Of a stretch of 55,573 nt of DNA, positions 1 to 55,573 are shown one piece after another. The stretch is from Coleofasciculus sp. LEGE 07092 (GTDB taxonomy: Bacteria; Cyanobacteriota; Cyanobacteriia; Cyanobacteriales; Coleofasciculaceae). The notes under the pieces are model-generated. The model was not told the DNA's origin. It searched no databases and was given only the letters and a program-made list of their open reading frames with translations. Each line of letters begins with the position of its first letter. The stretch's first letter is position 1. The DNA is taken from assembly GCF_015207375.1 (NCBI RefSeq), contig NZ_JADEWY010000027.1, forward strand, positions 1-55,573, read 5' to 3'. Both the position numbers and the translations under genes were made by a program.

Positions 1-209
1 GAGCAGGGGAGCGGGGGAGCGGGGGAGAGAATTTTCCCGCTTTTATTTTGTTTCCCAGATATGCAAGTTATCGCTCTTGTGTCAAACTCGGTGAGCGCAA
101 ATACTGAAACCCTGATGTGACAGGTGTTTTTTCGCTTCTGATAGAAATTCATACGCTCTCGTAGGTATTTTAAGATGGAAATCAATAATAATCCTTTCTT
201 TTTCGTTTG

Positions 210-2246
210 ATGAGCGTCAACTATGACCCTAAAGACCACAAGAATGTAGAAGCCTCGTTCCGAAGGGCTATCGAACTTAATCCCAATGAGCCAGAAGCTT
301 ACATTAACTTGGGAATTGTTCTCTACGATTGTGGCAAGCTAGAAGATGCGATCAATCACTACCAACAAGCCCTTAACCTCGACCCCAATCGAGCCAATGC
401 TTACTATCAGTTAGGAATAATCTTTGCAGAGCAAGGTGATGTAGAGTCGGCAATTACTCATTACCAACAAGCAATTTCGATTAATCCTAGCGAGGCACAG
501 CCTCATACTGGCATGGCGGCGGTTTTAACCCAACTTGGCGATCGCGAAGCTGCTATTATCCAACTCCAGGAAGCCATTCGCCTTAACCCTAATCTAGTCC
601 ATACTCATACAAACTCCATACTAGCTCTCAAAAGACCCGACCAATTAGAATCTGAGATTTCCCAACTCAAGGAAACCATCCGCCTTAATCCTAACGATGT
701 AGAAGCTCATCTTAATTTAGGAAAGGCACTGCGACAACACAGCAAGCTACAAGAAGCGATCTCGTCTTACCAGGAAGCGATTCGCCTTGAGGAGAATAAT
801 GCTATAGCTTACTGTAAGCTTAGTGCCATCCTGTGTGAGCAACGCCAGTTCAGGGAAGCGCTCAGTGCCTGCCGCCGCGCCATTCAACTTGATGCTACAT
901 TTGCGATTGCCCATAATAATTTGGGAATTATCCTGGACATCCAAAGAAAAAAGGACGAGGCGATCGCAGCCTACACCGAAGCCATAAGGCTCGATCCGAA
1001 TCTAGCACTAGCTCACAATAATCTCGGATATATCTTATTCCAGCAGCGTCAACGTTATCTCGCTAGCATTAAGTTCAGGCAAGCAATCCGGCTCGATCCT
1101 AATCTTGCTGTTGCTTACTACAACTTAGGAACAGTTTTTTTTCTACAAAAAGAAAGCGCTCAAGCCGTTGCCAAATTTCAGCAAGCACTTTGCTTTAACC
1201 CTAATCTAAGAATCGCTCGTTGGAATTTGTGGTGGGCGCAGTTAAAGCAAAACAAAAAGGTCAAAACTGTTGTCGCGGTAGGAGTCGTTGCTTATTTCGT
1301 TTCTTTCGGTTGGGTGCTATTGGTAGAAAATTCCCAGCAAAACCCTAACTTAGCCCGTTTTTTACTCTCACTTAATCCGAATAATGCCAACATTCATTTG
1401 AACTTAGGATTAGCTCTAGAGCAGGAAGGTAAGTTAGAAGATGCGGTTTTTCACTATCAAGAATCTATGCGATTGAATCCCCAAAATGCCTTAGTCTACA
1501 ATACTGTTGGTGGAGTTTTATTCAAACAAGGCAATATAGAGGATGCCATTTCACGATACAGAGAATCTATTCAACTCAATCCCAACGATCCCTCAGCTCA
1601 CTTTAACTTAGGGCTAGCTTTAGAAACTCAAGGTGAAGTAAATTCAGCAATTTATGAGTATAAAGAGGCGATTCGTCTTGAACCTAAATTTACAGATGCT
1701 TACAATAATTTAGGAATTCTTTTACAAGAACAAGGTAAGCTCGAAGAATCCATCACCCAACTTAAGGAAGCGGTTCGTCGCCATCCCCATGATGCAGTTG
1801 CTAGCAATAACTTAGCCGGTCTTTCCTATAACTTCGGAATTCAGTTAAACGAGCAAGGAAAAACACAGGAGGCTATTGCTGCATATCGTGAAGCTCTTCG
1901 TCTGGCTCCCAACTACACACCACCCTACAATAATTTGGCACTAATTCTCGAATCTCAGGGCAAAAGCGCTGAAGCGATTTCACTATATAAAAAGGCAGTT
2001 AGGATTAATCCTAACCTGTGGCTAACTCAAACTAACTTGGGGGATGCTCTCTTGCGCCAAGGGAAATTAGACGAAGCGATCAAGCACTATCGAGAAGCTA
2101 TTCGCAGCAATCCCAACTTTGCTAGACCTTATTATAACTTAAGCTATGTTCTATCTCAAAAAGGTCAACAAGAGGAAGCGAATGCCCTTAAGCAAAAAGC
2201 ACGGGATTTGGAGGGAAAAACTCAGAGTATTCCCCAGAATCAGTAG
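210..2246 (+). CDS. TPR-repeat protein with central membrane segment
   Basis: About 678 residues made almost entirely of 34-residue tetratricopeptide repeats, each ending in the pattern AI(R/Q)LNPN followed by A(Y/H).NLG. TPR arrays are protein-interaction scaffolds; no catalytic motif is visible. The two arrays (roughly residues 10-350 and 385-665) are separated by a hydrophobic stretch at about 353-373 that could cross the membrane, which would place the arrays on opposite sides. A TTG codon lies immediately upstream at 207, but the ATG at 210 is the more natural start; no clear Shine-Dalgarno sequence is present. It is monocistronic. The specific role cannot be assigned. Confidence 0.9.
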   Translation: MSVNYDPKDHKNVEASFRRAIELNPNEPEAYINLGIVLYDCGKLEDAINHYQQALNLDPNRANAYYQLGIIFAEQGDVESAITHYQQAISINPSEAQPHTGMAAVLTQLGDREAAIIQLQEAIRLNPNLVHTHTNSILALKRPDQLESEISQLKETIRLNPNDVEAHLNLGKALRQHSKLQEAISSYQEAIRLEENNAIAYCKLSAILCEQRQFREALSACRRAIQLDATFAIAHNNLGIILDIQRKKDEAIAAYTEAIRLDPNLALAHNNLGYILFQQRQRYLASIKFRQAIRLDPNLAVAYYNLGTVFFLQKESAQAVAKFQQALCFNPNLRIARWNLWWAQLKQNKKVKTVVAVGVVAYFVSFGWVLLVENSQQNPNLARFLLSLNPNNANIHLNLGLALEQEGKLEDAVFHYQESMRLNPQNALVYNTVGGVLFKQGNIEDAISRYRESIQLNPNDPSAHFNLGLALETQGEVNSAIYEYKEAIRLEPKFTDAYNNLGILLQEQGKLEESITQLKEAVRRHPHDAVASNNLAGLSYNFGIQLNEQGKTQEAIAAYREALRLAPNYTPPYNNLALILESQGKSAEAISLYKKAVRINPNLWLTQTNLGDALLRQGKLDEAIKHYREAIRSNPNFARPYYNLSYVLSQKGQQEEANALKQKARDLEGKTQSIPQNQ

Positions 2247-2338
2247 ATGAGCTTAGTCCTGTCTCAATACTGCAAGGGATAGGGGGAAAGGAAAAATTCT
2301 CCTTTAACCTTTTCCTAATGCGATGAGCCACAAAAAAT

Positions 2339-2363
2339 CCCCAGAGGAGCGAACCATCTGGGG
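2339..2363 (+). terminator. hairpin downstream of the TPR gene
   Basis: CCCCAGA (2339-2345) pairs perfectly with TCTGGGG (2357-2363) around an 11-nt loop, about 95 bp after the TPR stop codon. There is no clean T-run afterwards, so it is a possible transcript-end structure rather than a textbook terminator. Confidence 0.4.
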
Positions 2364-2810
2364 TATGGGAACTGTTAATTATTCTTTTCTTCGATATCAA
2401 AGCCCATTGCTCCGGAAAGAAACAGCCCCAGCGATCGCTACAACACTGCACAAATTCTTACACCTAAAACAACAACACTCAAGCATGATCAAACTGAGTG
2501 ATTTCCTCTCTTGGGCGATTCTTTAAGGAGTTGCACTGAAGTCCTCAAACGATTCAGTTGCATGGCTCCCTATTTCTTAGCTGAGGAAATATCAGCAATC
2601 AAGTTGAGTGTTACTGTTGTTCGTTAGCGAGACAGATATTAGCTGAAACAGATGTTTTACCTCTTAAGTTGAACTGGACTGTTTTATCTGTCAGGGAAGC
2701 TTTACCGCTTCAATTCTCACTTTACTACTCTCAGTAAAACTTGCAAGGGGAATAGGGCAAATTTTAAAAAAGCTAAACAACCTGACACGTAAGTTCACAT
2801 TACGGTTTTA
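2364..2810. other. intergenic stretch without recognisable gene
   Basis: This is AT-rich sequence between the TPR hairpin and the small inverted-repeat element at 2811. It holds only short open frames with no codon-use or motif support. I see no RNA gene in it. Confidence 0.4.
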
Positions 2811-2900
2811 TATAGCGGTTCTCATTTACATGAGGTACAGCCCCATTCCCTACTCCCTACCTTCATCAGGGTGTACCTCACCAGACTGGGAAATGCTATA
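2811..2900. repeat. MITE-like element, TATAGC family, copy 1
   Basis: A 90-bp element with ends TATAGCG.TTCTC and (inverted) GGAAATGCTATA, and an inner inverted pair GAGGTACA / TGTACCTC. Related elements lie at 29875-29972 and 37061-37164. The right end overlaps the stop codon of the DUF456 gene. It contains no ORF. Confidence 0.65.
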
Positions 2901-3435
2901 AGCTTTCTACAAAGGGCAACGTCGTCAAAACAAAAACTACAACAGCAACAATCGCTAACAATCCATCAATTAAGTTGCCAATCAGCGAGCCAACAACGGT
3001 TCCTACACTAGCTTTGAGTGCCGTTTTAACTTTAGATTCGCCTTCAATGTCCTGGCGAGAGAGGTATTCCCCAATAAACGCTCCGATAAAAGGACCAATC
3101 AAAATCCCCAGAATCGGTCCTCCTAGGGGTAAGGCAGGCAAAAGTCCCACCGCTCCGGCGACGAGTCCGATAATCGCTCCAAACTGCCCCCACTTACTCG
3201 CCCCAAACTGCTTGGCACCCCAATAGCTGGCTCCCAACTCGATCGCTGCACTCAAAATCAGAATGCCGAAAACGACGATAATAGACCAGCCAATGCCAGC
3301 AAACTTAGTCACAACCGCCCAAACCAAGATTGCCGCCAAAATCAAGCTAGCTCCTGGCATACCGGGAATCAGTTCGCCGATCGCACCGACTCCCATTACT
3401 GCCACCAACACCCAGTAGAGAATAGTCAAATTCAT
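2896..3435 (-). CDS. DUF456 family membrane protein
   Basis: A 179-residue, very hydrophobic protein with glycine-rich helices typical of DUF456: an N-terminal helix, then the conserved GE(L/F)IPGMPGA segment near residue 21, an AKQFGASKWGQ.GA loop, and repeated GPI.G...GPF.GAFIGE. It is an integral membrane protein of unknown function. It lies 15 bp downstream of the M48 protease gene on the same strand and is probably co-transcribed with it. Its TAG stop falls in the right end of a MITE-like repeat. Confidence 0.85.
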   Translation of the reverse strand: MNLTILYWVLVAVMGVGAIGELIPGMPGASLILAAILVWAVVTKFAGIGWSIIVVFGILILSAAIELGASYWGAKQFGASKWGQFGAIIGLVAGAVGLLPALPLGGPILGILIGPFIGAFIGEYLSRQDIEGESKVKTALKASVGTVVGSLIGNLIDGLLAIVAVVVFVLTTLPFVESL

Positions 3436-3450
3436 GTGTCCTCCATCGTT

Positions 3451-4302
3451 TCAGCGCAGTTGGGGTTGAACTATTTGAGCAAAGTCTCGTTCTCCCTCTT
3501 CTAAACTGGGAGGGATACCATTGGGATAGCTATCATTAATTAATTTTTCGAGTCGCGCAATCCGGTTGCTAGGGTTAGGATGAGTGTTCAAAAACTCCGG
3601 CGATCGCCCCCCTGATTGGGCTTCATTAAGAATTGCCATCAGTTCAACGATACCTTGCGGGTTATAGTCTGCTGCCGTCATGAACTGAAATCCTAAGCGA
3701 TCGCTCTCTAACTCATCGTCACGAGAATAGTTGAGATTAACCAGTTGATTCACGGCTTGAGCAATTAAAGCAGTCTGTCGAGCATTTTGGGGATTGTCAC
3801 TACTGGCAATTGCGATCGCGTTAACCAGTGCTGCACCAAGCTGCCGCCTTGCCAAATGCTCTGCACCATGACGTGCCACAACGTGTCCTACTTCGTGTCC
3901 TAACACTCCCGCCAATTGTGCTTCTGAATTGAGGCGACTCAGCAAACCCGAAGTAATAAAAATCTGTCCCCCAGGCAAAGCAAAGGCATTAACCGTCTCA
4001 GGGGCGTCAAGCAGATGAAACTCAAAGGGATAGGGAGAAGAGGAAGCCTCCGATTGATCCACGACTTGTTGTCCGACCTGATCGATATAGTTTTGTAAGG
4101 CTTCATTGGGATAAAGTCCTCCAAATTGAGCCGCCACCTCTTGACGCCCCTGTCGCCCCAAGACAATCTCTTGCTGCACAGATAGTGCAACCCGTTGTGA
4201 TTCACCTGTAATCGGGTTCTCTGAAACAGTGCCACAGTAGTTCAACAGCCCAAAAACGGCAAACACTAGTCCCAGGACAAGACGAACAAGTAGCTTACTC
4301 AC
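3451..4302 (-). CDS. M48 family zinc metalloprotease
   Basis: A 283-residue M48 peptidase related to BepA/YfgC and Oma1. The zinc-binding HEVGH is at residues 136-140 and the third ligand is probably the Glu of the DDELESDRLG segment near 199. The N-terminal hydrophobic helix (about 5-22) ends in NYC at residue 23, an imperfect lipobox, so the protein is probably exported and may be lipid-anchored. Family members degrade misassembled envelope proteins in the periplasm. It precedes the DUF456 gene in a likely two-gene operon. The substrate is unknown. Confidence 0.9.
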   Translation of the reverse strand: MSKLLVRLVLGLVFAVFGLLNYCGTVSENPITGESQRVALSVQQEIVLGRQGRQEVAAQFGGLYPNEALQNYIDQVGQQVVDQSEASSSPYPFEFHLLDAPETVNAFALPGGQIFITSGLLSRLNSEAQLAGVLGHEVGHVVARHGAEHLARRQLGAALVNAIAIASSDNPQNARQTALIAQAVNQLVNLNYSRDDELESDRLGFQFMTAADYNPQGIVELMAILNEAQSGGRSPEFLNTHPNPSNRIARLEKLINDSYPNGIPPSLEEGERDFAQIVQPQLR

Positions 4303-4389
4303 GTTGAGATACTTCTACAGTTTGAACCAGACAGTATCACGGATACGACAGAGTTGGCATCTAACTGAAGAATTACTCTATTATATATA

Positions 4390-4582
4390 GAGCTTGCTGA
4401 ATAAACCGGAAACCCTTAACCATCAATGCTTTAAGCCGTATTCACAGTTGCTACTCTTCAAGGAAATCTGGTAAAAAAGGTTATCATCCGGGGACTTATT
4501 AACAACAATCACTCATCTTTTCTTCAGGATTAAATAACTAATTAATCCATCGGTTGTTTTTGCCGACTTATTCAGCAAGCCC
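4390..4582. mobile_element. 193-bp MITE-like element with GGGCTTGCTGAATAA ends
   Basis: Left end GAGCTTGCTGAATAAACCGG and right end (inverted) GGGCTTGCTGAATAAGTCGG match at 17 of 20 positions. TA flanks both sides, consistent with TA target duplication (IS630-like insertion), although TA is common in this AT-rich gap. There is no transposase ORF inside, so it is a non-autonomous derivative. It sits between the protease and GerMN genes. Confidence 0.7.
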
Positions 4583-4591
4583 TAATTAGGG

Positions 4592-5755
4592 TTAGATACC
4601 ACCAGGTACGATATCCAAACAGCCCTCAATGTAATTCACTTCTGGGAGTTGACCAATAATAATCTCAGTGACTTTGTTTCCATCAGTGGCAAACTTGAGG
4701 CGCAAGTTTCTGTCTCGTTGACTTGTTGGTACAAACGTGAGGAAATGACCTTGAGCTGAATTAGGTAAGGAATTCACCTGAAGCCGCCCAGAATAAAGGG
4801 ATTTAACCTGGTTTTCTGTATCACCAACCCTTGCACCACTGACGGTTTTTGGGCGAGAATCTCCAATATCTATTCTGGCAATGCGTCCGTTTCTAACCAT
4901 AAACGTCGTAGCCCCCAGTCCTTCTGGAGTTTTAGCAGGCTGATAACTGGCACAAACAGGATTGGGATTGGAACTCAAGGGAACTAAATCAATACCCGCA
5001 GCCTGGGAAGCTTCGCTAACAGTCATTCCTAGCATGACGGGTCCAAAGCCATTAATCGCAACTTGGGATAGAGAAGTTAGCTTTTCAGGATTGGAACCTT
5101 TGCCCAGACAAATATTTTCGCCGCTTTCATCACCCAAACAGTTCCCGTTTTGGTCGAGGATTCTGACATAACTAACCGTAGAGAATTGCTTAAGGGTTGC
5201 CTCAAGTGCGCTCCTAGTTCGTGCTGAATCAAGAATGCCACCATGAATCATTTTTTTGCAAAATCGCAGTTCGGCAACGCCATCATTTATAGAGATGGTA
5301 AAATCTTGACCACAGTTAGAACTCCCACTAGGACGGGGAATGGCGGCGAGTCCCTGCTGTTTTTCTGAAGAGGTGGGACCGGCAATGAGTTGTGCGATCG
5401 CATATTGAGCAACCCCCGGACTAGATGTTGTTCGCCAAACGGGTCTAACTACAGTAGGAGCTTGAGATGCTGCTACTGGAAAAAAGACTTGAACTCGGCG
5501 TTGAACGGGGGATGCAGTCGCGCCTGAAGTTGGTGCAGGTGACTCCGATGGGGATATCTCAGCTTGGGATAATTCAGCGTCTGGTGAATCCGTTTCGGAT
5601 AACTCAGTTTCAGATTGGAGTGCCTGAGTTGAAAGCTTACTCTGATTGATAGGTTGCCCACAAGCAGTAAGTCCTACCACAGAAACAAGTACGCATCCTA
5701 CTAAGCGATGAAATCGTAGCTGGGTGTTGAGATTCAACTGATTTATGAAGGTCAT
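4592..5755 (-). CDS. GerMN-domain lipoprotein
   Basis: A 387-residue predicted lipoprotein. The hydrophobic signal ends in the lipobox LTAC with Cys32, followed by a Ser/Glu/Pro-rich linker to about residue 85. Residues about 88-215 resemble the GerMN fold (VQVFFPV start, then YAIAQLIAGPTSSE and the C-terminal TVSYVRILDQNG part), known from spore-germination lipoproteins but also common in non-sporulating cyanobacteria. The C-terminal part contains a GFGPVMLGMTVSEA motif shared by cyanobacterial extracytoplasmic proteins. It is probably periplasmic; function unknown. It is monocistronic. Confidence 0.8.
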   Translation of the reverse strand: MTFINQLNLNTQLRFHRLVGCVLVSVVGLTACGQPINQSKLSTQALQSETELSETDSPDAELSQAEISPSESPAPTSGATASPVQRRVQVFFPVAASQAPTVVRPVWRTTSSPGVAQYAIAQLIAGPTSSEKQQGLAAIPRPSGSSNCGQDFTISINDGVAELRFCKKMIHGGILDSARTRSALEATLKQFSTVSYVRILDQNGNCLGDESGENICLGKGSNPEKLTSLSQVAINGFGPVMLGMTVSEASQAAGIDLVPLSSNPNPVCASYQPAKTPEGLGATTFMVRNGRIARIDIGDSRPKTVSGARVGDTENQVKSLYSGRLQVNSLPNSAQGHFLTFVPTSQRDRNLRLKFATDGNKVTEIIIGQLPEVNYIEGCLDIVPGGI

Positions 5756-5951
5756 TGGTGAAGGCTGTGCTAATTTAGTGGGTAAAATTGAGCGTGTTCA
5801 AAAAAAGGCTAATCCTCATCCTGGACAACCCCTAACCTCTAACTGATAAACTATCGCTCTACTGTCCATGGGGTTTGACTTTCATCAGTTGGCTATGATT
5901 TTACTTTTCCCAGAGTGACAGAAGAGCGATAGCGGTTAAGTCTGACTGAAT

Positions 5952-6377
5952 TCAAGTTAATGTCATCAGCATCTTAATGATTCCAACCAGAGAACCTATC
6001 AGCAAAACCATCAACGATAAGCTATTAATCCCGAAACCAATAGTTCGTTTTTCAGCCGCTTGATAGTAACCCCAAGCGTAGATAATGCGTCCCACAATCC
6101 AAACTCCACCAATTCCAGCGCCCCAAATTGGGCTAACAAACAGAGAGAATAGCCACAAGCTGGGCAAAAATAATATGAGTTGTTCTGTAGTGTTTTGCTG
6201 CACGCGAAACACTCGCTCAAAATTCGGCTCTCCCGATGTTTGAGGAGGAGATACTTTATACTTTGCCCTGGCTCTGCCAACATTTAGGATGATAGCCAAG
6301 TAAACGATGAGAGTGACAACAGTTGCCAAACTGGGAAAGAGGAGGGGTTTAAGTTCAATCACGTTACAAAATTCCAA
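5952..6377 (-). CDS. MAPEG family membrane protein
   Basis: A 141-residue four-helix membrane protein of the MAPEG family (eicosanoid and glutathione metabolism). Diagnostic features are the N-terminal helix followed by RARAKY, then P....EPNFERVFRVQQNTTEQL with the family signature E.F.R..R.Q.N..E, and the later GRIIYAWGYY segment. Bacterial members can have glutathione S-transferase/peroxidase activity, but the substrate here is unknown. It stands alone. Confidence 0.9.
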   Translation of the reverse strand: MEFCNVIELKPLLFPSLATVVTLIVYLAIILNVGRARAKYKVSPPQTSGEPNFERVFRVQQNTTEQLILFLPSLWLFSLFVSPIWGAGIGGVWIVGRIIYAWGYYQAAEKRTIGFGINSLSLMVLLIGSLVGIIKMLMTLT

Positions 6378-6528
6378 TTTACACTGGCGATCCGCGTCTT
6401 TGCTAAATCGCGCCTATCGGTTAGTGTAAATCAGTTCAGGGGTTCACCGCAGGCGATCGCACGGGAGCAAGTAAGCTATTCCACATTAGATTAGTTAAAT
6501 TATCCCCCCTGCCGCCTGAACCGGAAAA

Positions 6529-7662
6529 TTAGATGTGCAATGCCCGAATTCGCTTGATTCCTAGAAAAGTCGCATGATAAGGAACCTGCCATAGGTGATC
6601 TAAACCCCAGACATATTGCAGATATCGGGTAAATTCTAAAAGTTTGAATCTTGAATTAACATTTTTGACGGCTCTTAAATATTGAAAATATCTAGGGGTT
6701 AAAGAGCCGAACATGGGTAAAGATTTAGTTGTTAAAACTTTATACTCACGCTGTTCAAATCCTGAAATATTGATGGTTTCAAGCGTTTCTAAAGTAGAAA
6801 TTGGAATGGGAGCGTCGAGGCATTCTTGTAACTTAGTAAGCAGGATTTTTAAAGGCAGAACTAATTGATAAGTATGAGCCATACGAATCAACCGATGCCA
6901 ATCAATCTCAGCCGAAGATGAGTTGAGAATTGTCATCGCGTCTGTTAGCCAATAAATTGGTAAGACTGGATTCCAGGGGTAGACCTGTACGCACAGAGCC
7001 AATAAGTGGTCAGTGGGGTTTAAAACATAGGTTGATACGTCCCTAACTTGAGTTAATAGTGAATCCTGCCAAAACTCATTATCAGCGTCATCTTGAAAAC
7101 AACTCCAGAAAATATGCCAGTGGAGGTTGATAACTTGTCCCTCTGGGTTTTCAAATCTGAGGATATGAGAGACAGAGGTAAGATTTTCTGGTAGTTTGCC
7201 TTTAGGCTGCCAATCGAGTTGCTCTAATAAACGGATTGCTTTTAAAGCATCTGTTGTCGGAACCAGAATGTCAAACTCTGATAAATAACGGAGCCCTTTT
7301 TCTGAATAATACTGTGAAGCTAACGCTACCGCTTTGAGTAGCATTGTTTTTAGTCCTGCCTCCTGAAAGGACTTAAGAATAACGCCTAGTTTAGAAAATA
7401 GAAGTTGATTTTCACACCATTGGCGTCGGTAAACGCCTTTTAGCCTGACCAGATGAGGGTCGTCTACCTGATGAGCGGATAAATTCTGATACAGCAAAGG
7501 AAATAAATGAAATGATTCGGCATCGTGATCTTCTATATCAACGACTTCTTTCCACTGCTGCCACGCTTGGAGGGCTTTTTGTCCCTGGAGGAGAGAGGCT
7601 TGCAAAAGCAGTTGGTGTTCTGAAGTTAACTCAATCTTGTTTAAACTCTGATAAATATTCAT
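6529..7662 (-). CDS. NTP_transf_5-like nucleotidyltransferase with altered active site
   Basis: A 377-residue protein resembling the uncharacterised NTP_transf_5 family (Pol-beta-like fold) found with HPr-kinase-like and PqqD proteins. The family core is recognisable as LLKAVALASQYY (about 108-119) followed by GLRYLSEFDILV (about 123-134). Compared with its neighbour at 7829, KG has become KA (residues 110-111) and DID has become EFD (129-131), so activity may be changed or lost. It is divergent from the 7829 gene across 166 bp, which must contain both promoters. Assignment to a biosynthetic cluster is by context. Confidence 0.7.
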   Translation of the reverse strand: MNIYQSLNKIELTSEHQLLLQASLLQGQKALQAWQQWKEVVDIEDHDAESFHLFPLLYQNLSAHQVDDPHLVRLKGVYRRQWCENQLLFSKLGVILKSFQEAGLKTMLLKAVALASQYYSEKGLRYLSEFDILVPTTDALKAIRLLEQLDWQPKGKLPENLTSVSHILRFENPEGQVINLHWHIFWSCFQDDADNEFWQDSLLTQVRDVSTYVLNPTDHLLALCVQVYPWNPVLPIYWLTDAMTILNSSSAEIDWHRLIRMAHTYQLVLPLKILLTKLQECLDAPIPISTLETLETINISGFEQREYKVLTTKSLPMFGSLTPRYFQYLRAVKNVNSRFKLLEFTRYLQYVWGLDHLWQVPYHATFLGIKRIRALHI

Positions 7663-7828
7663 GAAAGCTTCATTGAAATTACCGTGAACAAAGGGAGAGA
7701 AAGGCTACAATGCAATTGAGCTATATCTTTGTCGGGAAAAAATCACCTATCGGTGTGTAGAGATGGATTCAAAGCCTCTACTATGTTGATGACTCCATAA
7801 GATTCAATCAGTATCAAGAACTGCATAA

Positions 7829-9070
7829 ATGACTCAACTCCTAGCCGAGCGGAAAATTCTAACCAAACCTTCACAAGTCGCCAAACCTCCAGAAATTGAG
7901 TTGTTGCTCTGTTGTAGCCGAACTTCTATCGATTCGGCAAGAGCCGAGCGGATCGAGAGCTTACTCCGACAAGAGATCGACTGGGACTACCTCACTAATA
8001 CAGCCGCTCGACATGGAGTCATGCCGCTGCTTTATCAGAGTTTGAATGGGACTTGTCCTGGAGCAGTGCCAGAGGCAATTCTGAATCAGCTTAAAAAAGA
8101 TTTCCGTACTAACGCGATACGCAATCTGCACCTGAGTAAGGAATTACTAAAACTTCTAGATTTGTTTGCGGCTCACAATATCCCGGTTCTCTGTTTCAAG
8201 GGACCCGTTTTAGCCGCCTCTATTTACGGTGATTTGTCTCTGCGACAGTTTAGTGATATCGATATCTTGGTAAGCGAGTCCAATATTCTGGAAGCACGGG
8301 ATTTACTTGTTTCCCAAAATGCAAAGATGCGGTTTCATGTGATTGAACCAACTGAGGGAGAAGAGGAAGCATTTATCCAATCTCGCACTGTGCACCAGTT
8401 TGTGAGGGAAGCTGCCTATGAATTTGAATACAACCAGGGTAAAGTCATCGTAGAGTTGCACTGGGAAGTGATTCCCAAATACTTCTGTTTTCCCCTGAAG
8501 GTTAAGCATTTGCGAGAACACCTAGAGTCTGTCTCGATTCTAGATAGGACTGTACCGAATCTTGCACCGGAGGATTCATTGCTGTTGCTGTGCGGACATG
8601 GGACTAAGGATTGTTGGGATAAATTGGCACGGGTTTGTGACATAGCTGAACTGTTGCGGAGCTATCCCCAATTAGACTGGGGAAGGGTACTCAAACAAGC
8701 GAGACAACGGGGAGGGGAACGCATTCTCCTGCACGGACTGCTTTTAGCTCACAATTTATTGGGAGCAACGCTACCGGAACAGGTTTGGCAACGGATTCAG
8801 TGTGATCCTAAAATTGCAGCGATCGCTTCCCAGGCACAGGAGTGGTTATTTTGTCCCATTGATGAGCGTCCTGGACGTGTGGAACAGTTCTTTTTCCATC
8901 TCAGAACAAAGGAACGCCTGCGGGATAAAGTAGGGTTCGCTTTGAGTCTGGCGCTGACTCCCACGCCTTCAGACTGGGCATTGTTCCCTCGGTCTGCATT
9001 CCCTTCAGTCTACTACTATCTGCTCCGACCCCTACGGATGCTAGTGAATTGGGGATTGAAAAAATTCTAG
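7829..9070 (+). CDS. NTP_transf_5-type nucleotidyltransferase
   Basis: A 413-residue protein with the full family signature: CFKGPVLAASIYGD (about 122-135) and RQFSDIDILV (about 139-148), where Asp143 and Asp145 are the expected metal ligands of a Pol-beta-type nucleotidyltransferase. Members occur beside PqqD and HPr-kinase-like genes, including some lasso-peptide clusters where they modify the peptide product. It is convergent with the SMP-30 gene, with stop codons only 5 bp apart, so no intrinsic terminator fits between them. The start at 7829 is preceded by AAGAACTGCATAA without a strong ribosome-binding site. Confidence 0.8.
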   Translation: MTQLLAERKILTKPSQVAKPPEIELLLCCSRTSIDSARAERIESLLRQEIDWDYLTNTAARHGVMPLLYQSLNGTCPGAVPEAILNQLKKDFRTNAIRNLHLSKELLKLLDLFAAHNIPVLCFKGPVLAASIYGDLSLRQFSDIDILVSESNILEARDLLVSQNAKMRFHVIEPTEGEEEAFIQSRTVHQFVREAAYEFEYNQGKVIVELHWEVIPKYFCFPLKVKHLREHLESVSILDRTVPNLAPEDSLLLLCGHGTKDCWDKLARVCDIAELLRSYPQLDWGRVLKQARQRGGERILLHGLLLAHNLLGATLPEQVWQRIQCDPKIAAIASQAQEWLFCPIDERPGRVEQFFFHLRTKERLRDKVGFALSLALTPTPSDWALFPRSAFPSVYYYLLRPLRMLVNWGLKKF

Positions 9071-9075
9071 GTTGT

Positions 9076-10011
9076 CTAAGGCATTTTGATACCGGGAATA
9101 TTGACTCGAATCTTATACAGTGAAGTACGAGCAGTGATATAAAGACTCTGCCAATCTTCATCTCCCCAGGCACAATTGGCGGGTTCCTCCGGAGTGACAA
9201 TGGTGCCTAAATGCTTCCCTTGGGAATCGAGTACCCACACACCACCTGCACCCGTGCAGTAGAGGTGTCCTTCTTGGTCAATCTTCATTCCGTCAGGTAC
9301 ACCAGGGGTTTTGATATTCATATCATAAAAGATGCGACCATTAGCCAGAGTGCCATCGGCTTGAACATCAAATGCTCGGACATGACGGCGTTGAGAATCG
9401 TCGATATAAAGGGTTGTTTCATCCGATGAAAAGGCTAAACCATTGGGTTTGTCAAAGTCATTGGCAACAACGGTTAGTTCCCTTCCATTCGGCGAAATCC
9501 GATAAACTCCTTGAATCGATTGTTCCTGCTGTTCGGGTTGGATACCATAGGGGGGGTCGGTGAAGTAGATAGCACCGTTGCTTTTCACAACGACATCATT
9601 GGGACTATTAAGCTTTTTCCCATGGAAGCGATCGGCTAAAACGGTGATTGAGCCGTCTTTTTCCGTGCGGGTAACTCGGCGATTGTGATGTTCACAGGCA
9701 ATGAGCCGTCCTTGTTTGTCCCGCGTTAAACCGTTAGAGTTGCCACTGGGTTCTCTAAAGATTGTGACTTGACCGTTGAGAGTCAGCTTATAGATTTTAT
9801 TGGCGGGAATGTCGCTGAAGAGGAGACACTGTTCTTCAGCCAACCAAAGCGGACCTTCTGTAAATTGAAATCCTGTAGCGACGCGCTTAACGGTTGCACT
9901 TTTAGGAAAAAGCGTTTTAAACACTGGTACTTTTTCTTCTAAGTGACCGATGGCTAAGGAAAATCTTATTTGTTCTATCTTTTGATTGAGCCAACTCCGA
10001 ATGCTAATCAT
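9076..10011 (-). CDS. SMP-30/gluconolactonase family hydrolase
   Basis: A 311-residue six-bladed beta-propeller of the SMP-30/gluconolaconase/LRE-like family. The calcium-ligand motifs are visible: FTEGPLW (Glu), NSPNDVVV (Asn), KPNGLAF and YIDDSQ (Asp). Family enzymes open sugar lactones. The first 35 residues lie outside the propeller. It lies 26 bp after the SDR gene on the same strand and is probably the last gene of the PqqD-HprK-glycosyltransferase cluster. The substrate cannot be read from sequence. Confidence 0.85.
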   Translation of the reverse strand: MISIRSWLNQKIEQIRFSLAIGHLEEKVPVFKTLFPKSATVKRVATGFQFTEGPLWLAEEQCLLFSDIPANKIYKLTLNGQVTIFREPSGNSNGLTRDKQGRLIACEHHNRRVTRTEKDGSITVLADRFHGKKLNSPNDVVVKSNGAIYFTDPPYGIQPEQQEQSIQGVYRISPNGRELTVVANDFDKPNGLAFSSDETTLYIDDSQRRHVRAFDVQADGTLANGRIFYDMNIKTPGVPDGMKIDQEGHLYCTGAGGVWVLDSQGKHLGTIVTPEEPANCAWGDEDWQSLYITARTSLYKIRVNIPGIKMP

Positions 10012-10037
10012 TTACTTTGAATTTTAATATTCCCAAA

Positions 10038-10922
10038 TCAAGACAATTGAGGGGGGTGTTGCGCAACGCGATAGTTATACAGTGACAATCCTCCATCAAT
10101 TCTCAACAGGGTTCCGGTGGTAAATTTTGAAAAATAGTCTGAAGCGAGATAAACAGCCGCTCTACCAATATAACGAGGATTGATTGAACTTCCGTACAGA
10201 GGAGCGTATTTATGATAGAGAGGATTTCCCTGTTCGTCTTCTATTACCCAACCCGGAGCAATACCGTTAACTCTGATTTGGTGGGAAGATAAGTCTATCG
10301 CTAGCTCTTTGATAATCATGTCTAATGCTGCCTTTGAAGAACTGTAACTCGGCCAACGGACAACCGTATTTTGGTGCATAGAAGTCATAAATATAATTGA
10401 GCCATGAGTCGAATTATCGATCATCATTTGAGCGATAAGTTTGGTAAGATAGATCGAACCGAATACATTGGTGTTGAATGTTTTGTGCCATTCAGATAAT
10501 TCAAGATTGTTTAGACCTATTTTTGTAAACTGAATGCCAACATTATTGACTAAGACATCAATGTAAATATTATCCTGTACGAGTAAGCTATATAGGAAAT
10601 CAGTATCTTCAGTATTAGATATATCTGCAACAAAACCTTTAGACTGAACTGGATAGATTGTTAATTCCTGTTCTAATTTTTCGCATCGTTCGAGAACGAT
10701 ATCAGTAAAAAAGACATTAGCTTCTTGTTTTGCCATTTCCAGGGCAATGCTTTTACCGATATTCTGTCCAGCGCCAGTGATGAGAACATTCTTTCCGGCT
10801 AAAAGCTGATTGTCTAGAACTTGGGAAGGTTCTGGAGCTTGGGACTGAATGACTACCTTGGGAGTTAGGTTGGGATTCAAGAAGGAATGTAAGGCAGCTT
10901 TTAGTCGAGTTTTTAAGCTCAT
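10038..10922 (-). CDS. SDR family NAD(P)-dependent oxidoreductase
   Basis: A 294-residue classical short-chain dehydrogenase. The Rossmann glycine motif TGAGQNIG is near residue 50, NNVG follows the fourth strand, and the catalytic pair is in YSSSKAA (Tyr-x-x-x-Lys), with the RVNGIAPGW loop behind it. About 40 residues precede the Rossmann fold, longer than usual. It lies 94 bp after the third glycosyltransferase and 26 bp before the SMP-30 gene. SDR plus lactonase next to glycosyltransferases suggests oxidation of a sugar or polyol followed by lactone opening, but that is inference. Confidence 0.9.
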   Translation of the reverse strand: MSLKTRLKAALHSFLNPNLTPKVVIQSQAPEPSQVLDNQLLAGKNVLITGAGQNIGKSIALEMAKQEANVFFTDIVLERCEKLEQELTIYPVQSKGFVADISNTEDTDFLYSLLVQDNIYIDVLVNNVGIQFTKIGLNNLELSEWHKTFNTNVFGSIYLTKLIAQMMIDNSTHGSIIFMTSMHQNTVVRWPSYSSSKAALDMIIKELAIDLSSHQIRVNGIAPGWVIEDEQGNPLYHKYAPLYGSSINPRYIGRAAVYLASDYFSKFTTGTLLRIDGGLSLYNYRVAQHPPQLS

Positions 10923-11016
10923 AGTTATGTTTTAGCTTTCTCCTGAAAAGGTTCTAGGATAAGTTTATCCCTAACTACGAGCGAAATCCACTTCAGACGC
11001 CTTTCAAGATCCTAAA

Positions 11017-11715
11017 TTAACTCAGTTGACCTATAGCGCGGCGTCGGTCGAGAGAAGCTTTAAGGATTCGGATATATTCCGTTTTATCTTGGCGTTGATT
11101 AACCCCTTTATTGGTTTTGTGTAGTCGTCGTTTTGCTACTAAGTTGGGTAACGTCATCATCTGAATTCCTAACTCAGTGGCACGTACATACCAACTAGGA
11201 AATTCTGCTAATTTCCAGTGGGTTTCAAATAAACCAACCCGGAAGAAAGATTCCCGTTTAATTACTATAGCAGAGGGTATATGTCCTGGCATTAAATCCG
11301 GCGGACAATATATCTTTGCCTTTATACTTTCATCCAATTCGGGACTGTGAAACTGTTGAACCTGTCCAGAGACAATATCTAACTCAGGATGGCTGGCAAA
11401 TGCTGCCATCTGACGCTCTAATTTATCTGGCATCCAGAGGTCATCGGCATCCAGAAATGCCAAAAAGTTACCTTGGGCTAATTCTATCCCGTGATTGCGA
11501 GCAGCCGCCGTACCACTATTGGTTTGGTAACAGTAGTGTACTGCTTCCCCAAAGCGTTTGGCTACGTCTGCACTGTTATCGGTTGAACCATCATCGATTA
11601 CAATAATTTCAACGGGTTGATAGGTTTGTGCTACTACACTTTCGATGGCTTGGGCTAGATAGCGATCGCTGTTATAAAATGGAATAATCACACTGACTAG
11701 GAGAGTCGTTTCCAT
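11017..11715 (-). CDS. family 2 glycosyltransferase (third of three)
   Basis: A 232-residue GT-A fold glycosyltransferase. Signatures are VSVIIPFYNSDRYL at the N terminus, EIIVIDDGSTDNS for nucleotide-sugar binding, the central FLDADDLW (DXD-type metal site) and a C-terminal RRLHKTN. There is no membrane segment, so it is probably cytosolic or peripheral. It begins 5 bp after the middle glycosyltransferase. It is paralogous to both upstream genes, so the three arose by tandem duplication or diverged for different acceptors. Donor and acceptor are unknown. Confidence 0.9.
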   Translation of the reverse strand: METTLLVSVIIPFYNSDRYLAQAIESVVAQTYQPVEIIVIDDGSTDNSADVAKRFGEAVHYCYQTNSGTAAARNHGIELAQGNFLAFLDADDLWMPDKLERQMAAFASHPELDIVSGQVQQFHSPELDESIKAKIYCPPDLMPGHIPSAIVIKRESFFRVGLFETHWKLAEFPSWYVRATELGIQMMTLPNLVAKRRLHKTNKGVNQRQDKTEYIRILKASLDRRRAIGQLS

Positions 11716-11720
11716 TCTGA

Positions 11721-12413
11721 TTACTTTGTAGTTGTCTGAGTGCGTTGACGTTTAATGGATTGTCTTAGGACTTTCAGCAAGTTCTGATTATTGTTCGTCG
11801 AATTTAAGGAAAGATTGCTTGTATGGATGCGCTTACATAACAACACTTGAGCCACTACCGCCATTGGAATGCCAGCATCTTTAGCACGGGCAAACCAATC
11901 AACATCTTCAGCCGTAGTTAAGTCATGATTAAACGTGCCAATCACTTCAAATAACGGCTTGCGTACCACCAATGTTCCAGGAATAGGCGCAACCGCAGCT
12001 TTCTCTAAAAGTTCCTTGCGGAACCCCGCAGGCATTTCGCATCCGGGTTCTAGAAACGACTTCATCTTGGCAATTGTGTACTGAATATCTGGATGACTGA
12101 TGAGATAATTAACTTGAACTGTTAGTTTATCAGTTGTCCAAAAGTCATCATGGTCTAAAAAGGCAATCAATTCTCCCTTAGCCGCCTCAATACCAGAATT
12201 ATATGCCGCTGCACTGCCTTGACCTTTAGCGCGAATATATCGCACCTGTGGATAAGATTTAGCAATCAGTTCGGTGTTATCCGTGGAGCGGTCATCAACT
12301 ATAATAATTTCATATAGGCTATAGGTTTGAGAGAGAACGCTTTCAATGGCATTTGCCAAATAGGGTTCTCCATTGTTGACAGGGATAATCACACTAACTA
12401 GAGGACTATTCAT
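11721..12413 (-). CDS. family 2 glycosyltransferase (second of three)
   Basis: A 230-residue GT2 protein when started at the ATG ending at 12413, which gives the MNSPLVSVIIP start seen in its paralogues and leaves 4 bp after the upstream stop; an in-frame upstream ATG would add 12 charged residues and overlap that gene. Motifs are SVIIPVNNGEPYL, EIIIVDDRSTDN (Arg in place of the usual Gly), FLDHDDFW and KRIHTSNLS. It shares the operon with its two paralogues. Confidence 0.9.
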   Translation of the reverse strand: MNSPLVSVIIPVNNGEPYLANAIESVLSQTYSLYEIIIVDDRSTDNTELIAKSYPQVRYIRAKGQGSAAAYNSGIEAAKGELIAFLDHDDFWTTDKLTVQVNYLISHPDIQYTIAKMKSFLEPGCEMPAGFRKELLEKAAVAPIPGTLVVRKPLFEVIGTFNHDLTTAEDVDWFARAKDAGIPMAVVAQVLLCKRIHTSNLSLNSTNNNQNLLKVLRQSIKRQRTQTTTK

Positions 12414-12417
12414 CGCT

Positions 12418-13188
12418 TTAAACCTTATAGCTCTCCGGCGGCATACCAATATACTCAGAAATACTGAGCATACTTGGGGAAAGAGTAGCGGCTAACTTGC
12501 CATTCTTACGGCAGCGATCAAGATGCTTCTTAAAAATTCTGACAAAACCAACTTCAACTAGGTTTTTACCCGATGTCATGTTGGCTTGGTGCTTGCGATA
12601 ATAAAGGTTCACTTGGTCAAGGACAACCTTTGACACTCCATTTTCCCAAGCCCGGAAAAACCAATCAACATCCTCACCGTAACTCATGGTTTCATCAAAT
12701 AGACCGACTTTATCAAACACCAATTTGCGGTAAATGGCACTGCCTATATTAATATAGGAGTAAGGGGAATGGACTTCTTTAAATATCGCCTTACCCTCCC
12801 TTGTCCAAGTGGATAACTGCATCTGTTGGATCGAACCTTGTACGATTTCTACAGACGGATGTTCGGCTAAGTAAGTAAGCTGAAGTTTCAGTTTGTCATT
12901 TGACCAGAGATCGTCAGTGTCTAAAAAGGCAATAACATTTCCTGAAGCTAGCGTGATTCCTAGATTACGTGCGACTGCGGGTCCTTTGTTAGACTGATAA
13001 ACGTAGCGAATCTCATCTTTGAATTGAGCCGCAATATCTGCCGTACCATCCGTTGAACCGTCATCAACCACAATAATTTCTAACGGATAATGACCTTGCT
13101 GTTGCACATTTTCAATGGCTTCAGCTAAAAATTTTTCTCCGTTGTAAACTGGAATAATGACGCTGACAAAAAATTGGTTGAGTTCCAT
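12418..13188 (-). CDS. family 2 glycosyltransferase (first of three)
   Basis: A 256-residue GT2 protein with SVIIPVYNGEKFL, EIIVVDDGSTDGT, FLDTDDLW and a C-terminal YYRKHQANMTSG. It starts 3 bp after the stop codon of the HPr-kinase-like gene, so translation is probably coupled. This tight join is the best evidence that kinase and glycosyltransferases work together. A typical role is adding a sugar to a surface glycan or to a peptide or lipid acceptor; the sequence does not decide. Confidence 0.9.
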   Translation of the reverse strand: MELNQFFVSVIIPVYNGEKFLAEAIENVQQQGHYPLEIIVVDDGSTDGTADIAAQFKDEIRYVYQSNKGPAVARNLGITLASGNVIAFLDTDDLWSNDKLKLQLTYLAEHPSVEIVQGSIQQMQLSTWTREGKAIFKEVHSPYSYINIGSAIYRKLVFDKVGLFDETMSYGEDVDWFFRAWENGVSKVVLDQVNLYYRKHQANMTSGKNLVEVGFVRIFKKHLDRCRKNGKLAATLSPSMLSISEYIGMPPESYKV

Positions 13189-13191
13189 GGG

Positions 13192-14295
13192 CTAGCCTTG
13201 AGATAGGAGTTTTAAAATCACGTCAGGAATTTGTCCGATATCCGTGCCAAGATTGAGAGAATAACACGGAATCTGCTTAACAATTCTCATCATCATTTGA
13301 CACGCCTCTTTCCCTGCTCCTGGCAATTGTGCGATCGTGCTGGGAACTAATGCTGCTAATCCTACTGTTGAGGAAGTTGGTGTCAATGAAGTATCAGTTT
13401 TGCCAGTAATGCGGGGAATTAAAAGAGCCTTTAGGGGAAAACTGGATATGATTTTTTCAGGAAAATGCTCGTACAAAAAATAAAGTGCTTTTTCGGTATC
13501 CAAGCGATCGCTATTACTAATCACGGACTTGAGAAACGGCAACCGCTCCACATCATCTGACTTCTTTTTCCCCGTGTTGTAGATACTCAATGCGGTCGGA
13601 CTAGGCTCAGACGCCAGCAGCGTATAATCATCGCTCGCATAAAACAGCTCAGAATTCAAGCAGCACAACGCTGTTGTTGATTTACCCGAACCTCCCCTAC
13701 CCACTAGCAATACTCCACCACTAGGAAGTCCCACCGCACCCGCGTGTACCATTTGGATACCTCGCTGTCTCATCCAAACGTGAAAAATGATCCGCAGTGG
13801 CGAACCTGTTTCCCAGTAAGGAATCTGTTCGCTGGTATTCACCCAGTAAACGCCCAAATTGCGATCGCGATCTAAAAGACTTAACGCACTCACTCCCCAT
13901 TGAAACGTCGTATGAATCCGCTCATCATTAAATCCATAAATTTCCCCGCGCTTGAGATGATGCTGTCCTTGCCAAGGAGGTGGCGGCATTTTAGTGTTTG
14001 TAGACTGACTATCCCACAAACAAATAGTCAGCGCCGGCTCGGGTACGGGTTCTATCGCTAAATGAGCCAAAGCAGGAGTTAGATAGGGTACTAATGCTGA
14101 ACCTGCAAAGCGCAAACGAATAACATACCCACCGATGCGATAAAAACAATCTACCGACCCGCCAACGGCATTTTCAGCATTTTCATAAGCGTCATAAATC
14201 TCGTTAAAAAAAGCCAACGGTTCTTTAGCAACCGTTTTGGTTAAGACACTAGACTGCACGGATTGGTCTGTACTCACTGAATTTCTTTTACCCAA
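13192..14295 (-). CDS. HPr kinase-like ATPase (HprK-related)
   Basis: A 367-residue protein whose C-terminal half (from about 180) has the HprK-type kinase core: VHAGAVG with His184, the Walker A loop GRGGSGKST at 199-207, and SDDY at 221-224 for the acidic catalytic pair. The N-terminal half does not resemble the HPr kinase regulatory domain. No HPr protein is encoded nearby. Relatives next to PqqD and NTP_transf_5 genes include the lasso-peptide kinases that phosphorylate the peptide product. Here it lies 132 bp after the PqqD gene and is coupled to three glycosyltransferases. The phosphate acceptor is unknown. Confidence 0.85.
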   Translation of the reverse strand: MGKRNSVSTDQSVQSSVLTKTVAKEPLAFFNEIYDAYENAENAVGGSVDCFYRIGGYVIRLRFAGSALVPYLTPALAHLAIEPVPEPALTICLWDSQSTNTKMPPPPWQGQHHLKRGEIYGFNDERIHTTFQWGVSALSLLDRDRNLGVYWVNTSEQIPYWETGSPLRIIFHVWMRQRGIQMVHAGAVGLPSGGVLLVGRGGSGKSTTALCCLNSELFYASDDYTLLASEPSPTALSIYNTGKKKSDDVERLPFLKSVISNSDRLDTEKALYFLYEHFPEKIISSFPLKALLIPRITGKTDTSLTPTSSTVGLAALVPSTIAQLPGAGKEACQMMMRIVKQIPCYSLNLGTDIGQIPDVILKLLSQG

Positions 14296-14427
14296 AAAAC
14301 GCCAGATTGTTTAGGGAATTCCCAAAGATATCCATCGCTCAGGACGAGTTACCCTAGATTATCGGTTGTACTATTTTTTTGAATGATAACTGCTCCGGCA
14401 TTGGCTATTTTTTGATTTAAAACTTTC

Positions 14428-14886
14428 TTAGAATACCTCTGCTTTGGCATTGGGCCAGCCCATTTCATCCACATCATGGATGGGGTCTAAGGCTAACAAT
14501 TCTTCCATATCCGTATATTTTCCCAACGCAGGCGGCTCAAAGTTAGGCTTTTCTCCACTGGTATTTATAGTTGGTGCGTTGGATTTTGCTGTACCGTTCG
14601 AGGAATGAACGTTGTCAACGATAATAAGTTCTTCTTGCTGTAATTGCTCAATTAGAGTAGTCACCCCTTTTTCAATATCTTCGCGACTTCCTTCATAACG
14701 TTCAACCATTTCTTTAATAATCTTGTCTCTGGCAAGCCCTCGTTCTATCCCATTCCAAATATCAGCACCAGAGTTTAATAAACTATAATAATCTCCTTTT
14801 TCGAGATGCACAATGACCACTTCACCATCAATGGTTTCCTGGACAACAGTGGGACTGTTAATTCTAAACGTTGTGGACTGATTCAT
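14428..14886 (-). CDS. PqqD-domain protein with leader-like C-terminal tail
   Basis: A 152-residue protein. Residues about 5-92 form a PqqD/RRE-type winged helix (VVIVHLEKGDYYSLLNSGADIW, then helical segments and EELIIVD). PqqD domains bind the leader peptides of RiPP precursors. A Ser/Thr/Asn-rich linker (93-113) leads to a tail with F116-x-x-P119-x-L121, the pattern used by lasso-peptide leaders to bind their RRE, followed by ALDPIHDVDEMGWP (132-145) and ten further residues. The tail may be a substrate or an internal ligand carried in cis. It is the first gene of the cluster. The peptide-system role is inference. Confidence 0.85.
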   Translation of the reverse strand: MNQSTTFRINSPTVVQETIDGEVVIVHLEKGDYYSLLNSGADIWNGIERGLARDKIIKEMVERYEGSREDIEKGVTTLIEQLQQEELIIVDNVHSSNGTAKSNAPTINTSGEKPNFEPPALGKYTDMEELLALDPIHDVDEMGWPNAKAEVF

Positions 14887-15225
14887 AAATGCCTAGAACA
14901 GATAGGTTAAACAAGCCGCAAAAAAATGCCGCTGAATTATTGTCGGGTTAATTTATTATTAATTTTTTCTTGACCTGCGCCATCTATCATATCCATCCCT
15001 AGAAGCAAATGTCATCTCCTTTCATGAAAACTTCACAGTATCAACAAAAAAAATAAATTTATGCATAAGCCCGTCAGCCCTCAGAAATAGAAATGGACAA
15101 TCTAGCGATCGCTTGCCTGATAGCAACCCATGTCTGAAGCCCCAATGCGGAAAGTCCCTCTCTATAAGGCTTTCAGATTTTGATTTGGCGAAAATGACAC
15201 AAGAGCGTTATAGGAACATCTGACA
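14887..15225. other. intergenic region upstream of the PqqD operon
   Basis: A 339-bp gap between the start of the PqqD gene and the 3' end of the LOV kinase gene, both on the minus strand. It must hold the promoter of the PqqD-HprK-glycosyltransferase operon. It is AT-rich near the PqqD start, with one GCGATCGC site. I looked for a separate precursor-peptide ORF and found only frames shorter than 20 codons without support. Confidence 0.4.
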
Positions 15226-18207
15226 TCAGTTAAATTCTTCCCCCTGCACTCCCGTTCCCCTGAGAACCTCATCGATCGCTTGCAGCAAATCCTGTGCTGT
15301 GTAGGGTTTCGACAAAAAGGCTTGGACACTAGACTTAGGAGATTGAGCTAATTGATTGTTAGAAACAAGTCCGCTGACTGCAATAATTTTGACTTGGGGA
15401 TTAATTTTTTCTAGGGTGCGGATTGTAGTAGCGCCATCCATCAATGGCATCATCATATCCACTAAAACTAGCCCAACTTCCTCCTTGTGCTGGACGTAAA
15501 GCGCGATCGCTTCAATCCCATCATTAGCGGTTAGTACCCGATAATTGTAAGCCTCCAAAGAAGTCTTATTGGTTTCGCGAATAGCGGCTTCATCATCCAC
15601 CACTAAAATTAACTCCCCTTGTCCTAAAGGCAATGCGCTCTCCTCAGTCTGGGGAGATTGCTCTGCCTCTATTGCTGGTAAGTATGCAGAAATTTGCGTT
15701 CCTTCGTCTACTGCACTCGTCACCTCCAAAAAACCGCCGTGACTTTTAACAATAGTCAGAACCGTCGAAAGTCCCAAACCCGTACCTTTACCCAACTCTT
15801 TGGTTGTGAAAAATGGCTCGAAAATTCGCTCCACGACTTCTGCCGACATTCCCATTCCTGTATCTGAGACAGTTATCGCCACATAAGAACCCACACGGGC
15901 ATCAAGATTCATCCTCGCATAACTGTCATCAATCAGTCTATTCGTAGCACTTAACGTTAACGTTCCACCGTGAGGCATGGCATCACGAGCATTAACACAC
16001 AAATTCATTAAAACCTGATGCAACTGTGTCGCATCTCCAGAAACCATCCACAGGTTTTGCGAGATATCGCTATGAAATTCAATAAATTTGGGAAATGTCT
16101 CATACACAATTTGCCGAATTTCTAGAACTAAATGCCGCATTTGAAGAGCAGTATGCTTGCCTTCAACACCCCGTGCAAAGGATAAAACTTGCTTGACTAA
16201 AGCTGCACCACGTCTGGCACTACTTTCAATTGTCTCAAGTAACATCGGCTTTTTATCCACCGGAACTTGTGCCTGTAACAGCAGTTGCGCTGATGCCAGA
16301 ATGGGCGTTAAAATATTGTTAAGGTCGTGGGTAATACCACTAGCTAGAGTTCCGATACTCTCTAAGCGTTGGGCGCGGAGAAACTGAGCTTCGAGTTGTT
16401 TTTGTTCTGTAATGTCAGTATTAACCACTAGAATAGATGTGGGATTTTCCTTCTCATCAAGCATCAACGTCCAGCGGCTTTCAACCAAGATTGTCTTACC
16501 ATTTTTTGTGACTTGAGGCAACTCACCCTGCCATTTACCGTTTAAAACAACAGTCTTGAAGGCTTCTGCCAATTGAGGCGTTTTTCGTTGATACAGGAGT
16601 TGTAAAGCATTTTTGCCCAGACTTTCCTCGGCTTGCCAACCGTATAGCCGACTAGCTCCTTGGTTCCAAAATAAAATTAGACCTTCTAAATCTCGAACCA
16701 GAATAGCGTCTGTTGTGATATCCAGTAAAGCCGCTTGGAAGCGAATCTTTTGTTCGGCTTGCTTGCGCTGGCTGATGTCTTGAAAATAAACAGACAAACC
16801 CTCTTTAGAAGGATAAGCATGGACGGCAAACCAGGTATTGAGAGGTGGATAGAATTCTTCAAATTCAACACTAATTTGTTGGGATACCGCTTTGTGATAC
16901 TCAGGGTAAAATTTATACCCCACGGCTTCGGAAAACTTATCCCAAACAGTCTGCCCAAGCAGTTCCGCTCGCGTGCTTTGCAAAAGCCGCTCGGCTTGCA
17001 GGTTCAGGTAAGTAAATCGCCACTCCTTATCGAGGGCAAAGAATCCATCGGTAATGCTTTCAAGAATATTGATAATGCGTGTATTCGACTCCCGCAGCGC
17101 CACTTCAGCTTGTTTGCGTTCAGTGACATCAGTCTGAATGCCGACAAAGTAAAGTAAATCACCTTCGTCTGAAAAGACGGGCGAGATTTTCAGCTCGTTC
17201 CAGAAAGGCTGACCGTCTTTGCGGTAGTTTAGCAGCGTGACTGTTACTTCTTGACGATGAGCAGCAGCGTCACGAAGTTGAGCAACCGTTTGCTGATCGC
17301 TTCCTGCTCCTTGCAAAAAACGGCAGTTACGACCGATGATTTCCTCGGGACTGTATCCTGTCATCCGCGAGAAGGCGGAGTTGGAGTAGATAATAGGATT
17401 ATCGGGTTGGTTTGGGTCGGTAATCAGAACTCCATCAGAGACGGAAGCTATGGCTAACGATAGGCGCAGATTCTCTGCCGCCGCTTCCTGTAAGGCTTGC
17501 TCGTGGCGCTGGCGTTCTGCCCGTGCTGCCAACTGTTCCGCCCATGTGAGCTGTTCCTGCCTGACTCTGGAATAGTAGTTTCGGAAGAAATATGCCAAAT
17601 CTGGCTCGGACTCAACCAAGGCATCAAAATGGTCAATCACCCGCTTGTCGGCTTCCCACGCTACTTCTGGGTGAGCTTCCATCCAGGTATGACACATTTT
17701 GACATAAGCTATCAATATAACTAAGTGCTGGTAGTTAGCACTACCTAACACACGGCGCAGTTGTCTACGGCAATCTTCAGCCCGTTTTTGTTGGAGGGCG
17801 ATCGCAATTGCACACCCCAGTACACTCGTTTCTAGTACTGAGTTAGACTTTGACCACACCCTCAGACTATTAGGCTGCCCTGCTAGAACCTTGAGGTATT
17901 CATCAATGTCATCTGCGGTTGGAGGAGGTAATTCAAGGAACTCCAACACCTCTTTCGCCTGCATCCCCAGAGAATACAGGGAACAACTGTGGCAAATCAG
18001 GCAATAGGGAACGGCACAGAAACGCGAGAGGTAGGCAGAAAGCTTTTCCTTAAATAGAACAGGCAGGGGATTGTTGATATAGGCATTCAGCGTCTGATTC
18101 CATAGGTTTTCTAGCACCTGGGGTGTCTGTACTGCTGGACTGAAGAAGGGTGGGAAAAAACCTAATTTTTCCTCTATTTTTACTTTAACTCGTTCCCTAG
18201 TCTGCAT
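15226..18207 (-). CDS. LOV-PAS hybrid histidine kinase with CxxC N-terminal domain
   Basis: A 993-residue predicted cytosolic kinase. Order: an N-terminal helical domain with C69-x-x-C72-H resembling the AhpD/carboxymuconolactone fold (about 1-215); a LOV domain (about 245-365) with GRNCRFLQG at 292-300, whose Cys295 is the flavin-adduct residue; two further PAS domains (about 375-485 and 490-600); a HisKA domain with phospho-acceptor His627 in GITHDLNN; an HATPase with the GTGLGLS lid; and a receiver with Asp871, Asp872, Asp917 and Lys967. It should sense blue light and possibly redox state. No output regulator is adjacent. Confidence 0.9.
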   Translation of the reverse strand: MQTRERVKVKIEEKLGFFPPFFSPAVQTPQVLENLWNQTLNAYINNPLPVLFKEKLSAYLSRFCAVPYCLICHSCSLYSLGMQAKEVLEFLELPPPTADDIDEYLKVLAGQPNSLRVWSKSNSVLETSVLGCAIAIALQQKRAEDCRRQLRRVLGSANYQHLVILIAYVKMCHTWMEAHPEVAWEADKRVIDHFDALVESEPDLAYFFRNYYSRVRQEQLTWAEQLAARAERQRHEQALQEAAAENLRLSLAIASVSDGVLITDPNQPDNPIIYSNSAFSRMTGYSPEEIIGRNCRFLQGAGSDQQTVAQLRDAAAHRQEVTVTLLNYRKDGQPFWNELKISPVFSDEGDLLYFVGIQTDVTERKQAEVALRESNTRIINILESITDGFFALDKEWRFTYLNLQAERLLQSTRAELLGQTVWDKFSEAVGYKFYPEYHKAVSQQISVEFEEFYPPLNTWFAVHAYPSKEGLSVYFQDISQRKQAEQKIRFQAALLDITTDAILVRDLEGLILFWNQGASRLYGWQAEESLGKNALQLLYQRKTPQLAEAFKTVVLNGKWQGELPQVTKNGKTILVESRWTLMLDEKENPTSILVVNTDITEQKQLEAQFLRAQRLESIGTLASGITHDLNNILTPILASAQLLLQAQVPVDKKPMLLETIESSARRGAALVKQVLSFARGVEGKHTALQMRHLVLEIRQIVYETFPKFIEFHSDISQNLWMVSGDATQLHQVLMNLCVNARDAMPHGGTLTLSATNRLIDDSYARMNLDARVGSYVAITVSDTGMGMSAEVVERIFEPFFTTKELGKGTGLGLSTVLTIVKSHGGFLEVTSAVDEGTQISAYLPAIEAEQSPQTEESALPLGQGELILVVDDEAAIRETNKTSLEAYNYRVLTANDGIEAIALYVQHKEEVGLVLVDMMMPLMDGATTIRTLEKINPQVKIIAVSGLVSNNQLAQSPKSSVQAFLSKPYTAQDLLQAIDEVLRGTGVQGEEFN

Positions 18208-18842
18208 AAATTCTGTAGGCTTTTTTTAAACGTCGCTGTAAATTGCAAGTCTATTAAGGGGGCTGGAATTTCGCTGGGCTAACTTAGATGGTAGCTCCAG
18301 CTTTTTAAGAAGTTTAGAGGATTAAACTTTTAAGCACCTGTACTCGTTTTGGTTTGCAAGGGAATGACACCAATCGTTTCGATAGTGTCTTCTGGAGCGG
18401 CAGTAGAACCGTGCTTGTATTAAATTGAACCTACCGTTGATTAACCTCTCGAAAACGACAGTAACCTTGTGTTTTTCTATATAGGGTTGCTCTCGTGTGA
18501 ATCAAAAGATAAAATCACCGCAGGTGCGGCTGTAGCCAGTTAGGAGCTAGGTTCAAATGCTTTACACCTATAACTGGGGAATGCAATCTGAGAATTTTTA
18601 TCAGGTCAAACTGACAATCGCCTTACTCAGGGGTTATGATTTGATGTAAAGCAAACGGATTAGTAAAAGGAATTGGTAAAACTATCCTATAATATTACAA
18701 TCCGTTCTTTCATCGGCTTAAGGTAAAAGCGATCGATATTAAAGGTCTACAATCCTACGTCTCTTAATTATTATAGCTCCTTAAGAAAGAGAGTTGCGGA
18801 GTGATCCCCGTAGCCTTCAAAAAACAAATTTTTAGGACTGGA
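18208..18842. other. 635-bp gap upstream of the LOV kinase
   Basis: This gap lies between the start of the LOV kinase gene and the 3' end of the next minus-strand gene. It should contain the kinase promoter near 18210-18300. I see no ORF with coding character, no tRNA and no strong inverted repeat. Confidence 0.35.
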
Positions 18843-19184
18843 TTAAAAATTAAATCGTCCAGTCCGGATGAGTTGCAACCCAGCAAAGACTGAAGCAAAG
18901 GATAAAAAGAAATACCAGAGGCTAGTAGGTTTTAAAATCACGCTGCCACTTATAAAAACTAGCACAATACCCAATATCACTAAAATCCAGCCAAATCCAC
19001 CCGTTTCCCGCCGAAAAAATAGAAGCGATACCAGTCCGGCTAAAATTGCCAGCACCGAGCCAGTCGCAGAGATATCACGCCACCAGTAGGGAGAGATTTG
19101 CGTCGTAAAGAAAATGTTCTGCCCCAAAAAGTAAATTCCGGCAAAAACTAAAGCCAAACCAACAAGCTTGATTAAAAGCCGCAT
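18843..19184 (-). CDS. small four-helix membrane protein
   Basis: A 113-residue hydrophobic protein with four likely transmembrane helices (about 5-21, 41-58, 65-82 and 88-104) joined by short loops, including FFRRETGGFG between the second and third. I recognise no family. It lies 37 bp downstream of the aminotransferase gene on the same strand and may be co-transcribed. Codon use and HIP1 density are like its neighbours. Confidence 0.75.
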   Translation of the reverse strand: MRLLIKLVGLALVFAGIYFLGQNIFFTTQISPYWWRDISATGSVLAILAGLVSLLFFRRETGGFGWILVILGIVLVFISGSVILKPTSLWYFFLSFASVFAGLQLIRTGRFNF

Positions 19185-19221
19185 GATAAATTCTCAGTCA
19201 ATAACTCTCCCTATTCTGGCT

Positions 19222-20433
19222 TTATTCTGACTGAGACACCAGTGCTTCTGCCTGATACCGGATACCCGCTTGCTTGAATCGACGCAGCGCCTCACCCAAG
19301 CGATCGCACTCCGCAATCAAACTCACCCGCACGTATCCCTCACCCCCAACGCCAAAAGCATTCCCCGGCGTCACCACTACACCAGTTTGTTGTAAAAGAT
19401 CCAGGGCAAAATCGGTAGAACCCACACCAAGGGGACAAGGCACCCAGAGATACATGGTTGCCTTCGATTTGGGAATCTTCCAACCTAATTCTCCTAACCC
19501 CTGAATCAGAAAATCCCGACGACGGCGGTAACGCGCTTGCACCTCATGGACGTAGACATCCGGTAATTCCAAGGCGGTTTCAGCAGCGGTTTGTAATGCG
19601 GCAAAAATGCCGTAATCCAGATTCGTCTTTAAGGTACGCAACCCTTGAATGATGTGGCGATTCCCAACAACAAAGCCGACTCGCCAGCCAGCCATATTGT
19701 AAGTCTTAGATAAGGTATGGAACTCGACGCCTATCTCCTTCGCACCGGGAATTTCTAATAAGCTAGTGGGTTGATAGCCATCAAAGGCAAGTTCGGCATA
19801 ACATAGGTCGTGAACGAGTAAAATTTCGTACTTACGAGCAAAAGTAACAATTTCCTCAAAAAACTCGCGGGGGGCAGTGGCAGTAGTAGGATTACTGGGA
19901 TAGTTGAAATAGAGAATTTTGGCGCGTTCGGCTATCTTATCGGGAATAGCCCCTAAATCAATGAGCCAATCCTTTTCAGGTTTGAGAATCAGGCTGTGAA
20001 TTTCTCCACCCGCAATCAAGGGACCCCGGAAATGAGCCGGATATGCCGGACTTGGAACTAATACCAAGTCCCCTGGATTGACGTAGGCTAGCGCCAGGTG
20101 AGTCAACCCTTCCTTAGAACCCAACAAAGGTAGGGCTTCGCTATCCGGGTCTAAGTTTACATCGTAGCGGCGGCGATACCAACTAGTGATGGCGCGGCGG
20201 AAATTAGCGGTGCCTTCAAAGGGAGGATAACCGTGGTTGGCGGGATTTTGCAAGGCTGCGATCGCGGCTTCAATCACGGGTGCAGGTGCAGAACCGTCGG
20301 GATTGCCCATTCCCAAGTCAATCAAATCCAGTCCCTGTTCTCTGGCACGCGCCTTGAGTTCATCTAAACGGGCAAACACATAAGGAGGTAAGGCACTCAG
20401 GCGATCAGCAGGGGTAATCCAATCCAAGTTCAT
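19222..20433 (-). CDS. class I/II PLP aminotransferase (aspartate/LL-DAP type)
   Basis: A 403-residue fold-type I aminotransferase. Landmarks are LIDLGMGNPDGSAP, LLGSKEGLTHLALAYVNPGD, NYPSNPTTA for substrate carboxylate binding, and HTLSKTYNMAGWRVGF, where Lys forms the PLP aldimine and the following Arg belongs to the SKxxxxxxR signature. Cyanobacterial relatives are annotated as aspartate, alanine or LL-diaminopimelate aminotransferase; the sequence alone does not choose. A second, distant aminotransferase is at 34062. Confidence 0.88.
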   Translation of the reverse strand: MNLDWITPADRLSALPPYVFARLDELKARAREQGLDLIDLGMGNPDGSAPAPVIEAAIAALQNPANHGYPPFEGTANFRRAITSWYRRRYDVNLDPDSEALPLLGSKEGLTHLALAYVNPGDLVLVPSPAYPAHFRGPLIAGGEIHSLILKPEKDWLIDLGAIPDKIAERAKILYFNYPSNPTTATAPREFFEEIVTFARKYEILLVHDLCYAELAFDGYQPTSLLEIPGAKEIGVEFHTLSKTYNMAGWRVGFVVGNRHIIQGLRTLKTNLDYGIFAALQTAAETALELPDVYVHEVQARYRRRRDFLIQGLGELGWKIPKSKATMYLWVPCPLGVGSTDFALDLLQQTGVVVTPGNAFGVGGEGYVRVSLIAECDRLGEALRRFKQAGIRYQAEALVSQSE

Positions 20434-20562
20434 TAGAAAGCGGCGCTCTCCTTGTTAATTCAAGACCACCAAGACACAATTCTACAACTGCCGATGCACG
20501 CCTATACAGCCTGATGGTTGGTTTAGATGTCTTAGCAGTTTTCAACTGTATCAACCCTGTTC

Positions 20563-21747
20563 TCACTCGTCAATCGCTGGTGTTAAACTCAATGAGCTGC
20601 GATTTTTTTCTACAGGCGCTGTTGTAGATACCATTGCCGCCATAAGTTGCTCCGGCATCACCTCAAAGGGTAATCTGTGGATATCAGAATGTGGGGTGCA
20701 AGCAATTTCAGCCGCCTGTCGCAACTGTGCCAGGGTAATCGTCCCTAACCCCAAATCCTCAAGGGTTTTAGGCAAACCTATTTCAGTATAAAACTTCAAC
20801 AACTGCTGCCGTGCCGATGCTGCTAGTTGATTGCCTTGCACCATTTCTTCTAAGCGCAGTTGCACGAGAATGCCATACGCTACTTTCTCACCATGTAGGG
20901 CATCATGAGCTTCTAGGAGATGAGTTAAACCATTATGAACTGCATGGGCGGCAACAGTTCGGCATTGGGCACCCCCCAATCCGCCGATGACACCCGCCAA
21001 CAAGACGGTAGCATCAACAACTTCCCGCCAAACCTGACTACCTGGTTCGTTTAAAGCCGTAGCTGACTTTTGGAAGAGGATATCTCGCAGAACTCTTGCC
21101 TGTTGAACAGCGGCAATAATTAGGGTGTACTCCGAATGCCCACTGCTAACTGATGCTTCGTACCACTTCGCTAGGGCGTCGCCGATTCCTGCGACTAGGG
21201 TGCGTGGGGGTGCGGTTTGAATCAGGCTGTAATCAAGGATGAGCAAGTCGGGACACTGATCCAGACTAACATCGTATAGGAAAGCCCCTTGATCAGAATA
21301 GATATTGGAGAGGGCAGTCCAAGCGGCACAGGTTGCCCCAGATGTGGGGATGGTAACAACAGGGAACTGGCACTGATGCGCCAGGAGTTTAGCGGTGTCT
21401 AGGGCTTTACCGCCACCGATACCGATAATGAAGTCTGCCTGATGGGAGGTAGCGGTTTTTCGCAGGGATGCTAAGGATGCTTCGCTACAGTCTGGAGAGT
21501 AAAATGCTGTGGCAAAGTTGAGCTGTTGTTGTTCGAGTGCTGGTTCCAGGTGTGCTGCTAGGGTAGCCAGCGTATGTTTGCCGCCAACAATTAAGGGGCG
21601 ATGCCCCAAACGAGCGATCGCTTTTCCGGATTCTGGCAATGCCTGGGAACCACGCAGCACCTGTGCTGGTGCTACGGTTAGAGATAGGAGGGGAGTTGGG
21701 TTGATTGTGGATTGAGCGGACAATTTGGGTGAGGATTGGTTAGGCAT
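20563..21747 (-). CDS. iron-containing alcohol dehydrogenase / glycerol dehydrogenase-like protein
   Basis: A 394-residue member of the group III metal-dependent dehydrogenases. The NAD-binding loop GIGGGKALDTAK and PTSGATCAAW follow the glycerol-dehydrogenase pattern. Metal ligands are expected at Asp of GIGDALAKWYEA and the His residues of AHAVHNGLTH and ALHGEKVAYG. The N-terminal 25 residues precede the Rossmann part. The likely substrate is a small polyol or aldehyde. It is on the same strand as its neighbours, separated by more than 100 bp from each. Confidence 0.85.
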   Translation of the reverse strand: MPNQSSPKLSAQSTINPTPLLSLTVAPAQVLRGSQALPESGKAIARLGHRPLIVGGKHTLATLAAHLEPALEQQQLNFATAFYSPDCSEASLASLRKTATSHQADFIIGIGGGKALDTAKLLAHQCQFPVVTIPTSGATCAAWTALSNIYSDQGAFLYDVSLDQCPDLLILDYSLIQTAPPRTLVAGIGDALAKWYEASVSSGHSEYTLIIAAVQQARVLRDILFQKSATALNEPGSQVWREVVDATVLLAGVIGGLGGAQCRTVAAHAVHNGLTHLLEAHDALHGEKVAYGILVQLRLEEMVQGNQLAASARQQLLKFYTEIGLPKTLEDLGLGTITLAQLRQAAEIACTPHSDIHRLPFEVMPEQLMAAMVSTTAPVEKNRSSLSLTPAIDE

Positions 21748-21907
21748 TCAATACCACTAGGCTGAGAACGAAATTTTTGTCAATAGATACAGGTATAAAA
21801 TTGTACTACAAAATGCAAGCCCTGATCCCCTAACCCCTTTTCCCAAGCTTGGGAGAAGGAAAACTAAAACCTGCATTCGCTTAATGACTGGCTTTCCTCT
21901 CCCTTTC

Positions 21908-21925
21908 CCCCCCAGTTCTGGGGGG
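21908..21925. repeat. GC hairpin CCCCCCAG/CTGGGGGG
   Basis: A perfect 8-bp stem with a 2-nt loop in the gap between ycf51 and the dehydrogenase gene. It lies in a C/T-rich then G/A-rich tract like those in other gaps of this genome, so it is probably part of an interspersed repeat. It may also end the ycf51 transcript. Confidence 0.45.
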
Positions 21926-21960
21926 ACTAAGGGGGGAACAAGAGAGACATCTAGTAAGCT

Positions 21961-22479
21961 TTAGGTTGAAGAATCAGGTAACTGGGCGAAGCTTTCCGGG
22001 TAAATATCAATTGCCATTTGCTCATCATCACGCCTAGCGAGCGATCGCTTTACCTGTCCCAAGAATAGGGGTTTAGAAACCCCAGGTTCTGGATGGATGA
22101 CGGTGCGGACGCGAATAGTCATCTTGTTATCTGAACCCCCCAAGCGTCCGAATGAAAAAAAGTCACCGGCGGCTTGGCGCATAGTCGCCTCCAATTCAGA
22201 TTCAGTGATGGTTGGTGGTACGGCAATGACCGTTTGATTGCCGCCGTTGTCGTAAACCAATGAGGAATGGATAGCACCGGGAATTGCTGTGCGGGTTAAG
22301 GGGACAAGACTCAGGGCAAATAAGCCGCCCGTTATAACAGCCATAAAGCCGGTTATTCCGACCAGTCGAAAGCGGATGCCCCATTTCAAAATGAAACCCA
22401 GTAGGGACAAAAGTCCACAGACTAGGGTAAGAATGCCTACCCATTGGGTATAAGTGAGAAAATTAGCGGTTGTCGGCAT
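21961..22479 (-). CDS. ycf51: Ycf51-like protein (DUF2518)
   Basis: A 172-residue protein with two N-terminal membrane helices (about 12-32 and 38-60) and a soluble domain starting TRTAIPGAIHSSLVYDNG, with TVIAVPPTITESELEATMRQAA and the later HPEPGVSKPLFLGQVKRSL, which match my memory of Ycf51 from cyanobacteria and some plastid genomes. Function is unknown; a thylakoid or inner-membrane location is likely. It lies 46 bp downstream of mntC and may be transcribed with it. Confidence 0.85.
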   Translation of the reverse strand: MPTTANFLTYTQWVGILTLVCGLLSLLGFILKWGIRFRLVGITGFMAVITGGLFALSLVPLTRTAIPGAIHSSLVYDNGGNQTVIAVPPTITESELEATMRQAAGDFFSFGRLGGSDNKMTIRVRTVIHPEPGVSKPLFLGQVKRSLARRDDEQMAIDIYPESFAQLPDSST

Positions 22480-22525
22480 AGTTTGGAATAGCGTGTGGCT
22501 GCTTTAGAAGACGCCAACGGTTAAT

Positions 22526-23560
22526 CTATCGAGAATTGTTAACTTTTTCCATCCTATCAGCGTCGTTACCCACCGCTTCTCCTTCTCCATCTGACTCGAA
22601 TGCCCTAGAGTTACCCCCCAGGGCTTCTACAATGGTGCGGGTATTGACAATCAGCATTTTGACATAGGTATCCCCCTCACTCCCCGATGCGCCGATTGAG
22701 TCAGAATAGAGTTCTGTCGGTGCTAATGTCACCCCAGCTTCTTCAGCCACAGTTTTAATTAACGCTGGATTAATCGTAGTTTCGGCAAAAATGGTGGGGA
22801 CACCGATTTTTTGGATGGAATCTGAGAGAGTTTTTACGGTTCGGGCGCTGGGCTGTTCCTCGGTGCTGATGCCAATGAGAGTGCCAGCAACATTTAATCC
22901 ATAGGCACGGGCGTAGTATTGAAAAGCATCGTGGGTCGTGACAAGTTGGCGCTGGTTTCCTGGAATGGTTTGAATCTGTTCGGCAATCCAGGTATCGAGT
23001 TGCTGCAATTCTTGGGTTAACTGTGCGGCATTCTGGGTGAATTTCTCTTTGTCTTCGGGTGAGAGTTCGATCAATTCGTCTCGAATCGCATTAACCATAG
23101 CGATCGCATTTTTGGCATCACCCCACACATGAGGGTCGGGTTCTTTTTTCCCTTGATACTCAAAATCCAAAGGCTGCACCACTTCGCCAACTGCCAATTT
23201 CTTGGCGTTAACCCCAGCCGACTGCATCAGCTTAATCAGCCCTGGCTCTAAGTTATAGCCATTGTAGAAAATCAGGTCGGCTTCTTCCAATGCTTGAGAG
23301 TCGGCGGGTACGGGTTCGTAAACGTGAGGGTCAGCCCCTGGTTCTAGGATACCTGTCAACTCAATCTCATCTCCTCCGACCTGTTCAGTCCAGTCGGCAA
23401 TGATGGTGCTAGTCGCTACAACATTAGGCTTGTCGTCAGCGCCTACACTCGTCCCATTGGTACTGGTCGTATCGCAGCCGCTGATCCAAAATCCTAGAAT
23501 AACCCCAGCAATCGCCCTGCACAGGCGGTTTCTACCTTGGGGCTGAGGGTTCGCTTTCAT
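22526..23560 (-). CDS. mntC: manganese (or zinc) ABC transporter substrate-binding lipoprotein
   Basis: A 344-residue cluster A-I metal-binding lipoprotein. The signal peptide ends in a lipobox at SGC (about residue 29). Metal ligands are expected in DPHVYEP (His), DPHVWGD (His), IFAETTINP (Glu) and a C-terminal Asp in LYSDS; the Glu ligand favours Mn over Zn. It delivers the metal to the MntAB permease encoded divergently. In the well-known Synechocystis locus the three genes form one operon, so the divergent arrangement here is different. Confidence 0.9.
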   Translation of the reverse strand: MKANPQPQGRNRLCRAIAGVILGFWISGCDTTSTNGTSVGADDKPNVVATSTIIADWTEQVGGDEIELTGILEPGADPHVYEPVPADSQALEEADLIFYNGYNLEPGLIKLMQSAGVNAKKLAVGEVVQPLDFEYQGKKEPDPHVWGDAKNAIAMVNAIRDELIELSPEDKEKFTQNAAQLTQELQQLDTWIAEQIQTIPGNQRQLVTTHDAFQYYARAYGLNVAGTLIGISTEEQPSARTVKTLSDSIQKIGVPTIFAETTINPALIKTVAEEAGVTLAPTELYSDSIGASGSEGDTYVKMLIVNTRTIVEALGGNSRAFESDGEGEAVGNDADRMEKVNNSR

Positions 23561-23653
23561 AGAGTTGTTACATTGGTTTTCATATTGTTTTCATTTTTGA
23601 GCGTACAATATTTTCATATTCGTTTCATTTTTTCAGTCCCCCAACATTTCACC
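23561..23653. promoter_or_regulatory. divergent mntC/mntA control region with phased TTTCAT boxes
   Basis: This 93-bp region contains four direct TTTCAT boxes starting at 23578, 23589, 23612 and 23623, spaced 11, 23 and 11 bp, about one, two and one helical turns, all in the same orientation. Such phased direct repeats suit an OmpR-type response regulator; in Synechocystis the mnt genes are repressed by ManS/ManR. Which regulator binds here is not shown by the sequence. Confidence 0.55.
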
Positions 23654-24451
23654 ATGACAACTGTTACATTCTGCAACCTTGGTTCGAGCGACTATCCACT
23701 CAGCCACTCTACGACTCAGACCGGAATTATTAACATTGAACACCTTGGCGTGCAATACCGCCTGGTAGAAGCACTCCGGGATGTTACCTGCCCAGTCGAA
23801 CCGGGACGGTTAACGGGAATCATCGGTCCAAATGGGGCGGGAAAAAGTACGCTGATGAAAGCGATGCTGGGATTGGTTTCCCCGACTAGCGGCACGGCAG
23901 TGTATCAGGGAAAACCCTTGATGGAACAATTGGACAGGGTGGCTTACGTGCCGCAGCGATCGCAAATTGACTGGACATACCCGGCAACGGTATGGGATGT
24001 GGTGTTGATGGGACGAGTGCGGAAAACCGGTTGGTTTCGTCGCTTTTCGACAGTATCGCGTCGGGTAGCAGCAGATGCCTTGGAACGGGTTGGCATGAGT
24101 GAGTATCGCAACCGTCCCATCGGTCAGCTATCGGGAGGACAGCAGCAACGGGTTTTTTTAGCCAAAGCGTTAACCGAAGAGGCAGAAATTTTCTGTTTCG
24201 ATGAGCCGATGGCTGGGATTGATAAAAAGACTGAGGCGGTAGTGTTTGGGATTTTACACGAATTGGCTGACGCTGGCAAGATGGTGCTGGTGGTTCACCA
24301 TGATTTAGGGGAAGCGGTAACTAATTTTGACGATTTGATTTTGCTGAATCGGGAGTTAATTGCTAGGGGTTCGCGCCAAGAGGTTTTGACGGGTGATAAT
24401 TTGCAACGCGCTTATGGGGGGCAAGTAGTATTTTTCTCGGAAGCAGCGTAA
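23654..24451 (+). CDS. mntA: manganese ABC transporter ATP-binding protein
   Basis: A 265-residue ABC ATPase from the ATG at 23654 (MTTVTFCNLG). The open frame extends upstream to 23537, but that would overlap the start of mntC and add a hydrophobic stretch foreign to the family. Motifs: Walker A GPNGAGKST, the Q-loop in YVPQRSQIDW, signature LSGGQQQR, Walker B IFCFDEPMAGID and the switch His in VVHHDLG. It powers uptake with MntB and MntC. Confidence 0.92.
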   Translation: MTTVTFCNLGSSDYPLSHSTTQTGIINIEHLGVQYRLVEALRDVTCPVEPGRLTGIIGPNGAGKSTLMKAMLGLVSPTSGTAVYQGKPLMEQLDRVAYVPQRSQIDWTYPATVWDVVLMGRVRKTGWFRRFSTVSRRVAADALERVGMSEYRNRPIGQLSGGQQQRVFLAKALTEEAEIFCFDEPMAGIDKKTEAVVFGILHELADAGKMVLVVHHDLGEAVTNFDDLILLNRELIARGSRQEVLTGDNLQRAYGGQVVFFSEAA

Positions 24452-24494
24452 GCCGATGTCTCCTGACTTCTCTCTACTTATCTCCTAAATTCTC

Positions 24495-25382
24495 ATGCTT
24501 GACGTTTTAATTGAACCCCTGCAATACAGTTTCATGCAGCGATCGCTCATTGTTGCCGTTTTGGTAGGTATTGTATGCGCTTCGGTGGGGAGTTATTTGA
24601 TGGTGCAGCGGTTGGCGTTGTTGGGGGATGCTATTAGTCACTCGGTTTTGCCTGGGTTAGCGATCGCTTATATTATCGGTGCGGATATTTTTGTGGGGGC
24701 GTTTATTGCTGGGGTTGTCAGTACGATGGTGATTACCTGGATCAGGACGCGATCGCAAATTAAAGAAGATGCAGCAATGGGCATTGTCTTTTCGGCTTTC
24801 TTTGCCCTCGGTATTACCTTAATCACAGTTATTCAAAAAGACAATAAGATTGACCTGAATCACTTTCTCTTTGGCAATATTCTGAGTGTTACGAGGGAGG
24901 AAGTTCTTAATACAGCCGTTATTACAGCAGTTGTGCTAGCGGTGGTTGTGTTGCTGTATAAAGAGTTGATGTTTTATACCTTTGACCCTATAGGGGCAAA
25001 AGCGGCTGGATTGCCAACGAATTTACTTAACTTTGGTTTGATGATTTTGATTGCCTTGACAATTGTTGCCAGTCTCAAGGCGGTTGGGGTAATTTTGGTG
25101 TTGGCGATGCTGATTACTCCCGGCGCAACGGCTTATTTATTAGTGACTCGGTTGCATCATATGATGATTTTGGGTTCGGTGATTGGGGTAGTTGCTAGTA
25201 TTAGTGGGATGTATTTGAGCTATTTTTTCAATTTGCCATCGGGACCGGCAATTGTGTTAGTGACGTTTGGCTTTTTTATGTTGGCGTTTTTGTTGAGTCC
25301 GAGTCAGGGAGTGTTGACGCATCCGGTTTCTAAGTCAGGGCAGTCGCAGATTTGGCGGGAAATTAAGGGGTTGCTACGGTGA
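24495..25382 (+). CDS. mntB: manganese ABC transporter permease
   Basis: A 295-residue ABC-3 family permease with about eight or nine transmembrane helices. Typical landmarks are MVQRLALLGDAISHSVLPGLA near residue 35, the GIVFSAFFALG segment, DPIGAKAAGLP and LLITPGATA-like LAMLITPGATAYLL. It lies 43 bp downstream of mntA, forming an mntAB operon opposite mntC. The membrane pore should carry Mn(II) across the plasma membrane. Confidence 0.92.
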   Translation: MLDVLIEPLQYSFMQRSLIVAVLVGIVCASVGSYLMVQRLALLGDAISHSVLPGLAIAYIIGADIFVGAFIAGVVSTMVITWIRTRSQIKEDAAMGIVFSAFFALGITLITVIQKDNKIDLNHFLFGNILSVTREEVLNTAVITAVVLAVVVLLYKELMFYTFDPIGAKAAGLPTNLLNFGLMILIALTIVASLKAVGVILVLAMLITPGATAYLLVTRLHHMMILGSVIGVVASISGMYLSYFFNLPSGPAIVLVTFGFFMLAFLLSPSQGVLTHPVSKSGQSQIWREIKGLLR

Positions 25383-25435
25383 GCATGATGAGTATAATGT
25401 TTGATTGATTCAGAAGATTCTCAGATGCCTTACCT

Positions 25436-26659
25436 TTACGATGTTGTATTGATCGAAATCGGCAATTGTAATGGCAAGTGAACAGTAAAGGTAGTTCCTG
25501 CATCCACATCACTTTCTACAGAAATTTGACCGCCGTGGCGTTCTACACACTTTTTGACAATCGATAATCCTAACCCAGTTCCAGCAATTGCGCCAACATT
25601 CTTCGCTCGGCTAAAGGATTCAAATAGTATCGTTAGGTCTTCAGATGGGATACCAATTCCCTCATCAGAAACTTGGAGTCTAACCTGAGTGTTTTCACAA
25701 ACGAGCCGGATCGAAACCTTACCTCCATTAGGAGAATATTTAATAGCATTAGATAAAAGATTCGTAATAATTTGCCGTAAAAGTTTGGCATCACCATAAA
25801 ATTGTTGACATTCACCAATGCTTGTAAAGCTCAACTGATGGGCTTCACCGACTCCGAGTTTTAGCTCATCTACTAATTCTTCAAAATAACTGACTAAATC
25901 TAAAACTTCGGGTTGAAACTCTAATTTATCAAATTCAGCACGTGACAGGAACAGCACATCACTGACTAAAGCCGTTAGGTGGTTAACCGACGTTTGGATA
26001 CGCTCATAATGTTTGAGTTGTTTTGCTTCATCTAGCTTGTGACGGTACGATTGAAGAATTTGTGCTGATGAAGAAATAGTTGTCAAGGGTGTACGATACT
26101 CATGGGAAATGGTGGAGATAATTCTAGATTTCAGTTCGCTGAGTTCTTTTTCTTGAGCCAATGCTTCCTTTAGCTCAGTCTGCAATTTGAGCAACTCCTC
26201 CTCTACCTGTTTGCGATCGCTGATTTCCTGTTCTAGGCGGGTATTCTTTTCTTGGAGTCTTTTATTGAGGTGTCGAATCGTGAGGTGAGTATTAACCCGC
26301 GCTAAAACTTCTTCATGCTGAACTGGTTTAGAGATGTAATCAACCGCCCCCAATTGAAACCCTCTCACCTTATCTACCGTTTCAGAAAGGGCAGTCATAA
26401 AAATTACAGGAATATCTTGCATCGAAGCATTGCTTTTCAACCGACGGCAGGTTTCAAACCCATCAATTCCCGGCATCAACACATCCAAAAGTATGAGATC
26501 TGGATGAGCGTATTCAACCCGTTCAATGGCGCTTTCACCATCTCGAGCCACTAAAATTTCAAATCCAAAGTCACTGAAACAATCGGATAATACACTTAAA
26601 TTAGTGGAATTATCATCAACAATTAAAATGATCCCTTTTTCCGAAGTTCCCATGTTCAT
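25436..26659 (-). CDS. receiver-histidine kinase
   Basis: A 407-residue protein with an N-terminal receiver (about 9-125; Asp59 as phospho-acceptor, Lys in YISKPV), a coiled coil (about 130-178), HisKA with His186 in ISHEYRTPL, and an HATPase with the GTGLGLSIV lid. It is a soluble receiver-kinase, an arrangement that can relay phosphate from an upstream kinase. Its ATG overlaps the stop of the 930-residue kinase gene by one base (TAATG), so translation is coupled and the two probably act in one relay. Confidence 0.92.
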   Translation of the reverse strand: MNMGTSEKGIILIVDDNSTNLSVLSDCFSDFGFEILVARDGESAIERVEYAHPDLILLDVLMPGIDGFETCRRLKSNASMQDIPVIFMTALSETVDKVRGFQLGAVDYISKPVQHEEVLARVNTHLTIRHLNKRLQEKNTRLEQEISDRKQVEEELLKLQTELKEALAQEKELSELKSRIISTISHEYRTPLTTISSSAQILQSYRHKLDEAKQLKHYERIQTSVNHLTALVSDVLFLSRAEFDKLEFQPEVLDLVSYFEELVDELKLGVGEAHQLSFTSIGECQQFYGDAKLLRQIITNLLSNAIKYSPNGGKVSIRLVCENTQVRLQVSDEGIGIPSEDLTILFESFSRAKNVGAIAGTGLGLSIVKKCVERHGGQISVESDVDAGTTFTVHLPLQLPISINTTS

Positions 26660-29451
26660 TAATGCTTCTCCCTATAGCTTTTGATCAACTCACGGATTCT
26701 TCTTTCCTGAAACCCTTTGGCAAGTTGGTGCAGCTCTGTAGCAAAGGGTGCAAATTTAGCATCCAACTGCTCCAGTTTCGCGACTTGCTCTATAATACCT
26801 TTCATATTACCCCTCATCGCTAAGTCGAACAGGGCAGCAAGTTCCTTCTCAGGGGGAGCAATTAGTTGGGAATGGGTCAATTCTTCGCCGTCAGTTATTA
26901 ATGGCTCTTTAGAAATGACATCGGACTGTTGAGTTCTGACACTTGACTCCTCATATATCCATTCCAGCTCTAAATGAGTCTCTAGCTGTTCTAAAAGCTC
27001 CTGTATCTGTATCGGTTTGGAGAGAAAATCATTGCAACCCACTTCGTGACTTGACCAGCGATTGAAATCGAAAACGCTGGCAGAGGTAGCAATGATTACA
27101 ATATCTTTAAATTTTGGTTCTTCCCGAAGCCGCGTGGTAGCTTCAAAGCCGTTCATAATCGGCATCACCAAATCCATAAAAATTAAATCTGGATTGAACT
27201 CACTGGCTTTATTTAACGCATCTAGACCATCCGTTGCTTCAAAGATTTTAAACCCTAGGGGTTTAAGCAGATTGACCAGAACTGAACGGTTTTCCCAGCG
27301 GTCATCTACAACCAAAATCTTGGATAGATAACCTTTAAAACCAATGATATTGCGGGCTATCGTTTTATTAATTTCCGTCCATTCTAAAACTTCAGAGAGT
27401 TCTAAATCGAGCCAGAAAACGCTTCCTTGACCTAACGTACTTTTTACCTGGAGTTCTCCACCCATCATTTGAACTAATTTATGACTGATGGCTAATCCCA
27501 ATCCCGTTCCTTCTGCCCGACGGTAACTGTCACCCACTTGATGAAATGGTAAAAAGATTTCGTCTAATTGAGCCAGCTCTATGCCAATACCAGTGTCTTC
27601 AATCTGAAAGCGAATTTTGGCAATGGATGGGGTAGGGGATGTAGCGGATGAGTTATTTATATCGTTTAAGGGGAAATCAAAATCTACAACTCGACCGACT
27701 CTAAATACAACTCCACCCATTTCAGTAAATTTGACGGCATTGCCCAGTAAGTTGATTAACACCTGACGCAGCCGTTTTTCATCGCCCCGGACACCTGTGG
27801 GTAGGGGAGAAAGAGAGTGGTAAGTAAAGGAAATACCTTTTTGTTGGGCACGAATTGAGATCATGTCGGTAATGCCCTGGAGAAATTCAGGAAAAGGAAA
27901 CTCGCTTAACTGAAGTTCCATTTTCCTAGCTTCAATTTTGGAAAGGTCTAAAATATCCTTGATTAGGTCTAGCAGGTGTTCGCCACACTTTTGAATGATG
28001 CCCAGCCCCTCTTGTTGTTCGGAGTTCAGCTTTTTGTCTCGTTTGAGAATTTGAGCATAACCTAAAATACCATTCAACGGCGTTCTCAGTTCGTGGCTCA
28101 TATTTGCCAAAAAGTCGCTCTTGGCTCGATTGGCGACTTCAGCCACTTCTTTGGCTTCTGTTAACTCCAGCGTTCGCTCGTCTACTTTTACTTCTAAGGT
28201 ACGAGAATACTCTTCTAACTGCTGCTTGGCAGTTTCTAAATGGGTATTGGTTGCCAGTAACGCTTGCTCGTTTTCGCTGAGAGCGTTTACGAGCTTGTTT
28301 AAGGATTTGGAGAGCTTTGCTACCTCATTATTGCCAGGGAGTACTGGGATTTTTACATTAGGTTCACCCTGACGGATACGATCAGCAACGGTAGCAATCG
28401 CTAATAGAGGGCGAGTGATACGTTCGACAAAAATCCAGCTCATACCTGCAAAGAGTATGCCCAAAATCAATCCCCACCAGAAGATTTGCCGTTGAAGTTG
28501 CCTTGCCGGAGCAAATGCGATCGCAGTAGGTTGCCGCACGACTACCATCCACCCCAATCCGGGATAGTCATTGTATCCTTGAGTGTGAGCCAATGCAGTT
28601 AGATAGGTGCCACCCTGAGTCCACCTCTCGACTTGATACGTTGGCAATTGGGTAAGATTTGTGGGCAGACTCTGAAGATTTAACCGTTGAAACACCAACG
28701 AAGGAGGACCAAGCAATACGGTGCCATCTTGTGAGAGAATTAATACCTCCACTTGAGAATGCTTTGGTACGGGTTGCAAGAGAGAGGCTTGTACCTTTTT
28801 TGCCCAATCCCATGACAGATGCGCTCCCAAAACTCCCTGAAATATGCCATTTTTATCAATGACTGGGGCGGCTACATCAACAAATCGTAACGGTTCGCCA
28901 GTGGGATTCGGCAAAAGTTTGGCTAAGAGTACGGCTTCGTGAACATCCCCAACGTAGGGATTAGCTGGAGCATTTTGAAACCAGGGTCTAGTTGAAACAT
29001 CTTGACCTTCCAGGATAGAATTTGTACTAGCGATAACGCGACCCGTCGGGTTGGTTAATCCAATCCAAGCGTAGTCGGGATAGGTACTTTGTAATTTTTC
29101 TAAAATGTTGCGCTTTTCAGAGATAGGGGCGTTAGGCTCGTGAATGCTTTCCAGCGTCGTCACTATTTGGATCTCGCGGTAGCGCTCGAACATACTTCGA
29201 TCCAACTGCTGGCTCAGAAGATAGGATAGTTCTGCTAGGGATTGTCCCCTGTCGCTTTTGAGTTGCTGTGCAGTGTTTTGAGCGATCGCTAAACTGATTA
29301 AAGTAGAGAAAATCAGAGCGAGTAAGGCTATACCCAATCCTATCTGGGTTGACAGACTGTTCCGGGGATTGAGATAGGCGATTTTTCGACGCAAACCCCT
29401 GGTAATTAACTTGTTGGTAGAGAAGGAACGAGATTTGATTGGGAGACTCAA
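26659..29451 (-). CDS. membrane hybrid histidine kinase with Cache sensor
   Basis: A 930-residue protein: transmembrane helix 1 (about 36-58), a periplasmic double-Cache sensor (about 60-310), helix 2 (about 321-341), HAMP, a coiled coil (400-440), HisKA with His453 in MSHELRTPL, an HATPase with GTGLGLAIS, and a receiver (about 711-825, Asp760). The C-terminal 60 residues are a helical extension after the receiver, without an obvious Hpt histidine motif. Cache domains usually sense small ligands outside the cell. It is the first gene of a two-gene operon with the receiver-kinase. Confidence 0.92.
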
Positions 29452-29698
29452 CGCTTACTCCATGGCGTAGTGCTTGAGCTGTTATGGAATAAACGCTAAC
29501 TTTTGAATAACTTCAGTGCAAACGGAAAATTTACGGAAATTCTTCTCTAAAACTTAATGCTAGTACCGAATAATTACGGTTGACAATTTTTAGGGTTTAT
29601 TGTTAGTGGCGATGAACCACCTAGCTTACTTGTGCGAAGCAGTCCATCTAAATTCCCAACTCTCTGGAGTGGCAGAATGCTTCAGAACTCTTGGCTAA

Positions 29699-29832
29699 CT
29701 CACCTCTTGCACCACCCCCCTAACCCCCCTTACCAAGGGGGGGAAAAGATTTATAAAGATGCCTTCCCCTTTGATAAGGGGGGACTTGAGGGGGGTAAAC
29801 AACAATTGAGAACATCAGGTGCAAGATGTCAG
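29699..29832. mobile_element. MITE-like element, TTGCACC family, copy 1
   Basis: A 134-bp element with ends CTCACCTCTTGCACC and (inverted) CTGACATCTTGCACC, matching at 13 of 15 positions. The interior is built of CCCCCTAACCCCCC-like C-runs and matching G-runs that can fold into a long hairpin. There is no ORF. Copies with the same ends lie at 31095, 35408 and 49182. Confidence 0.7.
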
Positions 29833-29874
29833 CTAACTAATTAATACCAAAGATAGATTACATTATGACTTATT

Positions 29875-29972
29875 TATAGAATGTACAGGGGTACTCATAC
29901 TGATGAAGTACAGCCCCTCTCCCAAGCTTGGAAGAGGGGGAAATGTACCTCAGTAGATTGAGAAACGCTATA
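29875..29972. repeat. MITE-like element, TATAGC family, copy 2
   Basis: About 98 bp with right end GAGAAACGCTATA and a partly degraded left end. Inside are GAAGTACAGCCCC and an inverted-repeat core that resemble copies at 2811 and 37061. No ORF. Confidence 0.55.
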
Positions 29973-30091
29973 GACGCCCCGATGCCACATCTAGTAAGGA
30001 CACAATATATCCTACTCCTACGATCACTAACAAGCATTAGTGCTTGAGTTGACATCAATTGGTTGGCCTTAGCCCTGACAAGTTACGTCTC

Positions 30092-30961
30092 TTACAATCC
30101 AGCTTCTTTTGCCCGATCGCCTCGGATTGTCGGCTGACCTTCCACATCAATTTCTAATTCTTCACGACGCAGGGTTTCTTTCGCGTCTACGGTGTCGCGC
30201 TCAACTTCTTTCTTAACACCAACTTCTTCACGCACAAACGCTTTTTTCTGGATATCGGCTGACTCCTCGTAGAGTTCCACACGAGCAACTTCGCCTTCCT
30301 CAAAGTTCACAGAACCGGGTTCCACTTCTCTTAATTCAGAGGTGCCAGTCCGCTCAATAATCACGCGCTCTTTTTCAATCGGCACTGAAACCTGAGCCGT
30401 TTCAGATTCGACCCGCTTGCCAACACTAACTTCACCCGCCTTGTGACGTTCTTTGTTCGTCAACAAGCGCTCTTCATAAAGTTTAAGGGTTTTTTGTTCC
30501 TGCCCCTCTATTCCATACAGACCGGGTTCATGGTCATAGCGGTAAGTATCAGTCGTGTAGGTAGACTGATTCACCTCAGCAGCCGTTCTACCCGCTCGAA
30601 TCGCAACAGGTCGATAGGCATTTCTGACCTGTTCTTCATAGTTGTAGTCGATGGTCATATTGTTGCGGTACTCAGGTAATTTTTTCGCTTCGTTCTCTGT
30701 CATTCCCCGAGCGTAGACCCGATTGTGATCATAATCCATCTGTGCCAAGCCAACAGGTAGCAAGACTTTCTTCCCAAACACCCAAAATCCCATATCAATG
30801 GCCAGATACCGGAAACGCCCCGCTTCATCTAGCAGCACATCGTAGACGGAACCAATTTTTTCATCCTTCTCACTATAGACATCAAACCCTTTGATATCTT
30901 CGCCACCAAAAATTTCCTCTTTGTAGTTCGGCGAAAAGTTTTCGATTGTGACAAGAGCCAT
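30092..30961 (-). CDS. PRC-barrel and DUF2382 domain protein
   Basis: A 289-residue soluble protein. Residues about 20-90 form a PRC-barrel (IKGFDVYSEKDEKIGSVYDVLLD, then FRYLAIDMGFW). Residues about 155-270 match DUF2382 (LKLYEERLLTNKERHKAGEVSVGKRVE-type segment, then REEV.VKKEVERDTVDAKETLRREELEI), very rich in Glu, Lys and Val. In cyanobacteria and Deinococcus-type bacteria such proteins are linked to stress, but no mechanism is established. It stands alone on the minus strand. Confidence 0.88.
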   Translation of the reverse strand: MALVTIENFSPNYKEEIFGGEDIKGFDVYSEKDEKIGSVYDVLLDEAGRFRYLAIDMGFWVFGKKVLLPVGLAQMDYDHNRVYARGMTENEAKKLPEYRNNMTIDYNYEEQVRNAYRPVAIRAGRTAAEVNQSTYTTDTYRYDHEPGLYGIEGQEQKTLKLYEERLLTNKERHKAGEVSVGKRVESETAQVSVPIEKERVIIERTGTSELREVEPGSVNFEEGEVARVELYEESADIQKKAFVREEVGVKKEVERDTVDAKETLRREELEIDVEGQPTIRGDRAKEAGL

Positions 30962-31094
30962 ACAACAATCCTCTTTAATTTATTTCATGTTTTCACATAT
31001 CCACCTCAACTCTACGCAAACTCTGCTTTTCATCTCTATTACTTTAGACAGATTAAGCACCTATGAAAATAGGCATATTTTGGAGTTGGTTTCC

Positions 31095-31263
31095 CTGACA
31101 TCTTGCACCATTGTCAGTAAACCCGAAAATCCGCCAGTGGTTCAAACTCCGGGCTAATAGCTTAAGTGGACTTAAACTCTTATGCAGTCCTCTTAAGAGG
31201 ACTTTAGCTATGAGCCAGTGGTTTAAACCACTGGCGGTTAGTGAGACGGGTGCAAGATGTGAG
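31095..31263. mobile_element. MITE-like element, TTGCACC family, copy 2
   Basis: A 169-bp element with ends CTGACATCTTGCACC and (inverted) CTCACATCTTGCACC. Its interior is the palindromic module bounded by CCGCCAGTGG (31131-31140) and CCACTGGCGG (31228-31237), with an inner AGTCCTCTTAAGAGGACT palindrome. The same module occurs at 46130-46250 and in the copy at 49182. It lies between the PRC-barrel and peptidoglycan-enzyme genes. Confidence 0.7.
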
Positions 31264-31385
31264 TTTCCCCAATTTTCAAAGAAGTTTGAAGGGGAGACAA
31301 GGGAGACAAGGAAGACAAGGAAGATAAAGGGATTTGCGAGATGTTACTCTTCTCCCCCACTCCCCACTCCCTTCCCCAAACTTCC

Positions 31386-33980
31386 TCAAAGAGCACACTG
31401 ATGATTTGCCCCGTTACCATCCATAGGCACTGCCATAGGGGTAAGGCGCATAGCAAAGGATTCGGGTGTCTCTTCTACATCAGAAACCACACCATTCAGA
31501 CGCCGCACCAGCGCCATAATTTTGTTGCCGTACTCAGGATCGGGACTCCAGCGCCGACTCAAGTCATAGACTGAAGGAGCAATACCTCGTGCAACCAAAT
31601 GAAAACGAGGACTGAAGATCGGCGGGTGTTCGATGGGAGCAGTCGTGGCATAGGCTTTAAGGTGCTGAATGTGAGCTTTTACCCCCGTTCGGACATCGGC
31701 GAAGGTAGCACCAGCCGGATCACCAGTTGCCGTACCTAGACCCCCGAAATTATTCTGTTCAGGTTTTAATTGACCCCCAAAGCGCAAAAAATTCGTAGTC
31801 AGACACATCTGACAAAAAGCAATGTCGTGATTGACATCTTCTTTTTGAGCTTCTTCAATGTAAATCTTAGGAAGGTCTGAAAACTGGTTTAAATCCTCTT
31901 CATTATTACTGGTTAAAAATGCTTTCAGATCGTTTTCTGTGGCATTACCAAACCAGATAATTTTGTCAGATTGGTCTAGGTCGGTTTGAGGCGTTGTACT
32001 AATTAATACTGTTTTTGTCTCGTTGTCCCAACCTACTGATATATTAAATTGCTGAAGATCGACGGCTTTGACATACACAATATTGCCGTAACTGAGTTGG
32101 CGAATATCAGATGCAACAGCCAAGTTAACGCCCAAGTTCTCAACTAGGTCAGCGGGAATAAAGGAATTTCCATTAACGAGAAGTCCTTTCTCTTCATGCT
32201 CTATATTTTGGATTTTGATAGTAATGGGTTGAAAATTCGTTGAGGGTTGGTCTGATTTTGCGGTTTGACCACTCCATTGAATCAACCCATCCGCTAAACC
32301 TTGGGCAAAGCGATCGCGATGGTCTTGCAGTAATTTTAAGTCTTCGGGATTGTCGAGAAAACAGAGATTGATGATGATAGAGGAAGCTGCAAGCTCACGG
32401 CAAAAAGGAAGCTGATTTTTGGCACTTAAGGTGTCGGGTTTAACCCCACGAGAGGGAAGTTCTGGAACTTTTTTGACTAATGCCTCTAACAGTAATTGGG
32501 CATCCTGCTTACGCGCAGAATTTCCATCAATGTAATAGGCTTCTACCCCTCTGACAGAACCATTAAACGCATTGCCGCCTAATTCTACAGCCACATCACC
32601 AGGCAGGACGCGATCGCTAATCCACTTGATCGTACCGTTCAAGTCCAAATCGTCAGGCACAGTCAGAAATTCTACTCCCCGTGACTGGAGTTCCTTCACC
32701 AGTGCGTTACGGGTGAGAATCATTTCCGCCGCTTCAGTGGTTCCCAAGGCAACAACTCCGGAGTCTTTGAGATCATGACCCGCAGAAATAAAAATTCGTT
32801 TGACTGAGGTGGGCGTTGGAGTCGGTTCTGGAGTCGGCTCTGGGGTCGGTTCTGGAGTCGGTTCTGGAATAATGATTGGAGTCGGCACACTCACAAACCC
32901 TAGCTTGACTAACGTGGCAGGTCCGACAATACCATCGACGAGCAAACCCTTAGCCTTTTGAAACAGCTTAACTGCTGCTTGAGTTCCCGCTCCAAACACA
33001 CCATCCACCCCAACCTTTATTTTTGCATCAGCTAACGCCTGCTGTAGCTTGTGGACATCTTTTCCATGCATATAGGGATTCGTTAACTGTAAGATTTCAA
33101 AGCCCAGCCAAACTTCCCCAAAACCACCGATAGGACTCCGATTGAGTCGTTTTTCCGTGGTTGGTCCATAACCCCCATCTTCGGCAATACGATCCTGGGG
33201 ATTGTATCGGTTCCAAACCCGCTGAAAAGCCAGAACTGCCGTATTGTTAATGTCGCGTCCTCCCCAGATATAGTCGAAGTGGGGAAAATCCCAAGCACCG
33301 AGCCATTTCCAGCCATACTGTTCTAGGTAAGGTTTCCAGCCCATGGTATCTTGGATATCAATCGCTAGACCGCTTTGGTGGTTGCTGCGAGGTGGACGGG
33401 CAGCCGCTTGAATTCCACACCGACCTGCTTTGTAGTGGTTGAATAATATAAGCTGCTGGGCAATGGTTCGATATGCCGAATTAACAACCAGGGGAATGCC
33501 ACGGGCTCGAATTGCCCGCTCTAACCCGGCTTTGGCGGCTGGCTGTAGGAAGGGCCACACCGCTTTTCCCAGACGCGCATTCAAGTCTGCAAAGCTGACT
33601 AGGGTATTTGGAGAGATGAAGTTCATCTCATCAATCATCTGCTGGTCGAATCCCCGCAGCACATGGGTTGAGCAAGAACCAACATCAAAAAGTTTTTGGA
33701 TGGAACCCGGTGGAGAAGGCTTTGGTAGTAAAACGGTGTTGCCATCCCAAATCTGGATGTGGTTGGTGAAAACGTACCAGGTATTCTTGTTGTTAAATCT
33801 GTCTTTCGCAAAAGCCACCCGGATATGGTGAGGCGGCCCGTCGTTAGGGTCCCAACTGTGCAGGTCTAACTCTATCCCTTTTTGAAGACTATAGAGGTCT
33901 TCGGGGTTAGAGATTGAGGTGCTGTCTATTGGCTGCTGTTTGAAAATGGTATCTTCAAGAATTTTGAGCGTTAACGCCAT
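31386..33980 (-). CDS. multi-domain peptidoglycan-processing enzyme
   Basis: An 864-residue protein with an unusual chain of modules: an M15/VanY-like peptidase (about 125-225; NSAYRT and HQSGLAIDI, with zinc-ligand His/Asp, and HFDYIWGG); a peptidoglycan-binding repeat (about 310-370); a (PTPE)n linker; an amidase_3-like domain (about 395-600; SAGHDLKDSG and TTEAAE, but the usual SIHAN ligand is VELGGN); a stalk-like domain with NGNSFIPADLV; and a C-terminal glucosaminidase-like region (about 715-840; NNFGGLGTATG). No signal peptide is visible, so export is unexplained. It probably remodels cell wall. Confidence 0.8.
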   Translation of the reverse strand: MALTLKILEDTIFKQQPIDSTSISNPEDLYSLQKGIELDLHSWDPNDGPPHHIRVAFAKDRFNNKNTWYVFTNHIQIWDGNTVLLPKPSPPGSIQKLFDVGSCSTHVLRGFDQQMIDEMNFISPNTLVSFADLNARLGKAVWPFLQPAAKAGLERAIRARGIPLVVNSAYRTIAQQLILFNHYKAGRCGIQAAARPPRSNHQSGLAIDIQDTMGWKPYLEQYGWKWLGAWDFPHFDYIWGGRDINNTAVLAFQRVWNRYNPQDRIAEDGGYGPTTEKRLNRSPIGGFGEVWLGFEILQLTNPYMHGKDVHKLQQALADAKIKVGVDGVFGAGTQAAVKLFQKAKGLLVDGIVGPATLVKLGFVSVPTPIIIPEPTPEPTPEPTPEPTPTPTSVKRIFISAGHDLKDSGVVALGTTEAAEMILTRNALVKELQSRGVEFLTVPDDLDLNGTIKWISDRVLPGDVAVELGGNAFNGSVRGVEAYYIDGNSARKQDAQLLLEALVKKVPELPSRGVKPDTLSAKNQLPFCRELAASSIIINLCFLDNPEDLKLLQDHRDRFAQGLADGLIQWSGQTAKSDQPSTNFQPITIKIQNIEHEEKGLLVNGNSFIPADLVENLGVNLAVASDIRQLSYGNIVYVKAVDLQQFNISVGWDNETKTVLISTTPQTDLDQSDKIIWFGNATENDLKAFLTSNNEEDLNQFSDLPKIYIEEAQKEDVNHDIAFCQMCLTTNFLRFGGQLKPEQNNFGGLGTATGDPAGATFADVRTGVKAHIQHLKAYATTAPIEHPPIFSPRFHLVARGIAPSVYDLSRRWSPDPEYGNKIMALVRRLNGVVSDVEETPESFAMRLTPMAVPMDGNGANHQCAL

Positions 33981-34061
33981 CCGTTACTCCTTTAGGATGT
34001 GAGGTAAGTATTGAGCGATCGCTTCTACAATGTTTCTAATTCAACCGAGCTGTAGGAGCGA

Positions 34062-35237
34062 ATGTCAATCCTAACCTCTCGTATGCAGGCGGTGCAGTCG
34101 CCACTAATTCCCATTATTGGGGAACTCATTCGCAGCCATCCTGGAACAATCTCCTTGGGGCAGGGTGTTGTTTATTACAATCCACCCCCAGAAGCAACGG
34201 CGCGTTTATCACAATTCCTGACCGATTCTGAAAATCACAAATATAAAGCGGTTCGGGGAATTGCCCCCTTACTCCAAGCAATTGAGGCAAAATTACAAGG
34301 GGATAACGGCATTGAGATTAATGAGCAAAATTGCATCGCGGTGACAGCAGGCAGCAATATGGGGTTTATGAATGCAGTTCTGGCGATTACCAATCCCGGT
34401 GACGAGATTATTATTCAGACGCCCTACTATTTCAATCACGAGATGGCAATTGTGATGGCGAGTTGTCATCCGGTACTCGTGGCAACGGATAACGATTACC
34501 AACTCCGTCCTGATGCGATCGCTCGCTCCATCACAGAACGAACGAAAGCAGTAGTGACAATTTCTCCCAACAATCCCACGGGTGTCGTGTATTCAGAGGC
34601 GGCGTTGCGGGAGGTTAATCAACTCTGTAGCGATAGCGGTATCTATCATATCAGTGATGAAGCCTACGAATACTTTACCTACAACGGGGTAAAGCACGTT
34701 TCACCGGGAGCGTTTCCCAATAGTCGCGAGCATACGATTTCTCTGTACAGCCTTTCCAAAGCCTATGGGTTTGCCAGTTGGCGCATTGGGTACATGGTGA
34801 TGCCAAACCACCTGCTTGATTCAGTTAATAAAGTTCAAGATACTATTTTGATTTGTCCGCCAGTGATCTCCCAGTATGCAGCGTTGGGAGCGTTACAGGC
34901 AGGAGTCGGCTACTGTAAGGAGCATATACAGGCGATCGCTGCTGTGCGACAGTTAGCGCTAGAATCTCTGAAAGGTCTAGATGGGTTGTGTGCGATCGCA
35001 CCAGCCGATGGAGCGTTTTATTTTTTCCTGAAGGTTCACACCCCCATGGATGCATTTGAGTTGGTGGAACGGCTGATTCGGGAACATCGGGTGGCAGTGA
35101 TGCCAGGTACAACCTTTGGGATGGATGATGGATGCTATCTGCGGATTGCCTATGGCGCATTGCAAAAAGAGACAGTCGTAGCGGGAATTAAGCGATTGGT
35201 AGGGGGGCTACAAACTATTCTCAAATCAGGGAATTAA
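34062..35237 (+). CDS. class I PLP aminotransferase
   Basis: A 391-residue fold-type I aminotransferase: SLGQGVVYYNPPPE, YKAVRGIAPL, VTAGSNMGFMNA, SPNNPTGVVY and the PLP-lysine motif SLSKAYGFASWRIGY. The start at 34062 has a good TAGGAG site 5-9 bp upstream. It differs clearly from the enzyme at 19222 and resembles the broad aspartate/aromatic or kynurenine-aminotransferase-like group. The promoter must lie in the 81-bp gap shared with the divergent peptidoglycan-enzyme gene. The substrate is not resolved. Confidence 0.87.
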   Translation: MSILTSRMQAVQSPLIPIIGELIRSHPGTISLGQGVVYYNPPPEATARLSQFLTDSENHKYKAVRGIAPLLQAIEAKLQGDNGIEINEQNCIAVTAGSNMGFMNAVLAITNPGDEIIIQTPYYFNHEMAIVMASCHPVLVATDNDYQLRPDAIARSITERTKAVVTISPNNPTGVVYSEAALREVNQLCSDSGIYHISDEAYEYFTYNGVKHVSPGAFPNSREHTISLYSLSKAYGFASWRIGYMVMPNHLLDSVNKVQDTILICPPVISQYAALGALQAGVGYCKEHIQAIAAVRQLALESLKGLDGLCAIAPADGAFYFFLKVHTPMDAFELVERLIREHRVAVMPGTTFGMDDGCYLRIAYGALQKETVVAGIKRLVGGLQTILKSGN

Positions 35238-35635
35238 GACTATCCGGATGATTTCCTCACGAGTCGTATATAGGCTTGAGGTGATCGCTTTTCTGTTGTC
35301 TCTTGTTTGCCCGACTCTCATTACAAGAGATTGTCCTCATGCCCTTCCAAGAGAAGCGATCGCCTTTTAGTAAAGCTACTGGGTTGTGGTAATTCTTATA
35401 CCTTGTACTCACATCTTGCACCACCCCCTGCCAAGGGGGGAAAGATTTAAAATATGGTATCTCTCCTTGATAGGCGGGAACTCAGAGGGGTATACGACAA
35501 TTGAGAACATCAGATGCAAGATGTCAGTTGTACCTGTATCAATTTTTAAGAAAATTAAACTACCCTGTAATTCAGAAATAAACTGCCGTTAGTGATACCA
35601 TTAACCTAAATCATTGTGACCTATCAGGAGAACGA
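35238..35635. other. 398-bp gap with one repeat element
   Basis: The gap contains the TTGCACC-family element at 35408-35528 and two GCGATCGC sites. The last 40 bp carry an ATCAGGAG ribosome-binding site for the next gene. No other gene is seen. Confidence 0.4.
35408..35528. mobile_element. MITE-like element, TTGCACC family, copy 3
   Basis: A 121-bp element with ends CTCACATCTTGCACC and (inverted) CTGACATCTTGCATC. Its interior resembles copy 1, including ACAATTGAGAACATCAG before the right end, but the C-run/G-run hairpin is shorter. No ORF. Confidence 0.7.
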
Positions 35636-36154
35636 ATGAATAAACAGCAACTTCGCAATGTACTTGTCGGTACGGGTATCGCTGCCGTTGGTGGAATTGG
35701 CACTAAACTCGCTGTCGATTATTTCCGCAATCGTGATAAAGAAGAAGTAGTCGATGAAACCCAAGAAGATGCTCAACCAACCTCTACAGCCGAGGTAGCC
35801 TATGCCACGGTACAAACAGATTCCGTCCAGGGTTTTCTTGATAGCAGTTTTGGCGAAGCCGGTCGTTACGTTCCCAATCGTCCACCCAAAGTTTTCGAGT
35901 ATCAAGGAGAGCAATATATGGTGATTTGGGCGCGAGACAACAAGCAGAATAAAAACCAAATGCTGGCTTTTCTCTATGCCCCTGAAGGTCGAAAAATGAT
36001 TGCTAGTGTTGGTTATACATCAGAGAAAACAGATTATAATATTAATCTAGAAAACACACCCTTGGCTGTAGAGGTGAATGGCAATCAAATTCGATCGGGG
36101 CAGTCGGAAACTGAAGGAACTAACGAAGTTGATCTGGTTCCAGTCGATGCTTAA
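35636..36154 (+). CDS. membrane-anchored hypothetical protein
   Basis: A 172-residue protein with a strong ribosome-binding site (TCAGGAGAACGAATG). An N-terminal glycine-rich hydrophobic helix (about 8-27) is followed by RNRDKEE and a soluble C-terminal domain starting near residue 60 (VQGFLDSSFGEAGRYVPNRPPKVF, then YMVIWARDNKQNKNQMLAFLYAPEG). I recognise no family. It is monocistronic, with a terminator 34 bp after its stop. Confidence 0.75.
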   Translation: MNKQQLRNVLVGTGIAAVGGIGTKLAVDYFRNRDKEEVVDETQEDAQPTSTAEVAYATVQTDSVQGFLDSSFGEAGRYVPNRPPKVFEYQGEQYMVIWARDNKQNKNQMLAFLYAPEGRKMIASVGYTSEKTDYNINLENTPLAVEVNGNQIRSGQSETEGTNEVDLVPVDA

Positions 36155-36187
36155 TTTAGATTTTGAATTGTAAGTTTTGGTAATAGG

Positions 36188-36215
36188 GGTGGTTCAAAAA
36201 ACCACCTTATTTTTA
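36188..36215 (+). terminator. intrinsic terminator after the 35636 gene
   Basis: GGTGGTT (36188-36194) pairs with AACCACC (36100s-106 block, 36100-36106 within the same line) around a short A-rich loop and is followed by TTATTTTTAT. This is a classic stem plus T-run. It isolates the gene from the downstream nitroreductase. Confidence 0.75.
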
Positions 36216-36244
36216 TAGTGAAGTGAACGAGAACTAGAAAAACA

Positions 36245-36913
36245 ATGACAATTGATTTACAACCAACTATAAACTTGAAAACGGCGATTAAGCAGCGTCG
36301 GGCGGCTCGTTCGTTTCGTCCCGATCCGGTTCCAGAGGCGATTTTAGAAGAAATTTTCCGCTTGGGTGTGCGATCGCCCTCCGGTTACAATTTGCAGCCT
36401 TGGCGGTTTATAGTAGTCAGAGAGCAAGGGAATAAGGACAAGTTAAAAGCCTGTGCCTTCGATCAGCGTCAAGTGAGCGAAGCACCTGTCATGGTGATTT
36501 GTTGCGGCGATCGCCGGATCAATCAAGCTGATTATATTGAATCGGTGATTCAGCTAGGGATTGATGCAGGTGGGATGACTGATGCCTATGCAGATGTGAT
36601 GCGATCGGCAATTCCCCAACTTTTTGAGAACAAGCCTTCGTTTGATTCAATAGAAGCTTGGACAAATCGCCATACAATGTTAGCCGTTGCTCACATGATG
36701 ATTGTGGCAAATAGTTTTGGAGTCGATACCTGTCCGATGGAAGGATTTTCATCTGAACAGGTAAAAGAAGGCTTTAACATCCCCTGTGAGGTAGATGTTT
36801 GCTGTTTGTTAGCAATAGGGTATGCGTCTGAACCCTTTAAACAGTATGGTGGACGTTTTGGTTTTGATCGCGTCTTTTATGGCGAGAGTTTTGGGGAATC
36901 CTTCCAACTGTAG
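36245..36913 (+). CDS. nitroreductase family protein
   Basis: A 222-residue FMN-dependent nitroreductase-fold protein. RRAARSFRPDPVPE near the N terminus and RSPSGYNLQPWRFIVV are the FMN-binding signatures, with the C-terminal GVDTCPMEGF and LLAIGYASE segments completing the family pattern. Such enzymes use NAD(P)H to reduce nitroaromatics, quinones or flavin-related substrates. It is a single gene between a terminator and a repeat-containing gap. Confidence 0.9.
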   Translation: MTIDLQPTINLKTAIKQRRAARSFRPDPVPEAILEEIFRLGVRSPSGYNLQPWRFIVVREQGNKDKLKACAFDQRQVSEAPVMVICCGDRRINQADYIESVIQLGIDAGGMTDAYADVMRSAIPQLFENKPSFDSIEAWTNRHTMLAVAHMMIVANSFGVDTCPMEGFSSEQVKEGFNIPCEVDVCCLLAIGYASEPFKQYGGRFGFDRVFYGESFGESFQL

Positions 36914-37336
36914 CTAGTTAAGTTTTACGAATATTTGAGCTGGAATTTCCCCCACCCCTCTCGTCTCGCCTTGTAAGGGTTAGGGGGGCAAAATTTAACC
37001 TTTTCAGGTTGATGGAGAGATATGTGTAGACGGTAGATTTTTAACGGACACGGGGGGATCTATAGCGTTTCTCTATCTAGTGAGGTACACCCTCATGAAG
37101 GCAGGGAGTGGGGAGTGGGGAATGGGGAGTGGGACTGTAGCTCATGTAAGTGAGAAGCGCTATATACAAGAAATCGTTTCTCAGTTTTCAGGCATTATCT
37201 AGCAAAACGCGATCGCTCTGGAGTACTCTGTTGGCTAGTTGAAATAAATTTCAAGGTATCTTTAGTAGTGTAAACATTTTATAATGTCATCCGAGACGGG
37301 GTGGCTCTATTTTGGGCTTAGAGTATTTTAATAAAA
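36914..37336. other. 423-bp gap with C-run/G-run hairpin and TATAGC repeat
   Basis: Just after the nitroreductase gene is a CCCCCACCCCTC / GGGTTAGGGGGG inverted pair that may end transcription. The TATAGC-family element occupies 37061-37164. One GCGATCGC site lies before the GGDEF-EAL gene. No gene is seen. Confidence 0.4.
37061..37164. repeat. MITE-like element, TATAGC family, copy 3
   Basis: A 104-bp element with ends TATAGCGTTTCTC and (inverted) TATAGCGCTTCTC, 12 of 13 matching. The interior has GTGAGGTACACCCTCATGAA as in copy 1, followed by a GGGGAGTGGG tandem tract that differs between copies. No ORF. Confidence 0.65.
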
Positions 37337-39550
37337 ATGTCCAGCGAGAAACTCGACAATTTAATCGAGGAGCGCACTACCCAGTTGGAGAGAGCCAATA
37401 GAGAAAGACACGAAGAGCTTGCGGAATCTCACCGACTGCCAGAGGCACCGCGAGAACCTGAAGGGGAACGCTGTCAACTGGCATTAGAGGGAACTGGGGA
37501 CAGTATTTGGGATTGGAATATCGTAACGGGGGCAATAGACCTAGATGGCTACTGGACAGTCATGCTGGGATATGAGCCGGCAGAAATTGATTTTAATTTC
37601 GATTGGTGGTTCAACCGTATTCATAAAGAAGACATTCCTGCATTTGAAGCCGCTCTCAATGCCTATCTAGAAGGCAGAGAAAAATGGTATGAGTTAGAGT
37701 ACAGAATGCAGACTAAGACTGGCGAGTGGAAATGGATTTGGGCTCGCGGTCAATGCGTGGCGCGTGACGAGCAAAATCAGCCTCTCAGACTGCTTGGCAC
37801 GCACAGGGACATTACCGCCCGCAAAATTGCCGAAGACAAACTGCGTCAGGAACGGGATTTGCTCAATGGAATTATGCAAACCAGTGTGGCGGCAATTACT
37901 GTCGTTGATGCTGGGGGAAAGATTATCTTTGCCAATGAGCGATCGCAGGAGGTACTCGGTCTGACTCAAGGGGAACTAGTCGATTGTCTGTACAATGCCC
38001 CGGAGTGGAAGATTACCGATTTTGAGGGAGGACCTTTTCCAGAGGAGCAACTTCCGTTTAGGCAAGTGATGGCAACAGGCACGCCCATTTTCGATGTGCA
38101 GCACGCCATCGAGTGGGGCGACGGCACCCGGAAGTATCTATCGATTAATGGAGCGCCCCTAATAGACTCATCAGGAGCGATCGCCCGTGTTGTATTGTCT
38201 ATCACTGATATTACCGACCGTTTGCGGGTTGAGGAGCAGTTACTCCACGATGCCTTGCACGATGCCCTGACTGGATTGCCCAACCGCATCTTGTTTGTCG
38301 AGCGAGTTGAACACGCTCTCAAACTCTCAAAGCGACACCAGGATTATTTATTTGCCGTCTTATTTCTGGATCTCGATCGCTTCAAAGTTGTCAATGATAG
38401 TCTGGGACACAGGATTGGCGATCAACTGCTCGTAGCGATCGCTCGTGAGCTAGAGCGGTGTCTGCGTAATACTGATACAGTAGCCCGTTTGGGAGGAGAT
38501 GAATTCACTATCCTGCTAGAGGATATCAATGATCTCAAAGACGCCACTAAGGTAGCCGAGCGCATACAAAAGATACTGAAATCTCCCTTTATCGTAGAGG
38601 GTCATGAAGTTTTTACCTCTGCCAGTATTGGTATTGCTCTGAGTTCAACGGGGTATGATTGCGCTGAAGACCTGCTGCGGGATGCTGACATTGCCATGTA
38701 TCGTGCCAAAGAACTAGGCAAAGCACGCCACGAAGTCTTCGATAAGGTGATGCACGCCAGTGCCTTAAAGCTATTGCAGTTAGAAAATGACTTGCGTCGA
38801 GCGCTCGAACGGCAGGAATTTGAGGTGTATTACCAACCCATTACCTCATTGTTTACTGGCACTCTGACCGGTTTTGAGGCACTTCTACGCTGGCATCATC
38901 CTACCCAAGGGTTAGTTTCTCCCCTAGAATTTATTCCTGTTGCCGAAGAAACGGGGTTGATTTTACCCCTTGGTCGATGGGTACTGCACGAAGCTTGTCG
39001 GCAACTCCACACTTGGCACACCCAATTTCCCATGACTGAACCCTTGAAAATCAGCGTGAACTTATCAGGCAAACAACTGAAAGAACTGGAGTTTATTGAG
39101 CAAATTGACCAAATTCTGGAGAAAACAGGTTTAGATGGTCGCTTTCTGAAGCTGGAAATTACCGAAAGTGTACTCATGGACAATGCTGACACGGCTACTA
39201 AGATGCTTTTACAATTGAGAGCTAGAAATATTCAGCTCTCAGTCGATGACTTTGGCACGGGGTATTCGTCCTTGAGCTACTTGCACCGTTTTCCGGTAAA
39301 TACCTTAAAAATTGACCGCTCCTTTGTGAGCCAAATGAATCCTAACGATCGCAACTGTGAAATTGTCCGAACTATCGTTACCCTTGCCCACAGTTTGAGA
39401 ATGGATGTAATCGCCGAAGGCGTGGAAACGCTAGAACAACTCAGCGAACTTAAGCTGCTCAAATGCGAACAAGGACAGGGCTATTTTTTCTCAAAGCCCT
39501 TGACTAAGGAAGCGGCAGGAAAACTACTAACCCAAGTCCCGCAATGGTAG
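37337..39550 (+). CDS. PAS-GGDEF-EAL cyclic-di-GMP enzyme
   Basis: A 737-residue soluble protein: an N-terminal coiled coil (1-40), two PAS domains (about 45-165 and 175-300), GGDEF (about 305-465) and EAL (about 480-730). The diguanylate cyclase site GGDEF (386-390) is intact, as is the inhibitory RxxD site RNTD (377-380) exactly five residues upstream. The phosphodiesterase signature EALLRWHHP (514-522) and DDFGTGYSS are also intact, so both activities are possible. No HAMP or membrane segment is present. It is monocistronic. Confidence 0.93.
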   Translation: MSSEKLDNLIEERTTQLERANRERHEELAESHRLPEAPREPEGERCQLALEGTGDSIWDWNIVTGAIDLDGYWTVMLGYEPAEIDFNFDWWFNRIHKEDIPAFEAALNAYLEGREKWYELEYRMQTKTGEWKWIWARGQCVARDEQNQPLRLLGTHRDITARKIAEDKLRQERDLLNGIMQTSVAAITVVDAGGKIIFANERSQEVLGLTQGELVDCLYNAPEWKITDFEGGPFPEEQLPFRQVMATGTPIFDVQHAIEWGDGTRKYLSINGAPLIDSSGAIARVVLSITDITDRLRVEEQLLHDALHDALTGLPNRILFVERVEHALKLSKRHQDYLFAVLFLDLDRFKVVNDSLGHRIGDQLLVAIARELERCLRNTDTVARLGGDEFTILLEDINDLKDATKVAERIQKILKSPFIVEGHEVFTSASIGIALSSTGYDCAEDLLRDADIAMYRAKELGKARHEVFDKVMHASALKLLQLENDLRRALERQEFEVYYQPITSLFTGTLTGFEALLRWHHPTQGLVSPLEFIPVAEETGLILPLGRWVLHEACRQLHTWHTQFPMTEPLKISVNLSGKQLKELEFIEQIDQILEKTGLDGRFLKLEITESVLMDNADTATKMLLQLRARNIQLSVDDFGTGYSSLSYLHRFPVNTLKIDRSFVSQMNPNDRNCEIVRTIVTLAHSLRMDVIAEGVETLEQLSELKLLKCEQGQGYFFSKPLTKEAAGKLLTQVPQW

Positions 39551-39580
39551 GGGCTATAGGACGCTTTTGTTGAGGAAGGT

Positions 39581-39669
39581 CTTGCAAGATTTGTCAGGAG
39601 CGATTATCTTAATAAGGGTTCCAGCGATTGCCTTGGCTTTTACCTTTGATACCGTCAGGCGTTGAGCAC
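39581..39669 (+). CRISPR. CRISPR leader remnant 1 with one degenerate repeat
   Basis: 39581-39633 is a copy of the leader also found at 48109 and 49063 (CTTGCAAGATTTGTCAGGAG, then AAGGGTTCCAGCGATTGCC). It is followed by one 36-bp repeat-like unit, 39634-39669, sharing ACCTTTGAT.CCGTCAGGCG and the end GTTGAGCAC with the repeat at 49114. No regular spacer-repeat follows; the next repeat-like unit is 62 bp away at 39732-39767. Confidence 0.65.
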
Positions 39670-39881
39670 TATCCCATAAGGCTCGAAAGTCGCAAGTTCA
39701 GCGGGTAGTTAGATTCATTCATATCTTGCTGCCCTTGCCCCCTCAGATGCCGTCAGGCGTTTAGCAATTGTCAAGGGTTCTTCCCAGCATAAACTAGGCT
39801 GTACTCTTGACTAAGATTTTTATTTATGTATCTCATAAGTGAAGTGTTAATACCCCAGGGTCTTAAACAAAGGTCAAAACT
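39661..39881. repeat. 221-bp direct repeat, left copy
   Basis: This is nearly identical to 42657-42877, with scattered substitutions and small indels. It begins with GTTGAGCAC, the last nine bases of the CRISPR repeat, and includes a second degenerate repeat (39732-39767; core GATGCCGTCAGGCG). Together with its partner it brackets the sbtA-sbtB segment. Confidence 0.8.
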
Positions 39882-40114
39882 GTTGAATCTACAGTGAAGA
39901 AAATTGACCGACGACTTAAAATTTCTGGCGCACAGTGGAACTCGGCAAATATCCCTCAAGTCCTTTGTGAAACGTCTGCCATATCTCAAACTTATCCCTT
40001 CGGTTTGAGATCGGTATGATTGGTCTACAGATCGTTCGGATATTATTATAAATAATTCTTGCAGCGACTTGAATCTATCTATTTTGACTATTTTGAAAAT
40101 AGAAGGACACCATC

Positions 40115-40414
40115 ATGAATAGCATGAATAAGACAAAGGCAAAACCATCCACAGGCGAAGGGTGGGCAGTCCATGTTTACGATAGCGATCGCCACCTGCG
40201 GTTTACTCTAGAGTCTTCGCATATTTGGGCGTTCAGTTGGGGCATTGGGGTGGGTCTTCTAGTGGCCATTGTGTGGTATGCGCTCTATAGCGCGTCCCAT
40301 AGCTTCTCAAGCAATACCAACCATTTAACAAACCTTTCGCCAACTCCTGAAACCAGCTCTAGAGAAGGCTTACGCCCTGAATCTACCAGTTCATTCCCCT
40401 TCGGGATAGATTGA
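40115..40414 (+). CDS. small single-pass membrane protein
   Basis: A 99-residue protein with a polar N terminus (WAVHVYDSDRHLRFTLESSH), one transmembrane helix at about 40-60 (GIGVGLLVAIVWYALYSA) and a Ser/Thr/Pro-rich tail. AGAAGGA about 10 bp upstream is a fair ribosome-binding site; a second ATG lies three codons in. No family is recognised. It lies between the left 221-bp repeat and sbtA, on the same strand as sbtA. Confidence 0.65.
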   Translation: MNSMNKTKAKPSTGEGWAVHVYDSDRHLRFTLESSHIWAFSWGIGVGLLVAIVWYALYSASHSFSSNTNHLTNLSPTPETSSREGLRPESTSSFPFGID

Positions 40415-40798
40415 ATATTGGTCACATTTAGATATGATTCGAGCTTAAACTATAAGCCTAGACTATCCATAGGATAGAATAATACGTCTCAAATTCTTGG
40501 AATTTGGTCAGCTTTTGAGAAGCTAATGGTATAGAGTTATATGAATGAGAGATGAGATGGTGATTGATTTACTCCCCAATTACTTTGAACAGCTCTCGTG
40601 AGATTTCGAAGTTCTTCAACAATCTCCTATCCACGTTTTAAAAACCTAATTAGCGACTGTTCAGCGTTTTTTAAGCTGCGCTGCAAGGAGCTGAAATGAC
40701 TAGTTTTTCAAAGGCGTGGAGCCAGCTACCCAGGATTAGAGGCCACGCTTGCCTACTGTCCTGACCCCTAATATCTGAATCTAAGGAGGAATTATCAA
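40415..40798 (+). promoter_or_regulatory. region upstream of sbtA with two palindromes
   Basis: This 384-bp gap holds the perfect palindromes CTATCC-ATA-GGATAG (40463-40477) and CAAATTC-TTG-GAATTTG (40490-40506), which could be operator sites or hairpins. Immediately before the gene is AAGGAGGA (40783-40790), a strong ribosome-binding site that fixes a GTG start. Cyanobacterial sbtA genes respond to low inorganic carbon via LysR-type regulators; whether these palindromes are such sites is unproven. Confidence 0.4.
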
Positions 40799-41932
40799 GT
40801 GGATTTTTTGTCCGAATTCTTGACGAAATTTGGGGAGCAGTTGCAGTCCCCAACCCTCGGCTTTCTGATTGGTGGTATAGTCATTGCCGCCCTCGGTAGC
40901 AAACTGGCAATTCCAGATCCAATCTATAAGTTCATCGTCTTCATGCTGCTTATCAAAGTCGGTCTGAAGGGCGGCATTGCGATCCGCGAGTCCAATCTGG
41001 TGGAGATGCTGTTACCCGCGCTGTTCGCCGTGGTAATAGGGATACTTATCGTGTTCATCGCAAAGTACACGTTAGCCAAGCTGCCGAACATCAGAACCGT
41101 GGATGCCCTTGCGACCGGGGGCTTGTTTGGTGCCGTGAGTGGCTCTACCCTCGCCGCCGGCATAACGGTACTGGAAGCGCAAGGCATCCAATACGAACCC
41201 TGGGCCGGCGCACTCTATCCCTTTATGGACATCCCAGCGCTCGTGACGGCGATCGTCTTGGCCAGCATTCATACCAGCAAGAAGAAGTCTCTCAGAAAGC
41301 AGGAGTCTCTCAGAAAGCAGGAGTCTTTCAGCAAGCAGCCAGTTGCCGCAGGCGGGCATCCCAGCGATCAGGAGTATCCCACCACCAGACAGGAATATCT
41401 CAGCCAGCAGCGCGATACCGCAGACGAGCGGGTCAAGATATGGCCCATCGTGCAGGAGAGCCTCGAGGGATCTGCCCTATCAGCACTGCTGCTCGGCCTC
41501 GCTCTAGGCCTGCTAACCCGGCCGGAAAGTGTTGTTGAAAGCTTCTACGAGCCCCTCTTCCGCGGTCTGCTTTCGATACTGATGCTGGTAATGGGTATGG
41601 AGGCTTGGTCAAGGATCGGTGAGCTGCGCAAGGTTGGCCAGTGGTATGGCCTATATGCCGTTGTAGGACCGCTGCTGCATGGGTTTATCGCCTTCGGTCT
41701 CGGCATGATTGCCCACTACGCCACGGGCTTCAGCCCTGGCGGTGTCGCGCTCCTGGCCGTCATCGCCGCCTCCAGTTCAGACATCTCAGGGCCGCCAACT
41801 TTACGAGCCGGTATCCCGTCTGCCAATCCCTCTGCCTACATCGGCGCGTCCACAGCCGTCGGTACGCCAGTTGCGATCGCCATAGGAATACCGCTCTACA
41901 TCGGGTTGGCCCAGGCGCTGGCGGGCGGATAA
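40799..41932 (+). CDS. sbtA: sodium-dependent bicarbonate transporter SbtA
   Basis: A 377-residue permease with about ten transmembrane helices in two inverted halves, matching SbtA (FLIGGIVIAALGSKL, GGLFGAVSGSTLAAG, HGFIAFGLGM, AASSSDISGPPTLRAGIPSANP). SbtA takes up HCO3- with Na+ for the CO2-concentrating mechanism. The central cytosolic loop (about 158-205) contains a six-residue repeat SLRKQE. A GTG start follows a strong AAGGAGGA site. The coding sequence is visibly more GC-rich than neighbouring genes, suggesting transfer. The regulator sbtB follows. Confidence 0.92.
   Translation: MDFLSEFLTKFGEQLQSPTLGFLIGGIVIAALGSKLAIPDPIYKFIVFMLLIKVGLKGGIAIRESNLVEMLLPALFAVVIGILIVFIAKYTLAKLPNIRTVDALATGGLFGAVSGSTLAAGITVLEAQGIQYEPWAGALYPFMDIPALVTAIVLASIHTSKKKSLRKQESLRKQESFSKQPVAAGGHPSDQEYPTTRQEYLSQQRDTADERVKIWPIVQESLEGSALSALLLGLALGLLTRPESVVESFYEPLFRGLLSILMLVMGMEAWSRIGELRKVGQWYGLYAVVGPLLHGFIAFGLGMIAHYATGFSPGGVALLAVIAASSSDISGPPTLRAGIPSANPSAYIGASTAVGTPVAIAIGIPLYIGLAQALAGG
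41288..41341 (+). repeat. 18-bp tandem repeat inside sbtA
   Basis: Three in-frame 18-bp units (41288-41305, 41306-41323, 41324-41341). The first two are identical (TCTCTCAGAAAGCAGGAG) and the third diverges at four positions. They encode SLRKQE-SLRKQE-SFSKQP in the cytosolic loop that separates the two transporter halves. Confidence 0.8.
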
Positions 41933-42044
41933 TCCCAGACGGGTCGTGGTCTGCCGGTGCTCCCCTGGTCCGGCAACCAACACGGCGGCTGATTAGCGCT
42001 ATAGCGCCCGGTGTTGCTGTTTCCCTAAGTTTCTATGTATGTAG

Positions 42045-42410
<366 letters not shown>

Positions 42411-42656
42411 ATGGAGACGACGAAGGGAATACCATCGCGTTCGTATACACGTTGCGTGATAGCGCGCTCACCATGGCAAGCGCGCTAGCGCCATACCATC
42501 GATCAGTCAAGAGGAGACGCACTGATGATCAGAGGTGAGCGCCACGTTAAGTAGTTACACAAAATTAATTACATACTTTTCTCCAAATTCTTTGAGAATA
42601 TTTTCCACAGATGTAACAAAACTTTTCCAATCTTTGTAAGCATCTATCTCAATCCA

Positions 42657-42877
42657 GTTGAGCACTATCCCATAAGGCTCGAAAGTCGCAAGTTCAGAGG
42701 GTAGTTAGATTATTCATATCTTGCTGCCCTTGTCCCCTCAGATGCCGTCAGGCGTTTAGCAATTGTTAAGGGTTCTTCCCAGCATAAACTAGACTGTACT
42801 CTTGACTCAGATTTTTTCTGAATGTATCCTATAAGTGAAGTGTTAATGCCCCAGGGTGTTAAACAAAGGTCAAAACT
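42657..42877. repeat. 221-bp direct repeat, right copy
   Basis: The partner of 39661-39881, same orientation and length. It starts at GTTGAGCAC, with unrelated sequence before it, so the left breakpoint is inside the CRISPR repeat. It includes a degenerate CRISPR repeat at 42727-42762. Confidence 0.8.
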
Positions 42878-42961
42878 TACCCATAGCCTCTATCTGTAGG
42901 TGTGTTAGCGTAGCGTAACGCACATTAGCGCTATCGATGGTGTATCTGAGTAAGTCGTAAG

Positions 42962-43071
42962 GTGCTAGACACCTGTAAAATCCCTAAGGCGTTGATTGCA
43001 AGCCAAATAATAGGTATGAGTTAACTCTTGCCACTCATCCCCATCTCTGATTGCCGTAAGGCGCTGAAAAC
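42962..43071 (+). CRISPR. degenerate two-repeat mini-array upstream of cas6
   Basis: The first unit, 42962-42999, starts GTGCTA and ends CCCTAAGGCGTTGATTGC. The second, 43036-43071, contains TCTGATTGCCGTAAGGCG, identical over 18 bp to the repeats at 48160 and 48230, including the GCC-GTAA-GGC hairpin. The 36 bp between them has spacer length. The unit ends 20 bp before the cas6 ATG. The first repeat is weak, so this is a candidate CRISPR-like regulatory RNA or 5' UTR element, not a normal array. Confidence 0.5.
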
Positions 43072-43089
43072 ACCTAGTTCAAGCTAGGT
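43072..43089 (+). promoter_or_regulatory. hairpin at the cas6 translation start
   Basis: ACCTAG and CTAGGT form a 6-bp stem around a TTCAAG loop, directly between the degenerate repeat and the ATG at 43092. There is no Shine-Dalgarno sequence, so the hairpin and repeat may set cas6 translation. Confidence 0.4.
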
Positions 43090-43091
43090 TT

Positions 43092-43727
43092 ATGACTTCG
43101 ACAACAATAGAAAGGCAACCCGGAGCGTCCCCGATTGAGCTGTTTGTCAACTTAAGCTTCAGCGTTAAAGGGCAGATGCTTCCGGCAGACCATGGCTATG
43201 GGCTTTTTGCGGCTCTATCTAAGCTTTGTCCATCTGTCCACGAAGATTCCGAAATTCAGATTTTGACCATTCCCGGTATTCCAGACCGGAAAGGGAAAAT
43301 TGCTCTAACAGACAGGTCGCGTTTGCTTGTTCGCTTGCCTGTTACTAAGATTCCCTTAGTTTATGCGATCGCGGGAAAGCGACTTCTCATTGGCAACCAT
43401 CCGATACAGATTGGCATTCCGAACGTTGAGCCGCTACGACCGAAGGCAAAGTTGCGATCGCGTATCGTGGTGATTAAACCTTATACAGAACCAGAGTCAT
43501 TTCTAGGGGCAGCCCAGCGTCAACTAGAGACTTTGGAGGTATCTGCACAGTTACGAATCCCGCTCAATATCGATAAAACGCCCAAGCGGAAGACGATAAA
43601 AATTCAGCGCTATACAGTGGTTGGATTTACCACCGAAGTCACAGGCTTGAGTGCCGAAGATTCTCTGAAATTGCAACAGTGGGGATTAGGGGGTAAGCGG
43701 CGGATGGGTTGCGGGGTGTTTTTATGA
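43092..43727 (+). CDS. cas6: type I-MYXAN Cas6 (Cmx6) crRNA endonuclease
   Basis: A 211-residue RAMP protein resembling Cas6/Cmx6 of MYXAN-type systems. The N-terminal half begins LFVNLSFSVKGQMLPADHGYGLFAALSKL, and the C terminus has the glycine-rich loop GLGGKRRMGCGVF typical of Cas6. His38 in the DHGY segment is a candidate catalytic residue. Cas6 cuts the precursor transcript within repeats. It is the first gene of a cas operon and overlaps the next start by four bases (ATGA). Confidence 0.8.
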   Translation: MTSTTIERQPGASPIELFVNLSFSVKGQMLPADHGYGLFAALSKLCPSVHEDSEIQILTIPGIPDRKGKIALTDRSRLLVRLPVTKIPLVYAIAGKRLLIGNHPIQIGIPNVEPLRPKAKLRSRIVVIKPYTEPESFLGAAQRQLETLEVSAQLRIPLNIDKTPKRKTIKIQRYTVVGFTTEVTGLSAEDSLKLQQWGLGGKRRMGCGVFL

Positions 43728-44596
43728 ACTTCAAACGACTCCTCGCTAAATCCCTGTCTGATTCAAACTCAAAGCAGAGTCAACAAGCCGCTACTTACAT
43801 CAGCCACATTGCATTAGTGAGGCAAGCGGCTGACGTATTGATTGAGCGCTTAGGTTCGAGGATTTTTCAACAACTCGGTCAACAGGTTCCTTCATCCATT
43901 CCCTTACTGATTTATCACAGTCGCTACCGCTATTTTGACCGAGTGGATAAGCATAAATCAGTCGTTGATTCCTTTGGATGTGAGGGTGCTGTTTTAGCGA
44001 TTACGACTCAAGTTTGTGAGATGTCCTTGGACTTGAGTGCTGATTTATTGGTAACGGCAATGGCACCTGCATCGGCTTTGATTCAACGCTTGGGCAGGTT
44101 AAATCGTAAGGTAATTACTACGTCTAAAGGTAAGGTAAAGCTAGCTTCTGGTCGGATTGGTAAAGCACTGGTTTATCCGTGGGATAATAAAAAACCTTAC
44201 GAAAAGGAGGCATTAGACACTGGACGACAGTTAGTTAAGCAGCTAGCAGGAAAGGAGATTTGCCAACAGGATTTATCCGAAATTACCGCACAAGGTTCTG
44301 CTACAGAACAAAAGCCATGTCAATCTGAATGGCTGGAAGGGTGTTGGTGTACTCGCCCGGATTTTTTAAGGGAATCGGGTTACACCATTACGGTTTTGTT
44401 GAAGGAAGATTTAGCCGATATCAAAAAAGCCGCTAACGAACGCCCAGATAAATCCTTTAAAAAAGAACGACAAGGTTGGACTGTACCGATTCGGATTATC
44501 CCTGGTTTTCAGCAGTGGCGGACAAATGGATTTTACCCAGTGGCACCACCTGACAAAGTGGAATACAGTGCGGAAACGGGGGCAAAAGAATTATGA
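43724..44596 (+). CDS. cas3: internally deleted Cas3 helicase
   Basis: About 290 residues from the ATG overlapping the cas6 stop. Residues 1-50 (MNFKRLLAKSL, TYISHIALVRQAADVLI) resemble the extreme N terminus of MYXAN-type Cas3. From about residue 58 the sequence jumps to the second helicase lobe: LLIYHSRYRYFDRVDKH, motif V (ATTQVCEMSLDLSADLLV-like, 93-110) and motif VI QRLGRLNR (121-128). The HD nuclease and Walker A/B motifs are absent. The frame is open across the join, as expected for an in-frame deletion. It cannot be a working nuclease-helicase by itself. Confidence 0.8.
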   Translation: MNFKRLLAKSLSDSNSKQSQQAATYISHIALVRQAADVLIERLGSRIFQQLGQQVPSSIPLLIYHSRYRYFDRVDKHKSVVDSFGCEGAVLAITTQVCEMSLDLSADLLVTAMAPASALIQRLGRLNRKVITTSKGKVKLASGRIGKALVYPWDNKKPYEKEALDTGRQLVKQLAGKEICQQDLSEITAQGSATEQKPCQSEWLEGCWCTRPDFLRESGYTITVLLKEDLADIKKAANERPDKSFKKERQGWTVPIRIIPGFQQWRTNGFYPVAPPDKVEYSAETGAKEL

Positions 44597-46122
44597 AGCT
44601 AACATTTAATCTGAGCAATCCGCATTTTACCTTGCTACATCGTGCGGGTTTAGCTGGATTGTGGATGAGTTTAAAGCAACTAGAAGAAGAAACACAAGTT
44701 AGCAACCGTCCCGGTCAATTGAGTTGGGAATTGACGCCCCGTGAGGTAATTATTCAGTGGAATGGTAATGATTTTGAGGTATTAGACTGGCTGTTGAAAG
44801 AGTCATTTCAGTTAGAAGATGGGCGAATTTGTCTTAGAGGATTAGACTCCAAAACCATGCCCATTCAATCTCAGTTAATCCTTCATCAAGGTATTCTGGG
44901 AACACTGTTGCAGCACAACAAGACTCACAAGTCAAGTGGAATTGTTTCTAAATCGTTCTCGATTGAACCGGAAAAACCGGAGTTTGTCGCTAAGTACAAG
45001 TCTTTAACTTGGTACGTCTACCAAGATGCCAAGAACCTCTGTGATAAGAAAGGACAATTACTAACTAAACCCGTTAAAGTGCCGGGATGGTTAAATCCTG
45101 GAACGACAGTGCGACACACTGCATTTAGTGCAGATACGAGTTTTGAAGAACCACCGGAAGCGGCATTTGTCTTGTTATTTGCGGCTGTTGCTTGCTGTTA
45201 CTATACCATCCGGTCTAAATTGCGAGACAAACGTGCTCAATATGCGTTAGTTGTGCCAGAAATTACTGACTTGGAAACTTATGCCAATTGGAGAAGAAAT
45301 CCTAAATGGCGAGAGGAGGGATATAAGGACTTCTTTGCTTCTGGTTTAGGGGATGCGGGTTTAAAGTTTTTGACCTATATTACTGAGGACGTTATTCAAT
45401 ATCGTCCTATCCAGCGCTGTCAGGTTTTAACCCTAGGTACTGTAGCATGGGCAACGCAGCAGAAAACGCGCACAGATTTGCATTTGGTTGAGTCAGGTGA
45501 GCGAATTGAAAAAAATTATAAGGTTTGTGATAATCTCTTAGGCGATCGCGTCATTGCAGGCAAAGAAAGCGCGTTTATCTCCAATAGTTTTGCCAGAGAA
45601 TTAGTGACTGAAAACTTAGCTAGAGGGAAACATTGGTATTCAGGTATTGCTGATAACGTTACTAGCAATGAATTATTTCAAAAATTAACCTACGAAAGAG
45701 GAGGACTGAATCAGATGATTCAAGAGGTTGAGTGGGATAGAGAAAGCGAAAAGTTATTTGTCAAAGCTTGTCACGAGGCGATTGGGTATAACCACAGAGA
45801 ACTTTACAAACGAGCTAAGGATAAGGGTGAAGTTCCCAATTATGAACGGGAGGATACAAAATTTAGGACAGGACTAGCAAGGTGTAAAACGGCTGTTTCG
45901 TTCCGGGAATTTATTACCGATTACTTATCGAGGGCGAGGTTTATGCCCACCCTTGAGGAAAATTGGGAACAGTTTATGGATTTAATTATGGGGGCGAAAG
46001 ATTGGAAAAAAGGACGGGATTTAGCACTGTTGGCGTTAGCTAGTTACAAGCGGAGTAATCGGAGTGAAAAGGTAGCAGCAGAGGAACCGGAAGATGAGGA
46101 TGAAATTGATTTTGGGGTTTGA
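44593..46122 (+). CDS. cas8: type I-MYXAN Cas8a1/Cmx1 large subunit
   Basis: A 509-residue protein starting KLTFNLSNPHFTLLHRAGLAGLWMSLKQLE, which fits the Cas8a1/Cmx1 (DevT-like) family in my memory, with MPIQSQLILHQGILGTLLQHNKTHK and a middle FAAVACCYYTIRSKLRDKRAQYA. It ends in an acidic tail (EEPEDEDEIDF). As large Cascade subunit it should recognise the PAM. Its ATG overlaps the cas3 stop by four bases. The frame is intact despite the defective cas3 upstream. The exact Cas8 subgroup needs a profile search. Confidence 0.75.
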   Translation: MKLTFNLSNPHFTLLHRAGLAGLWMSLKQLEEETQVSNRPGQLSWELTPREVIIQWNGNDFEVLDWLLKESFQLEDGRICLRGLDSKTMPIQSQLILHQGILGTLLQHNKTHKSSGIVSKSFSIEPEKPEFVAKYKSLTWYVYQDAKNLCDKKGQLLTKPVKVPGWLNPGTTVRHTAFSADTSFEEPPEAAFVLLFAAVACCYYTIRSKLRDKRAQYALVVPEITDLETYANWRRNPKWREEGYKDFFASGLGDAGLKFLTYITEDVIQYRPIQRCQVLTLGTVAWATQQKTRTDLHLVESGERIEKNYKVCDNLLGDRVIAGKESAFISNSFARELVTENLARGKHWYSGIADNVTSNELFQKLTYERGGLNQMIQEVEWDRESEKLFVKACHEAIGYNHRELYKRAKDKGEVPNYEREDTKFRTGLARCKTAVSFREFITDYLSRARFMPTLEENWEQFMDLIMGAKDWKKGRDLALLALASYKRSNRSEKVAAEEPEDEDEIDFGV

Positions 46123-46129
46123 ACGACAA

Positions 46130-46250
46130 CCCGCCAGTGGTTAAAACCACTGTCTCATAGCTAAAGTCGTCTTTAGACGACTGGACAACAGTTTTAGTCC
46201 ATTTTAATGAACTTGGTGCTATAAGAGCTGGGAATTTATTCCCTGGCGGG
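46130..46250. repeat. palindromic element between cas8 and cas7
   Basis: About 121 bp bounded by CCCGCCAGTGG and (inverted) CCCGCCAGGG, with an inner AAAGTCGTCTTTAGACGACT palindrome. It is the same structural module as in the elements at 31095 and 49182 but without their TTGCACC ends. It splits the cas operon between cas8 and cas7, where the other cas genes overlap. Confidence 0.65.
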
Positions 46251-46288
46251 TGAATGCTTGCATATTCATAAACGTTTGGAGGAAAACT

Positions 46289-47212
46289 ATGACATTTCAT
46301 CTGTTTGGCAATATCTTGACGGGTTACGGTACGGCTGCTAATAATCGTGGGGAGAATGAAGGCAATATAACCACTCTGCAAAAACTATTGTGGAAAGGTG
46401 AAGTTCACACAACTGTCTCGGCTGAAGCTATTCGCTGGGCGTTGCGTTACTACTGGCAGACTTCTGGCGGTGACTATCAAGTGAATCGGTGTTGGGATGA
46501 TGAAAGGAACGATAATGTACTGCAAGGGATTTTCGACGAAAACGTGTATATTGATGACGATGTACTAGGTTACATGAAAGCCGAGGGTGCTAAACAAGAA
46601 AAACAAGAAAGTGATAATGAGGAAAAAAAGAAGGGGAAGAAAGCGAAAGGGACGAATACAGCAAGGCGGGGAGTATTAGAAGTAAGTCGCGCAGTTTCGA
46701 CGACGCCCTATGCAGGGGATATTACTTTTAATTCGGCTAGTGGACAAAAGGGACGTACTTCTCTTTACGGTACTGAAGTCCATGCTACTCGCTATCAATA
46801 TGGCTTTGCGGTAACGCCCGATCGCTTGAAAGACAAATCTCGCGTTATCGCAGTTTTAGACGGGTTAGTCTCTTTGGGTGAAGTCGCGGGAAATCATGCC
46901 CGATTTCTTTATGACTTTTCTCCTGAAAGTCTAGTATTGCGTTGGACGCACGACTTCTCACCTCGGATTTTGTACTGCTTCCAAGAGGATGAAAGCGGCG
47001 ATGTTTCCCTTCCTTTATTAATCCATCGCGTGGAGGTGGGAGATATCGATCCTCAAGAACTCTGGGTTGCAGGTGCGATCGCCAAAACACCAGAAGGCGA
47101 TCGCTTAGAAGAGTTAGGCGTTAATGTGCTTGCTGGTACAAAAGTAGCACTTTCAGTCCTAAAACAAGCGATCGCCCGTGATTTGCAGTTACCGCAATTG
47201 GAGTTAGTGTAG
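46289..47212 (+). CDS. cas7: Cas7 (Cst2/DevR family) backbone protein
   Basis: A 307-residue Cas7 of the DevR/Cst2 type from the ATG at 46289, preceded by TTGGAGGA; the frame extends upstream to 46250 but into the palindromic element. Family features are GNILTGYGTAANNRGENEGN, GVLEVSRAVSTTPYAGDITFN, the T..HATRYQY segment and GLVSLGEVAGNHARFLYDF. Cas7 subunits coat the crRNA. The lysine-rich EKKKGKKAKG stretch in the thumb region is typical. Its TAG stop overlaps the GTG start of cas5 by one base. Confidence 0.85.
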   Translation: MTFHLFGNILTGYGTAANNRGENEGNITTLQKLLWKGEVHTTVSAEAIRWALRYYWQTSGGDYQVNRCWDDERNDNVLQGIFDENVYIDDDVLGYMKAEGAKQEKQESDNEEKKKGKKAKGTNTARRGVLEVSRAVSTTPYAGDITFNSASGQKGRTSLYGTEVHATRYQYGFAVTPDRLKDKSRVIAVLDGLVSLGEVAGNHARFLYDFSPESLVLRWTHDFSPRILYCFQEDESGDVSLPLLIHRVEVGDIDPQELWVAGAIAKTPEGDRLEELGVNVLAGTKVALSVLKQAIARDLQLPQLELV

Positions 47213-47844
47213 TGATTTCCCTTGAAGTTGAAGTTCCCATTGCCTGTTTTCGTGTGTCTCGCGCTAGGGAATATGCCGAAACCTATCCCGTGCCACCACC
47301 AGCCACCGTGTATGGTATGCTCTTATCGATGGTGGGAGAGTTAGACCGATATCAGCATTGCGGCGTAAAGTTAGCGATCGCTCTTTTGAGTGAACCGGAA
47401 AAGTCAACGGTAATCAGAACCTTTCGGCGATTTAAAAACAAAGAGATATTTCACCCTACCAATGCCCGACCGGATTACCAAGAGTTACTGAGTGATATTC
47501 GGTTTGTGGTGTGGGTAGCATCTGGTACGGATGCAGCACAACCAAGATTATCCGAACGATTGAGAGATGCGATCGCTAATCCAGAAACAGTTAACCGATT
47601 TGGAGGGTTAAGTCTGGGTGAAAGTCGGGATTTGATTAATGCTATCAATCTGTTGCCAGAAAACTATCACGGTGAATCGCTGCAATGGTTAGTGCAGCAG
47701 GAGGATGGACTATTAACCTTACCGTCTTGGGTGGATCACGTTGGTTCACAGGGTACTCGTTGGGCAAGATTTCAGTTACTTTCCCCTTCAGATGTGTCTG
47801 AACCTCCTGAAAATGCGTGGATAGAGATTCAATCAAGCTGTTAA
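47212..47844 (+). CDS. cas5: Cas5 (DevS-type)
   Basis: A 210-residue Cas5 RAMP starting at GTG 47212. It has the conserved N terminus VPIACFRVSRAREYAETYPVPPP-like followed by ATVYGMLLSMVGE, the Cas5 'PPPATVYGMLL' hallmark. A helical insert (about 60-150) and the end ..WIEIQSSC close it. Cas5 caps the 5' handle of the crRNA. It is the last cas gene; no cas1, cas2 or cas4 follows within the window. Confidence 0.85.
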   Translation: MISLEVEVPIACFRVSRAREYAETYPVPPPATVYGMLLSMVGELDRYQHCGVKLAIALLSEPEKSTVIRTFRRFKNKEIFHPTNARPDYQELLSDIRFVVWVASGTDAAQPRLSERLRDAIANPETVNRFGGLSLGESRDLINAINLLPENYHGESLQWLVQQEDGLLTLPSWVDHVGSQGTRWARFQLLSPSDVSEPPENAWIEIQSSC

Positions 47845-47907
47845 AAATGCAAGGATCTGTGGTTGTGAAGTCTTCTACCCCCTTGCAATTGGGTTCAATG
47901 CCTCGGC

Positions 47908-48004
47908 TTCGCTCGGCATTGAACCTGAGCGAAGCCGAAGGTTCAAATCTATACAGGGCTTGGGTTTGCTGCCTATTCAATGGGTCGAGAGATGCTTGCA
48001 AAAT
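47908..48004. repeat. 97-bp direct repeat, copy 1
   Basis: It matches 48976-49072 with a few substitutions (both start TTCGCTCGGCATTGAAC and end GATGCTTGCAAAAT-like). It is upstream of the leader in both places, so it may be the outer part of the CRISPR leader. The two copies bracket the two-repeat array and the Uma2 gene. Confidence 0.75.
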
Positions 48005-48108
48005 GCTTGGATTCCTGTCATAGTAAGGGTTGTAGCGTCTTGGATTTTGAGAAAATTACCCCGATTTGACCCCATTTTTGACGTTAGGAGACTATTGTTT
48101 AGGAGGTG

Positions 48109-48265
48109 CTTGCAAAATCTGTCAGGAGCTATTACCCTATAAGGGTTCCAGCGATCGCCGTGCTATTCCTCTGATTGCCGTAAGGCGTTGAGCACTTAAG
48201 CCTCACTTAACTAAGATTGGCTGTTTCGTGTGCTATTCCTCTGATTGCCGTAAGGCGTTGAGCAC
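48109..48265 (+). CRISPR. CRISPR mini-array: leader, two repeats, one spacer
   Basis: Leader copy 2 is 48109-48159. Two identical 36-bp repeats follow at 48160-48195 and 48230-48265, with a 34-bp spacer between (48196-48229). Repeat ends are complementary (GTGCT and AGCAC) and the centre is a GCC-GTAA-GGC hairpin. The leader-repeat order puts the array on the plus strand, same as the cas operon. Only one spacer remains. Confidence 0.85.
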
Positions 48266-48391
48266 AAATATATTCAGCATCGCTACAGTGAAAAGTTTCG
48301 AGGCTAATTTTAAGTATTAGAGAATAGGAGAATCTTCTATCAAAAATAATGTACGTTAAATTAGGCTTGAGGAATTCCCTCAAAATACCCT

Positions 48392-48952
48392 ATGCTACAG
48401 TCAAAAACTCACTTAACCGTCACAGAATTTCTGAACCAACCAGAAACAGATATCACCTATGAACTAGTCAATGGAGAAGCGATACCCAAAATGTCCCCCA
48501 AACGCTTTCATTCCAGACTCACTGGAGCGTTATATACCCTGCTAACTCAGTGGTGCCAAGAGCAAGGTGAAGTTGGGATTGAATGGGCTGTTACCCTGAC
48601 TCGCACAGAGCAAGATTGGGTGCCAGTACCCGATTTACTCTATATTTCTTATACCCGTCTCTCCCGCGATCGCGTTTTGGATGAAGCTTGCCCGATTCCA
48701 CCAGAACTAGTGATCGAAATCATCTCACCAGGACAATCCTTTGGGGATTTAGCTGAAAAAGCCGTAGATTACCTACAAGCCGGAGTATTAAGGGTGTGGG
48801 TTGTTGATAGTCACGCTAGTACAATTACCGTATTTTATCCCGATGCTCCACCTCAGACGAAACGAGGGGATGCAATGTTAACGGACACCCTTTTAGCAGG
48901 ACTCCAACTGACTCCTCAAAACATTTTCCAACAAGCAGGACTACCTGATTAA
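48392..48952 (+). CDS. Uma2 family endonuclease-like protein (DUF820)
   Basis: A 186-residue Uma2/DUF820 protein with the restriction-endonuclease-like core: TYELVNGEAIPKMSP, then WVPVPDLLYIS (PD motif), PPELVIEIISPGQS (E-x-I/K-type) and a C-terminal VWVVD. Very many cyanobacterial genomes carry expanded sets of these genes with unknown function. It lies between two CRISPR leader copies and between the 97-bp repeats, so it may have been brought in by the same rearrangement. Confidence 0.88.
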   Translation: MLQSKTHLTVTEFLNQPETDITYELVNGEAIPKMSPKRFHSRLTGALYTLLTQWCQEQGEVGIEWAVTLTRTEQDWVPVPDLLYISYTRLSRDRVLDEACPIPPELVIEIISPGQSFGDLAEKAVDYLQAGVLRVWVVDSHASTITVFYPDAPPQTKRGDAMLTDTLLAGLQLTPQNIFQQAGLPD

Positions 48953-48975
48953 CCAGTCAGTTTTTTACCTCAGAT

Positions 48976-49072
48976 TTCGCTCGGCATTGAACCTGAGCGA
49001 AGCCGAAGGTTCAAATCTATACAGGGCTTGGGTTTGCTGCCTGTTTAATTGGTTGAGAGATGCTTGCAAAAT
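48976..49072. repeat. 97-bp direct repeat, copy 2
   Basis: The partner of 47908-48004. Here it runs straight into leader copy 3 without the roughly 105-bp insertion seen after copy 1, so this is probably the less disturbed version of leader plus upstream sequence. Confidence 0.75.
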
Positions 49073-49149
49073 CTCTCAGGAGCGATTACCCCATAAGGGT
49101 TCCAGCGATCGCCGTGCTATTACCTTTGATGCCGTCAGGCGTTGAGTAC
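49063..49149 (+). CRISPR. CRISPR leader remnant 3 with single repeat
   Basis: Leader copy 3 (49063-49113) is nearly identical to copy 2. It is followed by one well-preserved 36-bp repeat (49114-49149) of the TTACCTTTGATGCCGTCAGG subtype ending GTTGAGTAC. No second repeat follows; the TTGCACC-family element starts 33 bp later. Confidence 0.75.
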
Positions 49150-49181
49150 GCAACTCCAGCGGAAATAAAAAGTCTCTTTAA

Positions 49182-49362
49182 CTGATAACTTGCACCTTTG
49201 TCGATAAGCCCGAAAATCAGCCCGGAGTTCAAACTCCGGGCTAATAGCTTAAGTCCACGCTTTGTGGACTAAAACTCTTATCCAGTCCTCTTAAGAGGAC
49301 TTTAGCTATAAGACAGTGGTTTTAACCACTGGCGAGTTGTTGCCACTGGTGCAAGATCTGAG
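49182..49362. mobile_element. MITE-like element, TTGCACC family, copy 4
   Basis: A 181-bp element with ends CTGATAACTTGCACC and (inverted) CTCAGATCTTGCACC. Inside are a perfect 10-bp hairpin GCCCGGAGTT/AACTCCGGGC (49220-49241), the AGTCCTCTTAAGAGGACT palindrome and GCCAGTGG-type module as in copy 2. It abuts the stop codon (49363-49365) of the kinase gene and may serve as its transcript end. Confidence 0.7.
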
Positions 49363-50976
49363 TTACCAAAAACCGCGCTTGCCACTAGGTAACACTGTCG
49401 CCCAATTTGTCTTCGCATGGGACAGTTGCTCCTCCGTGATTTTGGCATTTGAGAGATTAGCTCCACACAGATTTGCCCCTTTGAGATTCGCATTATTGAG
49501 ATAGGCAAAGCTGAGATCTGCGCCCCGCAAATCTGCCCCTTCCAAATCAGCATTGCTTAAATAAGCCCGACCTAAATTCGTATCTCGCAAGTTGGTACGG
49601 TTGAGGCTGGCTTGACCAAAATCAGCATTCGATAAATCCGCACCTTGGAAATTAGTTCTTGCCAATTTTGCCTGGTAAAAAATTCCTCCCGATAAGTTAG
49701 CTTTGGTCAGTTCCAATCCACTCAAATCCTGAGACGCAAAATCTCGACGACCCTTCAGATACGCCTTAAGAAGACCGTTTGCATCGAGTTTCTTCGGTTT
49801 GCTTGTTGTAAAGCTCTGGCTGTTCATTAAACCTGTAGAGGGACCTTGAGGCGTTAGACTCCGACTACGAGAACTGCCTGAGTTGTAGGAACCCGGAGTA
49901 GTGCGTTCTCGCCGCTCTCGCCGACGGCGAATGGCGGCAGCTAGCTTTTCAGTGGCAGAGGAGGGAGATGACGGAGAACTTGGCACCTCTAAGTCCGGCG
50001 AGTACAAATTGCTGCCGTTGGAGCTGGGATTAGCAGAGGTTGGCGTTGCCATACCCTTAGCTAATTGGTCGAGATAAGGCTCCAAATCTAGCGCTCTTAG
50101 AATTTCCTCTGACGACTGGTAGCGATGACGGACAGAAGCCTCCAGCATTTTTTTCAACACCTCGGCGAAATGGTCGCTGACATGGACGCACTTTCGCCAA
50201 ACCATTTCACCAGTTGACGGATTGTAATCTAAATCTTTAGGAGATTTACCCGTCAGTAAATAAATGCAAGTGACTCCCAAGGCATAAATGTCACTGGCAT
50301 AGACCGGTCGCAGTGCCATTTGTTCTGGGGGGGCAAAGCCGGGAGTGCCAATCGCAAAATTGGTTAGCGCTGTCTGATCAGAGGTACTGGTAACGGCGGC
50401 TTGGTTAACTTCATCTTTTACGGCACCGAAATCAATCAGCACCAACTTCCGGTCTTGTTCCCGCCGAATTAAGTTAGCCGGTTTAATATCTCGATGAATG
50501 ACCTCTTGGCTGTGGATGTATTGGATCAGTGGCAGGACTTCACTCAAAAATTGCTTGACTCCAGCTTCCGGCAAGGGTCCACACTGTTTGATTTCTTGTT
50601 GTAGGTTTGAGCCACAAATATACTCCTGCACCAAGTAAAAGTGGCAATGGTCTTCAAAATAATCAAGCAGCCTGGGCACTTGGGGATGATTACCAATTTT
50701 ACCCAGGGTTCTGGCTTCTCGTTCAAACAACTTCTCAGCCATTTCTAGAACCTGAGGTGCAGTTGTTGCCGGACGGAGTTGCTTGATGACACAACTCGGG
50801 TTCCCAGGAAGAGATTCATCTTGAGCTAAAAACGTAGCTCCAAATCCTCCTTGACCCAATGTTCTAAAGACACGGTAGCGATCGCGCAACAATAACGGGA
50901 AACCGCACGCCTGACAGAGATCGACGTGGGGGGGATTTTTAGGTTGAGGACAGTCAGGATTTAGGCAGTAGCTCAT
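49363..50976 (-). CDS. Ser/Thr protein kinase with zinc ribbon and pentapeptide repeats
   Basis: A 537-residue protein. An N-terminal four-cysteine zinc ribbon (Cys4, Cys9, Cys21, Cys24) is followed by a Hanks-type kinase domain (about 33-290): GQGGFG (41-46), Lys65 in VIKQL, HRD (161-163) and DFG (182-184), all intact. A Ser/Pro-rich linker with a basic RRRRERRERT patch follows, then pentapeptide repeats A(D/N)Lxx (about 405-525), a right-handed beta-helix often used for interactions. This architecture is known in cyanobacteria. The target is unknown. Confidence 0.93.
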   Translation of the reverse strand: MSYCLNPDCPQPKNPPHVDLCQACGFPLLLRDRYRVFRTLGQGGFGATFLAQDESLPGNPSCVIKQLRPATTAPQVLEMAEKLFEREARTLGKIGNHPQVPRLLDYFEDHCHFYLVQEYICGSNLQQEIKQCGPLPEAGVKQFLSEVLPLIQYIHSQEVIHRDIKPANLIRREQDRKLVLIDFGAVKDEVNQAAVTSTSDQTALTNFAIGTPGFAPPEQMALRPVYASDIYALGVTCIYLLTGKSPKDLDYNPSTGEMVWRKCVHVSDHFAEVLKKMLEASVRHRYQSSEEILRALDLEPYLDQLAKGMATPTSANPSSNGSNLYSPDLEVPSSPSSPSSATEKLAAAIRRRRERRERTTPGSYNSGSSRSRSLTPQGPSTGLMNSQSFTTSKPKKLDANGLLKAYLKGRRDFASQDLSGLELTKANLSGGIFYQAKLARTNFQGADLSNADFGQASLNRTNLRDTNLGRAYLSNADLEGADLRGADLSFAYLNNANLKGANLCGANLSNAKITEEQLSHAKTNWATVLPSGKRGFW

Positions 50977-51515
50977 TCAGCATTACCGATGGGGCGTCGT
51001 CCGTGCTGGGACTAAAGCTTTTTTACTGGAAGCACCCGGCATAATAAAACATTGGCTTAGTTTGGGAACGCACCGCCGGATGCACCCTCGCTATTGCAAG
51101 CCTTTGCAAGTATTCTTATCTATCTACAGGATATCCTACTTTTCATCTTTATTTGGGGATAGAGTAAGCAATTTTGAGCAAAAATAAGCCGATTTTGTGT
51201 GAAGTCTTGGTAAAGCTCGCCAAACTTTTCATGAAGCTTTTATGAAATTACTTTCATAAATGGGATACTTCTACGCTTTTGCTTTGATAATGCTCCCGAT
51301 TGCAAAGGGATGGGGATCAGGGAAATTACGGAGATAGCGAGAGAAACAGTATTTCAAACCCGCCCTCCTGAAGTAGAAATTGATTATTCCACATTCTATT
51401 ATTCCTGATTCCATCGAACATATCAGGAGTCTGCCCACTTTTTTTGTCAAAATCCCCAATCTTCCAAAGCTAGGGATAAAATAATCAAGCTAAGGTAGGT
51501 CAAAGCTAAGAGTTG
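50977..51515. other. 539-bp gap between divergent kinase and pheT genes
   Basis: This gap must contain promoters for both genes. It has a TTCATGAAGCTTTTATGAA and TTCATAAA cluster of near-palindromes around 51227-51260 and otherwise unassigned sequence. No tRNA or ORF with coding character is seen. Confidence 0.35.
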
Positions 51516-53966
51516 ATGCGTATTTCTTTGAATTGGCTGCGAGAACTGGTGGATATCAATCTAACTCCCCAGGAGTTAGCCGAACTCTTAACAAATGCTG
51601 GGTTTGAGGTAGAAGATATTGAAGATCAGCGAACCCTGGCAGATGGGGTTGTCGTGGGCAAAGTTCTGGACGTGCAGCCCCACCCCAATGCGGATAAGCT
51701 CAGAGTCACTCAGGTGGATGTTGGGGACGCCAACAACCCCCTGACGATTGTTTGCGGCGCGGCGAACGTCCGGGCAGACACTTACGTCCCCGTGGCAACG
51801 ACAGGCACGTACCTGCCAACCGTTGATTTGAAAATTCGCCCCTCCAAACTGCGGGGCGTCCGCTCAGAAGGGATGATTTGTTCCCTCTCGGAACTCGGAT
51901 TAGCCAAAGAATCAGAAGGCATTTACATCTTTGAACAGGAGAATCTGGACGTGGGCAGCGATGTCCGTCCCCTTCTCGGCTTGGATGATGTCATTCTTGA
52001 CCTGACTGCTACAGCAAATCGTGCGGACGCATTAAGTATGGTCGGGGTGGCACGGGAAGTGGCGGCGTTGACAGGAGCCTCCCTACGGCTTCCCGAAGCC
52101 CCTGAACTATCCGTCCCTGTAGGAGCAGGAGGGTTGAGCTTAAGACTCGCTGAACCCCAAGCTTGCCCCGCTTATATTGGCACGGTACTCACAGGTGTTA
52201 AGATTGCTTCTTCCCCAGAGTGGCTGCAACAGCGCTTAAAAGCGGCTGGCGTGCGACCGATTAACAATGTGGTGGATATCACAAATTATATTTTATTAGA
52301 GTGGGGTCAGCCCCTCCATGCCTTTGACCGCGATCGCCTGGTTGCAGTTGCTGGCAGTGATACCCTGGCAATTGGCGTCCGCTTTGCCAAAAACGGGGAA
52401 TCCCTCAAAACCCTAGACGGTCAAACCCGCACCCTGCAACCGCAAAACTTATTAATTACCGCCAACGATAAGCCCGTTGCTTTGGCAGGGGTAATGGGTG
52501 GGGAAGAAACGGAAGTCTATGACGGCACTCAGAATTTAGTTCTGGAAGCAGCGTTGTTTGAATCGGTCGCCATTCGCCGTTCTGCCCGCGCTCAAGGCTT
52601 GCGTACCGAGGCATCAACCCGTTACGAACGCAGCGTTAACCAGGCGGAGTTGGGCATTGCCTGCACCAGAGCGATCGCTCTTATTCTAGGATTAGCTGAG
52701 GGAACGGCAACCACCCAAGAAACTGCCGACACCCGACCGGCTCCTTCTAATTGGATGCGATCCATTAAATTGCGTCTCGATCGAGTCAATCAGGTTTTAG
52801 GACCCGTTGATTTGGACGAGGACATGGGTGAAATCCTGCCGGATGATGTGGAACGAATTCTAACTGCCCTCGGCTGTCAACTCCAGCGCTCTGAATCAGA
52901 AGAGTCTGTCGAGTGGACGGTAACAGTGCCACCTTACCGCTATCGGGACTTAGAGCGTGAAATAGACTTAATTGAAGAAATTGCCCGTCTCTACGGCTAT
53001 GACAACTTCTGCGAAAATCTGCCCGATAAGACCGAACCCGGTTATCTTTCCCTGGAGCAGGTGTTGGCGCGACAATTGCGAGAAGTATTTCGGGCAGCAG
53101 GACTAACGGAATTAGTCCATTACTCCTTAGTGAAGCCGGAGGAGAATGACGAACAAATTTGCCTTGCTAATCCCCTGTTTGTAGAATACTCCTGCCTGCG
53201 TACCGACTTGTTATCAGGACTAATCGATGCTGCTCAGTACAACTGGGAGCAAGGCAACGGCGTACTCAACGGTTTTGAAGTGGGTCGGGTTTTCTGGCGA
53301 GAAGAAGACGGTTTGGCAGAAACCGATGCTGTGACTGGCATTTTAGGGGGTGATCCGACCCAAGGGCACTGGGTTAGAAGTGGACGTGAGTCGCCGATGA
53401 GTTGGTATGAGGCTAAGGGCTTGCTAGAAAGCGTTTTCAAGCGTTTGGGTCTAACGGTTGAGTATCAACCCGACCGCCGCGACTCGCGCCTTCACCCAGG
53501 ACGCACGGCATCCTTGTGGTTACAGGGCGAACGCTTGGGGAAATTTGGGCAACTCCATCCCCAGTTGCGTGCTGAACGGGGTTTACCTGATGCCGTCTAT
53601 GCCTTTGAGCTGGACTTGGAAGTGATAATAGATGCCCTGTACCGGGATGAACGCTTGATTCCCAGATTCCATCCCTATTCCACCTTTCCAGCCGCTGACC
53701 GGGATATTGCATTCTTCGCACCGGAGAAAGTCTCGGTGGGGGAAATCGAACGGACAACTCAGCAAGCCGCCGGTCAGTTATTGGAGTCGGTGGAATTATT
53801 CGATGAGTATCGAGGGGAATCGGTGCCACAAGGACAACGGAGTTTAGCATTCAGGCTAGTCTACCGTGCGGGCGATCGCACGCTCACCGATCAGGAGGTT
53901 GAGTCGGCACATCAGCAAGTGCGAGAAGCACTAGTTGAAAAATTCGGCGTCAACTTGAGAAGCTAG
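51516..53966 (+). CDS. pheT: phenylalanine-tRNA ligase beta subunit
   Basis: An 816-residue PheT from the ATG at 51516 ([12 protein letters not shown]), one codon after an in-frame TTG. Domains in order: EMAP/tRNA-binding domain (about 40-150), B3/B4 editing domain (about 210-385; [40 protein letters not shown]), B5 (about 405-500), the catalytic-like core, and the C-terminal FDX-ACB anticodon-binding domain ([17 protein letters not shown] to the end). It pairs with PheS, which is not in the window, to charge tRNA-Phe. Length is normal. Confidence 0.96.
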
Positions 53967-54085
53967 GCAACGGATTGGGTAACAGATGTAACGGATGGGT
54001 TAACGGTTAGCGACTTGTGTTGAATTAACGGCACGATTCACCGATAATTTATCCGTTACATCCGTTATCAAATCCGCTGTCAGTT

Positions 54086-54355
54086 ATGCCTAAATATGTA
54101 ATGTGGGGAAGCTACTGTGAAGATGTCTTGGAAAAGCGAACACCTTATCGGCAAGCGCATCTTGATGGTTTGACCAAGCAAAAAGAATCAGGGATTTTAA
54201 TTACAATTGGTCCCACGAAAGATGTGACTAAAGTCTTTGGAATTTACGAAGCTGACAATGAAGCTACAGTCAGGCAGTTAATTGAGGCAGACCCTTACTG
54301 GCAAAATGGGATTTGGACAGACTATGAGGTGCGAGAGTGGATTCAAGCATTTTAA
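54086..54355 (+). CDS. YCII-related family protein
   Basis: An 89-residue dimeric alpha/beta-barrel protein of the YciI family. YVMWGSYCEDVLEKRTPYRQAHLDGLTKQKESG has the conserved His after the first helix, and ADPYWQNGIWTDYEVREW is the family's C-terminal AD.....G....... E..... pattern. Some members are small hydrolases or dehydrochlorinase-like; the role is usually unknown. It lies 119 bp after pheT and is separated from it by TAACGGAT-type inverted repeats. Confidence 0.88.
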   Translation: MPKYVMWGSYCEDVLEKRTPYRQAHLDGLTKQKESGILITIGPTKDVTKVFGIYEADNEATVRQLIEADPYWQNGIWTDYEVREWIQAF

Positions 54356-54404
54356 AGCACCTACACCCCATACCCTACACCCTACACCCCACACCCCCTT
54401 AAAC

Positions 54405-55448
54405 TCAAACTCCCTCAAATCCCATATCCACATCCTGTTCCTGTGCCTGCCGAACCTGTCTGGTTTCAGCATTCTGACGCACAACACCCACTTGATTTAA
54501 GATAATGCCAACCACGATCGCAGCCCCCCCCATATACTGAGCCGCCGTCGGCACTTCTCCCAAAATTAAATAAGCTGCCAAAATCCCGGCAATCGGGCTA
54601 AACGAGTTAGCCAACGACACCTCTGAGGCTGTAGACTTCTTTAACCCCGCAAACAAACATAATTGTCCTCCCACAACAATTACAGCGCCGTAGATTAACA
54701 TCCACTGCCACAAGAGCGGTGAGAAAACATCGATAAAATGGGACGGCTTAAATAGCACGAGTACAACAACAAAGAAAATAATCGTGCCGATGAGAGTTCT
54801 AATAATACTAAAGATACCTAGGGGAATATTTCGCAGCGTCACTTTACTAATCAGAGTGGCAATGGCTGAAGAGATAGCCCCTCCTGCTGCCAATAACTCC
54901 CCTAATCCCACTTGAAACCCCATCATCGGCATCATCGTTTCTCCTGACTCTTGCAGGAGTACCGTGAGGGCAACCCCCACAAACGCGACAATTGCACCCA
55001 CAATAACCCAAAAATTCACCCGTTCCCCTAGTAATAAAATAGATAGAGCCAGGATTAAAGGGGGTTCAATTCGTCCAATTAATACCACATTATTGACTGC
55101 CGTTAGATCCAGAGCCATAAAAATTAAAGCCGGAGCCAAAGCGCCAGAAAGAGTTGCTACCCCAATCAAACCCAACCAATCTTTTTTAGAAAGTTGCTTC
55201 AAGGACTGAAAATTTAGCTGTCTGCCATACACTAAAATCAGTGCGGCTAAGGCACAGAGATTGCCAACAAATAAAACATTGCAAAATGAAATAGGATTCC
55301 TGCCGTTAATTGGATTCTGTTCACCGATTTCAGTTAATCGACGTGTTACGGAGTTAGCAGCCGCAAAGATAAGAACAGAGAGCAATAAATAAGCTCGCCC
55401 TGGAATTCGGGTGAATATATTGGCAGGATTAGCAAGGGGTTCTGACAT
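54405..55448 (-). CDS. EamA/DMT superfamily transporter
   Basis: A 347-residue permease with ten transmembrane helices in two EamA repeats. The first has PALIFMALDLTAVNNVVLIGRIEPPLILALSI, and the second ASEVSLANSFSPIAGILAAYLILGE, the duplicated family signature. Such proteins export or import small metabolites such as amino acids; the substrate is not predictable. It is convergent with the YCII-family gene across about 50 bp of ACACCC-type repeats. Confidence 0.9.
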   Translation of the reverse strand: MSEPLANPANIFTRIPGRAYLLLSVLIFAAANSVTRRLTEIGEQNPINGRNPISFCNVLFVGNLCALAALILVYGRQLNFQSLKQLSKKDWLGLIGVATLSGALAPALIFMALDLTAVNNVVLIGRIEPPLILALSILLLGERVNFWVIVGAIVAFVGVALTVLLQESGETMMPMMGFQVGLGELLAAGGAISSAIATLISKVTLRNIPLGIFSIIRTLIGTIIFFVVVLVLFKPSHFIDVFSPLLWQWMLIYGAVIVVGGQLCLFAGLKKSTASEVSLANSFSPIAGILAAYLILGEVPTAAQYMGGAAIVVGIILNQVGVVRQNAETRQVRQAQEQDVDMGFEGV

Positions 55449-55573
55449 GAGTTTACTGTTAAGTAGATCGGCAAAATTAAAGTTAACAGGTGAGAGTTGT
55501 CATTTGTCCTTGGTAAGGATTTAAACCATCTTTACATTTGGCAATATAGTTCGACTTATTTCCCCCGCTCCCC

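Follow-up and report, generated by a model that had tools for sequence, protein, structure and literature searches.

RREs are adaptors that fetch a separate leader, and the locus described here raises the question of why a PqqD/RRE protein should carry a leader-like tail of its own beside a kinase and several glycosyltransferases. The DNA examined, referred to below as the window, covers positions 1–55,573 of contig NZ_JADEWY010000027.1 of Coleofasciculus sp. LEGE 07092 (55,573 nucleotides), in which the locus occupies approximately positions 6529–14886. By computation, the tail is conserved, linked to the RRE, paired with one kinase type and encoded in an operon, and natural fusions occur. 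The tail system may lie at the centre of a machine, yet to be described, that adds phosphate and sugars. The reading favoured here, with a confidence that stops just short of even, treats the protein as an RRE scaffold supplied with its own ligand, the tail serving to dock a dedicated kinase within a phospho- and glyco-transfer assembly of glycan loci.

Gene content of the locus

The 152-aa PqqD/RRE protein with its putative self-ligand tail is encoded at 14428..14886 (−), and 132 bp separate its gene from that of the HprK-like kinase (13192..14295, −). These are accompanied by three GT2 glycosyltransferase genes matching PF00535 (12418..13188, −, E = 7.3e-35; 11721..12449, −, E = 2e-34; 11017..11715, −, E = 2.8e-37), a short-chain dehydrogenase/reductase (SDR) gene (10038..10922, −; PF00106, E = 1.6e-41) and an SMP-30/gluconolactonase-like gene (9076..10011, −; PF08450, E = 8.3e-58). 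All share the strand of the PqqD gene, as an initial annotation of the locus had described, and the gaps of 3–5 bp that it gave from the kinase through the third glycosyltransferase hold, as 3, 4 and 5 bp, provided that the second GT2 gene begins at the ATG at 12413, probably its true start, and not at the listed TTG at 12449. Two NTP_transf_5 genes (PF14907), overlooked at that stage, adjoin the 9076–14886 range; protein a is encoded at 7829..9070 (+; E = 3.4e-63) and protein b at 6529..7662 (−; E = 2.5e-32). An NTP_transf_5 homologue is present in 11 of 12 cyanobacterial contexts and the SDR is matched in 9 of the 12, while SMP-30/gluconolactonase is found in 10 of these contexts compared with only 2 of the 103 loci of the wider set (among the matches listed).

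Architecture of the PqqD protein

The succession of PqqD/RRE domain, linker and tail proposed from the translation is borne out, with F116, P119 and L121 in place and ALDPIHDVDEMGWP forming residues 132–145. The RRE domain (residues 22–88; 14623..14823, −) matches PF05402 at 54.2 bits (cut-off 23.4; E = 1.9e-14), is modelled by AlphaFold2 with pLDDT ≥96 over residues 11–90, and resembles the TbiB1 fold (5v1v; Foldseek E = 9.6e-6, Z 14.3). Fold matches from VIA-align, to RREs and other winged-helix proteins, spanned residues 1–99, and none covered the tail itself. Beyond a variable linker (residues 93–113; 14548..14610, −) lies the leader-like segment F116–Y124 (FxxPxLxxY; 14515..14541, −), in which AlphaFold2 predicts FxxPxL as a strand with a pLDDT of about 96 (96 for the block 111–120; strand at 121–124). 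From the pLDDT and the secondary-structure line, the FxxPxL strand is best read as docked in cis on its own RRE, probably by pairing with the RRE sheet. The conserved segment D134–P145 (DPIHDVDEMGWP; 14452..14487, −) combines high identity with a low pLDDT of about 60 and is predicted to be free.

Conservation and distribution of the tail

A strong full-length PqqD homologue was found in 13 of 97 genomes, the Coleofasciculus genome included, and all 13 homologues carry the tail; another 18 genomes gave weak matches only, and the PqqD ORF was read in 16 of these. Mean pairwise identity among the 13 homologues is 0.25 in the linker, 0.56 in the RRE, 0.70 in residues 114–131 and 0.87 in residues 132–146, and tail columns are more conserved than RRE columns (p = 7e-5). 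The tail is therefore far better conserved than the linker, and the possibility raised by the initial annotation against its own proposal, that the tail is not conserved among homologues, does not hold.

Species genomes were also scanned with a DNA pattern for the tail alone, yielding 118 stretches among the matches listed. Discarded from these were 14 chance matches in DNA polymerase I and one stretch (L164) with no motif-bearing ORF of at least 50 aa. There are at least 103 genuine ORFs, from at least 15 named phyla; the RRE lies ahead of the tail in 102 of 103 (among the matches listed), the remaining ORF being cut by the contig start. The tail consensus is FxxPxL..[YFH].D[ML]...LL..DPIH[DE]V-x(3,4)-GWP, in which the DNA pattern itself dictates DPIH[DE]V and GWP, so that evidence free of this bias comes only from the 13 homologues, the profile hits and the remaining tail positions. 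Across 116 tails, the leader segment has an aromatic residue at the right place in 81 and Pro in 86, the strict motif [FYW]xxPx[LVIFMA] is absent from 42, and FxxPxL is spaced 18 residues from D134 in 73. One genome (G330) encodes three copies, one with a degenerate tail (E = 1.2e-4). The tree comprises 64 of the 116 tail proteins and 15 tail-less proteins, all of the latter cyanobacterial, and is based on few alignment columns.

Identity of the kinase and its pairing with the tail

Taken alone, the window kinase scores low against Hpr_kinase_C (13.1 bits, cut-off 33.3) and TIGR04355 (21.2 bits, cut-off 200). A profile built from 34 kinase homologues matches HprK structures (1jb1, E = 1.9e-8), and H184, G202, G204, K205 and D223 are invariant across the 34 rows, D222 being replaced by Glu in some. 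The alignment holds the HprK-type His, P-loop Lys and Asp-Asp residues, and His-Lys-Asp-Asp residues are also described for lasso kinases (PMC9266682). When the kinase fold was searched with Foldseek, the best 50 rows were PEP carboxykinases (best E = 3e-11), and the HprK label thus rests on the sequence profile.

In the fully searched genomes, the tail goes with this one kinase type. Among 386 genomes of the cyanobacterial phylum, the tail occurs in 29 and the kinase type in the identical 29, the thresholds for these sets having been put at visible gaps after the lists were seen, with five kinase candidates scored per genome; G249 contains one tail but two kinase matches, the second of them weaker. 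The kinase was found in 10 of 10 further tail genomes, and in G033 it does not adjoin the tail gene but sits on another contig. Among the matches listed, the flanking DNA examined around 103 tail loci contains NTP_transf_5 in 60 and GT2-type ORFs in 62. The initial annotation had named tails without kinase neighbours as its counter-case, and on this point the record is nearly clean: an HprK-like kinase is present in 90 of the 103 loci and none was seen in the examined flanking DNA of 13, which extends 2.3–5.4 kb downstream in the kinase-less loci L084, L118, L162, L171 and L176.

Divergence of the free segment tracks that of the kinase when the RRE is controlled (partial r = 0.50, p = 0.001), against 0.03 (p = 0.25) for the RRE when the kinase is controlled, in distance correlations that leave shared descent in and to which the longer kinase contributes cleaner distances than the RRE. 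The same pattern was obtained with NTP_transf_5 as a control (0.46 vs 0.04), which answers the kinase-length bias in part. Natural fusions join PqqD, tail and kinase in G330, where the tail is internal to the protein, and kinase and GT2 in L096, L159 and L172.

Searches for a precursor, peptidase and exporter

The 103 loci yielded 601 small intergenic ORFs, and no leader-bearing peptide recurs in this set (among the matches listed). The recurrent small-ORF groups shown come from few loci, Mesorhizobium being the source wherever an origin was listed, and seem to represent intergenic DNA that these loci share; five small ORFs fit a loose leader pattern and are mutually dissimilar. The PqqD–kinase gap in the window contains no separate precursor ORF of at least 20 aa with a YxxP leader and phospho-Ser. 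In the neighbour Pfam scans (162/167 selected ORFs, with the 25 commonest families per scan considered), no peptidase family recurs, and a lasso B2-like protease ORF is found in just 1 of the 103 loci (among the matches listed). A SipW-like signal peptidase was found neither among the nine Pfam-scanned window genes (6529–14886) nor among the 25 commonest families of either neighbour scan; an MsbA-like exporter is absent from the same nine genes and present in some related loci, such as L083. Cluster c2 of the neighbour ORFs, which resembles antisense ORFs, was left out.

These searches bear on whether RRE and RiPP precursor are joined here in one protein, with a protease freeing a small modified, LPP-like peptide from the end of the tail. 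The leader motif and register resemble those of LPP and lasso leaders, G084 encodes a fusion of an RRE with another, lasso-like precursor, and some loci have exporters, but the would-be core barely varies across phyla, no peptidase family recurs in the neighbour scans, and the G330 tail lies within a PqqD–kinase protein; such a precursor is judged quite improbable. Still more remote, in our estimate, is a tail that acts as a mere autoinhibitory lid, occupying the RRE groove until the true precursor, encoded elsewhere, displaces it. A lid would accord with the predicted leader-segment strand next to its own RRE, and some small-genome (f47) kinases possess an additional PqqD-like domain to which the leader might bind in trans; the docked strand alone would suffice for this purpose, whereas conservation peaks in the free DPIH..GWP part, and no candidate precursor recurs in the loci examined.

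A defence system was ruled out for lack of a PADLOC match to the four proteins tested, and a plasmid search with one Mesorhizobium homologue gave no match.

Proposed role of the tail

In the self-liganded scaffold that we favour, the PqqD domain would hold its own leader-like strand, F116–Y124, in the peptide groove, mirroring lasso and LPP RREs, which hold a separate precursor. The docked strand would display the conserved segment DPIH[DE]V-x(3,4)-GWP, and this free segment may in turn dock the dedicated HprK-type kinase. From there, the kinase, GT2 enzymes and NTP_transf_5 proteins would assemble a product bearing phosphate and sugars, of the kind made in surface-glycan loci. The tail would stay attached throughout, acting as an integral peptide for docking and presentation, with Asp134 in the place of the phosphorylated Ser of LPP precursors. 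The register of Asp134 and the lack of an invariant phospho-acceptor residue speak for this reading, as do the tail–kinase pairing and the fusions; the 13 loci with no kinase in the flanking DNA examined, the 42 tails lacking the strict leader motif, the degenerate G330 copy and the unpaired kinase match of G249 speak against it. Of the two roles offered by the initial annotation, that of self-ligand is supported, the tail being leader-like, predicted as a self-ligand by AlphaFold2 and associated with the kinase, while that of substrate is so far unsupported. The same holds for the associated suggestion that phosphate or sugars are added to the tail: none of the Ser, Thr or Tyr positions is invariant in 109 non-redundant tails, the tail is internal in G330, and no peptidase that might release it recurs in the neighbour genes scanned. 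The best hydroxyl position, −9, holds Ser or Thr in 62 of the 109, so a lineage-specific phosphosite may exist.

The lack of an invariant Ser/Thr could also mean an Asp or His acceptor. The tail would then be a covalent acceptor arm on which the kinase phosphorylates Asp134 or His137 (as acyl phosphate or phosphohistidine) and NTP_transf_5 and GT2 proteins build sugars, the RRE behaving like a carrier protein. To our knowledge, phosphorylation of Asp or His by HprK-like kinases of RiPP loci is unprecedented. Consistent with such an arm are the pairing and co-divergence of kinase and tail, the conservation of D, H, V and W within the predicted free segment, the position of Asp134 at the register of the phosphorylated Ser of LPP precursors, and natural proteins in which HprK, GT2 and PqqD are fused. 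Pseudomycoidin offers a parallel, PsmK and PsmN being described as adding first phosphate and then hexose to a peptide (PMC9266682), but the known HprK-type kinases of RiPP loci are described as using Ser, and LppK as accepting neither Thr nor Tyr (PMC13381572). Taken as a whole, the acceptor arm is a serious but somewhat unlikely alternative. An extended form, in which the protein is a counterpart of carrier proteins whose self-leadered RRE swings the acceptor segment (Asp134/His137) between HprK-type kinase, NTP_transf_5 and glycosyltransferases, with a phosphoglycan growing on a never-cleaved ribosomal peptide arm, is considered unlikely; if true, it would represent a carrier-type system across many phyla and a new acceptor chemistry for the HprK kinase fold.

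Under the favoured scaffold reading, a widespread RRE family has its ligand, followed by a nearly invariant peptide, on the same chain, tied to one kinase type. A self-liganded RRE would run counter to genome mining as usually practised, which assumes that the precursor is separate and variable; the 12-residue tail signature finds the system across bacteria, and the two-protein system provides a small test of the roles of HprK-like kinases and NTP_transf_5 in glycan loci.

Comparison with known systems

Ordinary lasso, PQQ and LPP clusters are ruled out by missing genes or scores, in agreement with the initial annotation as regards the first two. The window protein falls below the cut-offs of the PQQ PqqD model TIGR03859 (15.3 bits, cut-off 46) and the lasso RRE models NF033536 (54.3, cut-off 80) and NF033530 (32.2, cut-off 70), and neither a B2-like leader peptidase nor an Asn-synthase-like cyclase is among the nine Pfam-scanned genes at 6529–14886. 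HPr-rel-A systems (TIGR04352, TIGR04353) likewise combine a PqqD-like protein with an HprK-related kinase; the window kinase scores 17.7 bits against TIGR04352 (cut-off 200), and the window PqqD has no TIGR04353 match at E 0.1 or better, this model being matched weakly by 6 of 64 tail proteins (E ≤0.001, best 2.1e-5). A TIGR04353 search of the Coleofasciculus genome gave no match, but its 14 controls were unmatched too, so that this blank is no sign of absence. The SynChlorMet cassette (TIGR04248 ScmD, TIGR04249 ScmC) has a similar PqqD-like and HprK-like pair, but matches are weak only (14 of 64 PqqD proteins and 8 of 34 kinases), and the cassette includes radical SAM members, which are absent from the cluster here. 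Borosins, in which the peptide is fused to a methyltransferase, share the placement of recognition or modifying protein and peptide on one chain, but the fusion partner is not an RRE and there is no kinase.

Paeninodin and pseudomycoidin systems resemble the locus in their RRE, HprK-like kinase with His-Lys-Asp-Asp residues and NTP transferase, but are described as needing leader peptidase B2 and a lasso cyclase, neither gene being seen in the cluster here, and as modifying the C-terminal Ser of a separate precursor (PMC9266682). LPP systems, as described, combine an RRE, an HprK-like kinase and an NTP transferase in polysaccharide loci with no macrolactam cyclase (PMC13381572), and all three of these genes are present in the window. 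The LPP leader is given as YxxPx[V/L] with 18 residues to the phosphorylated Ser (PMC13381572), the same spacing as from FxxPxL to Asp134 here, but the register holds Asp134 and no Ser. LPPs are described as having a separate precursor with a variable core, and a SipW-like signal peptidase and MsbA-like exporter as belonging to the system (PMC13381572), whereas the present system has its ligand on the RRE chain, with a nearly invariant end. The LPP system is described as restricted to Bacillota (PMC13381572), whereas the tail system extends across the phyla counted above.

PqqD Protein and Tail Conservation

The PqqD protein of the window (14428-14886, minus strand; 152 aa) comprises an RRE domain of the PqqD-type leader-binding kind (residues 22-88), a linker (93-113) and a tail (114-152), in which an FxxPxL leader-like segment (F116-Y124) is followed by DPIH[DE]V-x(3,4)-GWP. 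As the initial annotation had observed, genes for an HprK-like kinase, three GT2 glycosyltransferases, an SDR and an SMP-30 protein lie downstream on the same strand; two NTP_transf_5 genes are located just outside the range which that annotation covered.

With the full-length protein as query, strong PqqD matches over the full length (E 4.2e-43 or better) are found in 13 of 97 genomes, its own included, and all 13 carry the tail. Weak matches alone occur in 18 further genomes, and the tail is absent from all 16 of these whose PqqD ORF was read. Aligning the 13 homologues, a check suggested at the outset, bears out a tail better conserved than the linker, mean pairwise identity being 0.56 in the RRE, 0.25 in the linker, 0.70 in residues 114-131 and 0.87 in residues 132-146. 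One weak-match genome, G084, has a PqqD ORF with a different tail. Its contig C61 (L235:5226-5795; also locus L017) encodes a second, unrelated RRE-peptide fusion consisting of a PqqD domain, a lasso-like leader and a Gly-rich stretch (WTTPALASYGTMATLVHGSGGSG), and carries an Asn-synthase-like gene as well. A PqqD protein of genome G330 (L226:5198-5659) bears a degenerate tail (YEPPAFEVFRDMEQLLALDPPMPDAGEIPW), two other copies being present in the same genome.

Distribution Across Bacteria

The tail-only DNA pattern DPIH[DE]V-x(3,4)-GWP, scanned over a genome collection described as covering 84,980 species, matched at least 118 stretches. Fourteen of these are DNA polymerase I and one gave no ORF with the motif; their removal leaves at least 103 genuine tail ORFs. 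Among the matches listed, a profile of the RRE alone puts this domain ahead of the tail in 102 of the 103 ORFs, and the remaining one (locus L090) is cut at the contig start, with 37 residues left. The 103 listed ORFs cover at least 15 named phyla, with six ORFs unassigned, and the closest named match among them, from Anabaena (L112), has the same operon as the window. A metagenome bin titled Klebsiella pneumoniae (L100) also has the system; judging from the title alone, it may be a mislabelled environmental bin. In a tail-profile search of 386 genomes of the cyanobacterial phylum, the good matches all lay in open frames that were long, at 150-228 and 661 aa, and the small genomes of family f47, which we read from size and kinship as Gastranaerophilaceae-like, have a diverged tail with GW but without GWP. 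In a tree of the RRE domain from which the tail was left out, 64 tail-bearing and 15 tail-less proteins are split by one branch (support 100/97).

Gene Neighbourhood

In 12 cyanobacterial contexts (16-20 kb around the gene, some of them cut), a GT2 homologue is present in all, the kinase and NTP_transf_5 in 11 each, the SMP-30 protein in 10 and the SDR in 9. That tail proteins have kinase neighbours, as first proposed, holds for 90 of the 103 listed tail loci, but 13 have no kinase in the DNA examined. An NTP_transf_5 gene is present in 60 of the 103, and ORFs of one cluster occur in 62, where 103 of 104 such ORFs resemble the GT2s of the window; PqqD, kinase, GT2s and NTP_transf_5 is a common order. 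With starts assigned mechanically, 59 of the 90 listed kinase-bearing loci have their nearest kinase no more than 60 bp from the PqqD stop, and in eight it is located upstream of PqqD. Glycosyltransferases make up most of the other recurrent neighbours, some exporters and sulfotransferases also occur, and ABC-2 type transporters adjoin the kinase in genomes G033 and G197. Near the tail protein of locus L099 are a second kinase and a transglutaminase-like ORF of the lasso B2 type, which may come from an adjoining lasso cluster. ORFs with a radical-SAM-like CxxxCxxC motif lie beside tail proteins at L094:1638-2615 and L104:1087-2049, and the residues around the motif are similar in the two (HCN-TC--CNHASP).

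Release of the tail as a RiPP is less likely, because neither a recurrent peptidase nor a recurrent precursor was found among the ORFs examined in the tail loci, the tail end hardly varies, and the tail is internal to a G330 protein, a natural fusion of PqqD, tail and kinase in one 649-aa frame.

Pairing of Tail and Kinase

Within the 386 genomes, the tail (E 8.7e-7 or better) and the kinase type (E 1.5e-34 or better) occur in the same 29, weaker kinase matches, below a gap, being found in other genomes. G213 has two tails and two kinases, G330 has three strong kinases along with three tails, one of them degenerate, and G249 has an extra weaker kinase. All 10 further tail genomes also have the kinase, which in G033 is on a separate contig. 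Kinase and GT2 are naturally fused at three loci (L096, L159 and L172). A second kinase copy in G033 (contig C98, L224:7046-9571) is an 842-aa frame with an N-terminal part that is GT2-like by eye, and adjoins another kinase copy. Two f47 kinase frames (L228:8615-10132 and L230:8039-9547) match the PqqD profile in their C-terminal part (E 1.1e-6 and 9.7e-9, respectively); no Pfam PqqD match was found in the L228 frame.

Co-divergence was measured in 80 loci with both proteins over 13 tail-end positions (nine ahead of DPIH and four behind it), most of which the pattern leaves free. Tail-end divergence tracks that of the kinase given the RRE (partial r 0.50, p 0.001) and is uncorrelated with that of the RRE given the kinase (partial r 0.03, p 0.25). 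When the whole tail is taken and NTP_transf_5 serves as the control (n = 43), partial r is 0.46 for tail and kinase given NTP_transf_5 and 0.04 for tail and NTP_transf_5 given the kinase. Since tail divergence follows the kinase rather than the RRE or NTP_transf_5, these sequence correlations, in which shared descent partly remains, point to the kinase as the partner of the tail end.

Leader Register and Proposed Mechanism

An AlphaFold2 model of the window protein, built with 63 homologues, has mean pLDDT values of 68-69 for residues 91-110, 96 for 111-120, 82 for 121-130 and about 60 for 131-152, with a predicted strand at residues 121-124. As the protein has no other sheet than that of the RRE, the secondary-structure line is most simply read as the leader segment pairing with its own RRE sheet. 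The domain matches TbiB1, whose structure was solved with a lasso leader.

Of 116 tails, 73 have the motif [FYW]xxPx[LVIFMA] at a distance of exactly 18 residues ahead of the DPIH Asp (at most two in shuffles). According to extracts of PMC13381572, linear polyphosphorylated peptides (LPP) have the consensus YxxPxVLxHQxIxFETxxS, with the final Ser 18 residues after the Tyr, and phosphate on core Ser3, the same distance from the precursor Tyr at -16. Given this common spacing, Asp134 falls at the position that the phosphorylated LPP Ser would occupy. The tail was originally viewed as a substrate or self-ligand to which sugars or phosphate are added. The leader-like segment and the strand predicted beside its own RRE favour a self-ligand, but addition of phosphate or sugar is so far not borne out by the 109 non-redundant tails, which have no invariant Ser, Thr or Tyr column; position -9 is T in 44, S in 18 and D in 29, and position -10 is Y in 62, F in 34 and H in 13.

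We favour a self-liganded RRE scaffold, in which PqqD and tail would stay whole and would dock the dedicated kinase within a phospho/glyco-transfer assembly. The main rival is that the tail is a covalent acceptor arm, modified on Asp or His; a carrier-like system is possible.

Relation to Known Systems

The sequences DPIHDV, DPIHEV and LLLLDPIH are absent from the literature text searched, and titles and opening lines of abstracts on PqqD with HPr kinase, nucleotidyltransferase or glycosyltransferase, or on fused precursors, yielded no description of the system; the literature covered by both searches excludes preprints and the bulk of subscription papers. RRE-glycosyltransferase fusions are mentioned in extracts of RRE-Finder (PMC7470986) and of a 2025 structure-based RRE survey (PMC12710340), and no mention of an RRE fused to its own ligand was found in those extracts. 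The closest known system, in its parts, is LPP, which combines an RRE, an HprK-like kinase and an NTP transferase (extracts of PMC13381572), and paeninodin and pseudomycoidin share the kinase and NTP transferase chemistry (extracts of PMC9266682 and PMC7533575). We file the present system with the RRE/HprK/NTP-transferase kind, from which the fusion of the ligand to the RRE sets it apart.
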